This document shows, piece after piece, positions 1 through 64,000 of a DNA stretch of 64,000 bases. The stretch spans positions 248,001 to 312,000 of the forward strand of contig CAINED010000013.1 in NCBI GenBank assembly GCA_903847605.1, read 5' to 3'. The notes beneath the pieces are model-generated. The model was not told the DNA's origin, searched no databases, and saw only the letters and a program-made list of their open reading frames with translations. The DNA is from an uncultured Hyphomicrobiales bacterium (GTDB lineage Bacteria; Pseudomonadota; Alphaproteobacteria; Rhizobiales; Beijerinckiaceae). How positions within the stretch are numbered: position 1 is the first letter of the stretch; the number at the start of each line of letters is the position of its first letter. A program made the translations under genes and the position numbers.

Positions 1-855
1 TACGCCATCGAGTACGATCATGTCGATCCAACCGAACTCGATTCCACGTTGCAGGTGAAGAAGCTCACAGGGCTTTATCTTGCCGGCCAGATCAATGGTA
101 CCACCGGGTATGAAGAAGCGGCGGCGCAGGGTCTGTTGGCGGGTATCAATGCAGCAGCGGCAGCTAAAGGCAAGGCGGCCTTCATCCTTGATCGCTCGCA
201 AGCTTACATTGGTGTCTTAGTCGACGATTTGATCACGCGCGGCGTCACGGAGCCATATCGCATGTTCACCTCGCGTGCAGAATATCGATTGTCGCTGCGG
301 GTGGATAATGCGGATCAACGGTTGACCGGCCTTGGGGTGGTGGCTGGCTGTGTAGGCGAGCCGCGAAAACAATATTTCGAGAGAAAAATGGAGTTGTTGC
401 AAGAATCCACAAAGCTCACTCAGGAGCTTTCGATCACTCCAACTCGGGCCAAAACTTGCGGTCTGACCGTGAACCAGGACGGCGCTGCGCGGAGCGCCTT
501 TTCGCTGCTTTCTTACCCTGAGATCTCGTGGGATGATCTGGAACGCATTTGGCCCGAACTTTCGGGAATACCGAAGGAAATCGCCTTACAAGTCGAAAAT
601 GACGCCAGATACCAAGTCTATCTTTCGCGGCAGCAGGCGGACATCAGGGCTTTCAAAGGAAGCGAGGCAGGGCATATTCCTGCCGACATCGAGTTTGCCC
701 GCATCGGAGGACTTTCTTCTGAGATTCGGAGCAAACTTGAACTCGTCCGGCCGACGACGGTCGGCCAAGCGAGCCGGATCGAGGGGATGACCCCAGTTGC
801 CCTCGCAGCCTTGCTCGCCCACATTCGCGTTAGGCAATCGCGAGTTGGCATTTAG
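1..855 (+). CDS. mnmG: tRNA uridine-5-carboxymethylaminomethyl modification enzyme MnmG (C-terminal part)
   Basis: The reading frame is open from the first base, so the gene is cut by the left edge; the TTG at 49 is only the first start-like codon in the window. The visible roughly 284 residues match the end of the FAD-binding region and the C-terminal helical domain of MnmG (GidA), including [20 protein letters not shown] and the [13 protein letters not shown] stretch that are hallmarks of the family. With MnmE, MnmG installs the cmnm5 group on U34 of tRNAs reading NNA/NNG codons. It lies directly upstream of rsmG and parAB, the usual alphaproteobacterial order near the replication origin. 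The C-terminus appears complete. Confidence 0.97.
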
Positions 856-860
856 CTCGA

Positions 861-1481
861 GTGTCGGAAAGTCTTATGGCTGAGGCAAAGCTTAGCGGTG
901 TTTCACGTGAAACAATCGCCGATCTGAAAATTTATGAGCGTGAGCTTCGCCGGTGGCAGAAAATCAAGAACCTGGTTGCGCCATCCACTTTGGAGCATCT
1001 TTGGACACGGCACTTTTCGGATTCGGCGCAACTGCTGGCGCTAAAGCCTGACGCTCGTCGCTGGGCCGATCTCGGCTCCGGCGCTGGCTTTCCGGGACTG
1101 GTAATGGCCACGCTCCTGAAGAACGTTCCGGGTGCAAGCGTTCACCTCATTGAAAGCGATCACCGAAAATGCGCATTTCTGCGGGAAACAGCGAGAGCGC
1201 TCGGCGCGCCTGCGATTATCCACAATGCGCGCGCGGAGGAAGTGGTTTCTGACCTGCAAGACGTTGAAATTGTTACGGCACGGGCGCTCGCCCCCTTACG
1301 TGATCTTCTGGAATTAGCTATGCCGTTGCTGGAAAAAGGGGCCGAGGGCCTTTTTCTCAAGGGACAAGATGTTGCATCTGAATTGACCGATGACGCTATA
1401 TTTAGTAGGGTTACGCTTGAATTTTTCCCGAGCATAACGTCCGAAGCGGCCAGAATCGTTGGCGCAAAACTAATCTGTTAG
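861..1481 (+). CDS. rsmG: 16S rRNA (guanine527-N7)-methyltransferase RsmG (GidB)
   Basis: A 206-residue Rossmann-fold SAM-dependent methyltransferase of the RsmG family, which methylates N7 of G527 in 16S rRNA. The SAM-binding motif LGSGAGFPG and the following ESDHRKCAFLRE segment are visible, and the length is normal. The gene begins with GTG at 861, five bases after mnmG. An ATG at 876, preceded by GGAAAG at 866-871, is an equally good or better start and would give 201 residues. The codons for Val-Ser-Arg-Glu-Thr near the N-terminus contain a perfect parS palindrome, listed separately. Translation is probably coupled to mnmG. Confidence 0.96.
   Translation: MSESLMAEAKLSGVSRETIADLKIYERELRRWQKIKNLVAPSTLEHLWTRHFSDSAQLLALKPDARRWADLGSGAGFPGLVMATLLKNVPGASVHLIESDHRKCAFLRETARALGAPAIIHNARAEEVVSDLQDVEIVTARALAPLRDLLELAMPLLEKGAEGLFLKGQDVASELTDDAIFSRVTLEFFPSITSEAARIVGAKLIC
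899..914. promoter_or_regulatory. parS: parS centromere site (ParB-binding palindrome)
   Basis: The 16-base perfect palindrome TGTTTCACGTGAAACA equals the consensus parS recognised by chromosomal ParB. It is embedded in the rsmG coding sequence, where it encodes part of Gly-Val-Ser-Arg-Glu-Thr, and lies 610 bases upstream of parA. Exact identity to the consensus together with adjacent parAB makes function very likely. I saw no second exact copy in the window. Confidence 0.93.
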
Positions 1482-1523
1482 GACCAAGTTCCTCGGAATA
1501 ATATCCTAAACTGGGCGGTACAC

Positions 1524-2321
1524 ATGCGGGTCCTCGTATTGGCGAATCAGAAGGGCGGCGTCGGGAAGACGACCACGGCCATCAACTTGGGTACTGCGCT
1601 CGCCGCGATAGGCGAAAAGGTGCTCATTGCGGACTTGGATCCGCAGGGGAACGCATCCACGGGGCTTGGAATCGATCGCCAGAACCGGCGGCGCTCGACC
1701 TACGATGTAATGGTCGGCGAAGGAACGCTTCTGGAAGCGGCCAAGCCTACCGCGGTGCCGGGTCTTTATATTGCGCCTTCAACTCTCGATCTGTTGGGTG
1801 TCGAACTGGAAATCGCGCCGGCGGCCGATCGCGCCCACCGATTGAAGAAGGCCGTCGCCGATCTGGCGAAGCATGATGATGCGGAAACAGGGCCTTTCAC
1901 CTATGTGCTGGTGGATTGCCCGCCTTCGCTCAACCTGCTGACGATCAACGCTCTGGCTGCGGCGGACAGCGTGCTTGTGCCGCTGCAATGCGAGTTCTTC
2001 GCACTCGAGGGACTTTCGCAATTGCTTGCTACCGTGGATCAGGTGAAACGCACGTTGAATCCGGCGCTGACTATTCATGGTGTTGTGCTGACGATGTTCG
2101 ATCCGCGCAATAACCTTGCGAGTCAGGTCGTTGCCGATGTGCGCCATCATATGGGCGACAAGGTCTACGATACGATCATTCCGCGGAATGTCCGAGTCTC
2201 CGAAGCGCCGTCGCATGGCAAACCTGTGCTGCTCTACGATTTCAAGTGCGCCGGCAGCCAAGCCTATCTCAAGCTGGCCTCCGAAATCATTCAACGCGAG
2301 AAGGCCTTGCGCGCTGCCTGA
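1524..2321 (+). CDS. parA: Chromosome-partitioning ATPase ParA (Soj family)
   Basis: A 265-residue ParA/MinD-type ATPase. The deviant Walker A motif QKGGVGKTTT lies at residues 9-18, followed by DLDPQGNAS (A' motif) and VLVDCPPSL (Walker B). No N-terminal DNA-binding domain is present, which separates chromosomal Soj-type ParA from plasmid type Ia forms. ParA binds DNA non-specifically in its ATP form, and ParB bound at parS stimulates hydrolysis to move the origin region. It is 42 bases after rsmG and 29 bases before parB, so the two par genes form an operon with a parS site immediately upstream. Confidence 0.98.
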   Translation: MRVLVLANQKGGVGKTTTAINLGTALAAIGEKVLIADLDPQGNASTGLGIDRQNRRRSTYDVMVGEGTLLEAAKPTAVPGLYIAPSTLDLLGVELEIAPAADRAHRLKKAVADLAKHDDAETGPFTYVLVDCPPSLNLLTINALAAADSVLVPLQCEFFALEGLSQLLATVDQVKRTLNPALTIHGVVLTMFDPRNNLASQVVADVRHHMGDKVYDTIIPRNVRVSEAPSHGKPVLLYDFKCAGSQAYLKLASEIIQREKALRAA

Positions 2322-2350
2322 CCAAATCAACGAATCCGGATGCGAAATAA

Positions 2351-3241
2351 ATGGCTGAAGAAAATCGTCCGAGACTGGGACTTGGCCGCGGGCTTGCTGC
2401 GCTGATCGGCGAGAATGCGCTGGACAAGCCTGTAACGCCCGAACAATCCATAGCGCAACGGAAGGCGCCGATCGAATTTCTGCGCCCCAATCCACGCAAT
2501 CCCCGGCGCAGTTTCGACGAAGCACAACTTGACGATCTTGCAGCATCGATCAAGCAAAAGGGCGTGATTCAGCCGATCCTAGTTCGCGCCGTTGCGGGCG
2601 CCACGAATGTCTACGAGATCATCGCGGGCGAGAGGCGCTGGCGGGCGGCGCAGCGTGCTGGTGTCCATGACGTCCCGATCGTCGTTGCCGATGTATCGGA
2701 CCGCGAGGCCTTGGAAATCGCCATCGTCGAAAACGTCCAGCGTTCGGATCTCAACCCGCTCGATGAAGCACGTGCTTACGAGCAACTTGCCGCCGAATTC
2801 GGATACACGCAGGAAGATCTTTCACGCATTATCGGCAAGAGCCGCAGCCACATCGCAAACATCCTGCGGCTGCTCAAGTTGCCGGAATTCTCGCGCAATC
2901 TTCTCGCCTCCGGACAGCTAACGGCCGGACATGCTCGCGCGCTTCTCGCATTCCCCGATGTCGATTCGGTTGCGAAACGCGCCGTCGCAGAAGGACTAAG
3001 TGTGCGTGATCTCGAAAGGCTCGCGCAGGAAGCCAACGAAATTAAGAGCAACGGCGTAGAACATTCGCGGCAGCGTGTTGCTCAAGAAAAAGATCCGGAT
3101 ACGCGTTCGCTGGAACAGACATTGAACGACGCGTTAGGCCTTCTGGTAAACATAAAGCACAAGGGCGAGAAGGGCGAGCTGTCGATCCGTTACAAGTCAC
3201 TCGAGCAACTCGACGCATTGTGCCGCCGCTTGCGCGCGTAA
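2351..3241 (+). CDS. parB: Chromosome-partitioning protein ParB
   Basis: A 296-residue ParB/Spo0J protein. After a short N-terminal segment that should contact ParA (LGRGLAALIG near residue 11), the ParB-N CTPase domain shows PRNPRRSFDE and GERRWRAAQRAG. A helix-turn-helix follows, with DLSRIIGKSRSHIANILRLL. The C-terminal dimerisation segment ends the protein. ParB loads at parS as a CTP-dependent clamp and spreads along DNA; the perfect parS site lies upstream in rsmG. Its stop is 16 bases from the convergent holA end, and no clear intrinsic terminator is seen between them. Confidence 0.98.
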   Translation: MAEENRPRLGLGRGLAALIGENALDKPVTPEQSIAQRKAPIEFLRPNPRNPRRSFDEAQLDDLAASIKQKGVIQPILVRAVAGATNVYEIIAGERRWRAAQRAGVHDVPIVVADVSDREALEIAIVENVQRSDLNPLDEARAYEQLAAEFGYTQEDLSRIIGKSRSHIANILRLLKLPEFSRNLLASGQLTAGHARALLAFPDVDSVAKRAVAEGLSVRDLERLAQEANEIKSNGVEHSRQRVAQEKDPDTRSLEQTLNDALGLLVNIKHKGEKGELSIRYKSLEQLDALCRRLRA

Positions 3242-3257
3242 GATCGGACGATCCAGT

Positions 3258-4298
3258 TCAGGCAGCGTTGCGGAGCAAGCGAAAGCGACGAGCGATCATC
3301 AGCAGCGCATGCATCAGTATACTTTGTGCAAGTGCAGGTTCGCGCCGTGTATCCAGCGTCGCTTTGCCGAGATCTTCCACGCAGGTTGCTATGTCCTTGC
3401 GACGCCATTGTCTTGACTGGCGAATTAACGCTTCCTTGCGTGGTCCAAAAATTGTCCGTCCCGCATGACGGTCGACGGCTTCCTCCAACCTCAGACCGGT
3501 ATCGGCATCGATGAGAATCTGGTACAGCATGTGAGCATGTCGGCTCGCCGCCGCCAGCAGCGAAAACAGTTCCGAACTGGTTGTGTAAATCTCGGAGCTG
3601 GCATCGCCAAGAAACTTCATGTCGCCGGAAAAGGCGGCAAATACGATATTGTCGATGGCAAAGGCTGAAGCATCCGCCACAGCCTTGATGACATCGTCTT
3701 CAACGATGCGCTTTTGCCCATGCGCGAAAAGAATCAACTTTTCCAGTTCGGCGCGAGTCGAAAGCCGATCGTCCCCGAGCAAGCCAGCGAGAACGCTCCT
3801 GGCGCCCGGTTCGATTGCAAGCCCGGCGTCTCTGAGCGCTGTATCGATCAGCCTTTCGATATCTCGCGCCTGATCCGGATAGCATTCGATGGCGGCAGCA
3901 TTTTTGGCGCGCTCGGCGAGCTTGCGCAGCGGCGATTCGCGACGCAGCATGCCCGCCTGCACTATGATCTTGCAGTCCGGCGCGGGAGACTCGAGGATTG
4001 TTTCCAGCGGGCCCGTAATCTGTTTTGCGCCGGCGCGGATCACGATTGCCCGCTTGTCGGCGAATAGGCCCATCCCATGGGCTTCCTCGTAGAGTTGTCC
4101 GGGATTTGACGCGATCTCGTCGCCGTCGACGCGGGTTAATTGGTCCGCGTTGGAAGGGTTAACGCCGCAACGCTTGAGAATGGTTGAGGAGCGCTCGCTG
4201 ACGAGACCTGCGTCTGTCCCGAACAACACGAAGACATCAATCTGGGCGAGCGGGCCAGATACGAACTTGTCTGCGTCGCGGTGCGGAACAACGACCAT
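3258..4298 (-). CDS. holA: DNA polymerase III subunit delta HolA
   Basis: A 346-residue HolA-type protein, the wrench of the sliding-clamp loader that opens the beta ring. Family features include the early VFVLFGTDAGLVSERS segment, the NPFR-like SNADQLTRVDGDE region and the central LSTRAELEKLILFA segment. It is transcribed after lptE with a 6-base gap, so the two are probably cotranscribed. The usual upstream partner in this phylum, leuS, is not adjacent here. Its stop faces the parB stop. Confidence 0.92.
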   Translation of the reverse strand: MVVVPHRDADKFVSGPLAQIDVFVLFGTDAGLVSERSSTILKRCGVNPSNADQLTRVDGDEIASNPGQLYEEAHGMGLFADKRAIVIRAGAKQITGPLETILESPAPDCKIIVQAGMLRRESPLRKLAERAKNAAAIECYPDQARDIERLIDTALRDAGLAIEPGARSVLAGLLGDDRLSTRAELEKLILFAHGQKRIVEDDVIKAVADASAFAIDNIVFAAFSGDMKFLGDASSEIYTTSSELFSLLAAASRHAHMLYQILIDADTGLRLEEAVDRHAGRTIFGPRKEALIRQSRQWRRKDIATCVEDLGKATLDTRREPALAQSILMHALLMIARRFRLLRNAA

Positions 4299-4304
4299 TC
4301 TCGA

Positions 4305-4808
4305 TCACGTCCGGCCGGAGAGATAACTCGCGAGCCTCGTGTGGATCTGATCCGAGAGGGCTTTTGCGGCGCGGATTTCGGCGTCGCGGGCGGCGCGGAG
4401 GTTGGCGAAGCGCTGGCTGGTTCGATCATAGCTTGCGGCGACGAATGCGGTGCCTTCGGTTATCGGCTCGGTTGCGCCGGACGGAATCAGCTTGTAGTTG
4501 GCGTCGACGATGACATTGGCGGCCGTGGCGCGCCCGGAAATGGTGTCGACCAGCGGCGTCTGAACCTTTTCCGTCACCGAGATCACGAGACGGTATTTCG
4601 GCGTAACTTCCGATCCGCTGCCGTTCAGTGCGAAGACGAGTTCGTTCGCGAGATAATGCCCGATGCGATCGGGAATGGGCTCGACCTTGATCGCCGCGAG
4701 ATCCGAGCGGAGATTGTTGCCGGCAAGGCCGCCGTACATCGGCTGAAGGCATCCGCCCAGACCGAGCGAAAGGAGGAGAGCGGGCAGAATTTTTGGAAAT
4801 CTCGGCAT
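4305..4808 (-). CDS. lptE: LPS-assembly lipoprotein LptE
   Basis: I choose the ATG whose product starts MPRFPKILPALLLSLGLGGC, because it gives a textbook lipoprotein signal: basic start, hydrophobic core, and a lipobox ending LGGC with the Cys near residue 20. An upstream ATG ending at 4838 would add ten residues. The mature part resembles LptE, the outer-membrane lipoprotein that plugs the LptD barrel and helps deliver lipopolysaccharide to the surface. Recognition rests on length, the lipobox, the following QPMYGG stretch and adjacency to holA, a pairing common in proteobacteria. Confidence 0.85.
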   Translation of the reverse strand: MPRFPKILPALLLSLGLGGCLQPMYGGLAGNNLRSDLAAIKVEPIPDRIGHYLANELVFALNGSGSEVTPKYRLVISVTEKVQTPLVDTISGRATAANVIVDANYKLIPSGATEPITEGTAFVAASYDRTSQRFANLRAARDAEIRAAKALSDQIHTRLASYLSGRT

Positions 4809-4940
4809 TTTCGTTTGTAATCCAGAGGCTTCCGGCATTCTAGCCGTGTAACTGACGAAACGCTGACGGTCTCAATTACCATAGCATTCCATGCTATCCA
4901 ATTCCTGAACCGGCGCTGCAGCAGGAGAAGAGCCAATTCA

Positions 4941-5627
4941 ATGAGCGATACAGGCATGCCCACGGGGCTCGAGGAGAGATATCGCGCGGTCTGCGAGAAT
5001 ATTGCCCGCGCGGCCCGTCATGCGGGCCGAGACCCCCAATCGGTCCAACTGGTGATAGCTTCGAAAACCCAGTCTGCAGATGCTATCGAAGCGCTGATCC
5101 GATTGGGCCACCGTGTTTTCGGCGAAAATCGGGTCCAGGAAGCCTATTCCAAATGGCCCGATCTCAAGCAGCGCTATCCCGATGTACTACTCCACCTGAT
5201 CGGCCCGTTGCAAACCAACAAGGCGCGGGAGGCTGTACGGCTCTTCGATGTGATCGAGACCGTCGACCGGGAAAAACTGGGGCGCGCGCTCGCAGCCGAA
5301 GAAGCGCGTGAAAATCGCCGACTTCGCTACATGCTGGAAGTCAACGTGGGCGCCGAGGAGCAGAAATCCGGTATTTCGCCCGGCAACGCCGCAGAATTGT
5401 TGAGCGTCTGCCGCGATCAACTCCAGCTCACTGTCGAGGGCCTCATGTGCATTCCCCCCGCAGGCGAGCAAGCCTCCCCCTATTTCGCCCTGCTCAGGAA
5501 ACTGGCGGGAGAACTTGGTCTGCCCAAGCTGTCGATGGGTATGACCGCCGACTATCCGCTGGCCATACAGCTAGGGGCCACGCATGTGCGAATCGGAACT
5601 GCGATTTTCGGCGAGAGAAAGCCATAA
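4941..5627 (+). CDS. PLP-homeostasis protein, YggS/PROSC family
   Basis: A 228-residue fold-type III pyridoxal-phosphate protein without known catalytic activity, which buffers intracellular PLP and affects amino-acid balance. The PLP lysine is in VIASKTQ (Lys42). The downstream GHRVFGENRVQEA, HLIGPLQTNKAREA, LSMGMTADYPLAI and GATHVRIGTAIFG motifs are all family hallmarks. It is divergent from lptE across a short gap and ends 10 bases before the convergent L,D-transpeptidase gene. Confidence 0.95.
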   Translation: MSDTGMPTGLEERYRAVCENIARAARHAGRDPQSVQLVIASKTQSADAIEALIRLGHRVFGENRVQEAYSKWPDLKQRYPDVLLHLIGPLQTNKAREAVRLFDVIETVDREKLGRALAAEEARENRRLRYMLEVNVGAEEQKSGISPGNAAELLSVCRDQLQLTVEGLMCIPPAGEQASPYFALLRKLAGELGLPKLSMGMTADYPLAIQLGATHVRIGTAIFGERKP

Positions 5628-5637
5628 ATATCTGAAT

Positions 5638-6204
5638 TTACGTTATTTCTATGACTGCGTTGGGAGCGAGGCGCGGCAGCAGCCGACGCATCCATTCGGG
5701 GCTTACGGCGACGCACCCTTCCGTAGGCGATCTGTCGTCGCGCCACAGATGAAAGAAAATCGCGCTACCTCGCCCCTGGCTGCGGCGCGTTAAATTGTAG
5801 TCGAGAACAAGCGCCAAATCGTAGAGACCGTCGTCGCGCCACAATTTTTCGTGGCTGGCGGGGAAGGGCAGGCGCACCGGGCGGTTGTAATTGGGATTTC
5901 CGGGCGCATCGCACCAGCCATCGCTGTCGCGAATCGCTTTCAGGGGAATGAACGACCGCGGTCTGGGGCCCGGGCCGACCCTGAAAAACCCGCCGACGAT
6001 GGAATGACGCCCCTTCGGCGTTCGGCCGTCGCCTTCCCGCTTGGCCCGTGCGACGCCGCCACGGCCGATCACGCAGGGAATGAAGAGATTGCCCGCCCGA
6101 ATGCATCCCCGGATGACAATGTTTTCATGGGCAGCCGCACGCGGGAGCGTGGAGACCACCAACTTTCTGACGAGGCGCGCTTTCCCGGGTGAAGCAGCAA
6201 TCAC
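5638..6204 (-). CDS. L,D-transpeptidase-like (YkuD-type) protein
   Basis: A 188-residue protein matching the YkuD/L,D-transpeptidase catalytic fold, whose characterised members cross-link peptidoglycan or attach lipoproteins through a catalytic cysteine. The active-site region reads FFHLWRDDRSPTEGCVAVS, with His152 and Cys164 as the presumed catalytic residues; REGDGRTPKG is also typical. No signal peptide or membrane anchor is visible, so either the start is misplaced or the protein is exported in another way. This compact form is widespread in alphaproteobacteria. The periplasmic role is inferred from the family. Confidence 0.85.
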   Translation of the reverse strand: MIAASPGKARLVRKLVVSTLPRAAAHENIVIRGCIRAGNLFIPCVIGRGGVARAKREGDGRTPKGRHSIVGGFFRVGPGPRPRSFIPLKAIRDSDGWCDAPGNPNYNRPVRLPFPASHEKLWRDDGLYDLALVLDYNLTRRSQGRGSAIFFHLWRDDRSPTEGCVAVSPEWMRRLLPRLAPNAVIEIT

Positions 6205-6361
6205 GTTGCGGTGAGGCCTCCCGGCCGAATTCTCACGAAGAAGTCGCCTGATATTTATGATAAATCTCTGGCAATGTCAGATACGAATCGTGCGTGTCGG
6301 TCATTGCTGCCGGGTTACGGTGGCAACGAGCGCACAAGTTGACGGTTTGATCTTCCAAAGG

Positions 6362-7054
6362 ATGAAGATGACTCAGGTACGCAAAATCCTCGTCGCGGAT
6401 GACGACAACGAATTGCGGAGTGCCCTGACAGAGCAGCTCGCTCTTTACGAGGAGTTTTCGACACAGGAAGCCGATACGGCGACCAAGGCTGTTTCGATCG
6501 TGAGGGCGACACCGCCTGACGTCATCATCATGGATGTGGGACTTCCCGACATGGATGGCCGGGAAGCTGTGAAGATATTGCGAAAGGATGGCTTCAAGGG
6601 CCCAATCATCATGTTGACGGGGCATGTGACCGATGCCGACGCTGTGCTCGGACTCGAATCCGGCGCCAACGATTACGTCAACAAGCCCTTCCGGTTTGCC
6701 GTGCTGCTGGCGCGAATACGCGCCCATCTGCGCCAGCACGAAGCGACCGACGACGCTTCATTCCAGATCGGTCAGTATGTGTTCAAGCCCAGTTCCAGGC
6801 AGCTGATCAACGAAAAGGGCAGCAAGCTGAGGCTGACGGAAAAGGAAACCGCGATCTTGCGGCACCTTTATCGCGCGGGGACGCAGGTCGTTACGCGCGA
6901 AACCTTGCTACGCGAAGTCTGGGGTTACAACTCCAACGTCACCACGCACACGCTGGAAACGCACATCTACAGGCTGCGCCAGAAGATCGAGCGCGATCCT
7001 GCGAATTCGCAACTTCTGCTGACAGAGGGCGGCGGCTACAAGCTGGTGCCATAG
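6362..7054 (+). CDS. OmpR/PhoB-family response regulator
   Basis: A receiver domain is followed by a winged-helix DNA-binding domain. I use the ATG at 6362 (MKMTQVRKILVADDD); the longer frame from 6257 adds 35 residues with no receiver homology. Acidic-pocket residues are in VADDD and the phosphoacceptor is Asp58 in VIIMDVGLPDMDG. The conserved lysine is in YVNKPFR. The C-terminal half shows LTEKETAILRHL and LETHIYRLRQKIE, typical of OmpR recognition helices. No histidine kinase gene is nearby, so the cognate kinase is unknown. A cyclic-nucleotide-binding protein follows 23 bases downstream and may work with it. Confidence 0.94.
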   Translation: MKMTQVRKILVADDDNELRSALTEQLALYEEFSTQEADTATKAVSIVRATPPDVIIMDVGLPDMDGREAVKILRKDGFKGPIIMLTGHVTDADAVLGLESGANDYVNKPFRFAVLLARIRAHLRQHEATDDASFQIGQYVFKPSSRQLINEKGSKLRLTEKETAILRHLYRAGTQVVTRETLLREVWGYNSNVTTHTLETHIYRLRQKIERDPANSQLLLTEGGGYKLVP

Positions 7055-7077
7055 CAGCGGCGATACACGGTAGGGGC

Positions 7078-7533
7078 ATGTCGCTCGAAGACGAAATCGC
7101 AATGATGGCGCGCATTCCGGTTCTTGCCGAACTGGACGCCGAAGCGTTGCGGATTCTCGCCTTCTCTGCAGATACGCGCAGTCTTCAGCCCGGCGATATT
7201 CTCGTGCGGCGGGGCGCGCGTTCGGACGGGGGCTATTTCGTGCTCAGCGGATCGCTTTCGCTGGTGCGCGATATGGAAACGAACCGTGAAGTCGGCGTCG
7301 CCATGGCCGGCGATCTCATCGGCGAAATGGCGATGATTGCGCCGACGGAATATCCATTTACTGCAGTCGCGCGCGAGCCGACAACTTTATTGCGAATTGC
7401 GCGAACACTCTTTCAGCGGGTCTTGCGGGAGTATCCGGGCAGCGCGGCGAGGCTGCGCACGACAATCGAGAAGAAGCTTGCAGAATTTAATGCTGAATTG
7501 CAGACGCTGGCTGCCGGCACAAAGTCAGACTAA
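7078..7533 (+). CDS. Stand-alone cyclic-nucleotide-binding-domain protein
   Basis: A 151-residue protein made almost entirely of a CRP-type cyclic-nucleotide-binding beta-barrel (about residues 10-130), with no helix-turn-helix or enzymatic domain after it. The phosphate-binding cassette is visible as GDLIGEMAMIAPTEYPFTA. The Arg that normally contacts the cyclic phosphate (in the PRxAT part) is replaced here by Phe, so cAMP/cGMP binding is doubtful. The gene follows the response-regulator gene in the same direction and probably shares its transcript. It may act as a protein-interaction module, which is an inference. Confidence 0.85.
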   Translation: MSLEDEIAMMARIPVLAELDAEALRILAFSADTRSLQPGDILVRRGARSDGGYFVLSGSLSLVRDMETNREVGVAMAGDLIGEMAMIAPTEYPFTAVAREPTTLLRIARTLFQRVLREYPGSAARLRTTIEKKLAEFNAELQTLAAGTKSD

Positions 7534-7553
7534 GCGGCGATTAAATTCCGCGA

Positions 7554-8312
7554 CTAACCGATCCGGCTTTCCACATACTGTTTCAATTCCGGATTTCGCT
7601 GCAACGACTCTTCGATAAGTTTGTCCGTTGCTGCTTCCATTCGCTCCTGGAGCTGTGAAAAAAATGCTGCGCGTTCGAGGCCTGCAGGAATGGGCGGAAG
7701 AAATTCGACGAGAATGATTCCGGGTCTGCGTATAAAACTCCTGCGTGGCCAGAACAGGCCGGAATTTAGCGCTACGGGAACACAGGGGACGTTGGTCTGC
7801 GAGTATATCTGCGCAACGCCAAACTTGTAGAGGGGTGGAGCCCCAACGGGACGGCGGGTGCCCTCGGGAAAGATGAAGATCTGCCTGCCTTGCGCCAGTA
7901 TCTCGCGGGCGCGCTGAGTCGCCTCTGCCAGCGCGGACGAGCCGGATGACCTGTTGATGGCAATCTGTTCGGCGGCTTTCAGATACCAGCCGAAAACCGG
8001 AATCCAGGTGAGTTCGCGCTTCAGGATGAAAGAGAAATCCGGAAAATGGAGGCAGAGCGCAAACGTCTCCCAGATCGACTGATGTTTCGGCGCGATGATG
8101 TAGCCGCCTTTGGGAATATTCTCGACGCCTCTGAATTCCGCCTTCGTGCCGCAGATGATCTTGAGCCACCAAAGGGAAGAGCGTGCCCAGGTGCGCGCCA
8201 TGAAGAACACCGCGTGACGGCCCATAAACACCGACGGTAATCCGACGATCATCAGAACGATCAGATTCACATAAAAGACCAGATTGAAGATCGCGGACCG
8301 GATGATGATCAT
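7554..8312 (-). CDS. plsC: 1-acyl-sn-glycerol-3-phosphate acyltransferase (PlsC family)
   Basis: A 252-residue membrane acyltransferase. The start taken is the ATG giving MIIIRSAIFNLVFYVN; an upstream in-frame ATG at 8393 adds an unlikely 27-residue leader. An N-terminal membrane helix is followed by the catalytic block IIAPKHQSIWETFA, an H-X4-E form of the usual H-X4-D motif (His77, Glu82), and by the glycerol-phosphate-binding block FPEGTRRPVG. The family transfers a second acyl chain to lysophosphatidic acid. It is convergent with the cyclic-nucleotide-binding gene. Substrate preference cannot be read from sequence. Confidence 0.9.
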   Translation of the reverse strand: MIIIRSAIFNLVFYVNLIVLMIVGLPSVFMGRHAVFFMARTWARSSLWWLKIICGTKAEFRGVENIPKGGYIIAPKHQSIWETFALCLHFPDFSFILKRELTWIPVFGWYLKAAEQIAINRSSGSSALAEATQRAREILAQGRQIFIFPEGTRRPVGAPPLYKFGVAQIYSQTNVPCVPVALNSGLFWPRRSFIRRPGIILVEFLPPIPAGLERAAFFSQLQERMEAATDKLIEESLQRNPELKQYVESRIG

Positions 8313-8447
8313 GGCTGCTCGACGACGAGTTAGTGCGCGCCCGTCTCTAGAACATGAGACGGGAAAGTGGAAACCACTACTTTGATAATGCAACTGGTCG
8401 CAGTCAGCCCTTGGATATCAGGCTTCGGCTCGGTTCCATCGCCCTTG

Positions 8448-8954
8448 TCACTCGAAAACAAAGGCCACGCGTTCGCGGACCTCGCCGCCAAAGATTTCAG
8501 GCGCCTTGCGCAGAAGTCGTCCGCCAAGCCCTTCGTAAAACCTCACGGCGCGAAGATTGTCGGCCAGCGCCCAAACGATCGCCGTCTCGCAGCCATATCG
8601 GGCGAGGTCCGAACGCGCGGCGCGGAACATGCGGCCTCCAAATCCCAGGCCCTGATATTCCGGCAGCAGATAAAGTTCGAATATCTCGCCGCGATAGGGC
8701 ATCGTCCTGATACGATTGCGACCGTATGTCGCATATCCGGCGATCTGGTCGTCGAAATCCAGAACGAGAATGTTCGAACCGCGACGGATGGCGCTCGTCC
8801 ACCAGCGTGGGCCACGCCGCGAAATCATGCGCTCGAGTTCACGTCCGGGAATGATGCCCCTGTAGGCTTCACGCCAGGCGGCATCGTGCACGCCGGCGAT
8901 CCCGGCAGCATCCCGGGGCCGGGCCGTTCGAATGGTGGTAAGCGCGCTGACCAT
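8448..8954 (-). CDS. GNAT-family N-acetyltransferase
   Basis: A 168-residue GCN5-related acetyltransferase. The acetyl-CoA pyrophosphate-binding loop is in LPEYQGLGFGGRMF (motif A), and the C-terminal motif ALADNLRAVRFYEGLGGR is typical of the fold. The early segment HDAAWREAYRGIIPG is shared by a common GNAT subfamily of unknown substrate. The gene stands alone between plsC and the tRNA-Gly gene. No substrate can be assigned. Confidence 0.88.
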   Translation of the reverse strand: MVSALTTIRTARPRDAAGIAGVHDAAWREAYRGIIPGRELERMISRRGPRWWTSAIRRGSNILVLDFDDQIAGYATYGRNRIRTMPYRGEIFELYLLPEYQGLGFGGRMFRAARSDLARYGCETAIVWALADNLRAVRFYEGLGGRLLRKAPEIFGGEVRERVAFVFE

Positions 8955-9039
8955 ACGAAATGGTAAGGCGCAATCCGTCCGCCCGCAAGCTTCAGCAGGG
9001 GGCGCGGTCAGACCGGCAATTCAGTGGAAAACCGACGTT

Positions 9040-9114
9040 TGGAGCGGGCGAAGGGATTCGAACCCTCGACCCCAACCTTGGCAAGGTTGTGCTCTACCCC
9101 TGAGCTACACCCGC
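9040..9114 (-). tRNA. tRNA-Gly (anticodon GCC)
   Basis: Read on the minus strand, the cloverleaf begins GCGGGTG and ends CGCCCGC-T-CCA, forming a 7-bp acceptor stem with one G-U pair. The D arm contains AGCTCAGGGGTAGAGC, the anticodon loop is TTGCCAA with anticodon GCC, and the T arm contains GGTTCGAATCC. The 3' CCA is encoded. The surrounding space between the GNAT gene and the thioredoxin gene (8955-9296) shows nothing else that I recognise. Confidence 0.97.
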
Positions 9115-9296
9115 ATCCAGCACATCGGCGCGCGCTATATGCCGTAAAGCGGTGGCGATTGCAAATCTCTTTTCGCAGTTGCCGCGAAGCGCGGGAATCC
9201 CAATATCTTGCGATACTTGGGGAAGTTTGTTGCTTTCGACCCCCTACCGGAGCAATGAGAAAAGATCATGGAATGCCAATCGGCAAGGAGACAGGG

Positions 9297-10202
9297 ATGA
9301 GTGATGTCATCGGGCAGCCTGCTGGCGCCCAACCTCCGGATCTCGTGAAGGATACGACCGCTGCAACGTTCCGGCAGGACGTGCTGACGGAATCCACTCG
9401 CCAGCCCGTACTCGTCGATTTCTGGGCGCCATGGTGCGGTCCCTGCAAGCAACTCGATCCTATTCTGAAGAAAGTCGTTCAGGCTGCGGCCGGAAAAGTG
9501 AAGCTCGTCAAAATGAACATCGACGAGCATCCGCAGATTGCCGGGCAGCTCGGCATCAAGTCGATCCCGGCTGTCGTCGCCTTCCAGCGCGGGCAACCGG
9601 TTGACGGGTTTGCAGGCGCACTGCCGGAAAGCCAAGTGAAAGGTTTTGTCGAGCGGCTCATCGGCCCGATTTCCGGTGCAGCCGACGAACTGATCGCGCA
9701 AGCGGAAGAGGCGCTGGCGGCGAAGCAGATCGAGGCAGCGCTGGAAGGTTTCCACGCGGCATTGGAGATCGAGCCGCAAAACCCGAAGGCAATAGCGGGT
9801 CTTGCCCGATCCCTTCTGGAAGCAGGGGATATCGAGGGCGCGAAGGCGCTGCTGGCGGAAGTCCCGGTTACTCCCCAAGATGGACCGGAGCTGGTCGCTG
9901 CGCGCGCCGCTCTCGCCCTTGCCGAACAGGCTGCGGAAGTTGGCGCGTTCGGACCGCTGGAAGAAAAGGTGAAAGCCAATCCGCTCGACCATCAGGCACG
10001 GTTCGATCTGGCTGTGGCATATAATGCTGGCGGAAAGCGTGAGGAAGCGGCCGACGCCCTTCTTGAAATCATCAGGCGGGACCGCACATGGAACGATGAT
10101 GGCGCGCGCAAACAGCTGCTGCAGTTCTTCGAAGCCTGGGGACCAGTCGAACCCGATACAATCGCCGCGCGGCGAAAACTTTCCGGGCTTCTGTTTTCCT
10201 AG
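9297..10202 (+). CDS. Thioredoxin-TPR protein, CnoX (YbbN) family
   Basis: A 301-residue protein with an N-terminal thioredoxin domain carrying the active site WAPWCGPC (Cys47 and Cys50) and a C-terminal region of degenerate tetratricopeptide-like helices, such as AEEALAAKQIEAALEGFHAAL. This two-part layout is that of YbbN/CnoX, a chaperedoxin that holds unfolding proteins under oxidative (HOCl) stress and protects cysteines. Unlike E. coli YbbN, the redox motif here is intact. The ATG at 9297 has AAGGAG just upstream; the longer frame from 9024 runs across the tRNA gene and is not coding. A Lon N-domain gene follows about 50 bases downstream. Confidence 0.93.
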   Translation: MSDVIGQPAGAQPPDLVKDTTAATFRQDVLTESTRQPVLVDFWAPWCGPCKQLDPILKKVVQAAAGKVKLVKMNIDEHPQIAGQLGIKSIPAVVAFQRGQPVDGFAGALPESQVKGFVERLIGPISGAADELIAQAEEALAAKQIEAALEGFHAALEIEPQNPKAIAGLARSLLEAGDIEGAKALLAEVPVTPQDGPELVAARAALALAEQAAEVGAFGPLEEKVKANPLDHQARFDLAVAYNAGGKREEAADALLEIIRRDRTWNDDGARKQLLQFFEAWGPVEPDTIAARRKLSGLLFS

Positions 10203-10252
10203 CAAGGCGGCGTAGCGCGCGCGGGAGGATCAAGAATAAGCGAAGGGTCAAC

Positions 10253-10912
10253 ATGAGCATCAACCGGCCCTACAAGAGCATCGACGAACTCGCCGAGGTC
10301 ATTCCGGTGTTTCCGCTCGGCGGCGCATTGCTTCTGCCGCGCGGTCAGATGCCGCTCAACATTTTTGAGCCGCGCTATATTGCGATGATCGACGGCGCAC
10401 TGAAAAGCCACCGTCTCATCGGTATGGTGCAACCGTCGAGCGAGGAGGGCGCTCAGCCTCCCCTGCACGAGATCGGATGCGTTGGACGCATCACGCAGAT
10501 AGGCGAAACGGGCGATGGCCGCTACCTGATGACGCTGGCCGGCATCGCGCGTTTCCGTATCGTCGAGGAGTTGTCCGTTGTCACGCCCTATCGGCAGTGC
10601 CGCGTCGATTACGAAGCATTTGCTGGCGACCTCGTCGATCGCGCGGGGGAGACCGAAGTCGACCGCGACAGCGTCATCGGAGCGTTGCGAAAGTTTGCGG
10701 ACATGCGCCAGCTTCGCATCGACTGGAAGGAAATCGAACGCGCGCACAATGAAATGCTGGTGAACGCGCTGTCGATGATTTGCCCCTTCGGCATTCGCGA
10801 GAAACAGGCGCTTCTTGAAGCAGCGGATTTGCGGACGCGGGCCGAAGTGCTGGTCGCAATCACTGAAATGGAGACTGCTCGCGCGGGCTCGCCGACTTCG
10901 ACATTGCAGTGA
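10253..10912 (+). CDS. Lon N-terminal (LON substrate-binding) domain protein
   Basis: A 219-residue stand-alone LON-domain protein without the ATPase and protease parts of Lon. The N-terminal part shows the family signature [24 protein letters not shown], cited here as running from about residue 18 to 42, followed by the strand-rich core and a helical C-terminus. Such proteins are common in alphaproteobacteria, with a role inferred to lie in protein quality control or substrate capture. It sits between the CnoX-like gene and a Trm112-like gene, all in one direction and closely spaced, suggesting cotranscription. Confidence 0.9.
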
Positions 10913-10916
10913 TCCG

Positions 10917-11138
10917 ATGGCCGATTTGCCGGAACGCCCGCCCGAAAACGCACTGGATGCGCAGCCAAAAACGGACCCCCGCCTGCTTGAAATACTGGTC
11001 TGCCCGCTGACGCGCACGACACTGGAATATGACAAAGAGAAGCAGGAGCTGATCAGCCTGAAGGCCCAACTCGCCTATCCCATTCGGGATGGTGTGCCGA
11101 TCATGCTGATCGATGAGGCGCGTAAACTCGAAGGCTGA
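10917..11138 (+). CDS. Trm112-family (UPF0434/YcaR-like) small protein
   Basis: A 73-residue protein starting at the ATG at 10917, 4 bases after the preceding stop; the longer frame from 10815 overlaps the LON gene and is rejected. The core [17 protein letters not shown] and [17 protein letters not shown] is the Trm112/UPF0434 signature. Eukaryotic Trm112 activates methyltransferases; the bacterial role is not settled. The zinc-binding cysteines are reduced to one (in VCPL), as in many bacterial members. Confidence 0.9.
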
Positions 11139-11216
11139 AGAAATTTTAGATCAGCGCGTCCAATTCTGTCGAGCATCGTTTTTGCGAAAAATGGGACCAC
11201 TTTTTCGCGTGAAGTT

Positions 11217-12434
11217 TCAAACGTCGACCGGTTCTCTTCGCAGCAGTTCCGGTAACTCGCCAGCCTCGCCTGCGGCCTGCCGCATCAACGCGGATTTGAT
11301 GGGTGTAGAGCAATCGACAATTCCCAAGCCCGCATCCCGCAACGCCCGCGCCGCAGGCGTAGTGAACAGACCGAACAACGTATCGGCCGTGCCGAGTGTG
11401 ACTACGGTTTCCGCACGTCGCGAACGCTCATAGCCTTCAAGTTGTTCTGCGGTACCTATGTCGAGACCTAGCCGGGCGGCGTCAGCAAACTGTTGCATCA
11501 GAAAGCCGACATCGCGCAGTCCCAGATTCAACCCCTGTCCTGCGAGCGGATGGGTGGTGTGCGCTGCGTCGCCAAGAAGAACGAGCCGTTCGGCGTGGAA
11601 GCGCCGCGCGATCTGCAGACGCAAGGGATAGTGTTGCGGTCCTTCGACGACGGAAAGTTTGCCGAATGCATGGCCTGCCCGCCGTTGAAGTTCGAATTCG
11701 AAATCTTCTTTCGGCATTTCGCACAGACGTTTCGCATCTTCGGGCTTTTCCACCCACACGATGGAGAAGCGCCGCGACGGCAGGGGCAGGAGCGCCAGCG
11801 TCCCGGCAGGGAGAAAGTGCTGAACCGCGCAACCTTCGTGATCGCGTTCGGTTTGTACGGTCGCAACGATAGCTTCCCGCTGATAATCCCAGCTGACCAC
11901 CGGAATCTTGGCGCGTTCGCGGACGATGGACTGCGCGCCGTCGCAGGCAGCAAGAACGCCTGCTGCCAGAGTTTCACCGCTGCTGAGGGTGACTTCGACA
12001 GAGGTTCCGCGCTGAGCGATTGCTGAAATGGACTCTTCCCTGAACTCGATGCTCGATGCGCGGGCGGTTTCGATGAGCGCCATCACGAGATCGTCATGGC
12101 CCACCATAACCGCCAGCGGTTCGCCGGAAGCCATGTCGGCTTCGAAGGTGAGAAAACTTTGCCGGACGATGTCGCGAAGCTCGGAGTCGGTGATTTCCAT
12201 CCGCTCAATCGGCTGTACGGGGCCCAGCCGCCGCCATGCCCCGATGTTCTCCAGCAGACGGCGAGGGGCAGCCGATAATGCGTAAGCGAGAAGGGAGCGC
12301 CGCGGCCGGCGCAGGAGCGGATCGCAAACAAGTATTCGGGCCCGTGGGCCAAGGGCGACGCGCGCGGCAATCGCAGTCGCTAGGCCGACAGGACCAGCGC
12401 CGGAGACGATGAGTTCGAATGCACGCTTCGGCAA
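11217..12434 (-). CDS. ubiH: UbiH/UbiF/COQ6-family FAD monooxygenase (ubiquinone hydroxylase)
   Basis: A 405-residue flavoprotein hydroxylase. The FAD-binding GxGxxG motif is in VSGAGPVGLATAIAA near residue 10. The second FAD motif is LLGDAAHTTHPLAGQGLNLG, and both match the UbiH/Coq6 family that hydroxylates the benzoquinone ring during ubiquinone synthesis. Which ring position is modified cannot be told from sequence, and the symbol is by family. The gene is convergent with the Trm112 gene and divergent from amtB1, with the sigma54 control region of amtB1 in between. Confidence 0.88.
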   Translation of the reverse strand: MPKRAFELIVSGAGPVGLATAIAARVALGPRARILVCDPLLRRPRRSLLAYALSAAPRRLLENIGAWRRLGPVQPIERMEITDSELRDIVRQSFLTFEADMASGEPLAVMVGHDDLVMALIETARASSIEFREESISAIAQRGTSVEVTLSSGETLAAGVLAACDGAQSIVRERAKIPVVSWDYQREAIVATVQTERDHEGCAVQHFLPAGTLALLPLPSRRFSIVWVEKPEDAKRLCEMPKEDFEFELQRRAGHAFGKLSVVEGPQHYPLRLQIARRFHAERLVLLGDAAHTTHPLAGQGLNLGLRDVGFLMQQFADAARLGLDIGTAEQLEGYERSRRAETVVTLGTADTLFGLFTTPAARALRDAGLGIVDCSTPIKSALMRQAAGEAGELPELLRREPVDV

Positions 12435-12506
12435 ATTTTGGCTCCGGCGAGGGGATCCGCATCATCATCACATAGATAAATGCTGTCCGACCGGCAAATA
12501 AGGGAG

Positions 12507-12523
12507 TGCCTATAAATTATGCA
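12507..12523. promoter_or_regulatory. NtrC-like dyad upstream of amtB1
   Basis: TGC-N11-GCA matches the outer half-sites of the NtrC operator. It lies about 100 bases upstream of the sigma54-type promoter of amtB1, the usual distance for an enhancer-binding protein. The inner bases do not match the full consensus, so this is a candidate supported mainly by context. Confidence 0.4.
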
Positions 12524-12624
12524 TTTTGATGAGGAGTTGGCCATGAGAATGAATGACCAATAGGCAGCTCATGCAGCAAAGGCGGTTTTTGCGCCCAAAC
12601 AGGCCGCCAAAGATTTAATCAATT

Positions 12625-12640
12625 TGGCATGCTATTTGCT
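12625..12640 (+). promoter_or_regulatory. Sigma54 (RpoN) -24/-12 promoter of amtB1
   Basis: TGGCATGCTATTTGCT fits the consensus TGGCAYRNNNNTTGCW at every defined position, with GG and GC twelve bases apart. It lies 78 bases upstream of the amtB1 start and reads toward it. Ammonium transporter genes are classic NtrC/RpoN targets, so nitrogen-limitation control is expected. Confidence 0.85.
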
Positions 12641-12717
12641 TTCAATTTAGCCATCTCGCCTGCCGGACAAGCAATTTCAGCACTGCAGGCCGGGCCAAAC
12701 GACATTGAGGGGCTGTC

Positions 12718-14022
12718 ATGTTCAAATGGGTCGGGGTCTTTTTGAGTCTTATTCTCGTCGCGCCGGCATTCGCGCAGGATGCGCCGAAGATCGACGCGGC
12801 AGACACTACATTCATCACGATTTCGACCGCGCTCGTTCTGCTGATGACCCTGCCAGGTCTCGCGCTTTTTTACGCCGGAATGGTACGCAAGAAGAACGTG
12901 CTGGCCACAATGGCGCAAAGCTTTGCAGCGACAGCCATTGTCTCGATCCTCTGGATCGTTGCCGGATATTCCCTCGCCTTTCATGGCGACGGGGCAGTGA
13001 TCGGAAATCTGGGCCGCGCCTTCCTTTCCGGCATTGGCATGGAAACAGTCAGCCCACTGGCGAAGACTATCCCCGAAATACTCTTCATGGCCTATCAGAT
13101 GACTTTTGCGATCATTACCTGCGCGCTCGTGGGTGGCGCGGTCGCCGATCGCATGAAGTTCTCGGCCTTCTGCCTTTTCTGCGTCTTCTGGCTTTTCGTC
13201 GTCTATGTGCCGATGGCGCATTGGGTCTGGGGTGGAGGTTTCCTCAGCACCATGGGTCTTCTCGATTTCGCTGGCGGCACGGTTGTTCACATCAATGCAG
13301 GCGTCGCCGGTCTGGTGGCAGCCTATGTCATCGGCAACAGACAGGGCTATGGCCGCGAGAACCTGTCGCCATTCGACCTGTCTCTGGCCGTCGTTGGCAC
13401 TGGCCTGTTGTGGGTGGGCTGGTTCGGTTTCAACGGCGGGTCTGCCCTCGGCGCCGGGTCGCGGGCCGTTTTCGCAATCGTTGCAACGCATCTGGCAGCC
13501 TGTGCAGGCGCCATCGTCTGGAGTGTGCTCGAATGGGTGCAACGCGGACGCCCCTCGGTACTGGGTGTAATCTCAGGCGCCGTCGCGGGTCTTGGAACGA
13601 TCACGCCTGCGTCGGGCTTCGTCCTGCCGTGGCATGGTATCATCATCGGCGCCATTGCGGGGGCCGTTTGTTACTATGCCTGTACGGTTCTCAAGCAGCG
13701 TCTGAAATATGACGACTCGCTCGACGTCTTCGGCGTACACGGCGTCGGCGGTATTCTCGGCACCCTGCTCGCGGGCGTTTTTGCGACGGCAAGCCTGTCG
13801 ATATCCGCCGATGCGCCGAAAGGCCTGCCCGGACTGCTCGAAGGAAATCCTGCGCAGCTCTGGACGCAATTTATTGGCGTTGCGGTTTCAGTCGCCTGGT
13901 GCGCCGTCGGAACGTGGATCTGCCTGAAGGTGATCGATCTGATCTGCGGCCTTCGCGCAACGGCCGAGGAGGAGCGTCAGGGTCTCGATCTCTCCCTGCA
14001 TGGCGAGGCAATTCATCAGTAA
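12718..14022 (+). CDS. amtB: Ammonium transporter AmtB (copy 1)
   Basis: A 434-residue Amt/Mep/Rh channel protein. A cleavable signal peptide (MFKWVGVFLSLILVAPAFAQ) is followed by eleven predicted membrane helices. Both pore histidines are present: His191 in VVHINAG and His341 in VFGVHGVGG. The C-terminal cytoplasmic tail (RATAEEERQGLDLSLHGE) is the GlnK-binding segment. It conducts ammonium/ammonia and is closed by unmodified GlnK. It has its own sigma54-type promoter and a terminator downstream, and is a paralogue of the second amtB 1.6 kb further on. Confidence 0.97.
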   Translation: MFKWVGVFLSLILVAPAFAQDAPKIDAADTTFITISTALVLLMTLPGLALFYAGMVRKKNVLATMAQSFAATAIVSILWIVAGYSLAFHGDGAVIGNLGRAFLSGIGMETVSPLAKTIPEILFMAYQMTFAIITCALVGGAVADRMKFSAFCLFCVFWLFVVYVPMAHWVWGGGFLSTMGLLDFAGGTVVHINAGVAGLVAAYVIGNRQGYGRENLSPFDLSLAVVGTGLLWVGWFGFNGGSALGAGSRAVFAIVATHLAACAGAIVWSVLEWVQRGRPSVLGVISGAVAGLGTITPASGFVLPWHGIIIGAIAGAVCYYACTVLKQRLKYDDSLDVFGVHGVGGILGTLLAGVFATASLSISADAPKGLPGLLEGNPAQLWTQFIGVAVSVAWCAVGTWICLKVIDLICGLRATAEEERQGLDLSLHGEAIHQ

Positions 14023-14040
14023 TCGCAACAAGAATGGCAG

Positions 14041-14073
14041 ACGGCCGGCGCAACAGCGCGGGCCGTTTTCGTT
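14041..14073 (+). terminator. Intrinsic terminator after amtB1
   Basis: ACGGCC pairs with GGCCGT, and GCGC pairs with GCGC inside it, around an AACA loop; the stem is followed by TTTCGTTTC. It starts 19 bases after the amtB1 stop. Confidence 0.75.
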
Positions 14074-14150
14074 TCAACGGGTGACATGATCTTCCTGCGC
14101 CAGTAATGAAACCCTGCCTCCTGCAACGCAGCAGACGGCGGAGAGATGTC

Positions 14151-15627
<1,477 letters not shown>

Positions 15628-15658
15628 GTATCGTGCCCAAAAAGAAAAGGGGTTGAAT

Positions 15659-17152
15659 ATGCCAACGCATGCAAACTGGAAAACAATCGCAAAGGGGGCG
15701 GGCATAGCAGCCCTTGCTCTGGCGCTGGGGGCCGGAGCAGCCTGGGCGCAGGCTGCGGCGCCTGCCGCGCCGACGCCAAACAAGGGCGATACCGCCTGGA
15801 TGATCGTTGCGACGGCCCTCGTCCTGATGATGTCGATTCCCGGCCTTGCACTGTTCTACGGCGGCCTCGTGCGGTCGAAGAACATGCTGTCGATCCTGAC
15901 GCAGGTCTTCATGATCGTGTGCCTCGTCGCCGTGATCTACACCGTTTACGGTTACTCGCTCGCCTTCACGAGTGGCGGCAGCCTCAACGCCTATATCGGT
16001 GGATTCTCCAAAGTCTTCCTGAGCGGCGTTACGCCTGAATCGAATGCAGCGACCTTCTCCAATGGCGTTGTTATTCCCGAATACATTTACTTCGCCTTCC
16101 AGATGACCTTCGCCTGCATCACGCCGGCGCTGATCGTTGGCGCCTTCGCGGAACGCACGAAGTTCTCGGCGGTGCTGGTGTTCGTCGCGCTTTGGGTGAC
16201 GTTCATCTACTTCCCGATCGCGCACATGGTTTGGTACTGGGCAGGTCCGGATGCGATCGGCGATGCAGCCAAGGCTCTTGCTGCTGCGACCGATGAAGCG
16301 GCGAAGACTGCGGCGGCTGCCAAGCTCGCGGAAGTCAAGGCGGATGCTGGTATGATCTTCCAGTGGGGCGCGCTCGACTTTGCCGGTGGCACAGTTGTTC
16401 ACATCAACGCTGGTATAGCAGGTCTCGTCGGCGCCATCATCATCGGCAAGCGTGTCGGCTTCCCGCGCGAAGCGATGATGCCGCATTCTCTGGTCATGAC
16501 GATGATCGGCGCATCCCTGCTCTGGGTCGGCTGGTTCGGCTTCAACGCCGGCTCGAATCTCGAGGCGAACGGCACGACGGCTCTCGCGCTCGTCAACACC
16601 TTCGTCGCCACCGCGGGCGCTGCTCTCGCGTGGCTGTTCGTGGAATGGGGCGCCAAGGGCAAGCCGTCGTTGCTCGGCATGGTCTCCGGCGCCGTAGCGG
16701 GCCTGGTCGCCGTGACACCCGCGTCAGGCTTTGCGGGGCCCATGGGCTCGCTGGTGCTGGGTCTGTTGGCCGGCGTCGCCTGCTACTTCTTCGTCGCAGT
16801 CGTGAAGAACAAGCTCGGCTACGACGACTCGCTTGATGTCTTCGGCATCCACTGCATCGGCGGCATACTCGGCGCTATTGCGACGGGTATTCTGGTCAAT
16901 CCGTCGCTCGGCGGGACTGGCATCCTCGATTACGAAGTCAAGCCCGGCGCGGCAGTCGTCGCGGCCTATGAATTCGGCCCGGCGATCATGAACCAGATCA
17001 AGGCAGTGCTGGTTACCTTGCTCTGGTCCGGCATCGGTTCGGCGATCATCTTCAAGATTGTCGACCTCACGATCGGCCTGCGCCTCGCCACCGACCAGGA
17101 GCGCGAAGGTCTCGACCTCGCGGACCATGGCGAGCGCGCCTACAACTACTGA
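15659..17152 (+). CDS. amtB: Ammonium transporter AmtB (copy 2)
   Basis: A 497-residue Amt channel with a signal peptide ending AWAQA and the pore histidines His248 (VVHINAG) and His398 (VFGIHCIGG). It is longer than copy 1 mainly because of an Ala/Lys-rich insert at about residues 199-235 (DAAKALAAATDEAAK onward) in a loop before the helix carrying the first pore histidine, and a longer loop near the end. The GlnK-binding tail (ATDQEREGLDLADHGERAYNY, from about residue 477) is intact. It is cotranscribed with glnK, and a strong terminator follows. Confidence 0.97.
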   Translation: MPTHANWKTIAKGAGIAALALALGAGAAWAQAAAPAAPTPNKGDTAWMIVATALVLMMSIPGLALFYGGLVRSKNMLSILTQVFMIVCLVAVIYTVYGYSLAFTSGGSLNAYIGGFSKVFLSGVTPESNAATFSNGVVIPEYIYFAFQMTFACITPALIVGAFAERTKFSAVLVFVALWVTFIYFPIAHMVWYWAGPDAIGDAAKALAAATDEAAKTAAAAKLAEVKADAGMIFQWGALDFAGGTVVHINAGIAGLVGAIIIGKRVGFPREAMMPHSLVMTMIGASLLWVGWFGFNAGSNLEANGTTALALVNTFVATAGAALAWLFVEWGAKGKPSLLGMVSGAVAGLVAVTPASGFAGPMGSLVLGLLAGVACYFFVAVVKNKLGYDDSLDVFGIHCIGGILGAIATGILVNPSLGGTGILDYEVKPGAAVVAAYEFGPAIMNQIKAVLVTLLWSGIGSAIIFKIVDLTIGLRLATDQEREGLDLADHGERAYNY

Positions 17153-17172
17153 ACAGGCATAAATTACGGCAA

Positions 17173-17207
17173 CGAGCGGCGTCCCACGGGGCGCCGTTCT
17201 TTTTTGT
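17173..17207 (+). terminator. Intrinsic terminator after glnK-amtB2
   Basis: A GC-rich hairpin (CGGCGTCCC with GGGGCGCCG) is followed by a run of six T, 20 bases after the amtB2 stop. Confidence 0.85.
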
Positions 17208-17234
17208 CTCTGCGAGGGCTCCGACCCCTCAAGG

Positions 17235-17250
17235 TTAATGGTCGATTAAC
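17235..17250. promoter_or_regulatory. CtrA-binding site upstream of ftsK
   Basis: TTAATGGTCGATTAAC is a perfect match to the alphaproteobacterial CtrA consensus TTAA-N7-TTAAC and also a near palindrome (GTTAAT-N5-ATTAAC including the preceding G). It lies 51 bases upstream of the ftsK start, in the short space after the amtB2 terminator, consistent with cell-cycle control of ftsK. Confidence 0.75.
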
Positions 17251-17300
17251 TCGCAGCCCCTAGCCTGTAGGAACAGACGCCCGAGGCTCCAGAACGGACG

Positions 17301-19907
17301 ATGGGCTTCGAGAGCATGCCTGATCCCGCGATGCGCATTTTTGCCCTTTCGACATTCGACAGAATTCCGCTGCCGGTGCGTGAATTCGCAATGCGACGCA
17401 CGCTCGAGCTTGTCGGCCTTTGCCTTTTGACCGGCGCAATCGCCACGGCGCTCGCGCTCGCGACCTGGTCGACACAGGATCCGAGCCTGAATTACGCGAC
17501 AGGCGGCTCCGTGCGAAATCTCCTGGGATGGCCGGGCGCCATCGTCTCGGATTGCCTGATCCAGTTGACGGGACTGGGCGCCATTCCGCTGCTTGTGCCT
17601 TTGGGCATCTGGGGATGGCGGCTTCTAGCGCATCATGCGCTCGACAGAACTGCCCTGCGAATCGCGTGCTGGATTTTCGGCGCTGCCTCTGCCTGCGCAT
17701 TCCTGACCTTGCTGCCGGCGACGGACCGCTGGCCTTTGCCCACGGGCCTCGGCGGCGTGATCGGCGATGCCCTGTACGGGTTGTCGAAGGTGATCTTCGG
17801 ATCTTCACGTGTGGTTGCCGTCGTTCTGGGGTGCGCAAGTGGCCTGGCGGCCGTGCTCGCCCTGTCAGCGGCAGGACGCGCCTCTTATGGCGATCCGGAA
17901 CTGACGTTTGACGACGACGAAAAGCCGAAAGCGAAAAAGCGCCAGCCTGCCGATCAGGAAGCGCAGGACAATGACACCGGTGGCGAGCCGGGCTGGGCGA
18001 TTGTTGCGCTTGGTGCCGTATTGCATGGCTTTCTCAGCTTCAAGTCGCTGCTGTTCAGAAGACGTGCGAAAGCAGACGCCTATGAATACGGCAGGCAGGA
18101 AAGCTGGCCTGACGCGTCGCGTAATACGGACATGCCTGCGCCTGTCGTTCCGGCGACGCGCGAACATGCGCCTGCCGTCAGCGTCGATAGCGGTGATCCC
18201 GAACCTTCGCCTGTGTCGCGGCCCACAGGTCCACCTCGTGCGATGGCGCAGTCCGACAGCTTCGATGCGCAAGCAACGACCCGCGTGTCGCTTCCGCCGA
18301 CTGCCATAAAATCCGGAAAACGCGCGCAGCGCGAAGCACAACCATCCTTGCTCGATGGCCCGCAGTATCAACTTCCGCCGCTGATGCTGCTGACGGAAGC
18401 TAAGCGGATCGTTGCAACCAAACTCTCGGTCGATGCGCTCGAACAGAACGCGCGACTGTTGGAGGGCGTGCTCGATGATTTCGGCGTGAAGGGCGAGATC
18501 ATCAATGTGCGTCCCGGTCCGGTCGTCACCTTGTACGAACTCGAGCCTGCGCCGGGCATCAAGTCGTCCCGCGTGATCGGTCTCGCCGACGACATCGCGC
18601 GTTCGATGTCGGCTATATCGGCGCGTGTGGCCGTCGTGCAGGGGCGCAACGCCATCGGCATCGAATTGCCGAACCAGTCCCGCGAGACGGTCTTTCTACG
18701 CGAACTTTTGTCTTCGGAAGATTTCGAGAAATCGAAACATCGGCTAGCCATTGCGCTAGGCAAGACCATTGGCGGCGAACCTGTCATCGTCGATCTCGCG
18801 CGCATGCCGCACCTGCTTGTTGCAGGCACCACCGGATCCGGCAAGTCGGTCGCCATCAACACGATGATTCTTTCGCTGCTCTACCGGCTCAAGCCGGACG
18901 AGTGCAAATTGATCATGATCGATCCAAAAATGTTGGAATTGTCCGTCTATGACGGCATCCCGCACTTGCTCACGCCTGTCGTGACCGATCCCAAAAAGGC
19001 TGTCGTTGCGCTCAAATGGGCGGTCCGCGAGATGGAGGACCGCTACAAGAAGATGTCGAAGATCGGCGTGCGGAACATCGACGGCTTCAATGCGCGCGTG
19101 TCGGAAGCGAAGGCCAAGGGAGAGATCATCCGCCGCACGGTGCAGACCGGCTACGACAAGGAGACCGGCGAAGCCATCTTCGAGAATGAAGAGTTCGATC
19201 TGTCTGTGCTGCCCTATATCGTCGTGCTCGTCGATGAAATGGCCGACCTGATGATGGTGGCCGGCAAGGATATCGAAGGCGCGATTCAGCGCCTTGCGCA
19301 GATGGCGCGCGCCGCGGGGATTCACATCATAATGGCGACGCAGCGGCCATCGGTCGACGTCATCACCGGCACGATCAAGGCGAATTTTCCGACGCGCATT
19401 TCCTTTCAGGTTACGTCGAAAATCGACAGCCGCACGATTCTGGGCGAACAGGGCGCAGAGCAGCTTCTGGGCCAGGGCGACATGCTCTATATGGCCGGCG
19501 GCGGCCGCATATCGCGCGTACATGGTCCTTTTGTGTCGGACACCGAAGTCGAAAAGATCGTTGCCCATCTGAAGACGCAGGGGCAGCCGCAATATCTCGA
19601 AGCGATCACCATGGACGACGACGAGCCGTCCGGCGATGCGCCGGCGCTCCCGGGCACGATGGATGCCGAGGAGGGGCTCGATCTCTACGATCGCGCCGTC
19701 GCCATCGTGTTGCGCGATCGCAAGTGCTCGACGAGCTATATCCAGCGGCGGCTTTCCGTTGGCTACAACAAGGCAGCTTCGTTGGTGGAACGCATGGAAA
19801 AGGAGGGGCTTGTCAGCCCGCCCAATCATTCCGGCAAACGGGATATTCTGGTTGGCGGCGGCATCGACCGTGGCGCTTTCGACCCAGGTCCCGACGATGA
19901 CCGTTGA
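17301..19907 (+). CDS. ftsK: DNA translocase FtsK
   Basis: An 868-residue FtsK. Four N-terminal membrane helices (about residues 30-200) anchor it at the septum, followed by a charged and Pro-rich linker to about residue 350. The motor has the Walker A motif GTTGSGKS near residues 508-515 and Walker B in [12 protein letters not shown]. The C-terminal gamma domain ([20 protein letters not shown] onward) reads KOPS sites. FtsK pumps DNA at division and activates XerCD at dif. The start at 17301 is one of several in-frame ATGs (17316, 17331), so it may be slightly shorter. A perfect CtrA site lies just upstream. Confidence 0.97.
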
Positions 19908-19978
19908 GGTTGGGCCTGCCGAAGAATCGCCACAGGCTGTCTCTAACTGATATCCGAACGAATCAGGCGAATGATCCG

Positions 19979-20677
19979 ATGATTTCCAGACTTTCCGTTC
20001 GAAGCGTTCTTTGTCTCGCCGTGTTCTCGGCCGGGCCTGCTTTTGCGCAGCTCGACCTTCGCCCCAAAACCGGCACGCCATCTCCGGCTTCCGAGGCGAT
20101 CCGCAAGGCGGCGCCGCCGCCCAATATTTCCAGTATGGATGCGGCAACAATCGTTCAGAAGGCCAATGCCTATTTCAACAGCGTCACGACCATGACTGCC
20201 GATTTCACCCAGATCGGCGCCGACGGGCGGCAGACCTCCGGCAAATTCTATCTGCAGAAGCCCGGCCGGCTGAGGTTCGTTTATAATCCGCCTTCGCCGC
20301 TGGAAATCATCGCCGATGGGCGCAGCGTGGCTGTGCGCAACCGGAAGCTGGCCAAGCAGGACCTCTATTTCATCGGTCAGACGCCGTTGAAATTCCTGCT
20401 CAACAAGCAGATCAACCTTGCCCGTGACACACGGGTTCTCGAGGCGAAGTCCGGCCCGGACCAGACCTATATCCATATCGAGGACAAGGCGACGTTCGGC
20501 GGCACATCCCGCATACAGCTATTTTTCGATCCCACCACATTTGCATTGACGCGCTGGGTCGTCCTCGACCCGCAGGGCTTTGAAACGCGAGTTTCACTTG
20601 CCAAAGTCGACCTGCAAGCGAAGCCCGATCCGGGTCTGTTCCAGATCAATTATGAGCGTCTGGACACCCAGCAATAA
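19979..20677 (+). CDS. lolA: Outer-membrane lipoprotein carrier protein LolA
   Basis: A 232-residue periplasmic protein with a signal peptide (MISRLSVRSVLCLAVFSAGPAFAQ). The LolA fold shows TMTADFTQIGADGRQTSGKF, PGRLRFVYNPPSPLEIIADG and a VLDPQGFETRVSL strand near the end. LolA shuttles lipoproteins from LolCDE to the outer membrane. The start at 19979 is chosen because the earlier in-frame codon at 19904 overlaps ftsK and would spoil the signal peptide. It lies downstream of ftsK, an arrangement conserved in many proteobacteria. Confidence 0.94.
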   Translation: MISRLSVRSVLCLAVFSAGPAFAQLDLRPKTGTPSPASEAIRKAAPPPNISSMDAATIVQKANAYFNSVTTMTADFTQIGADGRQTSGKFYLQKPGRLRFVYNPPSPLEIIADGRSVAVRNRKLAKQDLYFIGQTPLKFLLNKQINLARDTRVLEAKSGPDQTYIHIEDKATFGGTSRIQLFFDPTTFALTRWVVLDPQGFETRVSLAKVDLQAKPDPGLFQINYERLDTQQ

Positions 20678-20811
20678 GAAGCTGTTCAAACGAGAAAGGG
20701 ATTGGCGCGGCAAGCCGGGCCGGAGGTTGATTTTGCCGTTGCTTGGTGCTGACTGAGCTTCCCCGGCGCCATCCGCCCCAATTTTCTGCTGAACAGCCCC
20801 ATCGGAAGCCC

Positions 20812-21621
20812 ATGACTTTCAAGATCGCGACCTGGAACATCAATTCCGTGCGCCTGCGGCGCGGCCTTGTCGAAAAGCTGATTGCGCAAGAATCGCCTGA
20901 CGTGATCTGCCTGCAGGAAATCAAATGCCGGGACGCAGAGTTTCCGGGCGGAGCGTTCAGAATGCTCGGTTACGAGCAGCAGGCCGTGTCGGGTCAGAAG
21001 GGCTATCACGGCGTTGCGATCCTTTCGCGCATCCCCCTGGAAAATGTGAACAAGCGCGAGTTCTGCGGCATCGGTGATGCGCGGCATATCAGCGTTTCCC
21101 TGCGCGCCAACGGCAAGATGCCGATCGACCTGCATAATTTCTACATTCCGGCGGGCGGCGACATCCCCGACCGCGAGCAGAATCAGAAGTTCGGCCACAA
21201 ACTCGATTTTCTCGATGAGCTTGCGCTGTGGATCGAGAAGGACCGCCTTGCGCATGAGCGCGCAATCCTCGTGGGCGATCTCAACATCGCGCCATTCGAG
21301 CATGATGTATGGAGCCACAAGGCGTTGCTTAAAATCGTCAGTCACACGCCCATAGAAGTCGAGAAGCTCAATCGTGCGCTGGGGAGTGGACCATGGCACG
21401 ACGCCATGCGTCATTTCGTGCCGGAATCGGAAAAACTCTACACTTGGTGGAGCTATCGCTCGCCGGATTGGGCCGCGGCGGACAAAGGCCGGCGGCTAGA
21501 TCATGTCTGGGTCAGCAAGAAGCTCGCGCCGCAGCTGCGCGGGATGAAAGTCTTGCGCGATGCGCGCGGCTGGGAGCAACCGTCCGATCACGTGCCGGTC
21601 ATTGTCGAAATGGAAATCTGA
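20812..21621 (+). CDS. xthA: Exodeoxyribonuclease III (XthA)
   Basis: A 269-residue class II AP endonuclease/3'-5' exonuclease. Catalytic signatures are IATWNINSVR at the start, CLQEIKC (metal-binding Glu), FYIPAGG, VGDLNIAP (Asp/Asn pair), and RLDHVWVS and PSDHVPV at the end (Asp-His pair). It repairs abasic sites in DNA. The ATG at 20812 gives the family N-terminus; the longer frame from 20743 adds a non-homologous leader. It follows lolA at 134 bases and is convergent with the prephenate dehydrogenase gene. Confidence 0.95.
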   Translation: MTFKIATWNINSVRLRRGLVEKLIAQESPDVICLQEIKCRDAEFPGGAFRMLGYEQQAVSGQKGYHGVAILSRIPLENVNKREFCGIGDARHISVSLRANGKMPIDLHNFYIPAGGDIPDREQNQKFGHKLDFLDELALWIEKDRLAHERAILVGDLNIAPFEHDVWSHKALLKIVSHTPIEVEKLNRALGSGPWHDAMRHFVPESEKLYTWWSYRSPDWAAADKGRRLDHVWVSKKLAPQLRGMKVLRDARGWEQPSDHVPVIVEMEI

Positions 21622-21636
21622 CCGCGTCAATCACGA

Positions 21637-22587
21637 TCATTCTTTTTCGGCGGCGCGCTGGCGGCCGAAATCCGGCGCAGCTGTTTCCTGTCCGAGTTCG
21701 ATGATGCTGCGACGTATGGCGCGCGTGCGCGTGAACAAGGCAAACAGGCCGTCGCCGTCGCCGCGACGGATCATGCGCTGAAGAGCGGTCAGATCTTCGG
21801 TGAAACGGCCGAGCATTTCGAGAACAGCCGTCTTGTTATTGAGAAAGACGTCGCGCCACATCGTGGGATCCGACGCAGCGATGCGTGTGAAATCGCGGAA
21901 ACCGCCTGCAGAGAACTTTATCACTTCCGAACGCGTGACTTCCTCGAGATCCGCGGCCGTACCTACGATGTTGTAGGCGATCAGGTGCGGCACATGGCTA
22001 GTAATCGCGAGTACGAGATCGTGATGCTCGGCGCTCATTGTCTCTGTGTTTGCGCCCATTTCCTGCCAGAGCGAATTGAGCTTCGACACAGCTTCCGGGT
22101 CGGCACTCTCCTGCGGCGTAAGAATGCACCAGCGATTGACGAAGAGCGTCGCAAAGCCAGCGTCCGGTCCCGAATGTTCCGTACCGGCGACAGGATGTGC
22201 AGGAATGAGGTGAATATCGCTACGCATGACCGGGGCAAGCGCCGTGAAAATGCAGCCTTTCACGGAGCCGACATCGGAAAGAACAGCGCCACTGCGCAGA
22301 TGCGGGATAATTTGCGGCCCAATATTTCCATATTCGCCGACAGGGATACAGAGAATCACGAGATCGGAATTTTTGACTGCGGCGATGACGTTTGATGTCA
22401 CCTCATCGGCGAAGCCGATTTCGCGCGCGCGTTTGCAGACGTCTTCACTGTGATCGCTGGCCACAATGTATTTGGCCAGACCGCGTTTGCGCACGGCATG
22501 AAGGATGGACGAACCGATCAGGCCAATGCCGATGACGGTCATCCTCTCGAAGAGAGGGGTCGCAACGCGCGTATCGAATCTGTCCAT
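21637..22587 (-). CDS. tyrC: Prephenate/arogenate dehydrogenase
   Basis: A 316-residue NAD(P)-dependent TyrA-family enzyme. The dinucleotide motif is VIGIGLIGSSI near residue 18, and the catalytic histidine region is HPVAGTEHSGPDAGF. It converts prephenate or arogenate to 4-hydroxyphenylpyruvate or tyrosine with loss of CO2. There is no fused chorismate mutase domain; the mutase is the separate gene two positions upstream. The gene lies 17 bases after hisC in an apparent chorismate mutase-hisC-tyrC operon. Cofactor and substrate choice (TyrA versus TyrC) cannot be settled by sight. Confidence 0.93.
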   Translation of the reverse strand: MDRFDTRVATPLFERMTVIGIGLIGSSILHAVRKRGLAKYIVASDHSEDVCKRAREIGFADEVTSNVIAAVKNSDLVILCIPVGEYGNIGPQIIPHLRSGAVLSDVGSVKGCIFTALAPVMRSDIHLIPAHPVAGTEHSGPDAGFATLFVNRWCILTPQESADPEAVSKLNSLWQEMGANTETMSAEHHDLVLAITSHVPHLIAYNIVGTAADLEEVTRSEVIKFSAGGFRDFTRIAASDPTMWRDVFLNNKTAVLEMLGRFTEDLTALQRMIRRGDGDGLFALFTRTRAIRRSIIELGQETAAPDFGRQRAAEKE

Positions 22588-22604
22588 TGAGCTAATTATC
22601 CGCT

Positions 22605-23714
22605 CTAGCGCGCAACGAACTGGCGCAACAAATCGAGAGTAAGCCTGTTGGCTTCCTCGGTCCCCACAGTCATGCGAAGTCCGTCCGGGATTCCATAAGA
22701 CGAAACCGCGCGCAACACGACGCCATTAGACGAGAGGAACGTGTCGGCGTCTGTGGAAGTTCTGCCCTTCTCATTGGGGAAGTGAATCAGCACGAAATTG
22801 GCAGCGCTCGGTGTGACCTTGAGACCCATGGCGCGGATCTCGTCAGTCAGAATGGTGAGCCACTTTTCGTTATGATCCGCGGATGTCTCGACGTGGTTTG
22901 TATCGTTGATTGCCGCGATGCCCGCCTCGATCGCAGGTCCGCTGACGTTGAATGGACCGCGAATACGATTGAGCACGTCACAGACGCGCGCGGGCGCGTA
23001 GCACCAGCCGATGCGAAGCGACGCGAGGCCGTGAATCTTCGAAAATGTACGCGTCATCACGACATTCTCGTTGTTGGACACGAGGTCGATTCCCGCCGAA
23101 TAATCATTGCGCCTGACATATTCGGCGTAGGCGCCGTCAAGAACCAGAAGGACAGTCGGAGGCAGAGCAGCGTGCAGTCGTTTCACTTCCTCGAAGGGAA
23201 GGTACGTGCCCGTGGGATTGTTCGGGTTTGCGATGAAGATCACGCGCGTACGAGGCGTCACCAGCGCAAGAATATTGTCGACATTCGCAGTGAAGTCTTT
23301 CTCGTCGGCAATAACGGGCATGCCGCCTGCTGCGAGTATCGCGATCTTGTAAACGAGAAAGCCGTGTTCCGTGAAAATGCCTTCGTCACCAGGGCCGATA
23401 TAGGCCGTGGCAAGCAGATGCAGCAGTTCATCCGATCCGGTACCGCAAACGATCCGATTGGGATCAAGGCCGAAGCGCTGTCCAATAGCTTGCCGAAGGC
23501 GAGTGGAAGCGCCATCCGGATACATTTCCAGAGTGCCTGCAGCAGCCTGGAAAGCCGCAACTGCTTTTGGCGAAGGGCCCAGGGGCGTTTCGTTGGATGA
23601 AAGTTTGTAGGTTTTCGTTCCGCCAGTCGCCTCACTCTTGCCGGGGACGTAGGGATCGATGATCTCGATGCCGTTCCTGGGGATCGGCTCACGCTTTTTT
23701 GCGGACGTGCTCAT
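22605..23714 (-). CDS. hisC: Histidinol-phosphate/aromatic aminotransferase (HisC family)
   Basis: A 369-residue fold-type I PLP aminotransferase. Signatures are [14 protein letters not shown] near the start, [21 protein letters not shown], and the PLP lysine in [17 protein letters not shown]. The family transaminates histidinol phosphate and often aromatic 2-oxo acids. Its place between chorismate mutase and prephenate dehydrogenase suggests that it works in tyrosine/phenylalanine synthesis, with or without a role in histidine synthesis; the HisC name is by family. Confidence 0.92.
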
Positions 23715-23756
23715 AACTGCTCCAGAAGAGACCTGACTCGATGTTTGCGGAAAAGA

Positions 23757-24623
23757 CTAGCCGACCGAGGTGGCCGGGCGCACCTGATGGCGCGTCGCGT
23801 GACTGCCGATTTCGAAAAGGCGGGCGTTGGCAATCCCGGCTTCCGAGAAGGCCGCCACCAGCTGGTCCAGACTCACGCCGCCGGGTGCCGTCATCAACAG
23901 CGACAGGCCGGTGTCTGTACCGACATTACCCAAAACTTCGCCACCCAGTTTTTCGATCTTTGATCCGAGAGTTTTGCGCCATCGGTCCACGTAGACTGAG
24001 TAAACGATGACATCGCGCGCGGCCGCTTCCGCAAGTGGCTGCGCGAGGATGAAGACCGGCAGTCCTGCCGGGTGATCCGCCCGGTCGACGAAGGGCAGCC
24101 GAGCGATAATTTTCGGTGCGCTGGCGTCGTGCAGCTGCTCCCACCAGCGCAAGCCCCCAAGGCCGCCGTCGATCCGCAGAATGCCGAGGTCGCCGTTGGA
24201 GGCCGCGACGGCGGCAATGACCTGCTCGGCATTGGCATGCGGCACGTACGGGACGGTGAAGCCGAAATGAAAGCGCGTGGAATCGCGCATCGGCGCGTCG
24301 CCGCCGGAAGCGTCCACGTGCACCCGATAGTGGGCCTGCACGTAGGTGAAGGTGGAGATAATGATGCGCCAGATGCCCTCGACCGTATCGAGCGGCAGCA
24401 ATCCCTTGTGGCGCTGCACTAGGCGGCGCATCATGTCCGCCTCCCGCCCCGGCCTGAATGCCGATCCGCCGCCTTGCCGCGCCTTTACCTGGATCAGCCG
24501 GTCGATGATTTCTCCGCGTTCCATCAGCAGGCGATGCACCTCGGCATCGATCCGGTCGATATCGACGCGGAGCGTTGCAAGGTCGATTTCCGGCGCTTTT
24601 TCGACGGCTTTGGAGTCGTTCAT
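23757..24623 (-). CDS. Chorismate mutase with long C-terminal domain
   Basis: A 288-residue protein starting at the ATG ending at 24623 (MNDSKAVEK); an earlier ATG at 24701 adds an unlikely leader. Residues 10-100 are an AroQ-type chorismate mutase: [27 protein letters not shown], and EADMMRRL, where the helical bundle converts chorismate to prephenate. The remaining 190 residues are not a prephenate dehydratase in the usual form; they resemble the conserved extension seen in rhizobial chorismate mutases, whose function I cannot state. It heads the operon with hisC and the prephenate dehydrogenase gene. Confidence 0.85.
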
Positions 24624-24708
24624 GGCCCTGGATGTCGCTGTTGGCGGGCCTTCATAACGGCGGCAAGGCCCGATAGCAAAGGCTGTACTGGAGGCTCGCA
24701 TGAGCCTA

Positions 24709-24738
24709 TTGACGGTTCTTTCACGAGGCTCCTATATC
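24709..24738 (+). promoter_or_regulatory. Sigma70-like promoter of metX
   Basis: TTGACG and TATATC are separated by 18 bases, 57 bases upstream of the metX ATG. A short palindrome, GTTCG-N6-CGAAC at 24750-24765, lies just downstream around the expected transcription start and could be an operator or the first hairpin of the transcript. Confidence 0.5.
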
Positions 24739-24794
24739 TAGTACAATATGTTCGGAAAATCGAACGGTATTGGAAGCGCAACTGGTTGGCGGCG

Positions 24795-25967
24795 ATGTTG
24801 GCAACACCTGTAAACGCCGCCACAGTCTATCCGGCGCCGGATAGGTCCACTGCGGGGCATGTGCTTGAGTTTCCGGTGAGTCAGCCGCTGGCGCTGGACG
24901 CCGGCGTTCCTCTCAGCCCGTTTTCCATCGCTTACCAGACCTACGGCGCGCTGAATGCCGACAAGTCGAATGCGGTCTTGATCTGCCATGCTCTGACAGG
25001 TGACCAGTTTGTCGCCAGTTCAAACCCTGTGACCGGGCGGCCGGGCTGGTGGACGACCATGGTCGGGCCGGGCCGGCCGATCGACACCAACCGCTTTTTC
25101 GTCATCTGCAGCAATGTGGTCGGCGGCTGCATGGGAAGCACCGGACCGGCTTCCACCAATCCCGCAACGGGTAAGCCCTACGGCCTCGAACTGCCGGTCA
25201 TCACGATCCGGGACATGGTTCGCGCTCAGGCCATGCTTGTCGATCATCTTGGCATCGACAAACTTTTTTGCGTGGCGGGTGGCTCCATGGGCGGCATGCA
25301 GGTGCTGCAATGGGCCGCGATGTATCCGGAGCGCGTCTTCTCGGCACTTCCCCTGGCGACCGGTGCGCGCCACTCGTCGCAGAACATTGCCTTTCACGAG
25401 GTCGGCAGGCAGGCGATCATGGCCGACCCCGACTGGTGCGCCGGTCGGTATCTCGAGAACGGCAGCCGGCCAATGAAGGGCCTCTCCGTTGCCCGCATGG
25501 CCGCTCATATCACCTATATGTCGGACGAAGCCCTTCATCGGAAGTTTGGACGCAAGTTGCAGGATCGTGCTGCGCCGACCTTTTCGTTTGACGCCGAATT
25601 CCAGATCGAAAGCTATCTGCGCCATCAGGGCACGTCGTTCGTCGAGCGTTTCGACGCCAATTCCTATCTCTACGTCACGCGCGCGATGGATTATTTCGAC
25701 CTCGCTGCCGATTACGGCGGGCTGCTTGCCCAGGCATTCATGAAATCGAACACGCGTTTCTGCGTTGTTTCCTTCACGTCCGACTGGCTGTTTCCCACAT
25801 CCGATTCCCGCGCCATCGTTCACGCATTGAATGCAAGTGGGGCTTCCGTCTCCTTTGTCGAAATCGAGACCGACAAAGGTCATGATGCCTTCCTGCTCGA
25901 CGTACCCGAACTTTTCTCGACGACGCGCGGGTTCATAGATGCTGCCGCGAAAGTTCGGGGCATCTGA
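24795..25967 (+). CDS. metX: Homoserine O-acetyl/succinyltransferase MetX
   Basis: A 390-residue alpha/beta-hydrolase acyltransferase of the MetX family, the first committed step of methionine synthesis. The nucleophile Ser164 is in GGSMGG, and the catalytic Asp and His are in TSDWLFP and GHDAFLLD near the end. Other hallmarks are [10 protein letters not shown] and the [12 protein letters not shown] segment. The ATG at 24795 gives the normal length. It is followed by metW at 44 bases, the standard metXW pair. Acetyl versus succinyl donor cannot be decided by sight, since proteobacterial MetX enzymes use either. Confidence 0.95.
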
Positions 25968-26011
25968 ATCAATGTCCTGCCGCATTCACTGAGCACCCCA
26001 TAAATACAGCC

Positions 26012-26677
26012 ATGTCCGAATATCCAGCCACAAGAAATCAAGGCAATGGCGAGACGCTTCTCACGCGTGTCGATCTTTTAGTGATCGCTGGAATGATCGC
26101 GCCGAATACGCGCGTATTGGACGTTGGCTGCGGCGATGGGTCTTTGCTGAAGCACCTCGCCGAGACGAAGAATGTCGACGCGCGCGGAATCGAACTTTCC
26201 CAGAAAGGCGTCAACGATTGCGTGGAGAAAGGCCTGTCCGTCATACAGGGCGATGCGGACATGGATCTTTTCGACTATCCCGATAAGAGCTTCGATTACG
26301 TCGTGCTTTCGCAAACGTTACAGGCGACTCGCAAGCCCAAGGCCGTGCTCGAGCAGATGTTGCGCATCGGCAAATATAGCATCGTCTCTTTCCCGAACTT
26401 CGGGCACTGGAAACTGCGTTTCCAACTCATGTTTACGGGCCGTATGCCGATGACCGGTATTCTGTCCAATCCCTGGTACGATACGGCTAATATCCATTTC
26501 TGCACGATCAGGGATTTCGTTGAACTGTCGGATATCGTGCAAGCGCGCATCGACAAGGCGATAGCGCTGAAAGGAAATGGTTCGCCGCTTGGCTTTACTG
26601 CGCCGTGGCGGGTCTGGAATTTTTTTGGCGAACAGGCCGTGTTTCTGCTCAGCGACCGCAAGGCTGGAGATATCTAG
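26012..26677 (+). CDS. metW: Methionine biosynthesis protein MetW
   Basis: A 221-residue methyltransferase-fold protein. The SAM-binding-like motif is LDVGCGDGSLLKHL, and QTLQATRKPKAVLEQMLRIG and VSFPNFGHWKLR are MetW signatures. MetW works with MetX and is needed for full homoserine acyltransfer in several bacteria. Its stop overlaps the convergent DUF2125 gene by 4 bases. Confidence 0.95.
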   Translation: MSEYPATRNQGNGETLLTRVDLLVIAGMIAPNTRVLDVGCGDGSLLKHLAETKNVDARGIELSQKGVNDCVEKGLSVIQGDADMDLFDYPDKSFDYVVLSQTLQATRKPKAVLEQMLRIGKYSIVSFPNFGHWKLRFQLMFTGRMPMTGILSNPWYDTANIHFCTIRDFVELSDIVQARIDKAIALKGNGSPLGFTAPWRVWNFFGEQAVFLLSDRKAGDI

Positions 26678-27711
26678 AGCAGCGGGCGCAAGGCTATCGG
26701 AGATTTGATAGGTCCGAGCCAGACCGCGCCATCGCGCAAGATCAGGGGCAGAGGAATAAACCGTCCGGGCTGATCGGAAGACTCCGGTTGCGCTGCCGGA
26801 CGCCTGACGAGGCTGCCGAGCAAACCGCCGCGCGTTGCATTCCCGCCCGGCAAGCCCAGGCGCTGCATGAGTGTGGTGAGGCCTGCTGCACGGAGGTTGA
26901 GATTGCCCGCCGGACGGCGCTGAAGGTCGAGTGCAAGCCTGCCTTCAGCTTCAAGAGCGAGGTTGCCCTTGTTGGCTTTCAATTCCGAAATCGTCAGCGT
27001 TCCCCCGGATTCGCGCCATGCGTCCAGCCTTGCACGAAGCTCGCCACGCAAAAGTTTTTCGATCTGCGCAACGTCCAGTGTGGCGATGAGTTTGATTGGC
27101 TGAGGATTGCCGGTTGCATCATTGAGCGCTCGCGCAGCAATGCCTTCACCCGTCAGATTGATAGCGAGCGAACGCGGCGCGGATTGATTGGCTTTCATGT
27201 GCAATGCGAGGGTGAGCGCCTGTGCATTCAACAACGGCTCCTCGGATGCAGGCGACGCCGTTCTGATCGAAAGGTTGCTGGCGTTGACACTTGCATGAGG
27301 CTGCGACGGCCAGGAGTAATTGAGTTCAATGTCGAGACGTTCCCATGTTCCTGCAAGTGACATCGAGGCTGCGGAATCCTCGAACCTGGCAGGTCCGGTA
27401 ACCAGAACTTTCGCGCTACGCGGCGTGAGCGGCGAATAGACCACATCGAGTTTCTGAAGTTGCAGCGTTTGTTGGCCTCCACGCGCCTGAGTCGTCATCG
27501 AAGGATTGGTGCAGGAAATCCGGAATTCGAGGGGAAAACCCTGAACGATGCGATCCTTGCAGGACCAATGCCGGCCGTTCACCTTCTCTCGTTCGATCCA
27601 TGCATTGATGTACTTGTCGGACTGGGATGAAGCCGCGAACCATCCGCCGACCCATGCCAGAACGACAATCGCCGGGACGACGACAAAGAGCCAGAACAAC
27701 AGTTTACGCAT
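26674..27711 (-). CDS. DUF2125 domain protein
   Basis: A 345-residue protein anchored by an N-terminal membrane helix (MRKLLFWLFVVVPAIVVLAW) with a long, presumably periplasmic part. Segments such as SCKDRIVQGFPLEFRISC match the alphaproteobacterial DUF2125 family. The ATG ending at 27711 is preferred; another at 27741 adds ten residues. Function is unknown; the beta-rich, repetitive character resembles AsmA-like envelope proteins, but that is only an impression. It is tail-to-tail with metW. Confidence 0.82.
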   Translation of the reverse strand: MRKLLFWLFVVVPAIVVLAWVGGWFAASSQSDKYINAWIEREKVNGRHWSCKDRIVQGFPLEFRISCTNPSMTTQARGGQQTLQLQKLDVVYSPLTPRSAKVLVTGPARFEDSAASMSLAGTWERLDIELNYSWPSQPHASVNASNLSIRTASPASEEPLLNAQALTLALHMKANQSAPRSLAINLTGEGIAARALNDATGNPQPIKLIATLDVAQIEKLLRGELRARLDAWRESGGTLTISELKANKGNLALEAEGRLALDLQRRPAGNLNLRAAGLTTLMQRLGLPGGNATRGGLLGSLVRRPAAQPESSDQPGRFIPLPLILRDGAVWLGPIKSPIALRPLL

Positions 27712-27791
27712 GGAAGTTGTCGACTCCGGAGTGGCTGCCAATTGGTAGCGAAGCTATATCAGCGGGCGAACTGCGGCAAATGTGACAGAAA

Positions 27792-28769
27792 TCACTGCAG
27801 CATCTGCAAGTGCCGGTACACGATGTAGCGGGACACCCGCCCCACGAGCAGCGCGATCATCACGGACATCAGAGTCAGAAACGCGATATTGGACCAGCCG
27901 AGCGTAAAAGACCCGAAAAGGGACTCGACCTGTTCGGCGCCGGGCCCAGACATCCAGGTCCGCGTTACGTATCCTGCCAGAATAATGAACACGATAGCGG
28001 CAGCGCCGCCAAGGAGCGCGCCTTTCAATCCGAGACGGAAGAAGTGCTTCTGGAATTCGTTGGAAATATAGCGGTCATGCGCGCCGACGAAGTGCATGAC
28101 GTCGATGATATCTTTCGTTCCCGCCATCGCGCCGCGGGTTGCGAAAGCGATAGCCAGGACCATGGCGGAGATCACCAGCGCAAGGATAAGCAAGGCGACG
28201 ACCATCAGGCCGTTGGTCATAGACGCCAGCCGGTCCCGCCATAACCGATGATCGTCAACCAGCACAGGTAGAGATGCTTCGCGCAATCTTTGTGCGAGAG
28301 CGTCCGATTTCAATCCTTGCGATGACGGCTTGATAGCGATCAGTCTTGGTATGGGCAGTTCGTCGAACCCCACGCTGGCGCCAAGCCATGGCTCAAGCAT
28401 CTTGCTGGAATCCGCGCGGGTGAATGTGCGTACGTTCTCCACGCCGGGGAACGATTTCGCGATATCCGCGGCAGCATTCACGTCGCCTTCGATATTGCGG
28501 CCCGCGACGGGTTTGACCTGAATGGTGATTTCCTGCGCGATCTGGTTTCCCCATTGCGCAGCAGACTGACGAACCAGAATCGCACATCCCGCCGTCATCG
28601 TCGCCAGAAAGGTCATGATTGCGATGACAATGACGAGCGCGCGTCCTGCGATCGAGCTTTCGGGAATGACGCGGACAGCGGCGTTGGCCGAGGCCGGACG
28701 TATACCTGCCATCAGGGCTAGCGTCCATTCGAGCGGGTTGCGGCCGAGGCGTTTGAGGGAGTCAATCAT
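27792..28769 (-). CDS. ftsX: Cell-division ABC transporter permease FtsX
   Basis: A 325-residue FtsX-type permease with a membrane helix near residue 45, a periplasmic domain, and three further helices at the C-terminus ending in IVYRHLQML. Family features include the periplasmic region after TIQVKPVAG and the C-terminal MHFVGAHDRYISNEFQKHF. With FtsE, FtsX activates septal peptidoglycan hydrolases. The start overlaps the ftsE end by 8 bases, so translation is coupled. Confidence 0.93.
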   Translation of the reverse strand: MIDSLKRLGRNPLEWTLALMAGIRPASANAAVRVIPESSIAGRALVIVIAIMTFLATMTAGCAILVRQSAAQWGNQIAQEITIQVKPVAGRNIEGDVNAAADIAKSFPGVENVRTFTRADSSKMLEPWLGASVGFDELPIPRLIAIKPSSQGLKSDALAQRLREASLPVLVDDHRLWRDRLASMTNGLMVVALLILALVISAMVLAIAFATRGAMAGTKDIIDVMHFVGAHDRYISNEFQKHFFRLGLKGALLGGAAAIVFIILAGYVTRTWMSGPGAEQVESLFGSFTLGWSNIAFLTLMSVMIALLVGRVSRYIVYRHLQMLQ

Positions 28770-29439
28770 AGATGTGCAGCCGCCCTTCGCCGAGCACCAG
28801 CCGGCGCGCTTCCTCGAACTGGTCCATCAACGACAGGTCGTGAGTTGCGATGACAACCGACGTGCCGGACCTGTGAAGTTCGGCGAACAGGCGGATCAGC
28901 CGCCGCGCCATGCTTGGATCGACATTGCCCGTAGGCTCGTCCGCGAGAAGGAGTTCGGGCTGTACGATGAGCGCGCGGGCGATGGCGACGCGTTGCTTCT
29001 CGCCGCCGGAAAGCGTTGGCGGCAAAGCGGTCATCTTGTCGCCGAGCCCGACCCATTTCAGCAATTCCCGCACTTCCGCCTGGAAGCCTCGTTCGTCCCG
29101 GCCCTGGACGATCAGCGGCAGAGCGACATTCTGATAGATCGAAAGATGGTCGAGCAGACGGAAGTCCTGAAAGACCACGCCGATCCGCCGTCGAAACGAA
29201 GTCAGATCACCTTTGCTCAAGCCGGATGTCTCCCGCCCGAATAGCGAGATCAGCCCTCGCGTTGGCCGCAGCGACAGCAAAATCAGTCGCAGCAATGTCG
29301 ACTTTCCCGCACCGGAAGGACCGGTCAGGAACTGGAAGGATCGCGGCTCGATGGAAAAGCTGATGTCCCGAAGCGTTTCGGTCGCCATTCCGTATCGCAA
29401 TCCCACATTTTCGAAGCGGACGAGATCGGAGCCTTGCAA
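28762..29439 (-). CDS. ftsE: Cell-division ATP-binding protein FtsE
   Basis: A 225-residue ABC ATPase: Walker A GPSGAGKS at residues 40-47, Q-loop VVFQDFRLL, signature LSGGEKQRVAIARA, and Walker B LLLADEPTGN. The RYG motif near the start and the size are typical of FtsE. It powers FtsX at the septum. It is divergent from the DUF3426-like gene on the other side, a neighbourhood common in this order. Confidence 0.95.
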   Translation of the reverse strand: MQGSDLVRFENVGLRYGMATETLRDISFSIEPRSFQFLTGPSGAGKSTLLRLILLSLRPTRGLISLFGRETSGLSKGDLTSFRRRIGVVFQDFRLLDHLSIYQNVALPLIVQGRDERGFQAEVRELLKWVGLGDKMTALPPTLSGGEKQRVAIARALIVQPELLLADEPTGNVDPSMARRLIRLFAELHRSGTSVVIATHDLSLMDQFEEARRLVLGEGRLHIYD

Positions 29440-29523
29440 GAGAGCACTTTGGCTAGCGTAAACATCAACCGCGACCCATCGAATCGCGAGTTTCAGCCAA
29501 AAATTTACACGGAATTAACCATA

Positions 29524-30099
29524 ATGAGCAGAGAAATCGTGGGGCCGCATCCCGTCCGGGCGGTGCAGGCCACCAACTTTGCCAAGGTAACGGTCATGGC
29601 TCCTGCGATTGCCTTGCAAGCTCGATTGTCTGCGATTCCCCACGCCGACCGTGCGCCAAGCGTCGGTCAAAGCTCATGGCGCAGCCGCGCGATTCTATGG
29701 ACCGTGGTAATGGCCGTCGCAATTGGCGGCTTTGGGATATTCAGCCAACGTGTCCAGCTCGTCCGGATGGTTCCGGTTCTCGCCAGCATTTACCGGGCGG
29801 TAGGACTGCCAGTGAACATTTATCAGGCGGATTTCGAGAGTATTCGCGCGACCCGAGAGGGCGAGGCTCGTGAAACACGCCTGGTGGTCGAGGGGCAAAT
29901 CCGCAATCTGGCCAGAGGCGACAACGTCGTTCCCGACATTCAGATCGCTCTCCTCGATGCCACGGGAAAGATCATCTTCTCATGGATTGCGCCGCTTCCC
30001 GAGAACCGGATTGCGCCGAAAGGCAGCCTCAATTTCCGTACCAGTCTCGAAGCGCCTCCGCCCGGCTATCACAGTCTCGTGCTGAAATTCGCAAGATAG
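29524..30099 (+). CDS. DUF3426-like membrane protein, no zinc ribbon
   Basis: A 191-residue protein with one membrane helix at about residues 57-76 and a C-terminal beta-sandwich-like domain (VEGQIRNLARGDNVVPDIQI). The latter resembles the DUF3426 domain found in proteins with an N-terminal MJ0042 zinc ribbon that sit beside ftsE in related genomes. Here no CxxC pair is present at the N-terminus, so the zinc ribbon has been lost or never existed. An in-frame ATG at 29434 would lengthen the N-terminus without adding cysteines. Function unknown, probably envelope-related. Confidence 0.72.
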   Translation: MSREIVGPHPVRAVQATNFAKVTVMAPAIALQARLSAIPHADRAPSVGQSSWRSRAILWTVVMAVAIGGFGIFSQRVQLVRMVPVLASIYRAVGLPVNIYQADFESIRATREGEARETRLVVEGQIRNLARGDNVVPDIQIALLDATGKIIFSWIAPLPENRIAPKGSLNFRTSLEAPPPGYHSLVLKFAR

Positions 30100-30212
30100 T
30101 TTACGGCGGCGCGGCATTAACCAAGCGCTGCAACGAATTTTTCAGGGTGCAAGAGTAGACGATGAGTCCATAGCGCCATCGTTTGCGCGCCCCGTTTTTC
30201 ACCGGTGTCCCC

Positions 30213-30518
30213 ATGTTGCAGGTTCTCCGTCTCGAACAATATTCCTCGGAAGTGCTGTTGTTCATCCTCCTCGCTGTGCTGATCGGAGGATTCGTGATCG
30301 GCTTCGTAACCGATACCGTCATGGGCGACAGAGGGTTTGGCCCTGTCGGAAACGGCATGCTCGCCATGCTCGGCGCGGTCGTCGGTATCTACATCCGCAA
30401 CACCTTCTTCGGCCGCATGGATCCCGGCGACCTGCTCGTCACCGGCATATTTGCTGCGGCTACTGCAACTCTGCTGTTGCTGTTGCTAGGCGTCGCGAAG
30501 CACTGGGTTCAGGATTGA
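30213..30518 (+). CDS. Small hydrophobic membrane protein
   Basis: A 101-residue protein with three predicted membrane helices (LLFILLAVLIGGFVIGFV, then MLAMLGAVVGIYI, then ATATLLLLLLGVA). The GDRGFGPVGN loop is Gly-rich and resembles small transglycosylase-associated/YeaQ-type membrane proteins. The start at 30213 is preferred over the frame start at 30183. Function unknown. A bidirectional terminator shared with clpB follows. Confidence 0.68.
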   Translation: MLQVLRLEQYSSEVLLFILLAVLIGGFVIGFVTDTVMGDRGFGPVGNGMLAMLGAVVGIYIRNTFFGRMDPGDLLVTGIFAAATATLLLLLLGVAKHWVQD

Positions 30519-30524
30519 AAACGA

Positions 30525-30549
30525 AACGGGGCCGATAAACGGCCCCGAA
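30525..30549. terminator. Terminator shared by clpB and the small membrane gene
   Basis: CGGGGCC at 30527-30533 pairs with GGCCCCG at 30541-30547. On the minus strand it is followed by TTTCGTTTT, making it a good intrinsic terminator for clpB; on the plus strand the T-run is poor. Confidence 0.75.
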
Positions 30550-30574
30550 TAATTTCATGCTCGCTTGAACAGCA

Positions 30575-33220
<2,646 letters not shown>

Positions 33221-33411
33221 ACTGTCCTCCTGGCCCGCAGATCAGCCCCGAAGCGGCGGTTCCACGGCACAAACATTCGAATCAGGTTCCCGAAGGCAAC
33301 CTTGAGCGAAATGTAGGTAGGGTCTTGGGGGCTTGAAAGGGCTGGCGCCGGGATTTCGGAAAAAAGGCAGAGTTCGGGAAGCCGCTTTCGTAATGACTGC
33401 CCCGACAAAGA

Positions 33412-33443
33412 GAAAAGCCCCGCCTTTGCAGGCAGGGCTTTAA
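33412..33443 (-). terminator. Intrinsic terminator of carD
   Basis: On the minus strand AAGCCCTGCC pairs with GGCGGGGCTT around a TGCAAA loop, followed by TTCTCTTT. It starts 26 bases after the carD stop and separates carD from clpB. The rest of the 248-base space before clpB holds no gene I can see. Confidence 0.82.
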
Positions 33444-33468
33444 ACGTAGCGGACTATGAAGCTGACCT

Positions 33469-35022
33469 TTATGCCGCTTCGTCCACGACGGCGTCAGCGC
33501 CTTCGTCAGCGCTTTCGCCTTCAACCTTGGCGCCGCGGCGCGGCCCACGCTGCAGATGCTGCTCGATCAGCTTCAGCGATTCCTGCTCCGTCAGCTTCTG
33601 AACCGCGGCAACCTCACGCGCCATCCGGTCGACCGCCGCTTCATAAAGCTGACGCTCGGAATATGACTGCTCTGGCTGGGCGTCCGAACGGTAGAGGTCG
33701 CGAACGACTTCCGCGATCGTGACGAGATCGCCGGAGTTGATCTTGGCCTCGTATTCCTGGGCGCGGCGCGACCACATCGTACGCTTGATGCGAGCGCGGC
33801 CCGTCAGCGTGTCCAACGCCTTCTTCACGGCTTCCGGGCTCGACAATTTGCGAATCGCGCCAGCGAGAACCTTCGGCATCGGCACCTTCAGCGTCATCTT
33901 GTCCTTTACGAAATCGATGACGAACAATTCCAGCTTGAAGCCGGCGACTTCCTGCTCCTCGATCGCGACGATCTGACCAACGCCATGGGCCGGATAGACA
34001 ATGAACTCGCCGGCCTTGAAGCCGGCATGAGGCACACCAGGCTTGGTGACGGGCTTGGCCATCGCCGGCGCTACAGCGGGGCGATAGGGCGGATTGATGC
34101 GCACGCCGTTGGCTCCGATGACAGGGCCCGTCGGCTTGGACGCTGATGCGACGGGGCCTGGTGCTGCGGGAGCAACCTTCGCAGGCTCGACCTTGGCTAC
34201 CACCGGCTTAGCTGCTTCAGCCTTCGCTGGTTCCGACTTGGGCTCAGCCTTCACTGCCACGGGCTTGACGGGCGCAGGCCGAGCATCGTTGGCCGCCTTC
34301 ACCTTTTCAGGCGCTGCCTTCACGACAACAGCCTTCTCTGCCTTGGCAGGCGCAGCCGCGCTCTTGGGCGCCGGCTTGGAGCCAGAGCTGTCGGCGATCA
34401 CCGCAACGACAGCCGGCTTCGCATCAGATTTAACCTTGCCGACAATCGCGGGCTTGGTCTCTTGTGTGGCCTTATTGTTTGTCACGATTGTTTTCTTGCT
34501 CGCTTCCGACTTGTTGCTCTTGAGTCCGGCGCTCGCGCTTTCCGCTGCCTTCCCAACCGGTTTTCCAGCCGTCTTGACGACGGTGGCCGCGGCAGCCGCC
34601 TGCCGCGCGGGTTGAGATGCAGCCGGAGCAGCCTTCGCGGCCCGGACCGGCTTGGTCGCGGCAGATTTTTCTGCCGCTGACTTGGAAGAAACCGCCTTCG
34701 TGGCTATCGCAGCTACCGCCGCTTTAGCCTTCGCCGGCTGTTCTTTCCCGCCCTTTACTGACGTCTTGCTCCCGGACGAGGCTGGCGCCTTCTTTTCGTT
34801 TTTGCTGCCAGCCTTGGAGCCGGCTGCTGCCGGCCTGGAACTTTTCACGGAGGCTGCCGCGCTTTTGGCGGCGGCCTTGACCTTAATTGCAGTCACCTTC
34901 GTCCCGGCCTTTCCGTCCTTCTTGCTCGCTTCCTTGCTCGCTTTGGACTTGGCCCCGCTGTCTTTCTTGCCAACCGCAGAAGACTTTGATGCAATTTTGT
35001 TGCTTTTGTTGGGCGAAGGCAT
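33469..35022 (-). CDS. carD: CarD/CdnL-type transcription regulator with histone-H1-like N-terminal extension
   Basis: A 517-residue protein in which residues 335-490 form a CarD/CdnL domain: FKAGEFIVYPAHGVGQIVAI (RNA polymerase-interacting Tudor-like part), KMTLKVPMPKVLAGAIRKLS, and a helical DNA-contact region with RTMWSRRAQEYEAKINSGDL. The domain stabilises open promoter complexes, particularly at rRNA and growth genes. Before it is an unusual tract of about 320 residues, almost only Lys, Ala, Pro, Ser and Val, resembling histone H1 tails or AlgP/HctB-like proteins. A start at the Met321 codon would give an ordinary 197-residue CarD. However, AAGGAG nine bases upstream of the distal ATG supports the long form. 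Confidence 0.9.
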   Translation of the reverse strand: MPSPNKSNKIASKSSAVGKKDSGAKSKASKEASKKDGKAGTKVTAIKVKAAAKSAAASVKSSRPAAAGSKAGSKNEKKAPASSGSKTSVKGGKEQPAKAKAAVAAIATKAVSSKSAAEKSAATKPVRAAKAAPAASQPARQAAAAATVVKTAGKPVGKAAESASAGLKSNKSEASKKTIVTNNKATQETKPAIVGKVKSDAKPAVVAVIADSSGSKPAPKSAAAPAKAEKAVVVKAAPEKVKAANDARPAPVKPVAVKAEPKSEPAKAEAAKPVVAKVEPAKVAPAAPGPVASASKPTGPVIGANGVRINPPYRPAVAPAMAKPVTKPGVPHAGFKAGEFIVYPAHGVGQIVAIEEQEVAGFKLELFVIDFVKDKMTLKVPMPKVLAGAIRKLSSPEAVKKALDTLTGRARIKRTMWSRRAQEYEAKINSGDLVTIAEVVRDLYRSDAQPEQSYSERQLYEAAVDRMAREVAAVQKLTEQESLKLIEQHLQRGPRRGAKVEGESADEGADAVVDEAA

Positions 35023-35086
35023 ACGCAGTTACTCCTTTTTTTGGCCCCGTGTTGGAAACGGCGCCGCGACTCTCTGATCCGGGTCC

Positions 35087-35105
35087 GAAGGCGGAAAACG
35101 CCTTC
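35087..35105. promoter_or_regulatory. Perfect hairpin in the carD leader
   Basis: GAAGGCG and CGCCTTC flank a five-base spacer, about 65 bases upstream of the carD start. It can form a 7-bp hairpin in the leader transcript or serve as a dyad operator. Not recognised as a known element. Confidence 0.4.
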
Positions 35106-35123
35106 CTGCGCGGGAGCGGACGA

Positions 35124-35146
35124 GTTCACCGCGTGAAAGGGTGAAC
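35124..35146. promoter_or_regulatory. Compound palindrome upstream of carD
   Basis: GTTCACC-N9-GGTGAAC is a perfect inverted repeat, and the left half also pairs with an inner copy (TTCAC-CGC-GTGAA). Three GTGAA-type half-sites in 23 bases suggest a regulator-binding site. It lies between the fdxA terminator and carD, where the carD promoter must be. Confidence 0.45.
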
Positions 35147-35163
35147 GGGCGCTCCTGAAAGTG

Positions 35164-35205
35164 CGCAAAAAAACGGCTCCGGAAATTGCCCGGAGCGGCT
35201 TTCCA
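35164..35205 (-). terminator. Intrinsic terminator downstream of fdxA
   Basis: On the minus strand GCTCCGGG and CCGGAGC form a stem followed by a run of seven T. It is about 215 bases beyond the fdxA stop; between them (35206-35418) I see no gene. The carD promoter region lies on its other side. Confidence 0.75.
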
Positions 35206-35418
35206 CTCTTGCTATGTGTGAACTGGCATTAAGGACTGTTAAAAAAACGTGTATCACAAAATACCGCAGAAATCAAAGGATTCCGGTCAATACCGACTGT
35301 TTGCCGCCTCCAAAGGTTAACGCGCGCTCAGCCCGATAGCGAAATCGCGCCTATAAGTCGTCACAAAACGTTCGGATTTGCGGCATCGCTTGCGGTCGCA
35401 AATACATGCGGACCGGGA

Positions 35419-35757
35419 TCAGTCACCCTCGCCCGGATCGGCCGAAAAATAGGCGTCGAATTTGCCGGGCTTACCGTCGAAGTCCTTGCCATCGGCAGGC
35501 GGCTCACGCTTTACGGTTATGTTTGGCCAAGTTTTTGCCATGTCGGCGTTGAGCTTCAACCATTTCTCCAGACTGGGCTCGGTATCCGGCTTGATGGCTT
35601 CGGCAGGGCATTCCGGCTCGCAAACGCCGCAGTCGATGCATTCGTCAGGATGGATAACCAGCATGTTCTCGCCCTCGTAAAAGCAATCCACGGGGCAAAC
35701 TTCCACGCAATCCATATACTTGCACTTGATGCAATTCTCGACGACGACGTAGGTCAT
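35419..35757 (-). CDS. fdxA: Seven-iron ferredoxin FdxA
   Basis: A 112-residue ferredoxin starting [17 protein letters not shown]; the longer frame adds a non-homologous leader. The first cluster region is [17 protein letters not shown] and the second is [12 protein letters not shown], giving the [3Fe-4S] plus [4Fe-4S] pattern of alphaproteobacterial FdxA. The C-terminal tail of about 40 residues is family-typical. Electron-transfer partner unknown. It is 98 bases downstream of the S4 gene in the same direction. Confidence 0.95.
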
Positions 35758-35855
35758 GCTTGGGCTCCTCGGCGGCGATGCGCCGGAACGATACGTGTGG
35801 CTAGCTAGCGCCATTAAGGAGCCTGCGCAAGATGATCGCTTCACGCAGGCATTGG

Positions 35856-36230
35856 TCAGAACTCTTCGCGAAGCTTCTGTAAATCCCTGCGGTCCTTCTT
35901 GCTGGGCCGTCCTTCCCCGGGATCGAAACCGTCCTGTGTTGTTGGCGCAGGAAAGTCGCGAGGTGGCGTCAGATCTTCGAAAAGCAATCTGGCTTCTTCA
36001 AAGGGCCCGCGCCGTTCGCCTGCTGCGACGACCTTCAGCACTCTGACGTGCCGTTCCAGGGAAATGGTCAGAACATCGCCCGGGGAGACCTGCTTGGAGG
36101 CGGTGTCCTGCCGCAAGCCGTTGATGCGAACATGCCCTTCGGTCACCAGTCTGGCAGCGAGTGTGCGGGTTTTCACGACGCGCGCGAACCATAGCCACTT
36201 GTCGAGACGCTGGCGCTCCGAAGCGCTCAA
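35856..36230 (-). CDS. S4-domain RNA-binding protein (HslR/Hsp15 family)
   Basis: A 124-residue protein with an S4 RNA-binding domain at residues 8-70 ([41 protein letters not shown]) followed by a basic tail rich in Lys and Arg. Related to Hsp15, which recycles 50S subunits carrying nascent chains. The start overlaps the end of the helicase gene by 4 bases, so the two are translationally coupled, suggesting a joint RNA-related role. Confidence 0.9.
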
Positions 36231-39200
36231 GGCTTGCCCTTGCCTTCCAGTTGCGCCTTCAGGGCTGCGAGCTTGGCGAAGGGCGAATCGGGATCGGGCG
36301 CGCGATCGCGCCCGCGAGGCTTATCGCTGCTGGCGAACTGCCGTACTTCCGGCCCTCCCCGTTGATCCTTGCGATCATGCCTGGGCCGGTCGCCGCGCGG
36401 CGCTCCGGAGCGTGAACCTTCGAATTTCGGGCGGTCCGGGCGCGGTGCCCCTTGTGGACGAGCCGTCTGTTCGCCCGCTGGGGCCGATGCCGTGCGCTCG
36501 GGGCGCTTGGGCCTTTCGGGTGCGGGTGGAATGACGAAAACGCGTGGAGTTTTGGGAGCCTCGCCTTCCTTCACCCGATTCGGAGCGCCCTTTTGATGCC
36601 GGCGCGGGCCGCGCTCCCTATTCTGACGCTGACCTCCGTGACGGTGGGGATGCCAGACCTCGATTTCCGGCTGCTCGGCGACCGCCACTGGCGGCTGCTC
36701 TGTATCGCCGGAACCTGTGTCTGCCGGCTCCTCCGCGACAATTGCCGTCGAAAGTTCCAGCGCATCGGCAGCGGGCGCTTCCTGTGCGGGTTCGACGCCG
36801 GCTTCGATTGCCCCTAATTCGTCCTCAACTTCAGCTTCGGCGACCGGCGGATCGGATGGGCCTTCGGCGTCTTCGCTTGATGTCTCTGCGGCGCTCGTAA
36901 CCTCTTCGGCGGCAACCGGTTGAGATGCAGGTTCAGCGTCGTGCAGAACTGCGCCGTCGACCTCCGTCGAGCCGTCAGCGGTATCTTCGGGGTGATCCTG
37001 TGTTTCTGCCTCGGGTGAGAGCTCGGTCGTTGCTTCAGGCGTATCCGCCGCGTCCGGAGCATCCGCTTCCTGCGCCGTTGATTCGCCCTCTCCGGCAGAG
37101 GGGCTGTCCGCAGTGACGGGAGTCTTCGGCATTTCCGGCACAAGCGGCACGGTGATGGCCGGCCCCTTTCGGCTCTCTTTGTTGTAGCCAAGTGACTGCA
37201 AAATCGATGCAAACGCTTCGCCGGAGCAGCCGGCGAGAGACGTCATGTTCACCGTCACGACAAAACCGTCGCCATCGGCGGTTCCCGGCGGCGGCGTGCC
37301 CGGGGTCACCCCTGGACGATAGGCAATCGCCGGACGAATCAGGTCCGCAAGGCGCTCGAGAATATCTACGCGCACCGCACGCTCGCCACTGACGCGAAAA
37401 CCGGCGGCGAGATAAAGCGCCTTGGGCACCGATTTGTCGGCAGCGAATGATGTCCGTCCCGTCGAGGCGAGATGCACGACATCGGCGAGCGCCTGCGAGA
37501 CTTCACCCGGCTCGTTCTTCAACACCCAGAGCTGCGCCGCGAGGGCGCGTGGCGCGGGCTTCAGCAGCAAAGGCAAGTAAATGTGGTAGGCGCCAAAGCG
37601 CATGCCGACCTTGCGAAGCGCCGCGCGCCCAGCCTGATCGAGGGACTTGACGTCCTGCGCGACCTTATTGCGCTCAAGCACGCCCAGGGATTCAGCGACC
37701 TGGAAAGCGATTCCACGCGCTATCCCCTCAAGGCCCTCTCCCTCTTCCAGATCGAAGAGCGGGCCAAGCAACTTCTTGATATGTTGCGCCAGCCATAGAT
37801 CGAGACGGCGCTGAACTGTTTCGAGCGCGGGCCCGGTGAGCTGCTCGTCCGAAAGGACCCGGACAACAGGCTTGAGGATGTGATCGGACGGGTAGATTTT
37901 CCCGACGGCCTCGCCCAGCCAGCGCAAAGTGCCATCGGCGGCAAGAACGAAGGCCGTGTCCACCGCTTCGCCGATGCGCGCCGCGCGCGCCTCGATCTCG
38001 CTCGCCAGCGCCTTCATCGCGGCGGCGTTCAAAGTCTTCTGCGCCTCGCCTTCGGCCTGCGGATCGGGAGTAAAGCGGAAGCCCTGCAACTGGCCGACAT
38101 GCTGGCCCTCGACCATCACATCGCCCGAGGACGTTATTTCGGCTTCCAGCATCGCGTTCTCTCTTAATCGCCGCATCAGGACGCTTGTGCGCCTGTCCAC
38201 AAATCTGTGCGCCAGACGCTCGTGCAGGGCGTCGGACAGGCTGTCCTCTACCTGACGGGTGACGCCCTGCCAATGCTCCGGATCGGCCAGCCAGTCCGGG
38301 CGGTTGGCTATATAGTTGAAAGTCCGCACCTGCGCGAGCCGCGCCGAGAGCGTGTCTATCTCGCCATCGGTCCGGTCGAAGGCAGCGAGCTGCCGTTTGA
38401 ACCAGTCTTCCGGAATCCGGCCCGCCCGCACGATGAAACCGAATAGCGTCAGTACAAGTTCCGAATGCGCGGAAAGCGAAAGCTTGCGGTAGTCCGGCAC
38501 CTGGCAGGCATCCCACAGACGTGAGACGTCGGCCTTTGTTGCAGCCTGTCTGCGCACATCGGGATCGCGAGCCGCGATATCGAGCACCATCACGTCTTCG
38601 GCAAGCGGCGCGCGGGTAAGGCCGGGCTCTGTCGGTTCGCGCTCCAGCGAAACCTGGAGCGACTGAATGTTCGAGAAATCGAGATCGCTGTTGCGCCATT
38701 GCAGCATACTCAGGGCAGAGAAACGATGCTCCTCGACGGCCTCGGCCGTTTCTTCATCGAACGGCAAGCAACGTCCGGTCGTGCCGAATGTGCCATCGCG
38801 AATATGCCGTCCCGCGCGTCCCGCGATCTGTCCAATTTCGGCCGGTGTCAGCAAACGATACTGCCAGCCGTCGAACTTGCGATTTCCCGCAAAAGCGATG
38901 TGATCGACATCGAGATTGAGTCCCATGCCGATAGCGTCTGTCGCGACGATGTAATCGACGTCGCCCTCCTGATACATCGCCACCTGCGCATTGCGCGTGC
39001 GTGGACTAAGCGCGCCAAGCACGACAGCTGCGCCGCCACGCTGGCGGCGTATGAGTTCGGCGATCGCGTAGACTTCCTCCGCAGAGAAGGCGACGACTGC
39101 CGTGCGCGGCGCGAGCCGCGACAATTTGCGCTCGCCGGCGAAAGATAATTTCGAGAGGCGGGGGCGCGTTACGACCGTTACGTCAGGCAAAAGCCTTTCA

Positions 39201-39679
39201 ATCAGAGGCCGCACCGTCGATGCGCCCAGAACCAGAGTTTCTTCCCGGCCGCGACGGTTGAGCAACCTGTCCGTAAAGACGTGGCCGCGATCGAGATCGG
39301 CCGCAAGCTGGATTTCGTCGATGGCAACGAAAGCAACGTCGAGATCCCGCGGCATCGCCTCCACAGTTGCGATCCAATAGGCGGGATTTGGTGGCTTAAT
39401 CTTCTCTTCGCCGGTAATCAGCGCGACCCGCGCGGGCCCGACTTTCTCGACGACCCGATTGTAAACTTCACGCGCGAGAAGCCTCAGCGGCAGCCCGATG
39501 ATCCCGCTGGAATAGGCCAGCATTCGCTCGATGGCGTAATAGGTTTTCCCGGTATTGGTCGGCCCCAGGACGGCGGTTACGCGTCGCGACCGCTCCTGAA
39601 TGCGAAGGCCGCGCGCGGCGGGGAACTGCATGTCCATGGTGGGCGAATTCACCGCTCCGGGAAGCGTTCCCTGTAGCAT
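36227..39679 (-). CDS. Suv3-like DExH RNA helicase with long charged C-terminal tail
   Basis: An 1150-residue protein. Residues 30-330 hold the helicase core with Walker A GPTNTGKT (39-46), Walker B VAIDEIQLA, and the second RecA lobe (DAIGMGLNLDVDHIAF, then GQIAGRAGRH). This is the SUV3-type layout known from mitochondrial RNA degradosomes. A conserved helical body follows to about residue 840. The last 300 residues are low-complexity: first acidic (Glu, Asp, Ala, Pro), then basic and Arg/Gly/Pro-rich (ERGPRRHQKG, RSGAPRGDRPRHDRKDQRGG). ATGs at 39637 and 39631 are alternative starts. The tail is probably disordered and RNA-binding. Confidence 0.93.
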   Translation of the reverse strand: MLQGTLPGAVNSPTMDMQFPAARGLRIQERSRRVTAVLGPTNTGKTYYAIERMLAYSSGIIGLPLRLLAREVYNRVVEKVGPARVALITGEEKIKPPNPAYWIATVEAMPRDLDVAFVAIDEIQLAADLDRGHVFTDRLLNRRGREETLVLGASTVRPLIERLLPDVTVVTRPRLSKLSFAGERKLSRLAPRTAVVAFSAEEVYAIAELIRRQRGGAAVVLGALSPRTRNAQVAMYQEGDVDYIVATDAIGMGLNLDVDHIAFAGNRKFDGWQYRLLTPAEIGQIAGRAGRHIRDGTFGTTGRCLPFDEETAEAVEEHRFSALSMLQWRNSDLDFSNIQSLQVSLEREPTEPGLTRAPLAEDVMVLDIAARDPDVRRQAATKADVSRLWDACQVPDYRKLSLSAHSELVLTLFGFIVRAGRIPEDWFKRQLAAFDRTDGEIDTLSARLAQVRTFNYIANRPDWLADPEHWQGVTRQVEDSLSDALHERLAHRFVDRRTSVLMRRLRENAMLEAEITSSGDVMVEGQHVGQLQGFRFTPDPQAEGEAQKTLNAAAMKALASEIEARAARIGEAVDTAFVLAADGTLRWLGEAVGKIYPSDHILKPVVRVLSDEQLTGPALETVQRRLDLWLAQHIKKLLGPLFDLEEGEGLEGIARGIAFQVAESLGVLERNKVAQDVKSLDQAGRAALRKVGMRFGAYHIYLPLLLKPAPRALAAQLWVLKNEPGEVSQALADVVHLASTGRTSFAADKSVPKALYLAAGFRVSGERAVRVDILERLADLIRPAIAYRPGVTPGTPPPGTADGDGFVVTVNMTSLAGCSGEAFASILQSLGYNKESRKGPAITVPLVPEMPKTPVTADSPSAGEGESTAQEADAPDAADTPEATTELSPEAETQDHPEDTADGSTEVDGAVLHDAEPASQPVAAEEVTSAAETSSEDAEGPSDPPVAEAEVEDELGAIEAGVEPAQEAPAADALELSTAIVAEEPADTGSGDTEQPPVAVAEQPEIEVWHPHRHGGQRQNRERGPRRHQKGAPNRVKEGEAPKTPRVFVIPPAPERPKRPERTASAPAGEQTARPQGAPRPDRPKFEGSRSGAPRGDRPRHDRKDQRGGPEVRQFASSDKPRGRDRAPDPDSPFAKLAALKAQLEGKGKP

Positions 39680-39907
39680 AGGAACGGATCTATTCCACGC
39701 GATGTTCTCGAATCGAACGTCGCAAGAACGAATCGCTGACTCTTATCGAGTCCGGGTTTGTTCCCGCCATATATGGAGTGGGTCCCCGAACTTGCCACTA
39801 TGGATTGGAAACAGGCGATCCGGCGGTGGCCCCCGTGCCCATGACGACGCGGACTCCGATTGCTTCGGGAGTCAACCGATCCTTCGAATAAATTACGGAT
39901 CGGATGA

Positions 39908-40759
39908 TCAGCGTTGCGCCGCAGACGCGGGCGTGTCGCCGCCCACCTGGAAACGGCGGGCTTCAATTACGGTCATGCCAACCATGGTGCGCACGGCAAT
40001 GCGGTAGGGAACCATGGCGCGGCCGTCGCCCAGCGGCGCGAGCCAGACCTCCATGTCCTTGTTATCGATCATGAATTGGGTGGCCTTGCGATTGGGCCGA
40101 TGTCCTGCGATCGGCTTGTAGCGGGCGTTGCAGACGATGACCGGACCATTGTATCCCTGCGCGGCCACTTGCCGGGTGCCGACATAGCCAAGATCGACAT
40201 TGAAGCGCGTGTAGCCGTCGAACACCGGGATGGAGCGCCGGCAGACTGCCGCGCCGTTGCTGGCGTCGCCGGGCTTGACGGTCATGATGAGTGCGCTGAG
40301 GGGGTCGAGAATATTGCGCCTGTGCGCATCGGTGAGCGGAACACGCCCCGCTTGCTCATCGAAGGGCGGCTGAATGTCCACGGCCTTGACGGTCCCCGCC
40401 GCCATGCCGATGCGTACCGTCCGCGTCTCCTTGGAGTTGGACGACGAGGTTGCATAGGCGGACGGGGCGAGTTGCCCGTTTTGTATAGCGCCGGAAGATA
40501 CCGCCGACCCCTTGGCGCCCGAGACTGCGCTCGCAAGGCCGGTCAGGTTGGCATAGGCCTCGATGCGATAATCGTTGCCGCTGACCTTGCCGCTCACCGT
40601 GGCTGTTCCGAGCGAAAGGCCAATAAGGCTTACGTTGTAAACACCGGAGAAGCTCCCCTGCGCCGCGGCGGGCAGAGCCGAAGCAAACGGAGCAGTCAGA
40701 AGGAAGGCCACAGCGAGCCGCCAGCGCCTTTGCGCGGCCGGAAAAATCGCAGGAAACAT
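39908..40759 (-). CDS. DUF3108 domain periplasmic protein
   Basis: A 283-residue protein with a signal peptide ending near SALPAAAQG. The mature part starts GVYNVSLIGLSLGTATVSG and resembles the DUF3108 family, which is predicted to be a beta-barrel-like periplasmic domain. The start ending at 40759 is preferred; one at 40795 adds 12 residues. Function unknown. It is divergent from rpmB. The 228 bases between it and the helicase gene show no gene. Confidence 0.82.
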   Translation of the reverse strand: MFPAIFPAAQRRWRLAVAFLLTAPFASALPAAAQGSFSGVYNVSLIGLSLGTATVSGKVSGNDYRIEAYANLTGLASAVSGAKGSAVSSGAIQNGQLAPSAYATSSSNSKETRTVRIGMAAGTVKAVDIQPPFDEQAGRVPLTDAHRRNILDPLSALIMTVKPGDASNGAAVCRRSIPVFDGYTRFNVDLGYVGTRQVAAQGYNGPVIVCNARYKPIAGHRPNRKATQFMIDNKDMEVWLAPLGDGRAMVPYRIAVRTMVGMTVIEARRFQVGGDTPASAAQR

Positions 40760-40882
40760 CAGTGGATCCGGGACAGAGAATCGTTGAGCCAACATAGCTT
40801 ATTCGCTTGTGCCGCCAAAATCAGACGGATTGGTGGCGAATCTTCCTCTCCTCTCAATCTGCCGCGCCGAATCTCGGAATGC

Positions 40883-40911
40883 TTGACGCGGCGACGCGCT
40901 CTCCATATACA
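40883..40911 (+). promoter_or_regulatory. Sigma70 promoter of rpmB
   Basis: TTGACG and TATACA are separated by exactly 17 bases, about 119 bases upstream of the rpmB start. Good agreement with the housekeeping consensus. Confidence 0.7.
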
Positions 40912-41029
40912 CGCGCCTTCAATTCAGGCCTGAAACGGAAATAGGCCCGACGACCGGTCATCCCGGCATCGGCCGCCGGAGCGCACGGCCCGGGCTATCC
41001 AGCCCCGAAAGTATCGAAAGGATCGCGTT

Positions 41030-41314
41030 ATGTCCCGCCGCTGCGAACTGACCGGAAAGGCCGTCCAGACCGGTAACCTTGTCAGCCATTCGAACATCAA
41101 GACGCGCACGCGTTTTCTGCCCAATCTCTGCAATGTCACGCTGATCTCGGATGCGTTGAAGCGTTCGATCAAGTTCCGCGTTTCGGCGCATGCCCTTCGC
41201 TCGGTCGAGCATCGCGGCGGCCTTGATGCGTTCCTCGCCAAGGCGCGCGAAAGCGAATTGTCGCAGCACGCTCGCGAGCTGAAGCGCGAAATCGCCAAGA
41301 AGCAGGCCGCCTAA
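41030..41314 (+). CDS. rpmB: Ribosomal protein L28
   Basis: A 94-residue L28 beginning [22 protein letters not shown], with the conserved FLPNL segment and [14 protein letters not shown] component of the 50S subunit. Length is normal for alphaproteobacteria, which carry a C-terminal extension relative to E. coli. It has a clear promoter and terminator of its own and appears monocistronic. The basic composition and AAGG just upstream of the ATG support the start. Confidence 0.97.
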
Positions 41315-41355
41315 ATTCTTCGCCTAAAGCTTTGCAGCCATTGCAGTATTCTTAG

Positions 41356-41399
41356 CGCCCGGTCCTGCCGGGCGTTCTTACTTTGTTGTTTTTAAAGGA
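41356..41399 (+). terminator. Intrinsic terminator after rpmB
   Basis: CGCCCGG and CCGGGCG form a stem followed by a T-rich run, 41 bases after the rpmB stop. Confidence 0.8.
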
Positions 41400-41411
41400 A
41401 TTCATCTCAAG

Positions 41412-41427
41412 TTAACCCGGCGATAAC
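41412..41427. promoter_or_regulatory. Near-match CtrA site upstream of the chemoreceptor gene
   Basis: TTAA-N7-ATAAC differs from the CtrA consensus TTAA-N7-TTAAC at one position, about 53 bases upstream of the chemoreceptor-like gene. Motility and chemotaxis genes are common CtrA targets, but one mismatch makes this tentative. Confidence 0.35.
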
Positions 41428-41479
41428 CAACCCGGCACAAAGTGCCCCTCGGGAATGACATTTTCGGGCCGGGAAATTT

Positions 41480-42811
41480 ATGAAGCTGGAAATTGCAAGC
41501 AAGCGGCGCTTCTACAGCATCGACCGGCCTACCGTGCGGGCCCGGGTTCTGCGTATCGCGGGTTCCGCAGTACCGCTGCTCGCCAGCTACGTTTCCGAAG
41601 CCTTCGACATCGTCGGCCGCGAGCTGAAAGGCCACTTTATCGACATCGCATCCCGGCAGGACATAGAGAGGCTTTTTCGTGAGCATTATCGCATCCTGCT
41701 AATCGATCAGGGCGGCTCAGCGCTGGAAGAAAGCTATCATTCTCTCGCCAGCACGCTCGCAGCCCATGGTCAGGACACACGGCTGTGTATTGCGATCGGC
41801 TCGATCGTCATGCGTTCGATCCTCAAGGCGCAGGCGCGCAAGCTTTTCTGGCGTCCCTTCGAATTCGCCAAATGCACGTTGGCGATGGGCTCGCTCTTCT
41901 CTTTCGACGTGTCGGTTGCGATGCACCTTCAGGTCGAGTTCGAACGAGCGGCGCTTTCGACTCGCGCGGGAATAATCGATAGCGCCATCGAGGAATTCAG
42001 AAAGGAAGTGCACGAATTTGTGGCCGCAGTCGGCGTGGTCTCAAAGCAGCTTTCGATGGCTTGCGCCAATGTGGATCAGGCCACTGGAGATACCGCGAGC
42101 CGGTCCGACGCCGCCATCGGTGCGATTGCCGAATCGACGGGCAGCTTGCTGGAGAGTTCAAAATCCGTCGACGAACTCGGCGTCTCAATCAGGCGTATTG
42201 CCGATCAGGCCATGCTGGGCGCCGAACTCGCCAGCAAGGCGGTGAACACAGCCGATGTGTCCGGGCAGTCCATGCAGGATCTTTCGCATGCGCTCGGCAA
42301 TATCGATTCCATCGCGCAGATGATCGGCACCATAGCGGGGCAGACGAATTTGCTGGCGCTCAACGCAACCATAGAGGCGGCTCGTGCTGGCGAAGCCGGT
42401 CGGGGATTTGCAGTCGTCGCTGCGGAAGTGAAAGCCCTTGTCGCGCAAGTCGAAAAAGCGACGGACGAAATCAAGACGATCGTTGCCGATATAAGGCGAG
42501 CGGCTGATGGGGTCGTCACGCAAATGGGCAATATCGGTGACATCATCAGCGGCCTGTCGAATTCGACGGCTTCCGTTTCCGCAGCGGTACTCGAACAACG
42601 CAGCGCCGTCGACCAGATCAGCATGCATGTCGAGACGGTGGTCCTGCGCAATGGCAGGCTTGAACGGGGAATATCCGATCTCGCCGGCAGCAGTCTTGCC
42701 AGTGCGAAGGAAGCGGGCTTGTTGCGCGAAATGTCAGAACGGCTGGGGTCGCGGTCTTCGAATCTCGCGGACGCATTTCAGCGGCTGGAGACGAATCTCC
42801 GCGCCGCCTAA
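41480..42811 (+). CDS. Soluble methyl-accepting chemotaxis-like protein
   Basis: A 443-residue chemoreceptor without membrane segments. Residues 1-165 are an all-helical N-terminal domain; residues 165-440 are a methyl-accepting coiled coil with the hairpin tip [20 protein letters not shown], required for CheA/CheW contact. The N-terminal part has the length and helical pattern of a globin-coupled sensor (HEMAT type), but no clear proximal histidine is seen, so heme binding is uncertain. No other chemotaxis genes are nearby. It is convergent with cobT, 3 bases apart. Confidence 0.88.
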
Positions 42812-42814
42812 GGT

Positions 42815-44767
42815 CTAGCGCCGCGCGGCAGCATCGACGCGAGGCGCGCGTTTTGGCAACGGCATACGCACGGGTATAGGCGCGCTTTCCTCGCTGAAGA
42901 GTTCGGCGAGCTTTTCGGTCATGGCGCCACCGAGCTCTTCCGCATCGACGATGGTGACGGCGCGCCGATAATAGCGCGTTACGTCGTGACCGATGCCGAT
43001 GGCGATGAGTTCGACCGGCGAACGGTTTTCGATCTCGTCGATGACGTAGCGAAGATGGCGTTCCAGATAATTGCCGGGGTTCACCGACAGCGTGGAATCG
43101 TCGACCGGCGCGCCATCCGAAATCATCATGAGGATGCGGCGCTGTTCGGTGCGCGCGAGCAGACGCTTGTACGCCCACTCAAGCGCCTCGCCGTCGATAT
43201 TCTCCTTCAGCAGACCTTCGCGCATCATCAGGCCAAGATTGCGACGCGCACGACGCCACGGCGCATCAGCCGATTTGTAGATGATGTGCCTGAGATCGTT
43301 GAGGCGGCCGGGATTGCCCGGCTTGCCAGCCTGCAACCACGCTTCACGGGCCTGTCCGCCCTTCCATGCACGCGTGGTGAAGCCGAGAATTTCGACCTTC
43401 ACGCCGCAACGCTCCAGCGTGCGCGCAAGAATATCCGCGCATGTCGCGGCGACCGTGATCGGACGCCCGCGCATCGAGCCGGAATTGTCGAGCAACAGCG
43501 TCACGACGGTGTCGCGGAAGTCGGTATCTTTTTCGTGCTTGAACGACAACGGCGCGAACTGGCCGCGCATGTCGTCGATAACCACGCGCGTCAGTCGCGC
43601 GGGATCGAGCATGCCCTCTTCGAGGTCGAATTCCCAAGCGCGGTTCTGCTGCGCCATCAGCTTGCGCTGCAGGCGATTGGCAAGACGGGCCACGACAGAC
43701 GACATGTTGTTGAGCTGTTTGTCGAGATAGGCGCGCAGGCGTTCGAGCTCTTCCGGTTCGCAGAGATCTTCCGCAGCGATGGTTTCGTCGAATTTCGGTG
43801 TGAAGGCCTTGTAGTCCGGCCCGCGATGCGCGGCGTCGCCATATTGCGGTGGCCGGCGGGCCTCCGAGGCTTCGTCGGCGTCGCCCATCTCGGCGTCTTC
43901 CGGCATCTCGCCTGAGGGAGCGTCCTCCGCTTCCATCTCGCCGTCTTCCATCTCGTCGTCGGCGTCTTCGGCGGTCTGCATGTCGACGGCTTCGCCCGAG
44001 CGTTCGGGCTGACCCTCGCCTTCGGACTCGTCGGGATTTTGTTCGGGATCGGATTCGCCGTCCTCGTCGCCCTGTTCGGTATCTTCAGACGCGCCCTCAT
44101 CCATCATGTCGAGGGACTGGAGCAGCTTGTGGATTGCCTTGCCGAAGGCCTGCTGATTCTCGATGGAGCCGTTGAGTTTGTCGAGTTCTTCGCCGGCGCG
44201 ATCCTCGATCAGCGGGCGCCAGAGATCGACGATCTTCTGTGCGGACTTCGGCGGTGCAAGGCCAGTCAGACGCTCGCGAACCATCATCGCTACTGCGTCT
44301 TCCAGCGGGGCATCGGCGCGGTCGGTGACTTCAGCGAAAGTGCCGCGATGGTATCGGTCTTCCAGCATGGCCGTGAGATTGCCGGCGACGCCTTCCATGC
44401 GGCGTGAGCCGATGGATTCGACGCGCGCCTGTTCGACTGCCTCGAAGACGGCGCGTGCGACCTGGTTTTGCGGCATCAGCTTGCGATGCACGCGGTCGTC
44501 GTGACACGCGAGTTTGAGAGCGAGCGAATCCGCATGGCCTCTTACGATGGCCGCCTCCGCGGCGGTGAGCTTCCGCGCGGGCTCGGGCAATTTCGCCTTT
44601 GCGGTCTCGCCGCTGCCAGTGAGCGAAGGCCGTTCGGCCGCATAGGTGACTTCGAGTTCGCGCACGCCGGACATGGCGCGCATGCAGCCGGCGACGGCGC
44701 GCTTGAATGGCTCTTGCGGCGCCTCGCCCTTTTGCGGCGGCTTACGATTGCTCGATGTCATGCTCAT
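42815..44767 (-). CDS. cobT: Cobaltochelatase subunit CobT
   Basis: A 650-residue CobT, which with CobN and CobS inserts cobalt into hydrogenobyrinic acid a,c-diamide in the aerobic cobalamin pathway. The C-terminal part carries a von Willebrand-type fold with the metal-ion site [11 protein letters not shown] near residue 425. The middle has the expected very acidic stretch (residues 220-310, rich in Asp and Glu). It is 16 bases after cobS. CobN is not in the window, as is common for this pair. Confidence 0.96.
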
Positions 44768-44783
44768 TGCGGATTCTTTGCGA

Positions 44784-45770
44784 TCAGCTCAACGCCACGT
44801 TGACGGTGCTCTCCGGCAGTTCCTGTCCGAAGGCGCGCTGGTAGAACTCGGCGACCAGCGCACGCTCCAGTTCGTCGCACTTGTTGAGGAAGGTGAGACG
44901 GAAGGCAAAACCGATATCCTTGAAGATGTCGGCATTCTCGGCCCAGGTGATGACCGTGCGCGGGCTCATGACGGTGGAAAGATCGCCGGACATGAAGGCG
45001 TTGCGCGTGAGGTCGGCGACGCGCACCATCTTGCTGACGATGTCGCGGCCTTCCTTGTTGCGGTAATGCACCGCCTTGGCGAGCACGATCTCGCATTCGG
45101 TGTCGTGCGGCAGATAGTTCAGCACCGTCACGATCGACCAGCGGTCCATCTGCGCCTGATTGATCTGCTGGGTGCCGTGATAAAGGCCGGACGTATCGCC
45201 GAGACCGATCGTGTTCGCGGTGGCGAACAGGCGGAAGGCGGCATGCGGGCGAATCACGCGGCTCTGGTCGAGCAGGGTCAGGCGGCCCGAGGATTCCAGC
45301 ACGCGCTGAATGACGAACATCACGTCCGGGCGACCGGCGTCGTACTCGTCGAACACGAGCGCAATATTGTTCTGATAGGCCCAGGGCAGAATGCCGTCGC
45401 GGAATTCCGTGATCTGTTTGCCTTCCTTCAGAACGATCGCGTCCTTGCCGACGAGGTCGATGCGCGAGACGTGGCTGTCGAGGTTGATACGCACGCAGGG
45501 CCAATTCAGCCGCGCAGCGACCTGCTCGATATGGGTCGATTTACCGGTGCCGTGATAACCGGTCACCATCACGCGGCGATTGCGCGCGAATCCGGCCACG
45601 ATCGCCAGCGTCGTCTGCGGATCGAACACATAGGCTTCGTCGAGCTCCGGCACATGTTCGCTCGGCTGCGAAAAGGCCGGGATTTCCATATCCGAGTTGA
45701 TGTTGAAGAGTTTGCGGACCGACACCTTCTTGTCCGGGAGGGCGGCTGACTTTTCTCTTGAGCTATCCAT
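44784..45770 (-). CDS. cobS: Cobaltochelatase ATPase CobS
   Basis: A 328-residue AAA+ ATPase. The ATG ending at 45770 is chosen because CGGAGGAG lies just upstream; the longer frame has an unrelated leader. Walker A is GYHGTGKS (residues 71-78), Walker [13 protein letters not shown], and the [16 protein letters not shown] segment is diagnostic. CobS and CobT form the chaperone-like ATPase of the cobaltochelatase. The upstream 126-base gap leads to a DnaJ-like gene. Confidence 0.96.
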
Positions 45771-45896
45771 TACTCCTCCGCGCCCGCACCTTGGTCGTGC
45801 GGGCATTGGTTCTTTCGGCCATCTGGTTCCCTGGGGCACCGCGACAAGCCATGGGGCGGCAATCTTCCGGCCGAAAACGACAGAAGGGTTCAAAAC

Positions 45897-46490
45897 TCAG
45901 GCGAGCTTTGCTGACCGCAACTGTTTATAGGCGTGGATGATCTCGCGCAATTTCTCCTCCTGGGACCGGTCGCCGCCATTGGCGTCCGGGTGGAGGCGTT
46001 TAACGAGTTCCTTGTAGCGCGCCCGAATGGTTTGCGCATCAACGGATTCGTCGAGTCCGAGAACCGCCAGCGCGCGACGTGCGGCGATGCCGATCCGGCT
46101 CGAAGGTGGCGGCGGCGCGCCAGCGCGTCGGCGGGCGCGGCGATAGGTGAACATGGGATCGGCCGCAGCGGCTCCCGGCGCGCCGCCCTGATCGCCCTGA
46201 CGGGCCCCCATGGTCCAGGTCGGGCGGTGCCCGATGACCGCCTCCTTCTGGAAACTGGCGACGTCATCGTCCGTCATCCCCTTGAAATAATTGTAGGACT
46301 GGTTGTACTCCCGGACATGGCCGAGGCAGAAACAGAAGAACTGCCCCTCCCGTAACCGTCCCTTTGGCGCACGGTGTTCGCCGGGATTTCCGCAGCCCGG
46401 ATGATCGCAGCGCGGGCCGGACGGGTCCGGACGCGGCTGCTCGTCCGGCTTGACCCGGATTCGATCGAAGAACGGCGAGTTGAGATTCAT
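45897..46490 (-). CDS. DnaJ-domain protein
   Basis: A 197-residue protein whose C-terminus (from about residue 132) is a J domain with the invariant HPD in LVKRLHPDANGGDR, so it should stimulate an Hsp70 ATPase. The N-terminal half has a Cys-rich element, CDHPGCGNPGEHRAP and FFCFCLGHVREYN, which may bind zinc. This J-protein is conserved beside cobS and bolA in related bacteria. The start gives MNLNSPFFDRIRV; a longer frame adds 12 residues. Confidence 0.9.
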   Translation of the reverse strand: MNLNSPFFDRIRVKPDEQPRPDPSGPRCDHPGCGNPGEHRAPKGRLREGQFFCFCLGHVREYNQSYNYFKGMTDDDVASFQKEAVIGHRPTWTMGARQGDQGGAPGAAAADPMFTYRRARRRAGAPPPPSSRIGIAARRALAVLGLDESVDAQTIRARYKELVKRLHPDANGGDRSQEEKLREIIHAYKQLRSAKLA

Positions 46491-46631
46491 CCTGCGATCT
46501 TTAGGTCTCCGGCTGGAGAGCGGCAAGCGCCTCCGCCGAAATGGGCTGCGAAATATCCGGCTTGCCCCAAGTGGGCTGCGCGGGCATGAGTTTTCATCCG
46601 GTCTCGACCGGCGAATAGCCGAGGTTGAAGC

Positions 46632-46910
46632 ATGAGTATCAAGGAACGTATAAGCGCCAGGCTGACTGCGGGTCTCGCCCCGGAAAGTCTCGACGTCATC
46701 GACGACTCAGCAAAGCATGCCGGCCACCAGTTCCATCCGGGCGGGGTGGAGCCGCGCGGCGAAACCCATTTCACTGTCAAAGTGGTGTCGGCAGCCTTCG
46801 CGGGCAAGAGCCGTATAGCCCGGCATCGCCTTGTGAACGAGCTGCTGGCGCAGGAAATTGCGGATGGCGTGCATGCGCTAGCCATCGTTGCGAAAGCGCC
46901 GGGGGAGTGA
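46632..46910 (+). CDS. bolA: BolA-family protein
   Basis: A 92-residue BolA protein with HFTVKVVSAAFAGKSRIARHRLVNELL, the family core, seen at about residues 46-72. BolA proteins partner with monothiol glutaredoxins to carry [2Fe-2S] clusters and affect stress and morphology. It is divergent from the DnaJ-like gene and 3 bases before the next gene. Confidence 0.95.
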   Translation: MSIKERISARLTAGLAPESLDVIDDSAKHAGHQFHPGGVEPRGETHFTVKVVSAAFAGKSRIARHRLVNELLAQEIADGVHALAIVAKAPGE

Positions 46911-46913
46911 CAT

Positions 46914-47333
46914 TTGGAAATTATCGCCGAAATTCTTTTTTCGATTCTCGGCGCTGTGGTGGAATTCGTATTCAGTATCGCATTCCAGATCGTTGCCGAG
47001 TTTTTCGCTCATATCTTTGGCTATTCCCGTGCGAAGGGAAAGCCATTGTCGGCGACAATGATGCGCGTTGCGGCCGTCGCTGCTTATGTATTCGGTGGTG
47101 TACTTGCGGGATTCCTGAGCCTTTGGCTCGCGCCGAAGCTGATGCTCGACCAAAATTGGCAACGTATCGTCAATTTGCTGCTGATGCCGGTAGTCGTCGG
47201 TTTGTCGATGCAAATGTGGGACAACTGGAAATATCAATCCGGCAAGCCGGCGTCCGCTCTTCCCGGCTTTGCGCGCGGTTATTTGTTTGCGTTGGTTATG
47301 ACGGGCGTGCGCTTAATCTGGGGCAAATCATAG
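46914..47333 (+). CDS. Hypothetical membrane protein
   Basis: A 139-residue protein with a TTG start 3 bases after bolA and about four membrane helices (LGAVVEFVFSIAFQIVAEFF first). I do not recognise the family. The close spacing to bolA suggests coupled translation. Codon use looks like the neighbours. It ends 18 bases before the convergent desaturase-like gene. Confidence 0.65.
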   Translation: MEIIAEILFSILGAVVEFVFSIAFQIVAEFFAHIFGYSRAKGKPLSATMMRVAAVAAYVFGGVLAGFLSLWLAPKLMLDQNWQRIVNLLLMPVVVGLSMQMWDNWKYQSGKPASALPGFARGYLFALVMTGVRLIWGKS

Positions 47334-47351
47334 CTAACGCGTTCGTGCAAA

Positions 47352-48140
47352 TCAGCGTTTGTCCGCAGCCGTTTTTGTGGATGAGGCGTCGTTCCCATCG
47401 GCCTCGAGCGGGGCGTCGTAAACATCGCGGAAGCAAAGCATATCGCCGATCTTGCGTTCGTTGTGATTGGGGAAACCGCAGGCCGGCGCGAAGTCCGTCG
47501 CATCGCGATAGGTGCCGAACAGCCGGTCCCATATGGGAAGGTCGGAGAAATTGAAACGATGGACATCGCGCTCGTGATGGATCGAATGCAATTCCGGCGT
47601 TTGGATGATGTAGCGGGCCCACGAGGGCGTACGCAGATTCGCGTGATAAAAATATTCGCCGGTCGCCGCGAAAAAGTTGAACCAGATCGCGCCCTCGATG
47701 GATACGCCGCAGAAAAGATAGAGCACGACGGCGGCGAGCAGCGCGTCGGAAAAGATTTCGACGGGATGCTTGTAGAAGGAAGTGAGCGCCTCGATGCGCG
47801 CGGGCGAATGATGGATCTGGTGAAACACCTGCCAGAAGCCCGAAGCGTGGCGCAGGCGGTGCCACCAGTAGAAAAAGAAAGACCCGACGAACCAGCCGAT
47901 GAAGCCTTCCAGTACGGGCATTTTGAGCGCAGACAGATTTAGCAGAGATATGCCGCCCGCGAGCTTGATCCACAGATTATTGGTCGCCACTGTGATAGCA
48001 AGCTGAAATCCGTTAAAGAGCAGCGCACGCGCATACCAGCCCGGCGCGTTCGGCAGTTCCCGTCCCGGCCAAATCCGTTCCGCCGCCAAAAACAGCAATG
48101 TGACGGCAAGCGTCAAGATCATGGGAAGTGTGAACAGCAT
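47352..48140 (-). CDS. Sterol desaturase/fatty-acid hydroxylase family protein
   Basis: A 262-residue integral membrane di-iron oxygenase. The eight-histidine motif is complete: HRLRH, HQIHHS and HSIHHERDVH, with several membrane helices before and between them. Members hydroxylate or desaturate sterols, hopanoids, fatty acids or carotenoids; the substrate here is not readable. The start ending at 48140 is preferred; a GTG/ATG start at 48209 adds 23 residues without a clear feature. Confidence 0.9.
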   Translation of the reverse strand: MLFTLPMILTLAVTLLFLAAERIWPGRELPNAPGWYARALLFNGFQLAITVATNNLWIKLAGGISLLNLSALKMPVLEGFIGWFVGSFFFYWWHRLRHASGFWQVFHQIHHSPARIEALTSFYKHPVEIFSDALLAAVVLYLFCGVSIEGAIWFNFFAATGEYFYHANLRTPSWARYIIQTPELHSIHHERDVHRFNFSDLPIWDRLFGTYRDATDFAPACGFPNHNERKIGDMLCFRDVYDAPLEADGNDASSTKTAADKR

Positions 48141-48308
48141 GTCGCCCGCCAATATTGAACCTTGCGGCAGTGTATCGATGCCAGAACTATCTGTAGTGCG
48201 TAACCGCACCCGCGCTCATGCTCTCGAGCACCTTCGCAATGCACAATACGACATGCTTAACAAGGTCTTGCTACGGGGTTAAGCTGGTCATCAAAGAGGG
48301 AGGATGAC

Positions 48309-49292
48309 ATGATCTTTACCCGGCGCAGTTTGATGCGCGGTAGCGCCGTAACCATTGCCGGTCTTGCTTCGCCGAGCATCCTCCGCGCGCAATCGGCCGC
48401 TGATTTTCCCAATCGCGAGATCATAGCGATGTGCGGCTTTCCGCCGGGCTCGTTCAACGACGTCATCGTGCGCGTCTTCACCAACAAATTGCAAGCGCAT
48501 ACGGGCAAGACGATCATCGTGCAGAACAGGCCCGGTGCTTTTGCCAACATCGCCACGGAAGCAGTCGCGCGCGCAAAGCCCGACGGACACACGATTTATC
48601 TATCTGGCAGTTCGGCGCTGGCTGCTGCGCCGCACATCTTCAAGAAGATCAATTTCGATCCGGTCCAGGATTTCACTTATGTCTCGACTCTCGCGACGAT
48701 CAGCTTCGTCCTGCTGGTCGATGCGCAGAAGCCGCTTCATTCGGTCGCAGACCTGACCAGACACATGAAAGCCAAGGGCAAAGGCGCCTATGCTTCGGCG
48801 AGCCTGACGAGCCATGTCGCATCGGAACTCTACAGGCATATCGCCGGATTCGACGCCGACCTCGTCAACTACCGCACGACTGTGAATTCGATGAACGATC
48901 TTCTGGGCGGGCAGATCGACTTCACCTTCGCGAGTTCGTCCTTCGGGCTGGAGCAGCAGGCAGCAGGCCGGCTGCGTATTCTTGCCATGACCGGCACGAA
49001 GCGCATGGAATCGGTGCCGGGCGTTCCCACCATGGTCGAGCAGGGCGTCCCCGGCTTCGACCTCGACGACTTCTGGATTGTGTCCGTTCCGGCGAAGACG
49101 CCCCCGGCCATCGTCGCGAAGCTGGAGCAATGGTTCGGCGAAATCGTCGCTACGGACGAAGTGAAGCAATCGCTTCTGCGCATAGGGCTCGATCCGCTGC
49201 CGGGAAGCGCGGCGGTTGCCCGCGAAAAGATGGCGGCGCAGACGGCCGCGTGGAAGCGGCTGGTCGAGATTGCGAAAGTTGAGAAGATGTAA
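48309..49292 (+). CDS. Bug-family (TctC-type) solute-binding protein
   Basis: A 327-residue periplasmic binding protein of the Bug family used by tripartite tricarboxylate transporters. The N-terminus has a twin-arginine-like signal (TRRSLMRGSAVTIAGLASPS). The mature part shows PPGSFNDVIVRVF, NRPGAFANIATEAVARAKPDG and VPGVPTMVEQGVPGF, all characteristic. No TctA/TctB membrane components are adjacent, so it is an orphan. Ligand unknown, usually a carboxylate. Confidence 0.9.
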   Translation: MIFTRRSLMRGSAVTIAGLASPSILRAQSAADFPNREIIAMCGFPPGSFNDVIVRVFTNKLQAHTGKTIIVQNRPGAFANIATEAVARAKPDGHTIYLSGSSALAAAPHIFKKINFDPVQDFTYVSTLATISFVLLVDAQKPLHSVADLTRHMKAKGKGAYASASLTSHVASELYRHIAGFDADLVNYRTTVNSMNDLLGGQIDFTFASSSFGLEQQAAGRLRILAMTGTKRMESVPGVPTMVEQGVPGFDLDDFWIVSVPAKTPPAIVAKLEQWFGEIVATDEVKQSLLRIGLDPLPGSAAVAREKMAAQTAAWKRLVEIAKVEKM

Positions 49293-49503
49293 GGCCTTTG
49301 CCTTCACCCGTAGAAATGCGGTAGCGCGCCAGCCCCCTCCAAAAGGCCCAATCCGCCGCACCCCGGTTTAGGTTGCGAAGCACAAAAGCCTGTGATAACC
49401 GAACCGCGCCTTCGGGGCCCGGGCTGCTTGCGGCTATTCCGGGTTTCGTTTCCTGACAGATCGCTATGCATGCGCAGCCCTTCGGGCCGCACCGTCTTGA
49501 AGC

Positions 49504-50106
49504 GTGATCTTTCAGAATTTTGCCGCTGCAGGGGCCGTAACATTGGCTGGGGAAGACTCAATAGTATCGGGAATGGCCGGGCGCTACGCGCTGGCGCTTT
49601 TCGAACTGGCTCGTGATCGCAAGGCGATTGATGCTGTCGCTGCCGATCTTAATATATTCAATGGCTTGGTTGCCGAGAGCGCCGATCTTCAGCGTCTCGT
49701 GAGGAGCCCGGTCTTTACGGCCGAAGAGCAGACCAAGGCTCTTGGCGCGATCCTCGACAAGGCCGGCATCGGCGGCGTCGCGGCCAACTTCCTCAAGCTC
49801 GTCGCCAACAAGCGCCGGCTGTTTGCCATCGGCGACATGATCGCCGGCTTCGGCAAGCTCGTGGACCGCGAAAAGGGTGTCACGCGTGCCGAGGTCACCG
49901 TCGCCGAGCCGCTGAACGATTCTCATACACAAGCGCTGAAAGCGGCGCTCGCAGAAGTCTCCGGCGGCAAGTCCGTCGAGGTCGATGTCAAGGTCGACCC
50001 CGCCATTATCGGCGGCCTCGTCGTGAAGCTCGGCTCACGCATGGTCGACTCGTCGCTGAGAACCAAACTCAATTCAATCCGCACACGAATGAAAGAGGTC
50101 GGCTGA
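49504..50106 (+). CDS. atpH: ATP synthase F1 subunit delta
   Basis: A 200-residue OSCP/delta subunit, which links the stator stalk to F1. Features are [17 protein letters not shown] at the start, [15 protein letters not shown], and the C-terminal [20 protein letters not shown]. The GTG at 49504 is the longest start; a TTG at 49543 ([16 protein letters not shown]) is about as likely. It is the first gene of the F1 operon; the stop overlaps the atpA start by a base. The preceding 211 bases must hold the promoter, which I cannot pinpoint. Confidence 0.96.
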
Positions 50107-51635
50107 TGGATATCCGCGCCGCAGAAATTTCTGCGATTCTCAAGAACGAGATCGCCAATTTCGGCAATGAAGCTGAAGTCACCGAAGTCGGCCAGGTGCT
50201 GTCGGTCGGCGACGGTATCGCCCGCGTCTATGGCCTCGACAATGTCCAGGCCGGTGAAATGGTCGAATTCGAGAACGGCATCCGCGGGATGGCGCTCAAT
50301 CTCGAAAGCGACAACGTCGGTATCGTTATTTTCGGCTCCGACCGCGATATTAAAGAAGGCCAGACGGTCAAGCGGACCGGCGCCATCGTCGACGTGCCGG
50401 TCGGCAAGGAAATGCTAGGACGCGTCGTCGACGCCCTCGGCAACCCGATCGACGGCAAGGGCCCGATCAAGGCTGCCAAGCGCGCCCGCGTGGACGTGAA
50501 AGCGCCTGGCATCATTCCCCGCAAGTCGGTGCATGAGCCGATGGCGACCGGCCTCAAGGCCGTCGACGCGCTGATCCCGATCGGCCGCGGCCAGCGCGAA
50601 CTGATCATCGGCGACCGTCAGACCGGCAAGACCGCCGTCGCGCTCGACGCGATCCTGAACCAGAAGCCGCTGAACCAGTCGACCGACGAACACGTCAAGC
50701 TCTATTGCGTGTATGTCGCCATCGGCCAGAAGCGCTCCACCGTCGCCCAGTTCGTGAAGGTGCTCGAGGAACAGGGCGCGCTGGAATATTCTATCGTCGT
50801 CGCCGCCACGGCGTCGGATCCCGCCCCGATGCAGTTCCTCGCGCCGTTCGCCGGCTGCGCCATGGGCGAATATTTCCGCGACAACGGCATGCACGCGCTG
50901 ATCATCTATGACGATCTGTCGAAGCAGGCCGTTGCGTACCGCCAGATGTCTCTGCTGCTGCGCCGCCCGCCGGGCCGCGAAGCCTATCCCGGCGACGTCT
51001 TCTACCTCCACTCCCGCCTGCTCGAGCGCGCCGCCAAGCTCAATGACGACAACGGCAAAGGCTCGCTGACGGCGCTGCCGGTCATCGAGACGCAGGCCAA
51101 TGACGTGTCGGCCTATATCCCGACCAACGTGATCTCGATCACCGATGGCCAGATATTCCTCGAAACCGACCTGTTCTACCAGGGCATCCGCCCGGCGGTG
51201 AACGTTGGTCTGTCCGTGTCGCGCGTCGGTTCGTCGGCGCAGACCAAGGCGATGAAAAAGGTCGCCGGCAAGATCAAGGGCGAACTCGCCCAGTATCGCG
51301 AAATGGCCGCCTTCGCGCAGTTCGGCTCCGATCTCGACGCCACGACGCAGCGCCTGCTGAATCGCGGCTCGCGCCTCACCGAGCTCCTCAAGCAGGCGCA
51401 GTTCGCGCCGCTGAAGATGGAAGAGCAGGTCTGCGTGATCTGGGCCGGGACCAACGGCTTCCTCGATCCGCTGCCTGTCAACCGCGTGCGCGCTTTCGAG
51501 GATGGCCTGCTGGCGCTTCTGCGCAGCAAGCACAACGACATCCTCGAGGACATCCGCAATACGCGCGATCTGTCGTCGGACACCGAGGGCAAGCTGCGTG
51601 CGGTGGTTCAGGAACACGCCAAGAATTTCGCCTGA
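50106..51635 (+). CDS. atpA: ATP synthase F1 subunit alpha
   Basis: A 509-residue alpha subunit with the P-loop GDRQTGKT at residues 169-176 and typical [14 protein letters not shown] at the start. It forms the alpha3beta3 ring and holds the non-catalytic nucleotide sites. Gene order atpHAGDC without F0 subunit genes nearby is the normal split arrangement in alphaproteobacteria. Confidence 0.99.
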
Positions 51636-51701
51636 TCCGAATCTGGTGATGAGAGCCTGCATTTCGGTTGCTTGCCGGGATGGGGGAACAGAGAGACCTA
51701 A

Positions 51702-52565
51702 ATGGCTTCGTTAAAGGACCTGCGGACCCGCATCTCGTCCGTGAAGGCGACCCAGAAGATCACCAAGGCCATGCAGATGGTGGCCGCTGCGAAGCTGCGC
51801 CGGGCGCAGATGGCGGCCGAAGCGGCACGCCCCTATGCCGAGCGCATGAGCGCGGTGCTGGCCAACGTCGCGGGCGGCATGGCCGGCGGCGGTCCGGCCC
51901 TCCTCGCCGGCAACGGCAAGGATCAGGTGCATCTTCTCGTCGTCTGCACCGCGGAGCGCGGTCTCTGCGGCGCTTTCAACTCGTCCATCGTCCGTCTGGC
52001 GCGCGAGCACATTCATCGCTTGCAGGGTCAGGGCAAGACCGTGAAGATCATCTGCGTCGGCAAGAAGGGCTACGATCAGCTTCGCCGCCAGTTCAGTTCA
52101 CAGATCATCGACCTGATCGATTTGCGCGCTGTACGCCAGCTGTCCTTCGGCGATGCCGACGCGATTGCGCGAAAGATCATCGCACGGTTCGCGGAAGGCG
52201 AGTTCGACGTCGCGACCCTGTTCTTCTCGCGTTTCCGTTCCGTCATCGCGCAGATCCCCACGGCGCAGCAGGTCATCCCTGCACAGATCGAGGGGGGCGC
52301 GGCGACATCGGCTTCTTACGAATACGAGCCGGGCGAAGACGAAATTCTCGAAACGCTTCTGCCTCGCAACATCTCGGTTCAGGTGTTCCGGGCGCTGCTT
52401 GAAAATGCAGCATCCGAACAGGGCGCGCGCATGAGTTCGATGGACAATGCGACTCGTAACGCAGGCGAGATGATCAGAAAGCAAACGATCGTCTACAATC
52501 GCACGCGTCAGGCGCAAATCACCAAGGAACTCATCGAAATCATTTCGGGCGCGGAAGCGCTCTGA
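51702..52565 (+). CDS. atpG: ATP synthase F1 subunit gamma
   Basis: A 287-residue gamma subunit, the rotating central shaft. Long N- and C-terminal helices are evident: [20 protein letters not shown] and [21 protein letters not shown], with a Rossmann-like middle containing [11 protein letters not shown]. It sits between atpA and atpD, 66 bases after atpA. Confidence 0.98.
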
Positions 52566-52609
52566 CCCCATCGCCGTGCGCGAAAGCGCCAACGCAATTC
52601 GCAAAGTGA

Positions 52610-54049
<1,440 letters not shown>

Positions 54050-54052
54050 TCA

Positions 54053-54119
54053 GCGAATGGGGAATGGCGAATAGCCGATAGGCCAAAACCCTATTCGCAA
54101 CTCGCTACTCACTACTCGC
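54053..54119. repeat. Palindrome built from degenerate heptamer repeats between atpD and atpC
   Basis: Four heptamers of GCGAATR type (GCGAATG, GGGAATG, GCGAATA, GCCGATA) are followed by a 9-base centre and then four reverse-complement heptamers (TATTCGC, AACTCGC, TACTCAC, TACTCGC). The arms can pair over about 30 bases with several mismatches. It almost fills the intercistronic space and ends 13 bases before the atpC start. It looks like an intergenic mosaic/REP-type element. Confidence 0.7.
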
Positions 54120-54132
54120 CACGGAGAATCCC

Positions 54133-54534
54133 ATGGCTGCATTCCACTTCGAACTCGTCTCGCCGGAGAAGCTTCTTTTCTCTGGCGATGTCGAATCGGT
54201 TGTCGTTCCCGGAAGCGACGGTCAATTCACGGTCATGAAGGATCATGCGCCGGTCATGACGACCATGCGCCCGGGAGTCGTGGACGTGAATGAATCGGGA
54301 TCGAAGGCGCTGCGTCTTTTTGTGCGCGGCGGCTTTGCCGACGTGAGCGCCAGCGGCCTCACGATCCTTGCGGAGCAGGCTATTCCGCTCGAACAACTCA
54401 ATGCGGAAGACATCGCGCGCGAGATCGGCAATGCCGAAGAGGATGTCTCCGACGCCTCGACGGACGATGCACGCAACGCCGCTCAGGAGCGGCTCGACCA
54501 GCTGCGCGAACTGCGTGCGGCGCTGGGCATCTGA
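54133..54534 (+). CDS. atpC: ATP synthase F1 subunit epsilon
   Basis: A 133-residue epsilon subunit with the N-terminal beta-sandwich ([20 protein letters not shown]) and a C-terminal helical hairpin. It connects gamma to the c-ring and inhibits ATP hydrolysis. Last gene of the F1 operon, followed by a strong terminator. Confidence 0.97.
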
Positions 54535-54585
54535 CGTTCGTTGTCATCGAAGCGAATACGCCCGATAGCTTACCGAGCAATTATA

Positions 54586-54613
54586 AAAGCCCCGCCGCGT
54601 GCGGGGCTTTTTG
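54586..54613 (+). terminator. Intrinsic terminator of the atp operon
   Basis: AAAGCCCCGC and GCGGGGCTTT form a long GC-rich stem followed by T5, 51 bases after the atpC stop. Confidence 0.9.
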
Positions 54614-54707
54614 CTGTTCGTAGGCTAGGCTGGTCAAGAGAGAGCGAAAAGAAAAACCTCGGCATGAACCGGGGCTTTCTGTTTTCAGCTATCGAACTGC
54701 GGGAACT

Positions 54708-55616
54708 TCATTCGCCCGCGGGCACTTCGCCGGGTACCGGACGTTCGCCGCCGGCCTCGTCAGCTCCACCCTCGCCAGCGCGCGGACGGCGACGGCGGCG
54801 ATTGCGGAGATGGAAGTTGGCATTCTCGTGCTCGGCGTCAAATGGCGCTCCGCCTGCCGCTGGAGGCGTCGAGGGCTGCGCTTCGACAACCGGCGTGACG
54901 GGACGCCCGCCCGTAATGAAAGCGGGGAGCGCAGCCACGGGCTGCGGTTCGTCCTGCGCCATGGGCGGCTCGGTCATGACCGGAGCGGGACGTGGGTTGT
55001 TGAAGTTGCGGTCGCGCTGCGGGCGATTGTCGCGGAAATCGCGCCGCGGCTGATACCCTTCCGGCCGGTCCTGACGGTCCTGCCTCTCATGCCGATCCGG
55101 CCTTGGTCCGCGATCCTGCTGCATCGGCCGGTCCATCTGCGGCTGCCGATCCATTTGCGGCGGACGATCCATCTGAGGTTGCCGCTCCTGAAAAGGCTGC
55201 GGCTGATGGGCGAAGTTGGGCTGGGGCTGATTAAAGTTCGGCTGATTGCGCTCGAACGGCGAGGCGAAACGGTCGGGAATGTCGTTGTCGTCGTCCTCGT
55301 CGGACTCTTCGTTCTCGGGAGCTGCCTCGCCGGGCGGGCGGATGTAGCCCGCCTGTTGCTGTTGCTGCGCCTGCATGGCCGCCGCAATCAACCTGAAATA
55401 GTGCTCGGCATGCTGCAGATAGCTTTCCGCCATCACGGGATCGCCCGACGACTGGGCGTCGCGCGCAAGTTGCAGATACTTTTCCGCGACATGTTGCGCG
55501 GTGCCGCGCACTTTCACATCCGGGCCGTTTGACTCGTAGCTGCGCGTCAAGGGGTTCGGGCCCTTGCGATTATTGTTGTTGCGGCCACGCATGCGCTTGT
55601 TTTGACCTGGTCTCAT
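54708..55616 (-). CDS. DUF4167 protein with Gln/Pro/Arg repeat tail
   Basis: A 302-residue protein. The first 85 residues are the DUF4167 domain: a basic Asn-rich start (RMRGRNNNNRKGPNPLTRSYESNGP) and the conserved helices GTAQHVAEKYLQLARDAQSSG and AESYLQHAEHYFRLI. The rest is low-complexity, including tandem QPQMDRP-like units around residues 145-165 and Arg/Asp-rich RNA-binding-like stretches. The family lies beside prmC in many alphaproteobacteria; function is unknown, and an RNA-related role is a guess from composition. Confidence 0.88.
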   Translation of the reverse strand: MRPGQNKRMRGRNNNNRKGPNPLTRSYESNGPDVKVRGTAQHVAEKYLQLARDAQSSGDPVMAESYLQHAEHYFRLIAAAMQAQQQQQAGYIRPPGEAAPENEESDEDDDNDIPDRFASPFERNQPNFNQPQPNFAHQPQPFQERQPQMDRPPQMDRQPQMDRPMQQDRGPRPDRHERQDRQDRPEGYQPRRDFRDNRPQRDRNFNNPRPAPVMTEPPMAQDEPQPVAALPAFITGGRPVTPVVEAQPSTPPAAGGAPFDAEHENANFHLRNRRRRRPRAGEGGADEAGGERPVPGEVPAGE

Positions 55617-55976
55617 CTAACAACCCTAGTTATTGGGCAGCGCGAATAAAGCGCTGACCCTCCCGGCCACGCAACGGGGTCTCCGAAGCTCTGGGCCAGA
55701 CCATTTTCGGTCGGGCGCCCGCAGGTGGTTATTTCATCTGATCCTTCAGTCTCTGCTGGGACCTGCCACGCAACCCGTGGCTCAGGCTGACCGGGTCATT
55801 CGATCCAACGGTCAAGTCTACCTGAAAAATCTCTCGCCAAACCGCCTTAGTGGAAATTCACACCCAAGCAGGACGATTACTGCGAGCAACCTAAAGGTTT
55901 TCGAGCCTCGCAACAAGGGGTTGCGGCACTATTCCCTGCGTTATAAGCGCCCGCAGGCAAAAATGATCCGGCTTGG
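55617..55976. other. 360-base non-coding gap between prmC and DUF4167
   Basis: No ORF with coding character, terminator or known RNA is recognised. The minus-strand leader of the DUF4167 gene must lie here. Several short stem-forming stretches are present, for example around 55905-55925 (CTCGCAACAAGGGGTTGCGG), so a structured leader or small RNA is possible. Confidence 0.4.
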
Positions 55977-56873
55977 TCACTTTTTTACAACGACGACCCG
56001 CGGATTGCCCCCGAGATCGCGATTCACCGCCTCTACCGTGAGGCCGAAGCCGGCCATGACCTCCGGAACGCTCTCGGCCTGATCGAATCCGATTTCCAGC
56101 AAGGCCAGACCATTTTCCGCGAGCCGTGCCCGGATCAGGGGACCGAGGCTTCGGTACGCGTCGAGGCCATCATTGCCGCCATCCAGCGCCACCCGCGGAT
56201 CCCAATCGCGGACATCAGGCGACAGGCCAGCAATCGCGCCGGTTGCGATATAGGGCGGGTTCGAGACGATGATATCCCACGGCTCGTCTTCCGACAGGTC
56301 AGTCCAGTCGCCGCAGATGATTTCAGCGCGTTTCGCCAGGCCATGGCGTTCGATGTTCTCGTTCGCGATTGCACAGGCATCAGCTGAAATATCGACGCCT
56401 GATCCCGTGCTCGTCGGAAACTCCTGCAGCAGGGCGCAGAGAATGGCCCCCGAACCGGTCCCGAGGTCCAGAATGCGGAGAGGTTCATGTCGGCGGTGCG
56501 CCAATTTCTCCACGGCGATCTCGATCAGCAATTCGGTATCCGGACGCGGATCGAGGACGGCCTGCGAGACGAGAAACTCGCTCTTCCAGAAACTACGCTG
56601 GCCCAGAATCTTCGACACCGGTTCATGACTCAGGCGGCGGCGAAGATATCCGAGCAGGAGCTCCCGGGCCTCGCCGGAAATCGCTTTGCTCTCGCGCGCC
56701 AGCATGGCCGATGGCGACAGATTGCACGCCGCTGCCACGAGGCGGCGCGCGCTCGCACGCGGTTCGTTCACGCCCCCTTCCGCCAATATGCCGGCGGCTT
56801 GCGTCACGCACGCAGCTATCGGGGCGTTGATTGCAATGCGGGCAGACAGCGCCTGATCGTCGATGTCACTCAA
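55977..56873 (-). CDS. prmC: Release-factor glutamine methyltransferase PrmC
   Basis: A 298-residue N5-glutamine methyltransferase acting on the GGQ of RF1/RF2. The SAM motif is LDLGTGSGAILCAL and the catalytic motif is IVSNPPYIA, both characteristic, with the N-terminal helical domain present. Its start overlaps the htpG stop region by 8 bases, so it is coupled to htpG instead of the usual prfA, which is not in the window. Confidence 0.95.
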   Translation of the reverse strand: MSDIDDQALSARIAINAPIAACVTQAAGILAEGGVNEPRASARRLVAAACNLSPSAMLARESKAISGEARELLLGYLRRRLSHEPVSKILGQRSFWKSEFLVSQAVLDPRPDTELLIEIAVEKLAHRRHEPLRILDLGTGSGAILCALLQEFPTSTGSGVDISADACAIANENIERHGLAKRAEIICGDWTDLSEDEPWDIIVSNPPYIATGAIAGLSPDVRDWDPRVALDGGNDGLDAYRSLGPLIRARLAENGLALLEIGFDQAESVPEVMAGFGLTVEAVNRDLGGNPRVVVVKK

Positions 56874-58803
56874 GGCTTTGCGACATCATTCGGAACAGCC
56901 TCTGCCGGAAAGCGACGGGATCGGTCGGCGTCTCGCCTTCGATCATCCTGGCTTCGTCGAAAAGCATCCAGATCGCGTCTTCGATCGAAGTCTGGTCGCG
57001 CTTGTCCTGAAGATTTTGCGAAAGCTTTCTAACGAGTTCGTGCTGTGGATTGATTTCCAGCACCGGCTTCGACTTGTCTTGCAGACGTCCATGTTCCGCA
57101 AGGATCCGTTCGAGGCGGCGGTCCAGGGCCTTGTCGGACGCGACAAGGCATGCCGGGCTTTCCGACAGCTTGTCTGAAGTCCGCACGTCTTCCGCCACGT
57201 CGTTCAGCGTTTGCTTCGCAAAGGCCAAAAGCGTTGCAATCTGAGCGTCGTTCTCCGGCTTTTTCTCGTCTTCGTCTTTCTTTTCCCCGATGTCCTTGAG
57301 ATCGGTTGCGCTCTGCGTAATCGACTTGAAAGGCTTTCCCTCGAACCCAAGGGCAGTCGTCGTCCAAAAGGCGTCGACGGGATCGCTGAGAATCAACACC
57401 TCAATGTCCCGCGCACGAAATCCTTCGAGCTGCGGGCTCGCATTGAGACGGCCCACGTCATCTCCGGCGATATAGTAGATCGCCGTCTGGTTCTGTTTCA
57501 GATCGGCGATGTAATCCTTGAGCGTGCGTACGGGCTCTGCCGATTTCGTGGTCGCGAAGCGCGCGACTTCGAAAATCTGGTCGCGGCGCTCGGCGTCCTC
57601 GTAAAGACCTTCCTTGATGACAGGACCGAAATTCTTCCAGATATCGGCGAAGCGTTCGGCATCGTTTTTTGCGAGGTGGGACAGTTCCTGCATGATGCGG
57701 TTCGTCACGGCCTTCTTGATGGCAGCAACGACAGGACTCTTTTGCACGAGTTCGCGTGAAACATTGAGCGGCACATCGGCAGCATCCACGACGATACGCA
57801 CGAAGCGCAGCCACGCCGGCAGAAGATCGGCGTCTTCGGTTATCAGAACGCGCTTCACATAGAGCTTCGCGCGTCCCTTGCGGGCCGGATCGAACAGGTC
57901 GAGCGGGCGCGAGCCGGGAATGAAGGCGAGGACCGAATATTCGTTACGCCCTTCCGCTTTCCAGTGAACGGTCAGAGCGGGCTCGTCGAACTGCCGTGCG
58001 AGATCGCGATAGAATTCCGTATATTCCTCTGTCGTGATCGCGCTCTTGGGCCGGCTCCAGAGCGCTGCGCCGTCGGCGATGCGGCGCGTGTCTCCGTCTT
58101 TCTTCTCGACGAGATCGATGGGAACCTGGATCGCTGCGGAGTGTTCGCGAATGATGGATTCCAGACGATAGCTTTCCAGAAACTCCTTCGCGTCGGACTT
58201 GATGTGAAGCACGATCCGGGCGCCGCTGAAGGGCATATCCACACCGGATTTCTCTATCCGGTAAGAGCCGCCGCCGTTCGAAGACCACTTCCAGACTTCA
58301 TCGCTGCCTGCGCGGCGCGAAATCACGTCGACATTGTCGGCGACGATGAACGCGGAATAGAAGCCGACGCCGAACTGGCCGATCAGGCTGCTATCGATGG
58401 CGTCGCGTGGCGCCTCGTCCGCTGTCTCCTCACCGGACTTCTTGTTGCCGTGTCGGTCGAGAAAGTCGCGCGTTCCCGAATGAGCAATGGTGCCCAGCGC
58501 CTTGATCATCTCTTCGCGGCTCATGCCGATACCGTTGTCAGAGATTGTCAGCGTCGAGGCCTCGGCATCCGGCTCAATGCGGATGGCAAAGCCGTTTTCT
58601 CCCGGCAGCAGCGCGGCATTCGAAATGCCCTCGAACCGCAGCTTCTCGCAGGCGTCGGCGGCATTCGAAATCAGCTCGCGCAGAAATATAGAACGGTCGG
58701 AATAGACCGAATGCACCATCATGTGCAGAAGGCGCGCCACGTCCGCCTGGAAGGCATGTGTTTCCTCGCGGGAGGCGCTAACGGTTTCGTCGCCCAAAGC
58801 CAC
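56866..58803 (-). CDS. htpG: Hsp90 chaperone HtpG
   Basis: A 645-residue bacterial Hsp90 with a GTG start. The N-terminal ATPase domain shows ELISNAADACEKLRF, DNGIGMSREEM and GQFGVGFYSAF; the middle client-binding and C-terminal dimerisation domains follow. It remodels proteins with DnaK. The gene is the first of the htpG-prmC pair; a candidate small RNA and its terminator lie upstream. Confidence 0.98.
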   Translation of the reverse strand: MALGDETVSASREETHAFQADVARLLHMMVHSVYSDRSIFLRELISNAADACEKLRFEGISNAALLPGENGFAIRIEPDAEASTLTISDNGIGMSREEMIKALGTIAHSGTRDFLDRHGNKKSGEETADEAPRDAIDSSLIGQFGVGFYSAFIVADNVDVISRRAGSDEVWKWSSNGGGSYRIEKSGVDMPFSGARIVLHIKSDAKEFLESYRLESIIREHSAAIQVPIDLVEKKDGDTRRIADGAALWSRPKSAITTEEYTEFYRDLARQFDEPALTVHWKAEGRNEYSVLAFIPGSRPLDLFDPARKGRAKLYVKRVLITEDADLLPAWLRFVRIVVDAADVPLNVSRELVQKSPVVAAIKKAVTNRIMQELSHLAKNDAERFADIWKNFGPVIKEGLYEDAERRDQIFEVARFATTKSAEPVRTLKDYIADLKQNQTAIYYIAGDDVGRLNASPQLEGFRARDIEVLILSDPVDAFWTTTALGFEGKPFKSITQSATDLKDIGEKKDEDEKKPENDAQIATLLAFAKQTLNDVAEDVRTSDKLSESPACLVASDKALDRRLERILAEHGRLQDKSKPVLEINPQHELVRKLSQNLQDKRDQTSIEDAIWMLFDEARMIEGETPTDPVAFRQRLFRMMSQSLE

Positions 58804-58894
58804 GTGAATCCCTCATTTTGCTGGTGATATGCGTATGGACAATGCCATCGCCGATATCGCGGCTCACCGGCACGGATTCAAGAGGTAAAAAAGC

Positions 58895-58940
58895 CCATAA
58901 AAAAGGGCCGGCGGGAAACTCAACCGCCGGCCCTTGTTGC
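58895..58940 (-). terminator. Orphan intrinsic terminator on the minus strand upstream of htpG
   Basis: GGGCCGGCGG and CCGCCGGCCC pair perfectly around a nine-base loop, and the stem is followed on the minus strand by T6. No minus-strand gene ends here; the nearest genes are htpG, which starts 92 bases further on, and DUF2794 on the other strand. Confidence 0.8.
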
Positions 58941-59125
58941 CTCTGTTCCTGCGAACTGGTCCGTGTCGGCGTCTCCCAGGGGGCTGGGGGGCTGACGAAA
59001 TCCGGAAGAAACCTCTCCGGACCTAGGAAGCAACTATCGAACTATAGCCCTGTGATAGCGGCCCCGTTTTGACGCGAAGTTGGCGAAACTGTGGACTCTT
59101 GGCCTTTGCCGGAGGGCTCTGAAGC
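58895..59125 (-). ncRNA. Candidate small RNA upstream of htpG
   Basis: The 367-base divergent gap between htpG and the DUF2794 gene contains a strong minus-strand terminator with no gene before it. Upstream on the same strand are a hairpin (TCCGGA-N9-TCCGGA at about 59004-59024) and other GC-rich stems, with a TATAGT-like -10 near 59040-59046. I cannot match it to 6S, SRP or another RNA family by eye. The 5' end is not defined. Confidence 0.35.
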
Positions 59126-59170
59126 TTGCATCGGACCATTGATCGGGCAATGATCCGAGTCGGAGGTTTG

Positions 59171-59590
59171 ATGGACGATCTGGAGCCGATTGATATCCGG
59201 GCCGCGCGCGAAGCCTTGGCGCTCCGGAGCGCGAAGGCGTCACAAGGAGGCCCGGTACAAAGCCAGCCAGCAACAGGGGCCGGACGCATCGGGCCTGTCA
59301 ACGTCAATTTCGACCGGCATGAGCTGCGCGAAATCCTGAACCTCTATGGTCGCAAGGTGGCGGAGGGCGAGTGGCGCGACTATGCCATCGACTTCACCCC
59401 GACTCTGGCCGTGTTCTCGGTCTTCAGACGCACGTCTGAGATGCCGCTTTACCGGATCGAGAAAAATCCGAAGCTCGCCAAACGGCAGGGCATGTATTCC
59501 GTGGTGACGCCGACGGGGCTTATCCTCAAGCGCGGACACGAATTGGCCAAGGTGATCGCGGTGCTGGAAAAGAAGCTGAAGGTCGTCTGA
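59171..59590 (+). CDS. DUF2794 protein
   Basis: A 139-residue protein of the alphaproteobacterial DUF2794 family: VNFDRHELREILNLYGRKVAEGEWRDYAIDF, beginning near residue 45, and the Lys-rich end LAKVIAVLEKKLKVV. The start at 59171 is chosen because CGGAGG lies just upstream; ATGs at 59126 and 59150 are alternatives. Function unknown. Confidence 0.88.
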   Translation: MDDLEPIDIRAAREALALRSAKASQGGPVQSQPATGAGRIGPVNVNFDRHELREILNLYGRKVAEGEWRDYAIDFTPTLAVFSVFRRTSEMPLYRIEKNPKLAKRQGMYSVVTPTGLILKRGHELAKVIAVLEKKLKVV

Positions 59591-59610
59591 CATTTCAAAG
59601 TTATCGACGA

Positions 59611-59638
59611 AAAAACCCCGCATCGCTGCGGGGTTTTC
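59611..59638. terminator. Bidirectional terminator between DUF2794 and the Bax-inhibitor gene
   Basis: AAAACCCCGC and GCGGGGTTTT form a stem around ATC with A and T runs on both sides, so it can end transcription from either strand. Confidence 0.85.
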
Positions 59639-59661
59639 CGTTTCTTTGCTTGAGCCGGAGA

Positions 59662-60399
59662 TTACTCGCGGCTGCCCGTCAGCGACAGGATGAACTGGAA
59701 CATGTTGACGAAGTTCAGGTAGAGCGACAGCGCGCCCATCACCGAAGACTTCTGCATCAGTTCGCCATCATGCGCGACGTAGTCGTATTCTTCCTTCAGG
59801 CGCTGCGTATCCCAGGCGGTAAGGCCTGCGAAGATCAGGACGCCGATGCCGCTGATCGCGAAGTGAAGCGCGGGCGACTTCAGGAAGATGTTGACCACCA
59901 TTGCGACAATGAGACCGATCAGGCCCATCATCAGGAAGTTGCCAAAGCCCGACAGGCTACGCTTGGTCGTGTAGCCATAGAGACTCAGGCTGGCGAAGGC
60001 GACCGTCGTGGCCAGCAGGGCCGTGATGATGCTTCCCGCCTTGAAGACGAAGCCGATCGCGCCAAGCGAAAGGCCCATCGCCGCCGCGAAAGCCCAGAAC
60101 GTGCCGAGCAGAGCGCCATAGCTCATCCGGTCGAACCGCCAGGACAGGATGAACACGAAGGCCAGCGGGGCCAGCATGATCACCCACTTGAGCGGCGTTT
60201 GATAAAGCAGCGTCCGCGCCGGGCCGCCAATCATATAGATGCCAAGGGCCACCAGCGCGGAGATCGCCAGACCCAGCGTCATGTGATTGTAGATGCCGAG
60301 CATATAGGAGCGGAGCCCCTGATCGATCTCGGCTGCGGTGCCGGCACGGGCTACGCTGGAGCCCCAACGGGCGGATGCGTTGCGATCGTAGTCGGACAT
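59662..60399 (-). CDS. Bax inhibitor-1/YccA family membrane protein
   Basis: A 245-residue protein with about seven membrane helices. Features such as FILSWRFDRMSYGALLGTF, LSLYGYTTKRSL and GLTAWDTQRLKEEY match BI-1/YccA proteins, which leak Ca2+ or modulate FtsH in characterised cases. Single gene with its own terminator. Specific role here unknown. Confidence 0.94.
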   Translation of the reverse strand: MSDYDRNASARWGSSVARAGTAAEIDQGLRSYMLGIYNHMTLGLAISALVALGIYMIGGPARTLLYQTPLKWVIMLAPLAFVFILSWRFDRMSYGALLGTFWAFAAAMGLSLGAIGFVFKAGSIITALLATTVAFASLSLYGYTTKRSLSGFGNFLMMGLIGLIVAMVVNIFLKSPALHFAISGIGVLIFAGLTAWDTQRLKEEYDYVAHDGELMQKSSVMGALSLYLNFVNMFQFILSLTGSRE

Positions 60400-60585
60400 G
60401 TTTCCCTCTCTGTCCCTCTCTGGACCAGTTCCTGTCTGCCACCGGTAGCCGGTGCAGGCCAGACAGACTGCAGAAATATGTATGGTCTTGCCCCCTTCGG
60501 CAAGGGGTGGAATTACGGAATCGCACTTGCCGGAGACTTGCTGCGGCGGCCAGAAGTTTAATGAAACTTTCGTGAAGTCAGTACG

Positions 60586-63168
60586 CTACCGGCTCCGCAG
60601 TCGCGCGGCTGGACTTTGTCCCAGAGCGCGCCAGGTGCCGGCAAGGCCCAGCACGACAACGATCAGGAGCGACAGCAGGGTGGTTTGAACCGCGTTCGAC
60701 CAGTCTATTTCAAAGGTCTCCACCCTCAGAACACGGTCAAGGATGACCCAGGCCGTGATCGAACCTGCAATCAGGGCAAAAAGGGCCGTGACCACGCCGA
60801 GCAAGGTGAACTCGATCAACAGTGCTCCGATCAGCCGGCCCCGCGTTGCGCCCAAGACCTTCAGCACGACCGTATCGTAAATGCGCGCGCTCTGCCCTGC
60901 TGCAAGAGCCCCGGCGAGAACGAGGATCGAGGCAATCAGGGCAACCACGGTGGCGCTGCGGATGGCAAAGCCAAGCTGCCGCGCTATGGCCGCGACGGCA
61001 TCGAGCGTTTCCTTGAGCCTGACCGTCGAAATCGTCGGGAAGGCAGAGGCCAGTTCGCCGACAAGTTTGATTTCTTCTGAATTTTTGCCGCCGTCCGGAA
61101 ACGTGGCTGTCGCAATCGAAGCATAGGGCGCGCCGCGGAACGTCGCGGGCGTAAAGACGAAAACGAAATTGATGCCGTAGCTGCGCCAGTTCACTTCGCG
61201 AAGATTGGCGATCTCCGCGGTGATGTTCCGGCCGAGGATGTTGAGCGAGACCGTGTCGCCGAGTTTCAGGCCGAGTCCTTCGGCTGCTTCCGCTTCGATC
61301 GACACCAGCGGCGGGCCACTATAGTCGGCAGGCCACCATTTCCCGCCAACGAGACGCGAGCCTGCGGGAATTTCGCTCGCGAAAGTGATGCCGCGATCGC
61401 CTTCGAGCACCCAGGCGACATTTTCGCGGGCGCGCACGGATTTTGCTTCGACGCCATTCACCTGCGTAACGCGTCCGCGAAGCATTGGCGCCATCTCGAT
61501 TGTCGCCTGCGGAATTCTCTCTTTCAGGAATGAAGAGAACTTTTCCGACTGGGCCGACTGGATGTCGGTGAAGAAGAAGCTTGGAGTTTGGCCGGGAATA
61601 CCTTGTCGCAAGGGCTCGCGCAGATTGCTGTCGATGACCGAAAGAGTGACAAACAAGGAAAGTCCGAGACCCACCGAAGCGATGACCGGACGCGTCAACG
61701 CGCCGGGACGTCCAAGATTGGCGATCGCAAGACGCCATTGAATTCGCTTCGCATGGGGCAAACGCCGCACGCCCCAGGCAACGGCAAAACCAATGGCGTG
61801 CAGGCTTGCGAGAATGAGCGCCGCCGCCGAGACGAAGATGATTGCGCTGCGCCTGTCGGTCGCAGTCGCCATGATCACGACGATGAAAACGAGCGACAAT
61901 GCGCCAATCATAACCTTGTATGAAAGTCGAAGCGAAACCTTCTCTTGCCGGAATTCGTCGCGGAAGAGCGTCGAGACGGGCGTATCGTGCACCTGCCCGA
62001 GCGGCGCCAGCGAAAACAGGATCGCAGCCAGAAACCCATAGGCGATGCCGAGCGCGATTTCGGAGACGTGAATCGAAGGCACAAAAGGCACAGGCATGAT
62101 CGCGCCGAATGCGCCCGATATCATATACGGCAGCGCGATTCCCACCACGAGGCCGATGGCGATGCCGATCGCCGCGGCGACGAGAACTTCGGTCATCGAC
62201 ACGAGAAAGACATAGGAGCCGCTCGCACCCAGCGCTTTCAGGACGGCGAAATCCGCTCGTTTGCGATTGACGAAACCGCGCACGGCATTGGCGATGCCGA
62301 TCCCGCCAATGATGAGCGCTGTCAGCCCAATGAGCGTAAGGAATTGCGTGAAGCGTTCGAGATTACGCGAAAAGTTGGGCGAGATGCGTTCGCGGGTTGC
62401 GACGCGCCAGCCTGCATCCGGGAATTTCTGCTCGGTCGCTTTCGTAAAGTTTTCGACTGCCTGTTGCGAAGCTGGCGCTGTTCCGGCGGGAGCGCGTTGT
62501 TCCGGCAACTTCACGCGATAGGTCCAACGCACCAGCGAACCGGGTTGAACGAGGCCGCTCGAACGCAGCGCTTCGATCGACATGATGACGCGCGGCCCGA
62601 GACTGAACCCACCCGCCAACTTGTCTGGCTCCGACTTAACGATGCCGCGCCAAATAAAGCGCGCATCGCCGATCATCAGACTGTCGCCGACTTTCAATTC
62701 CAGTCGCGCAGCAAGCGCTTCGTCTCCGGCGATGCCGAAAACATCGCCGCTCCGACGCAGGACTTGCTGCATGTCTGCCGCTGGCGGATCGAGAACAGCG
62801 GACCCTATCGATGGATAGGCATCGTCGACGGCTTTGATTTCCACCAGCAACGCGCCGCTCTTGTCCCGGCGCGCCATGGCGCGCATGCCAGCTATTACCG
62901 ATACTTCTCCATTTTGAGCGAACCACGCACGCTCATCGCTGCCAATCTCGCGCAGCACAGTCGAGAAGCTGGCGTCGCCGCCAAGTATGCGCTGACCTTC
63001 GCGTGACAGGCTCTCGACCAGGCTGCGAGCCGTCGAACCAACGCCCACAATTGCGGTAACGCCAAGGATGATGCAGGCGATGAAAACGCGGAAGCCCGCG
63101 AGCCCGCCCTTGAGATCGCGAAAGGCTAGGCGAAGCGGCAGGCCGAGGAAACTCGAGACGCGATTCAT
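60586..63168 (-). CDS. ABC transporter permease, YbbP family
   Basis: An 860-residue permease with an N-terminal membrane helix, a large periplasmic part, and two FtsX-type membrane units (about residues 270-440, 480-510 and 730-850), the duplicated MacB/FtsX layout of YbbP. It overlaps the ATPase gene by 4 bases. The YbbAP system is linked to lipid or hydrophobic-substrate handling and often to a TesA-type esterase; no esterase gene is seen within the window. Confidence 0.93.
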   Translation of the reverse strand: MNRVSSFLGLPLRLAFRDLKGGLAGFRVFIACIILGVTAIVGVGSTARSLVESLSREGQRILGGDASFSTVLREIGSDERAWFAQNGEVSVIAGMRAMARRDKSGALLVEIKAVDDAYPSIGSAVLDPPAADMQQVLRRSGDVFGIAGDEALAARLELKVGDSLMIGDARFIWRGIVKSEPDKLAGGFSLGPRVIMSIEALRSSGLVQPGSLVRWTYRVKLPEQRAPAGTAPASQQAVENFTKATEQKFPDAGWRVATRERISPNFSRNLERFTQFLTLIGLTALIIGGIGIANAVRGFVNRKRADFAVLKALGASGSYVFLVSMTEVLVAAAIGIAIGLVVGIALPYMISGAFGAIMPVPFVPSIHVSEIALGIAYGFLAAILFSLAPLGQVHDTPVSTLFRDEFRQEKVSLRLSYKVMIGALSLVFIVVIMATATDRRSAIIFVSAAALILASLHAIGFAVAWGVRRLPHAKRIQWRLAIANLGRPGALTRPVIASVGLGLSLFVTLSVIDSNLREPLRQGIPGQTPSFFFTDIQSAQSEKFSSFLKERIPQATIEMAPMLRGRVTQVNGVEAKSVRARENVAWVLEGDRGITFASEIPAGSRLVGGKWWPADYSGPPLVSIEAEAAEGLGLKLGDTVSLNILGRNITAEIANLREVNWRSYGINFVFVFTPATFRGAPYASIATATFPDGGKNSEEIKLVGELASAFPTISTVRLKETLDAVAAIARQLGFAIRSATVVALIASILVLAGALAAGQSARIYDTVVLKVLGATRGRLIGALLIEFTLLGVVTALFALIAGSITAWVILDRVLRVETFEIDWSNAVQTTLLSLLIVVVLGLAGTWRALGQSPAARLRSR

Positions 63169-63884
63169 GCGCGCGCCTGCATTTCGCCCGCGAGTGGCGT
63201 GGCATTTTCCGTGATTGCATCGATCTTGCCGGATCTGATGCGAATCGTCCTGTCGCAGCGCGATGCGAGAGCGGCATCATGTGTCACGAGCACGAGTGTC
63301 GCGCCGCGCTTGGCCTTGAGGTCGAAGATGAGATCCATGATGGTTTTGCCGTTCTCCTCGTCGAGATTTCCCGTCGGTTCGTCGGCGATGAGAATTTTTG
63401 GGTCCGGAGCAAGAGCGCGCGCGATGGCGACCCGCTGCTGCTCGCCGCCCGAGAGTTGCGAGGGATAATGACTGGCGCGGGAGGCAAGGCCCACAGCCGC
63501 AAGTTCGCGCGCTGCCTTGCCGAAGGGATCGGACTTTCCTGACAGCTCAAGCGGGATCGCCACATTCTCAAGCGCGGTCATCGTGGGGATCAGGTGAAAC
63601 GACTGGAAGACGATGCCGATATGCGCGCCACGAAACCGCGCGAGATCGTCCTCGTCCAGCCTGGTGGTATCCGTCTCCCCGATCTTCAGGCTGCCCGCGT
63701 TGGGCTTTTCGAGCCCCGCCAGCGTCATCAGGAGCGTGGATTTCCCGGAGCCGGACGGGCCGACAAGGCCAAGGGCTTCGCCCTTGCGGACATCGAAGGA
63801 AATGTCGCGAAGTATGTGAACCCGCGCTTCGCCGGCACCGAGACTGAGGTCCAGCCCTCGGGCTTCGATGATGTGAGAATTCAT
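63165..63884 (-). CDS. ABC transporter ATP-binding protein, YbbA/LolD-like
   Basis: A 239-residue ATPase: Walker A GPSGSGKST, signature LSGGEQQRVAIARA, and Walker B ILIADEPTGNLDEENG. Sequence style is that of the LolD/MacB/YbbA group that pairs with FtsX-type permeases. It drives the overlapping YbbP-like permease. The start at 63884 leaves 116 bases to the right edge, in which nothing else is recognised. Confidence 0.94.
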   Translation of the reverse strand: MNSHIIEARGLDLSLGAGEARVHILRDISFDVRKGEALGLVGPSGSGKSTLLMTLAGLEKPNAGSLKIGETDTTRLDEDDLARFRGAHIGIVFQSFHLIPTMTALENVAIPLELSGKSDPFGKAARELAAVGLASRASHYPSQLSGGEQQRVAIARALAPDPKILIADEPTGNLDEENGKTIMDLIFDLKAKRGATLVLVTHDAALASRCDRTIRIRSGKIDAITENATPLAGEMQARA

Positions 63885-64000
63885 GAATTGCTATCCGTCG
63901 AAGCTGTCATATCTGTGGGAGTGCCAAGGGCGGTGTAACGGCCATATGGTGCTGTGACGGCCGTTGCGCCAGCGTAAAGTCGTTTGGGAAACTTCGGAAC

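Follow-up and report, generated by a model that had tools for sequence, protein, structure and literature searches.

A CarD/CdnL protein with a long basic N-terminal tail in an uncultured alphaproteobacterium, and the recurrence of such tails across its class

CdnL has been described as a small standalone factor of 160-200 residues that reaches promoters through RNA polymerase (PMC4374960, available part), and the 150-200 residues that an earlier note on this DNA gave as the normal size of CarD/CdnL proteins agree with that figure. The locus described here raises the question of what a member of this family with 517 residues is: whether the additional N-terminal sequence is made as protein, how widely it occurs and what it may do. 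The gene lies in a 64,000-nucleotide stretch of contig CAINED010000013.1 (positions 248,001 to 312,000) from an uncultured Hyphomicrobiales bacterium (GCA_903847605.1), called the window hereafter, to which the following positions refer.

33469..35022, minus strand: carD/cdnL gene, 517 aa, with the ATG at 35022 and the stop at 33469
35032..35037, minus strand: Shine-Dalgarno AAGGAG, 9 nt before the ATG at 35022, with similar motifs and spacing at the distal ATGs of relatives
34030..35022, minus strand: Lys/Ala/Pro-rich N-terminal tail, residues 1-331, with its composition boundary at the ATG; top-scoring segment of the window
33844..34020, minus strand: CarD_TRCF_RID, the RNA-polymerase-interacting domain (RID), residues 335-393 (Pfam PF02559, 4.7e-12)
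33565..33822, minus strand: CarD_C domain, residues 401-486 (Pfam PF21095, 7.7e-24), aligned to solved CarD/CdnL chains
33472..33477, minus strand: C-terminal Ala-Ala, present without exception in 20 aligned proteins and similar to the Caulobacter CdnL degron for ClpXP

The coordinates 33469..35022 given in the earlier note are right, and the strand, which it did not state, is the minus strand, on which the interval is a single open frame; the plus-strand reading has 5 stops. The CarD with a long N-terminal Lys/Ala/Pro extension that it proposed there is borne out by the Pfam domains and the open frame of 517 aa. The RID is followed by CarD_C, both above the curated cut-off, which is the domain order of CarD/CdnL; together the CarD domain region covers residues 335-486, after a tail of about 331 residues for which a Pfam search returned no family match. 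At 517 aa the protein falls outside a narrow definition of standalone CdnL (160-200 residues, no added domain). Within its own genome PF02559 matched only the window gene and one frame of 1261 codons, which we presume to be Mfd; because this is the only other match, the window gene is the sole CdnL found in the genome. The best solved relative is 2LWJ, the Myxococcus CdnL according to the available part of PMC8156234, and the next are CarD chains from other bacteria; by homology to these solved chains, the window CarD is predicted to bind the RNA polymerase beta subunit. The architecture of the tailed CdnL is new, although the family is known; its close mechanistic precedent has the tail at the other terminus.

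Start site and translation of the tail

The sequence evidence for translation of the tail from the distal ATG is strong. The AAGGAG before this ATG had already been taken as a sign of translation, and the argument is strengthened by the composition edge at the ATG, the conservation of the frame and the codon pattern. A composition score was trained on the sequence next to the domain in the other genus loci (window left out), with upstream frames from 60 untailed loci as the contrast; it set the distal edge of the tail composition 331 codons before the domain, exactly at the ATG. Among same-genus loci (window included, those open at a contig end excluded), the edge and the Shine-Dalgarno ATG agreed within 3 codons in 25 of 27, compared with 2.2% for random positions; among the other family loci they did so in 14 of 20. 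They lay more than 3 codons apart in L145 and L149 of the genus and in 6 of the 20 family loci. In congeners, GGAG or AGGAG is found mostly 8-10 nt before ATGs located 187 to 463 codons upstream of the domain. Untailed loci have their Shine-Dalgarno start at most 16 codons from the domain in 139 of 182 cases, and therefore the start moved with the tail.

Of 51 same-genus genomes searched, 47 gave a match, and 46 of these have a stop-to-stop frame of at least 329 aa, the frame of the remaining one (G371) being cut by a contig end. Codon changes in the tail fall mostly at third positions (for instance 18/14/102 for L150/L151). Finding the tract out of frame or non-coding in relatives had been named as one observation that would speak against the reading; in the relatives examined the result was the opposite as regards frame, start and dN/dS. 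A non-coding or shifted tract is excluded by frame conservation, codon pattern and start position.

Some irregularities were seen along the way. One of the 46 congeners with the long frame has a TAG inside its CarD match (G359:C186:18907-19485), which is a sequencing error or marks a pseudogene. In Bradyrhizobium-group CarD the true start may lie upstream of the first good ATG: Lys/Ala-rich coding-like composition extends 54-97 codons upstream of an MPNKTAK-type ATG in L048, L014, L047 and L110, with a GTG near the edge, and only 1 codon upstream of it in L084. A run F[RH]AQAVSQKTRKK is conserved 118-132 codons before the domain in 19 loci. In the untailed L095 and L077 the in-frame peptide upstream of the Shine-Dalgarno start resembles this run (FHAIAVAGKTRHK in L095, FHALAV in L077), and is perhaps an older upstream start or a leader.

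Composition and selection

The 331-residue tail contains Ala 26%, Lys 18%, Pro 10%, Arg 2%, Asp+Glu 5% and Phe/Trp/Tyr/Cys 0.3%, with a net charge of +0.14 per residue. It is H1-like in being Lys/Ala/Pro-rich, net basic and poor in aromatic residues; its Lys content is, however, lower than that of H1, being under half of what we take to be the content of eukaryotic H1 tails, and its make-up is closer to AlgP/PhaF than to a eukaryotic H1 tail. Disorder of the tail is assumed from composition alone, and from the AlgP/H1-like composition together with the Myxococcus precedent we infer that it would bind DNA. Capture of an H1 gene was rejected, since the histone H1-like HC2 model (PF07382) has no match in the tail and none in its own genome, where the tail matched only itself (150 of 313 candidates scored, in a weak, low-complexity search).

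When the 960-nt tail DNA was shuffled 5000 times by mononucleotide, the frame stayed open once. Among the window frames of at least 100 codons the tail is the best segment for its composition, at 174 bits. The runner-up, at 50 bits, is an acidic Pro/Ala-rich low-complexity stretch (36656-37162, minus strand) in the C-terminal part of a 1150-aa helicase-like ORF (36227-39679).

When the tails of the genus were fixed by the Shine-Dalgarno ATG alone, with no composition filter, 28/28 were net positive (at least 0.101 per residue, median +0.149) and all 28 had more Lys than Arg. The 101 distinct score-defined tails are likewise all net positive, 99 of them at +0.08 or more, with Lys above Arg in 100, a charge count that is partly circular because the score rewards Lys and penalises Arg; Phe/Trp/Tyr/Cys reach at most 1.4%. 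L040 and L043, which are Methylovirgula CarDs, have Arg-rich, basic tails with 12-14% Arg that follow a Shine-Dalgarno ATG and that the Lys-weighted score did not pick up; L260 and L052 have tails with more Arg than Lys, and the L261 tail is nearly neutral (+0.005). The CarD of G467 (L269) differs from those with Lys/Ala/Pro tails: its N-terminal tail of 199 residues is rich in Lys, Arg and Ser and contains repeated SRSRS motifs. Because of these Arg-rich, Arg-dominated, nearly neutral and Lys/Arg/Ser tails, "basic" applies more widely than "Lys-rich". The Arg-rich tails, the circularity and the order families beyond those covered leave the odds of the readings discussed below unchanged, because the filter-free count agrees.

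Two CarDs from AT-rich genomes (L271 and L279, locus GC 0.26 and 0.32) carry Lys-rich N-terminal tails with about 36% Lys and little or no Ala, that of L279 being borderline by score. Near-regular AKKPAAKKP repeats make up the tails of L277, L270, L264 and some others.

Tail dN/dS was 0.10-0.44 in 24 of the 25 genus pairs listed, dS being saturated in the other, and domain dN/dS was 0.01-0.07; the pairs share a domain identity of 85% or more, only pairs listed are counted, they are non-independent, and 28 of 30 genus loci had a callable start. The least saturated pair (L168/L170) gave 0.32, L150/L151 gave 0.10, and the window gave 0.26 against L143 and 0.41 against L144. These values call for caution, since dS is in many cases close to saturation and alignments of low-complexity sequence are prone to error. 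Sequence and length of the tail drift fast, the length ranging from 187 to 463 codons by composition across the genus loci (cut loci excluded), and because of this drift, and of a tail dN/dS that exceeds the domain value by a factor ranging from several to tens, the constraint may cover little beyond composition. The sequences show purifying selection on the tail, its basic composition being kept while sequence and length change.

Distribution and neighbourhood of tailed CarDs

The tail is common to the genus and recurs across the class, neither of which was part of the earlier note; the recurrence is the surprising part. By composition, 29 of 30 loci fetched from the genus are tailed, the other (L152) being cut by a contig end. 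Tailed and untailed states are both present among the genera of the GTDB family, and in the order tailed members occur in 7 of the 27 families examined (f1, f2, f16, f19, f23, f26 and f36), out of 52 sampled. Tailed records include Bradyrhizobium, Rhodopseudomonas, Tardiphaga, Nitrobacter and Methylocystis; Methylobacterium, Microvirga, Xanthobacter and Ancylobacter records are untailed.

Most relatives in the class have no tail. The class sample excludes the own genome and G042; of its 121 genomes with CarD, 16, belonging to 15 of 118 families, carry a tail that reaches 60 residues and 40 bits. Each of the 41 genomes among these 121 with a frame of at least 225 aa was examined individually; shorter frames were scored untailed because they leave no room for a 60-residue tail, and some of them (e.g. 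G454, 91 aa) may be contig-cut yet counted as untailed. Seven borderline genomes (G509, G409, G433, G480, G464, G428 and G467) are uncounted. In the same class search GreA, another polymerase factor, had no N-terminal tail among the 132 genomes with a best match listed, G042 and the own genome among them (137 of 142 matched; the 35 loci examined take in each of the 8 listed frames of at least 218 aa), which sets CarD tails in 16/121 against GreA tails in 0/137 (Fisher p = 3e-6). A like extension at the C-terminus was absent from all 273 distinct CarDs, a set that is no prevalence sample, as best matches came first and long frames were deliberately included.

On a CarD-domain tree of 121 representatives the tail state changes at least 21 times, and 20, 13 and 5 times after collapsing branches under 80, 90 and 95; with shuffled labels the mean was 24.5 changes at 80 and 14.6 at 90, so that tail presence tracks the tree hardly better than shuffled labels do. 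On account of these counts the number of origins is uncertain and gain is indistinguishable from loss. The trait looks labile.

The surroundings of the gene include the following features.

35419..35844, minus strand: upstream fdxA-like (presumed) ferredoxin ORF, conserved neighbour, listed from a GTG
35176..35196, minus strand: terminator-like hairpin with a T run between fdxA and carD
33414..33441, minus strand: intrinsic-terminator-like hairpin after carD

The 7 hairpin sites of this kind in the window, compared with 4.4 expected by shuffling, are weak alone, and a scan for sigma-70-type promoters at the locus gave no match, which says little. We take the upstream ORF to be fdxA-like from its cysteine pattern, and the ORF downstream of carD, from its sequence, to be ClpB-like. 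Among loci with an upstream flank of 1 kb or more (52 with shorter flanks were set aside), a same-strand upstream ferredoxin motif accompanies the gene in 68 of 69 tailed and in 154 of 178 untailed cases, which places the tailed CarD at the locus of the untailed CdnL. A moved gene or a paralogue is unlikely, the ferredoxin neighbourhood being the same as that of untailed CdnLs.

The two groups also share their C-terminus: of the distinct CarDs, 94 of 101 with a tail and 158 of 172 without one end in AA. In Caulobacter CdnL the C-terminal Ala-Ala is a ClpXP degron that clears the protein in starvation (PMC11034885, available part), and AA or VA ends are reported for over 80% of alphaproteobacterial CdnLs (PMC5324124, available part). 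The tail may be placed N-terminally because this degron must stay free.

Possible roles of the tail

The reading that we hold to be probable, if well short of secure, is that of one 517-residue CdnL/CarD which does the usual job of its domain and carries the basic N-terminal tail as a non-specific nucleic-acid tether on an RNA-polymerase factor. The RID would sit on the RNA polymerase beta subunit and CarD_C at the upstream edge of the bubble, which would stabilise open complexes, at rRNA promoters first; the 331-residue basic tail, taken as disordered, would hold CarD and the polymerase near promoter DNA by charge, and this tether would raise initiation or residence at the promoter. The effect on initiation is what we infer by analogy, in that the tail would work like the H1-exchangeable tail of Myxococcus CarD, from the opposite end of the protein.

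Myxococcus xanthus CarD is alike in joining a CarD-type RNA-polymerase domain to a long basic disordered tail, disorder being presumed at the window. It differs in that its tail is C-terminal and HMGA-like, with an acidic stretch and AT-hooks, whereas the window tail is N-terminal and the RGRP AT-hook motif is absent from the window protein. It also differs in being a second, dispensable paralogue beside CdnL that works with CarG, whereas the window gene is its genome's only CdnL, with only itself and the presumed Mfd frame matching PF02559. As far as the available parts of the papers go, H1 can replace the Myxococcus CarD tail (PMC8156234, PMC4374960), the tail is needed for full activity, the tail-less CdnL showed no DNA binding, and genome data suggest that the HMGA domain is limited to CarD-containing myxobacteria (PMC4374960).

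Caulobacter crescentus CdnL belongs to the same class and shares the C-terminal Ala-Ala with the window protein; unlike the latter, it has no tail described in the available parts of PMC5324124 and PMC11034885, from whose main text the word "extension" is absent, and section 4 of PMC5324124, as available, notes that conservation and coverage relative to Caulobacter CdnL are high and says nothing of an extension. No description of long basic tails on alphaproteobacterial CdnL was found in the literature searched, subscription papers being mostly outside its reach. AlgP and PhaF of Pseudomonas are bacterial proteins with a Lys/Pro/Ala-rich disordered H1-like tail, and peptides with KPAA repeats bind DNA (PMC9239181, available part); the two proteins differ in that the tail is C-terminal, its repeats are more regular and no RNA-polymerase factor is attached. 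Mycobacterial sigma A, an initiation factor unrelated to CarD, has a long disordered region at its N-terminus that is partly required for function (PMC10011835, available part).

A translated, basic tail might instead have a target other than promoter DNA, namely RNA, polyphosphate or other polyanions, and place CarD and the polymerase in condensates or granules or in a starvation response. AlgP, with a similar tail, sits on polyphosphate granules, whose spacing requires the tail (PMC9239181, available part), and the starvation clearance of Caulobacter CdnL operates through the Ala-Ala that the window protein shares (PMC11034885, available part). The partner domain is, however, a promoter factor already at DNA, and the nearest precedent, Myxococcus CarD, acts through DNA in the descriptions available, which leads us to regard such a target as doubtful.

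Less likely again is a tail that arose as a low-complexity expansion and is tolerated, being translated but close to neutral, with its Lys/Ala/Pro make-up due to repeat slippage and weak anti-aggregation selection. The fast change of length and sequence would fit this, as would the tail dN/dS of 0.10-0.44 next to 0.01-0.07 for the domain (pairs listed), the untailed state of most class relatives, a tail presence that hardly follows the CarD tree better than shuffled labels, and the few tails that are nearly neutral in charge or Arg-rich. Neutral expansion accords poorly, however, with 28/28 filter-free genus tails being net positive with Lys above Arg, with retention of the tail in 46 of 47 matching congeners, with 273 CarDs that lack a like C-terminal extension, and with GreA proteins of the class sample that, among the matches listed, have no N-terminal tail.

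The possible internal starts are two.

34060..34062, minus strand: Met321, proposed alternative start, with no Shine-Dalgarno; of the congeners listed, L143 and L144 alone have an ATG at this distance
34102..34104, minus strand: GTG (Val307), weak possible internal start, with GGAG 8 nt upstream; absent from the nearest relatives L143 and L144

That a normal-sized CarD is made beside the long form from one of them is very improbable: GTG307 has its GGAG and Met321 recurs in L143 and L144, but Met321 is poorly conserved and lacks a Shine-Dalgarno, any ATG at all stands within 25 codons upstream of the domain in just 8 of 29 same-genus tailed loci (window included), and a start codon with a Shine-Dalgarno-like motif there in 2 of 29, one of them the window GTG307. 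The earlier proposal of a basic tail on an RNA-polymerase factor stands as regards a translated tail of AlgP/H1-like make-up, and is unsupported as regards two isoforms through Met321 (34062).

Beyond the single protein, a broader proposal is attractive but tentative, and we would sooner expect it to need revision than to hold: that the housekeeping CdnL of alphaproteobacteria has repeatedly gained and lost H1-like tails, which would make it a nucleoid-binding factor coupling bulk DNA or polyanion binding to rRNA promoter opening, a convergent use of linker-histone chemistry in the basal transcription machinery. If whole lineages, Bradyrhizobium, Rhodopseudomonas and Methylocystis records included, run tailed CdnL, findings from Caulobacter or mycobacteria may not transfer to them, and natural tail swaps between close relatives would make the role of basic disordered tails in initiation testable.
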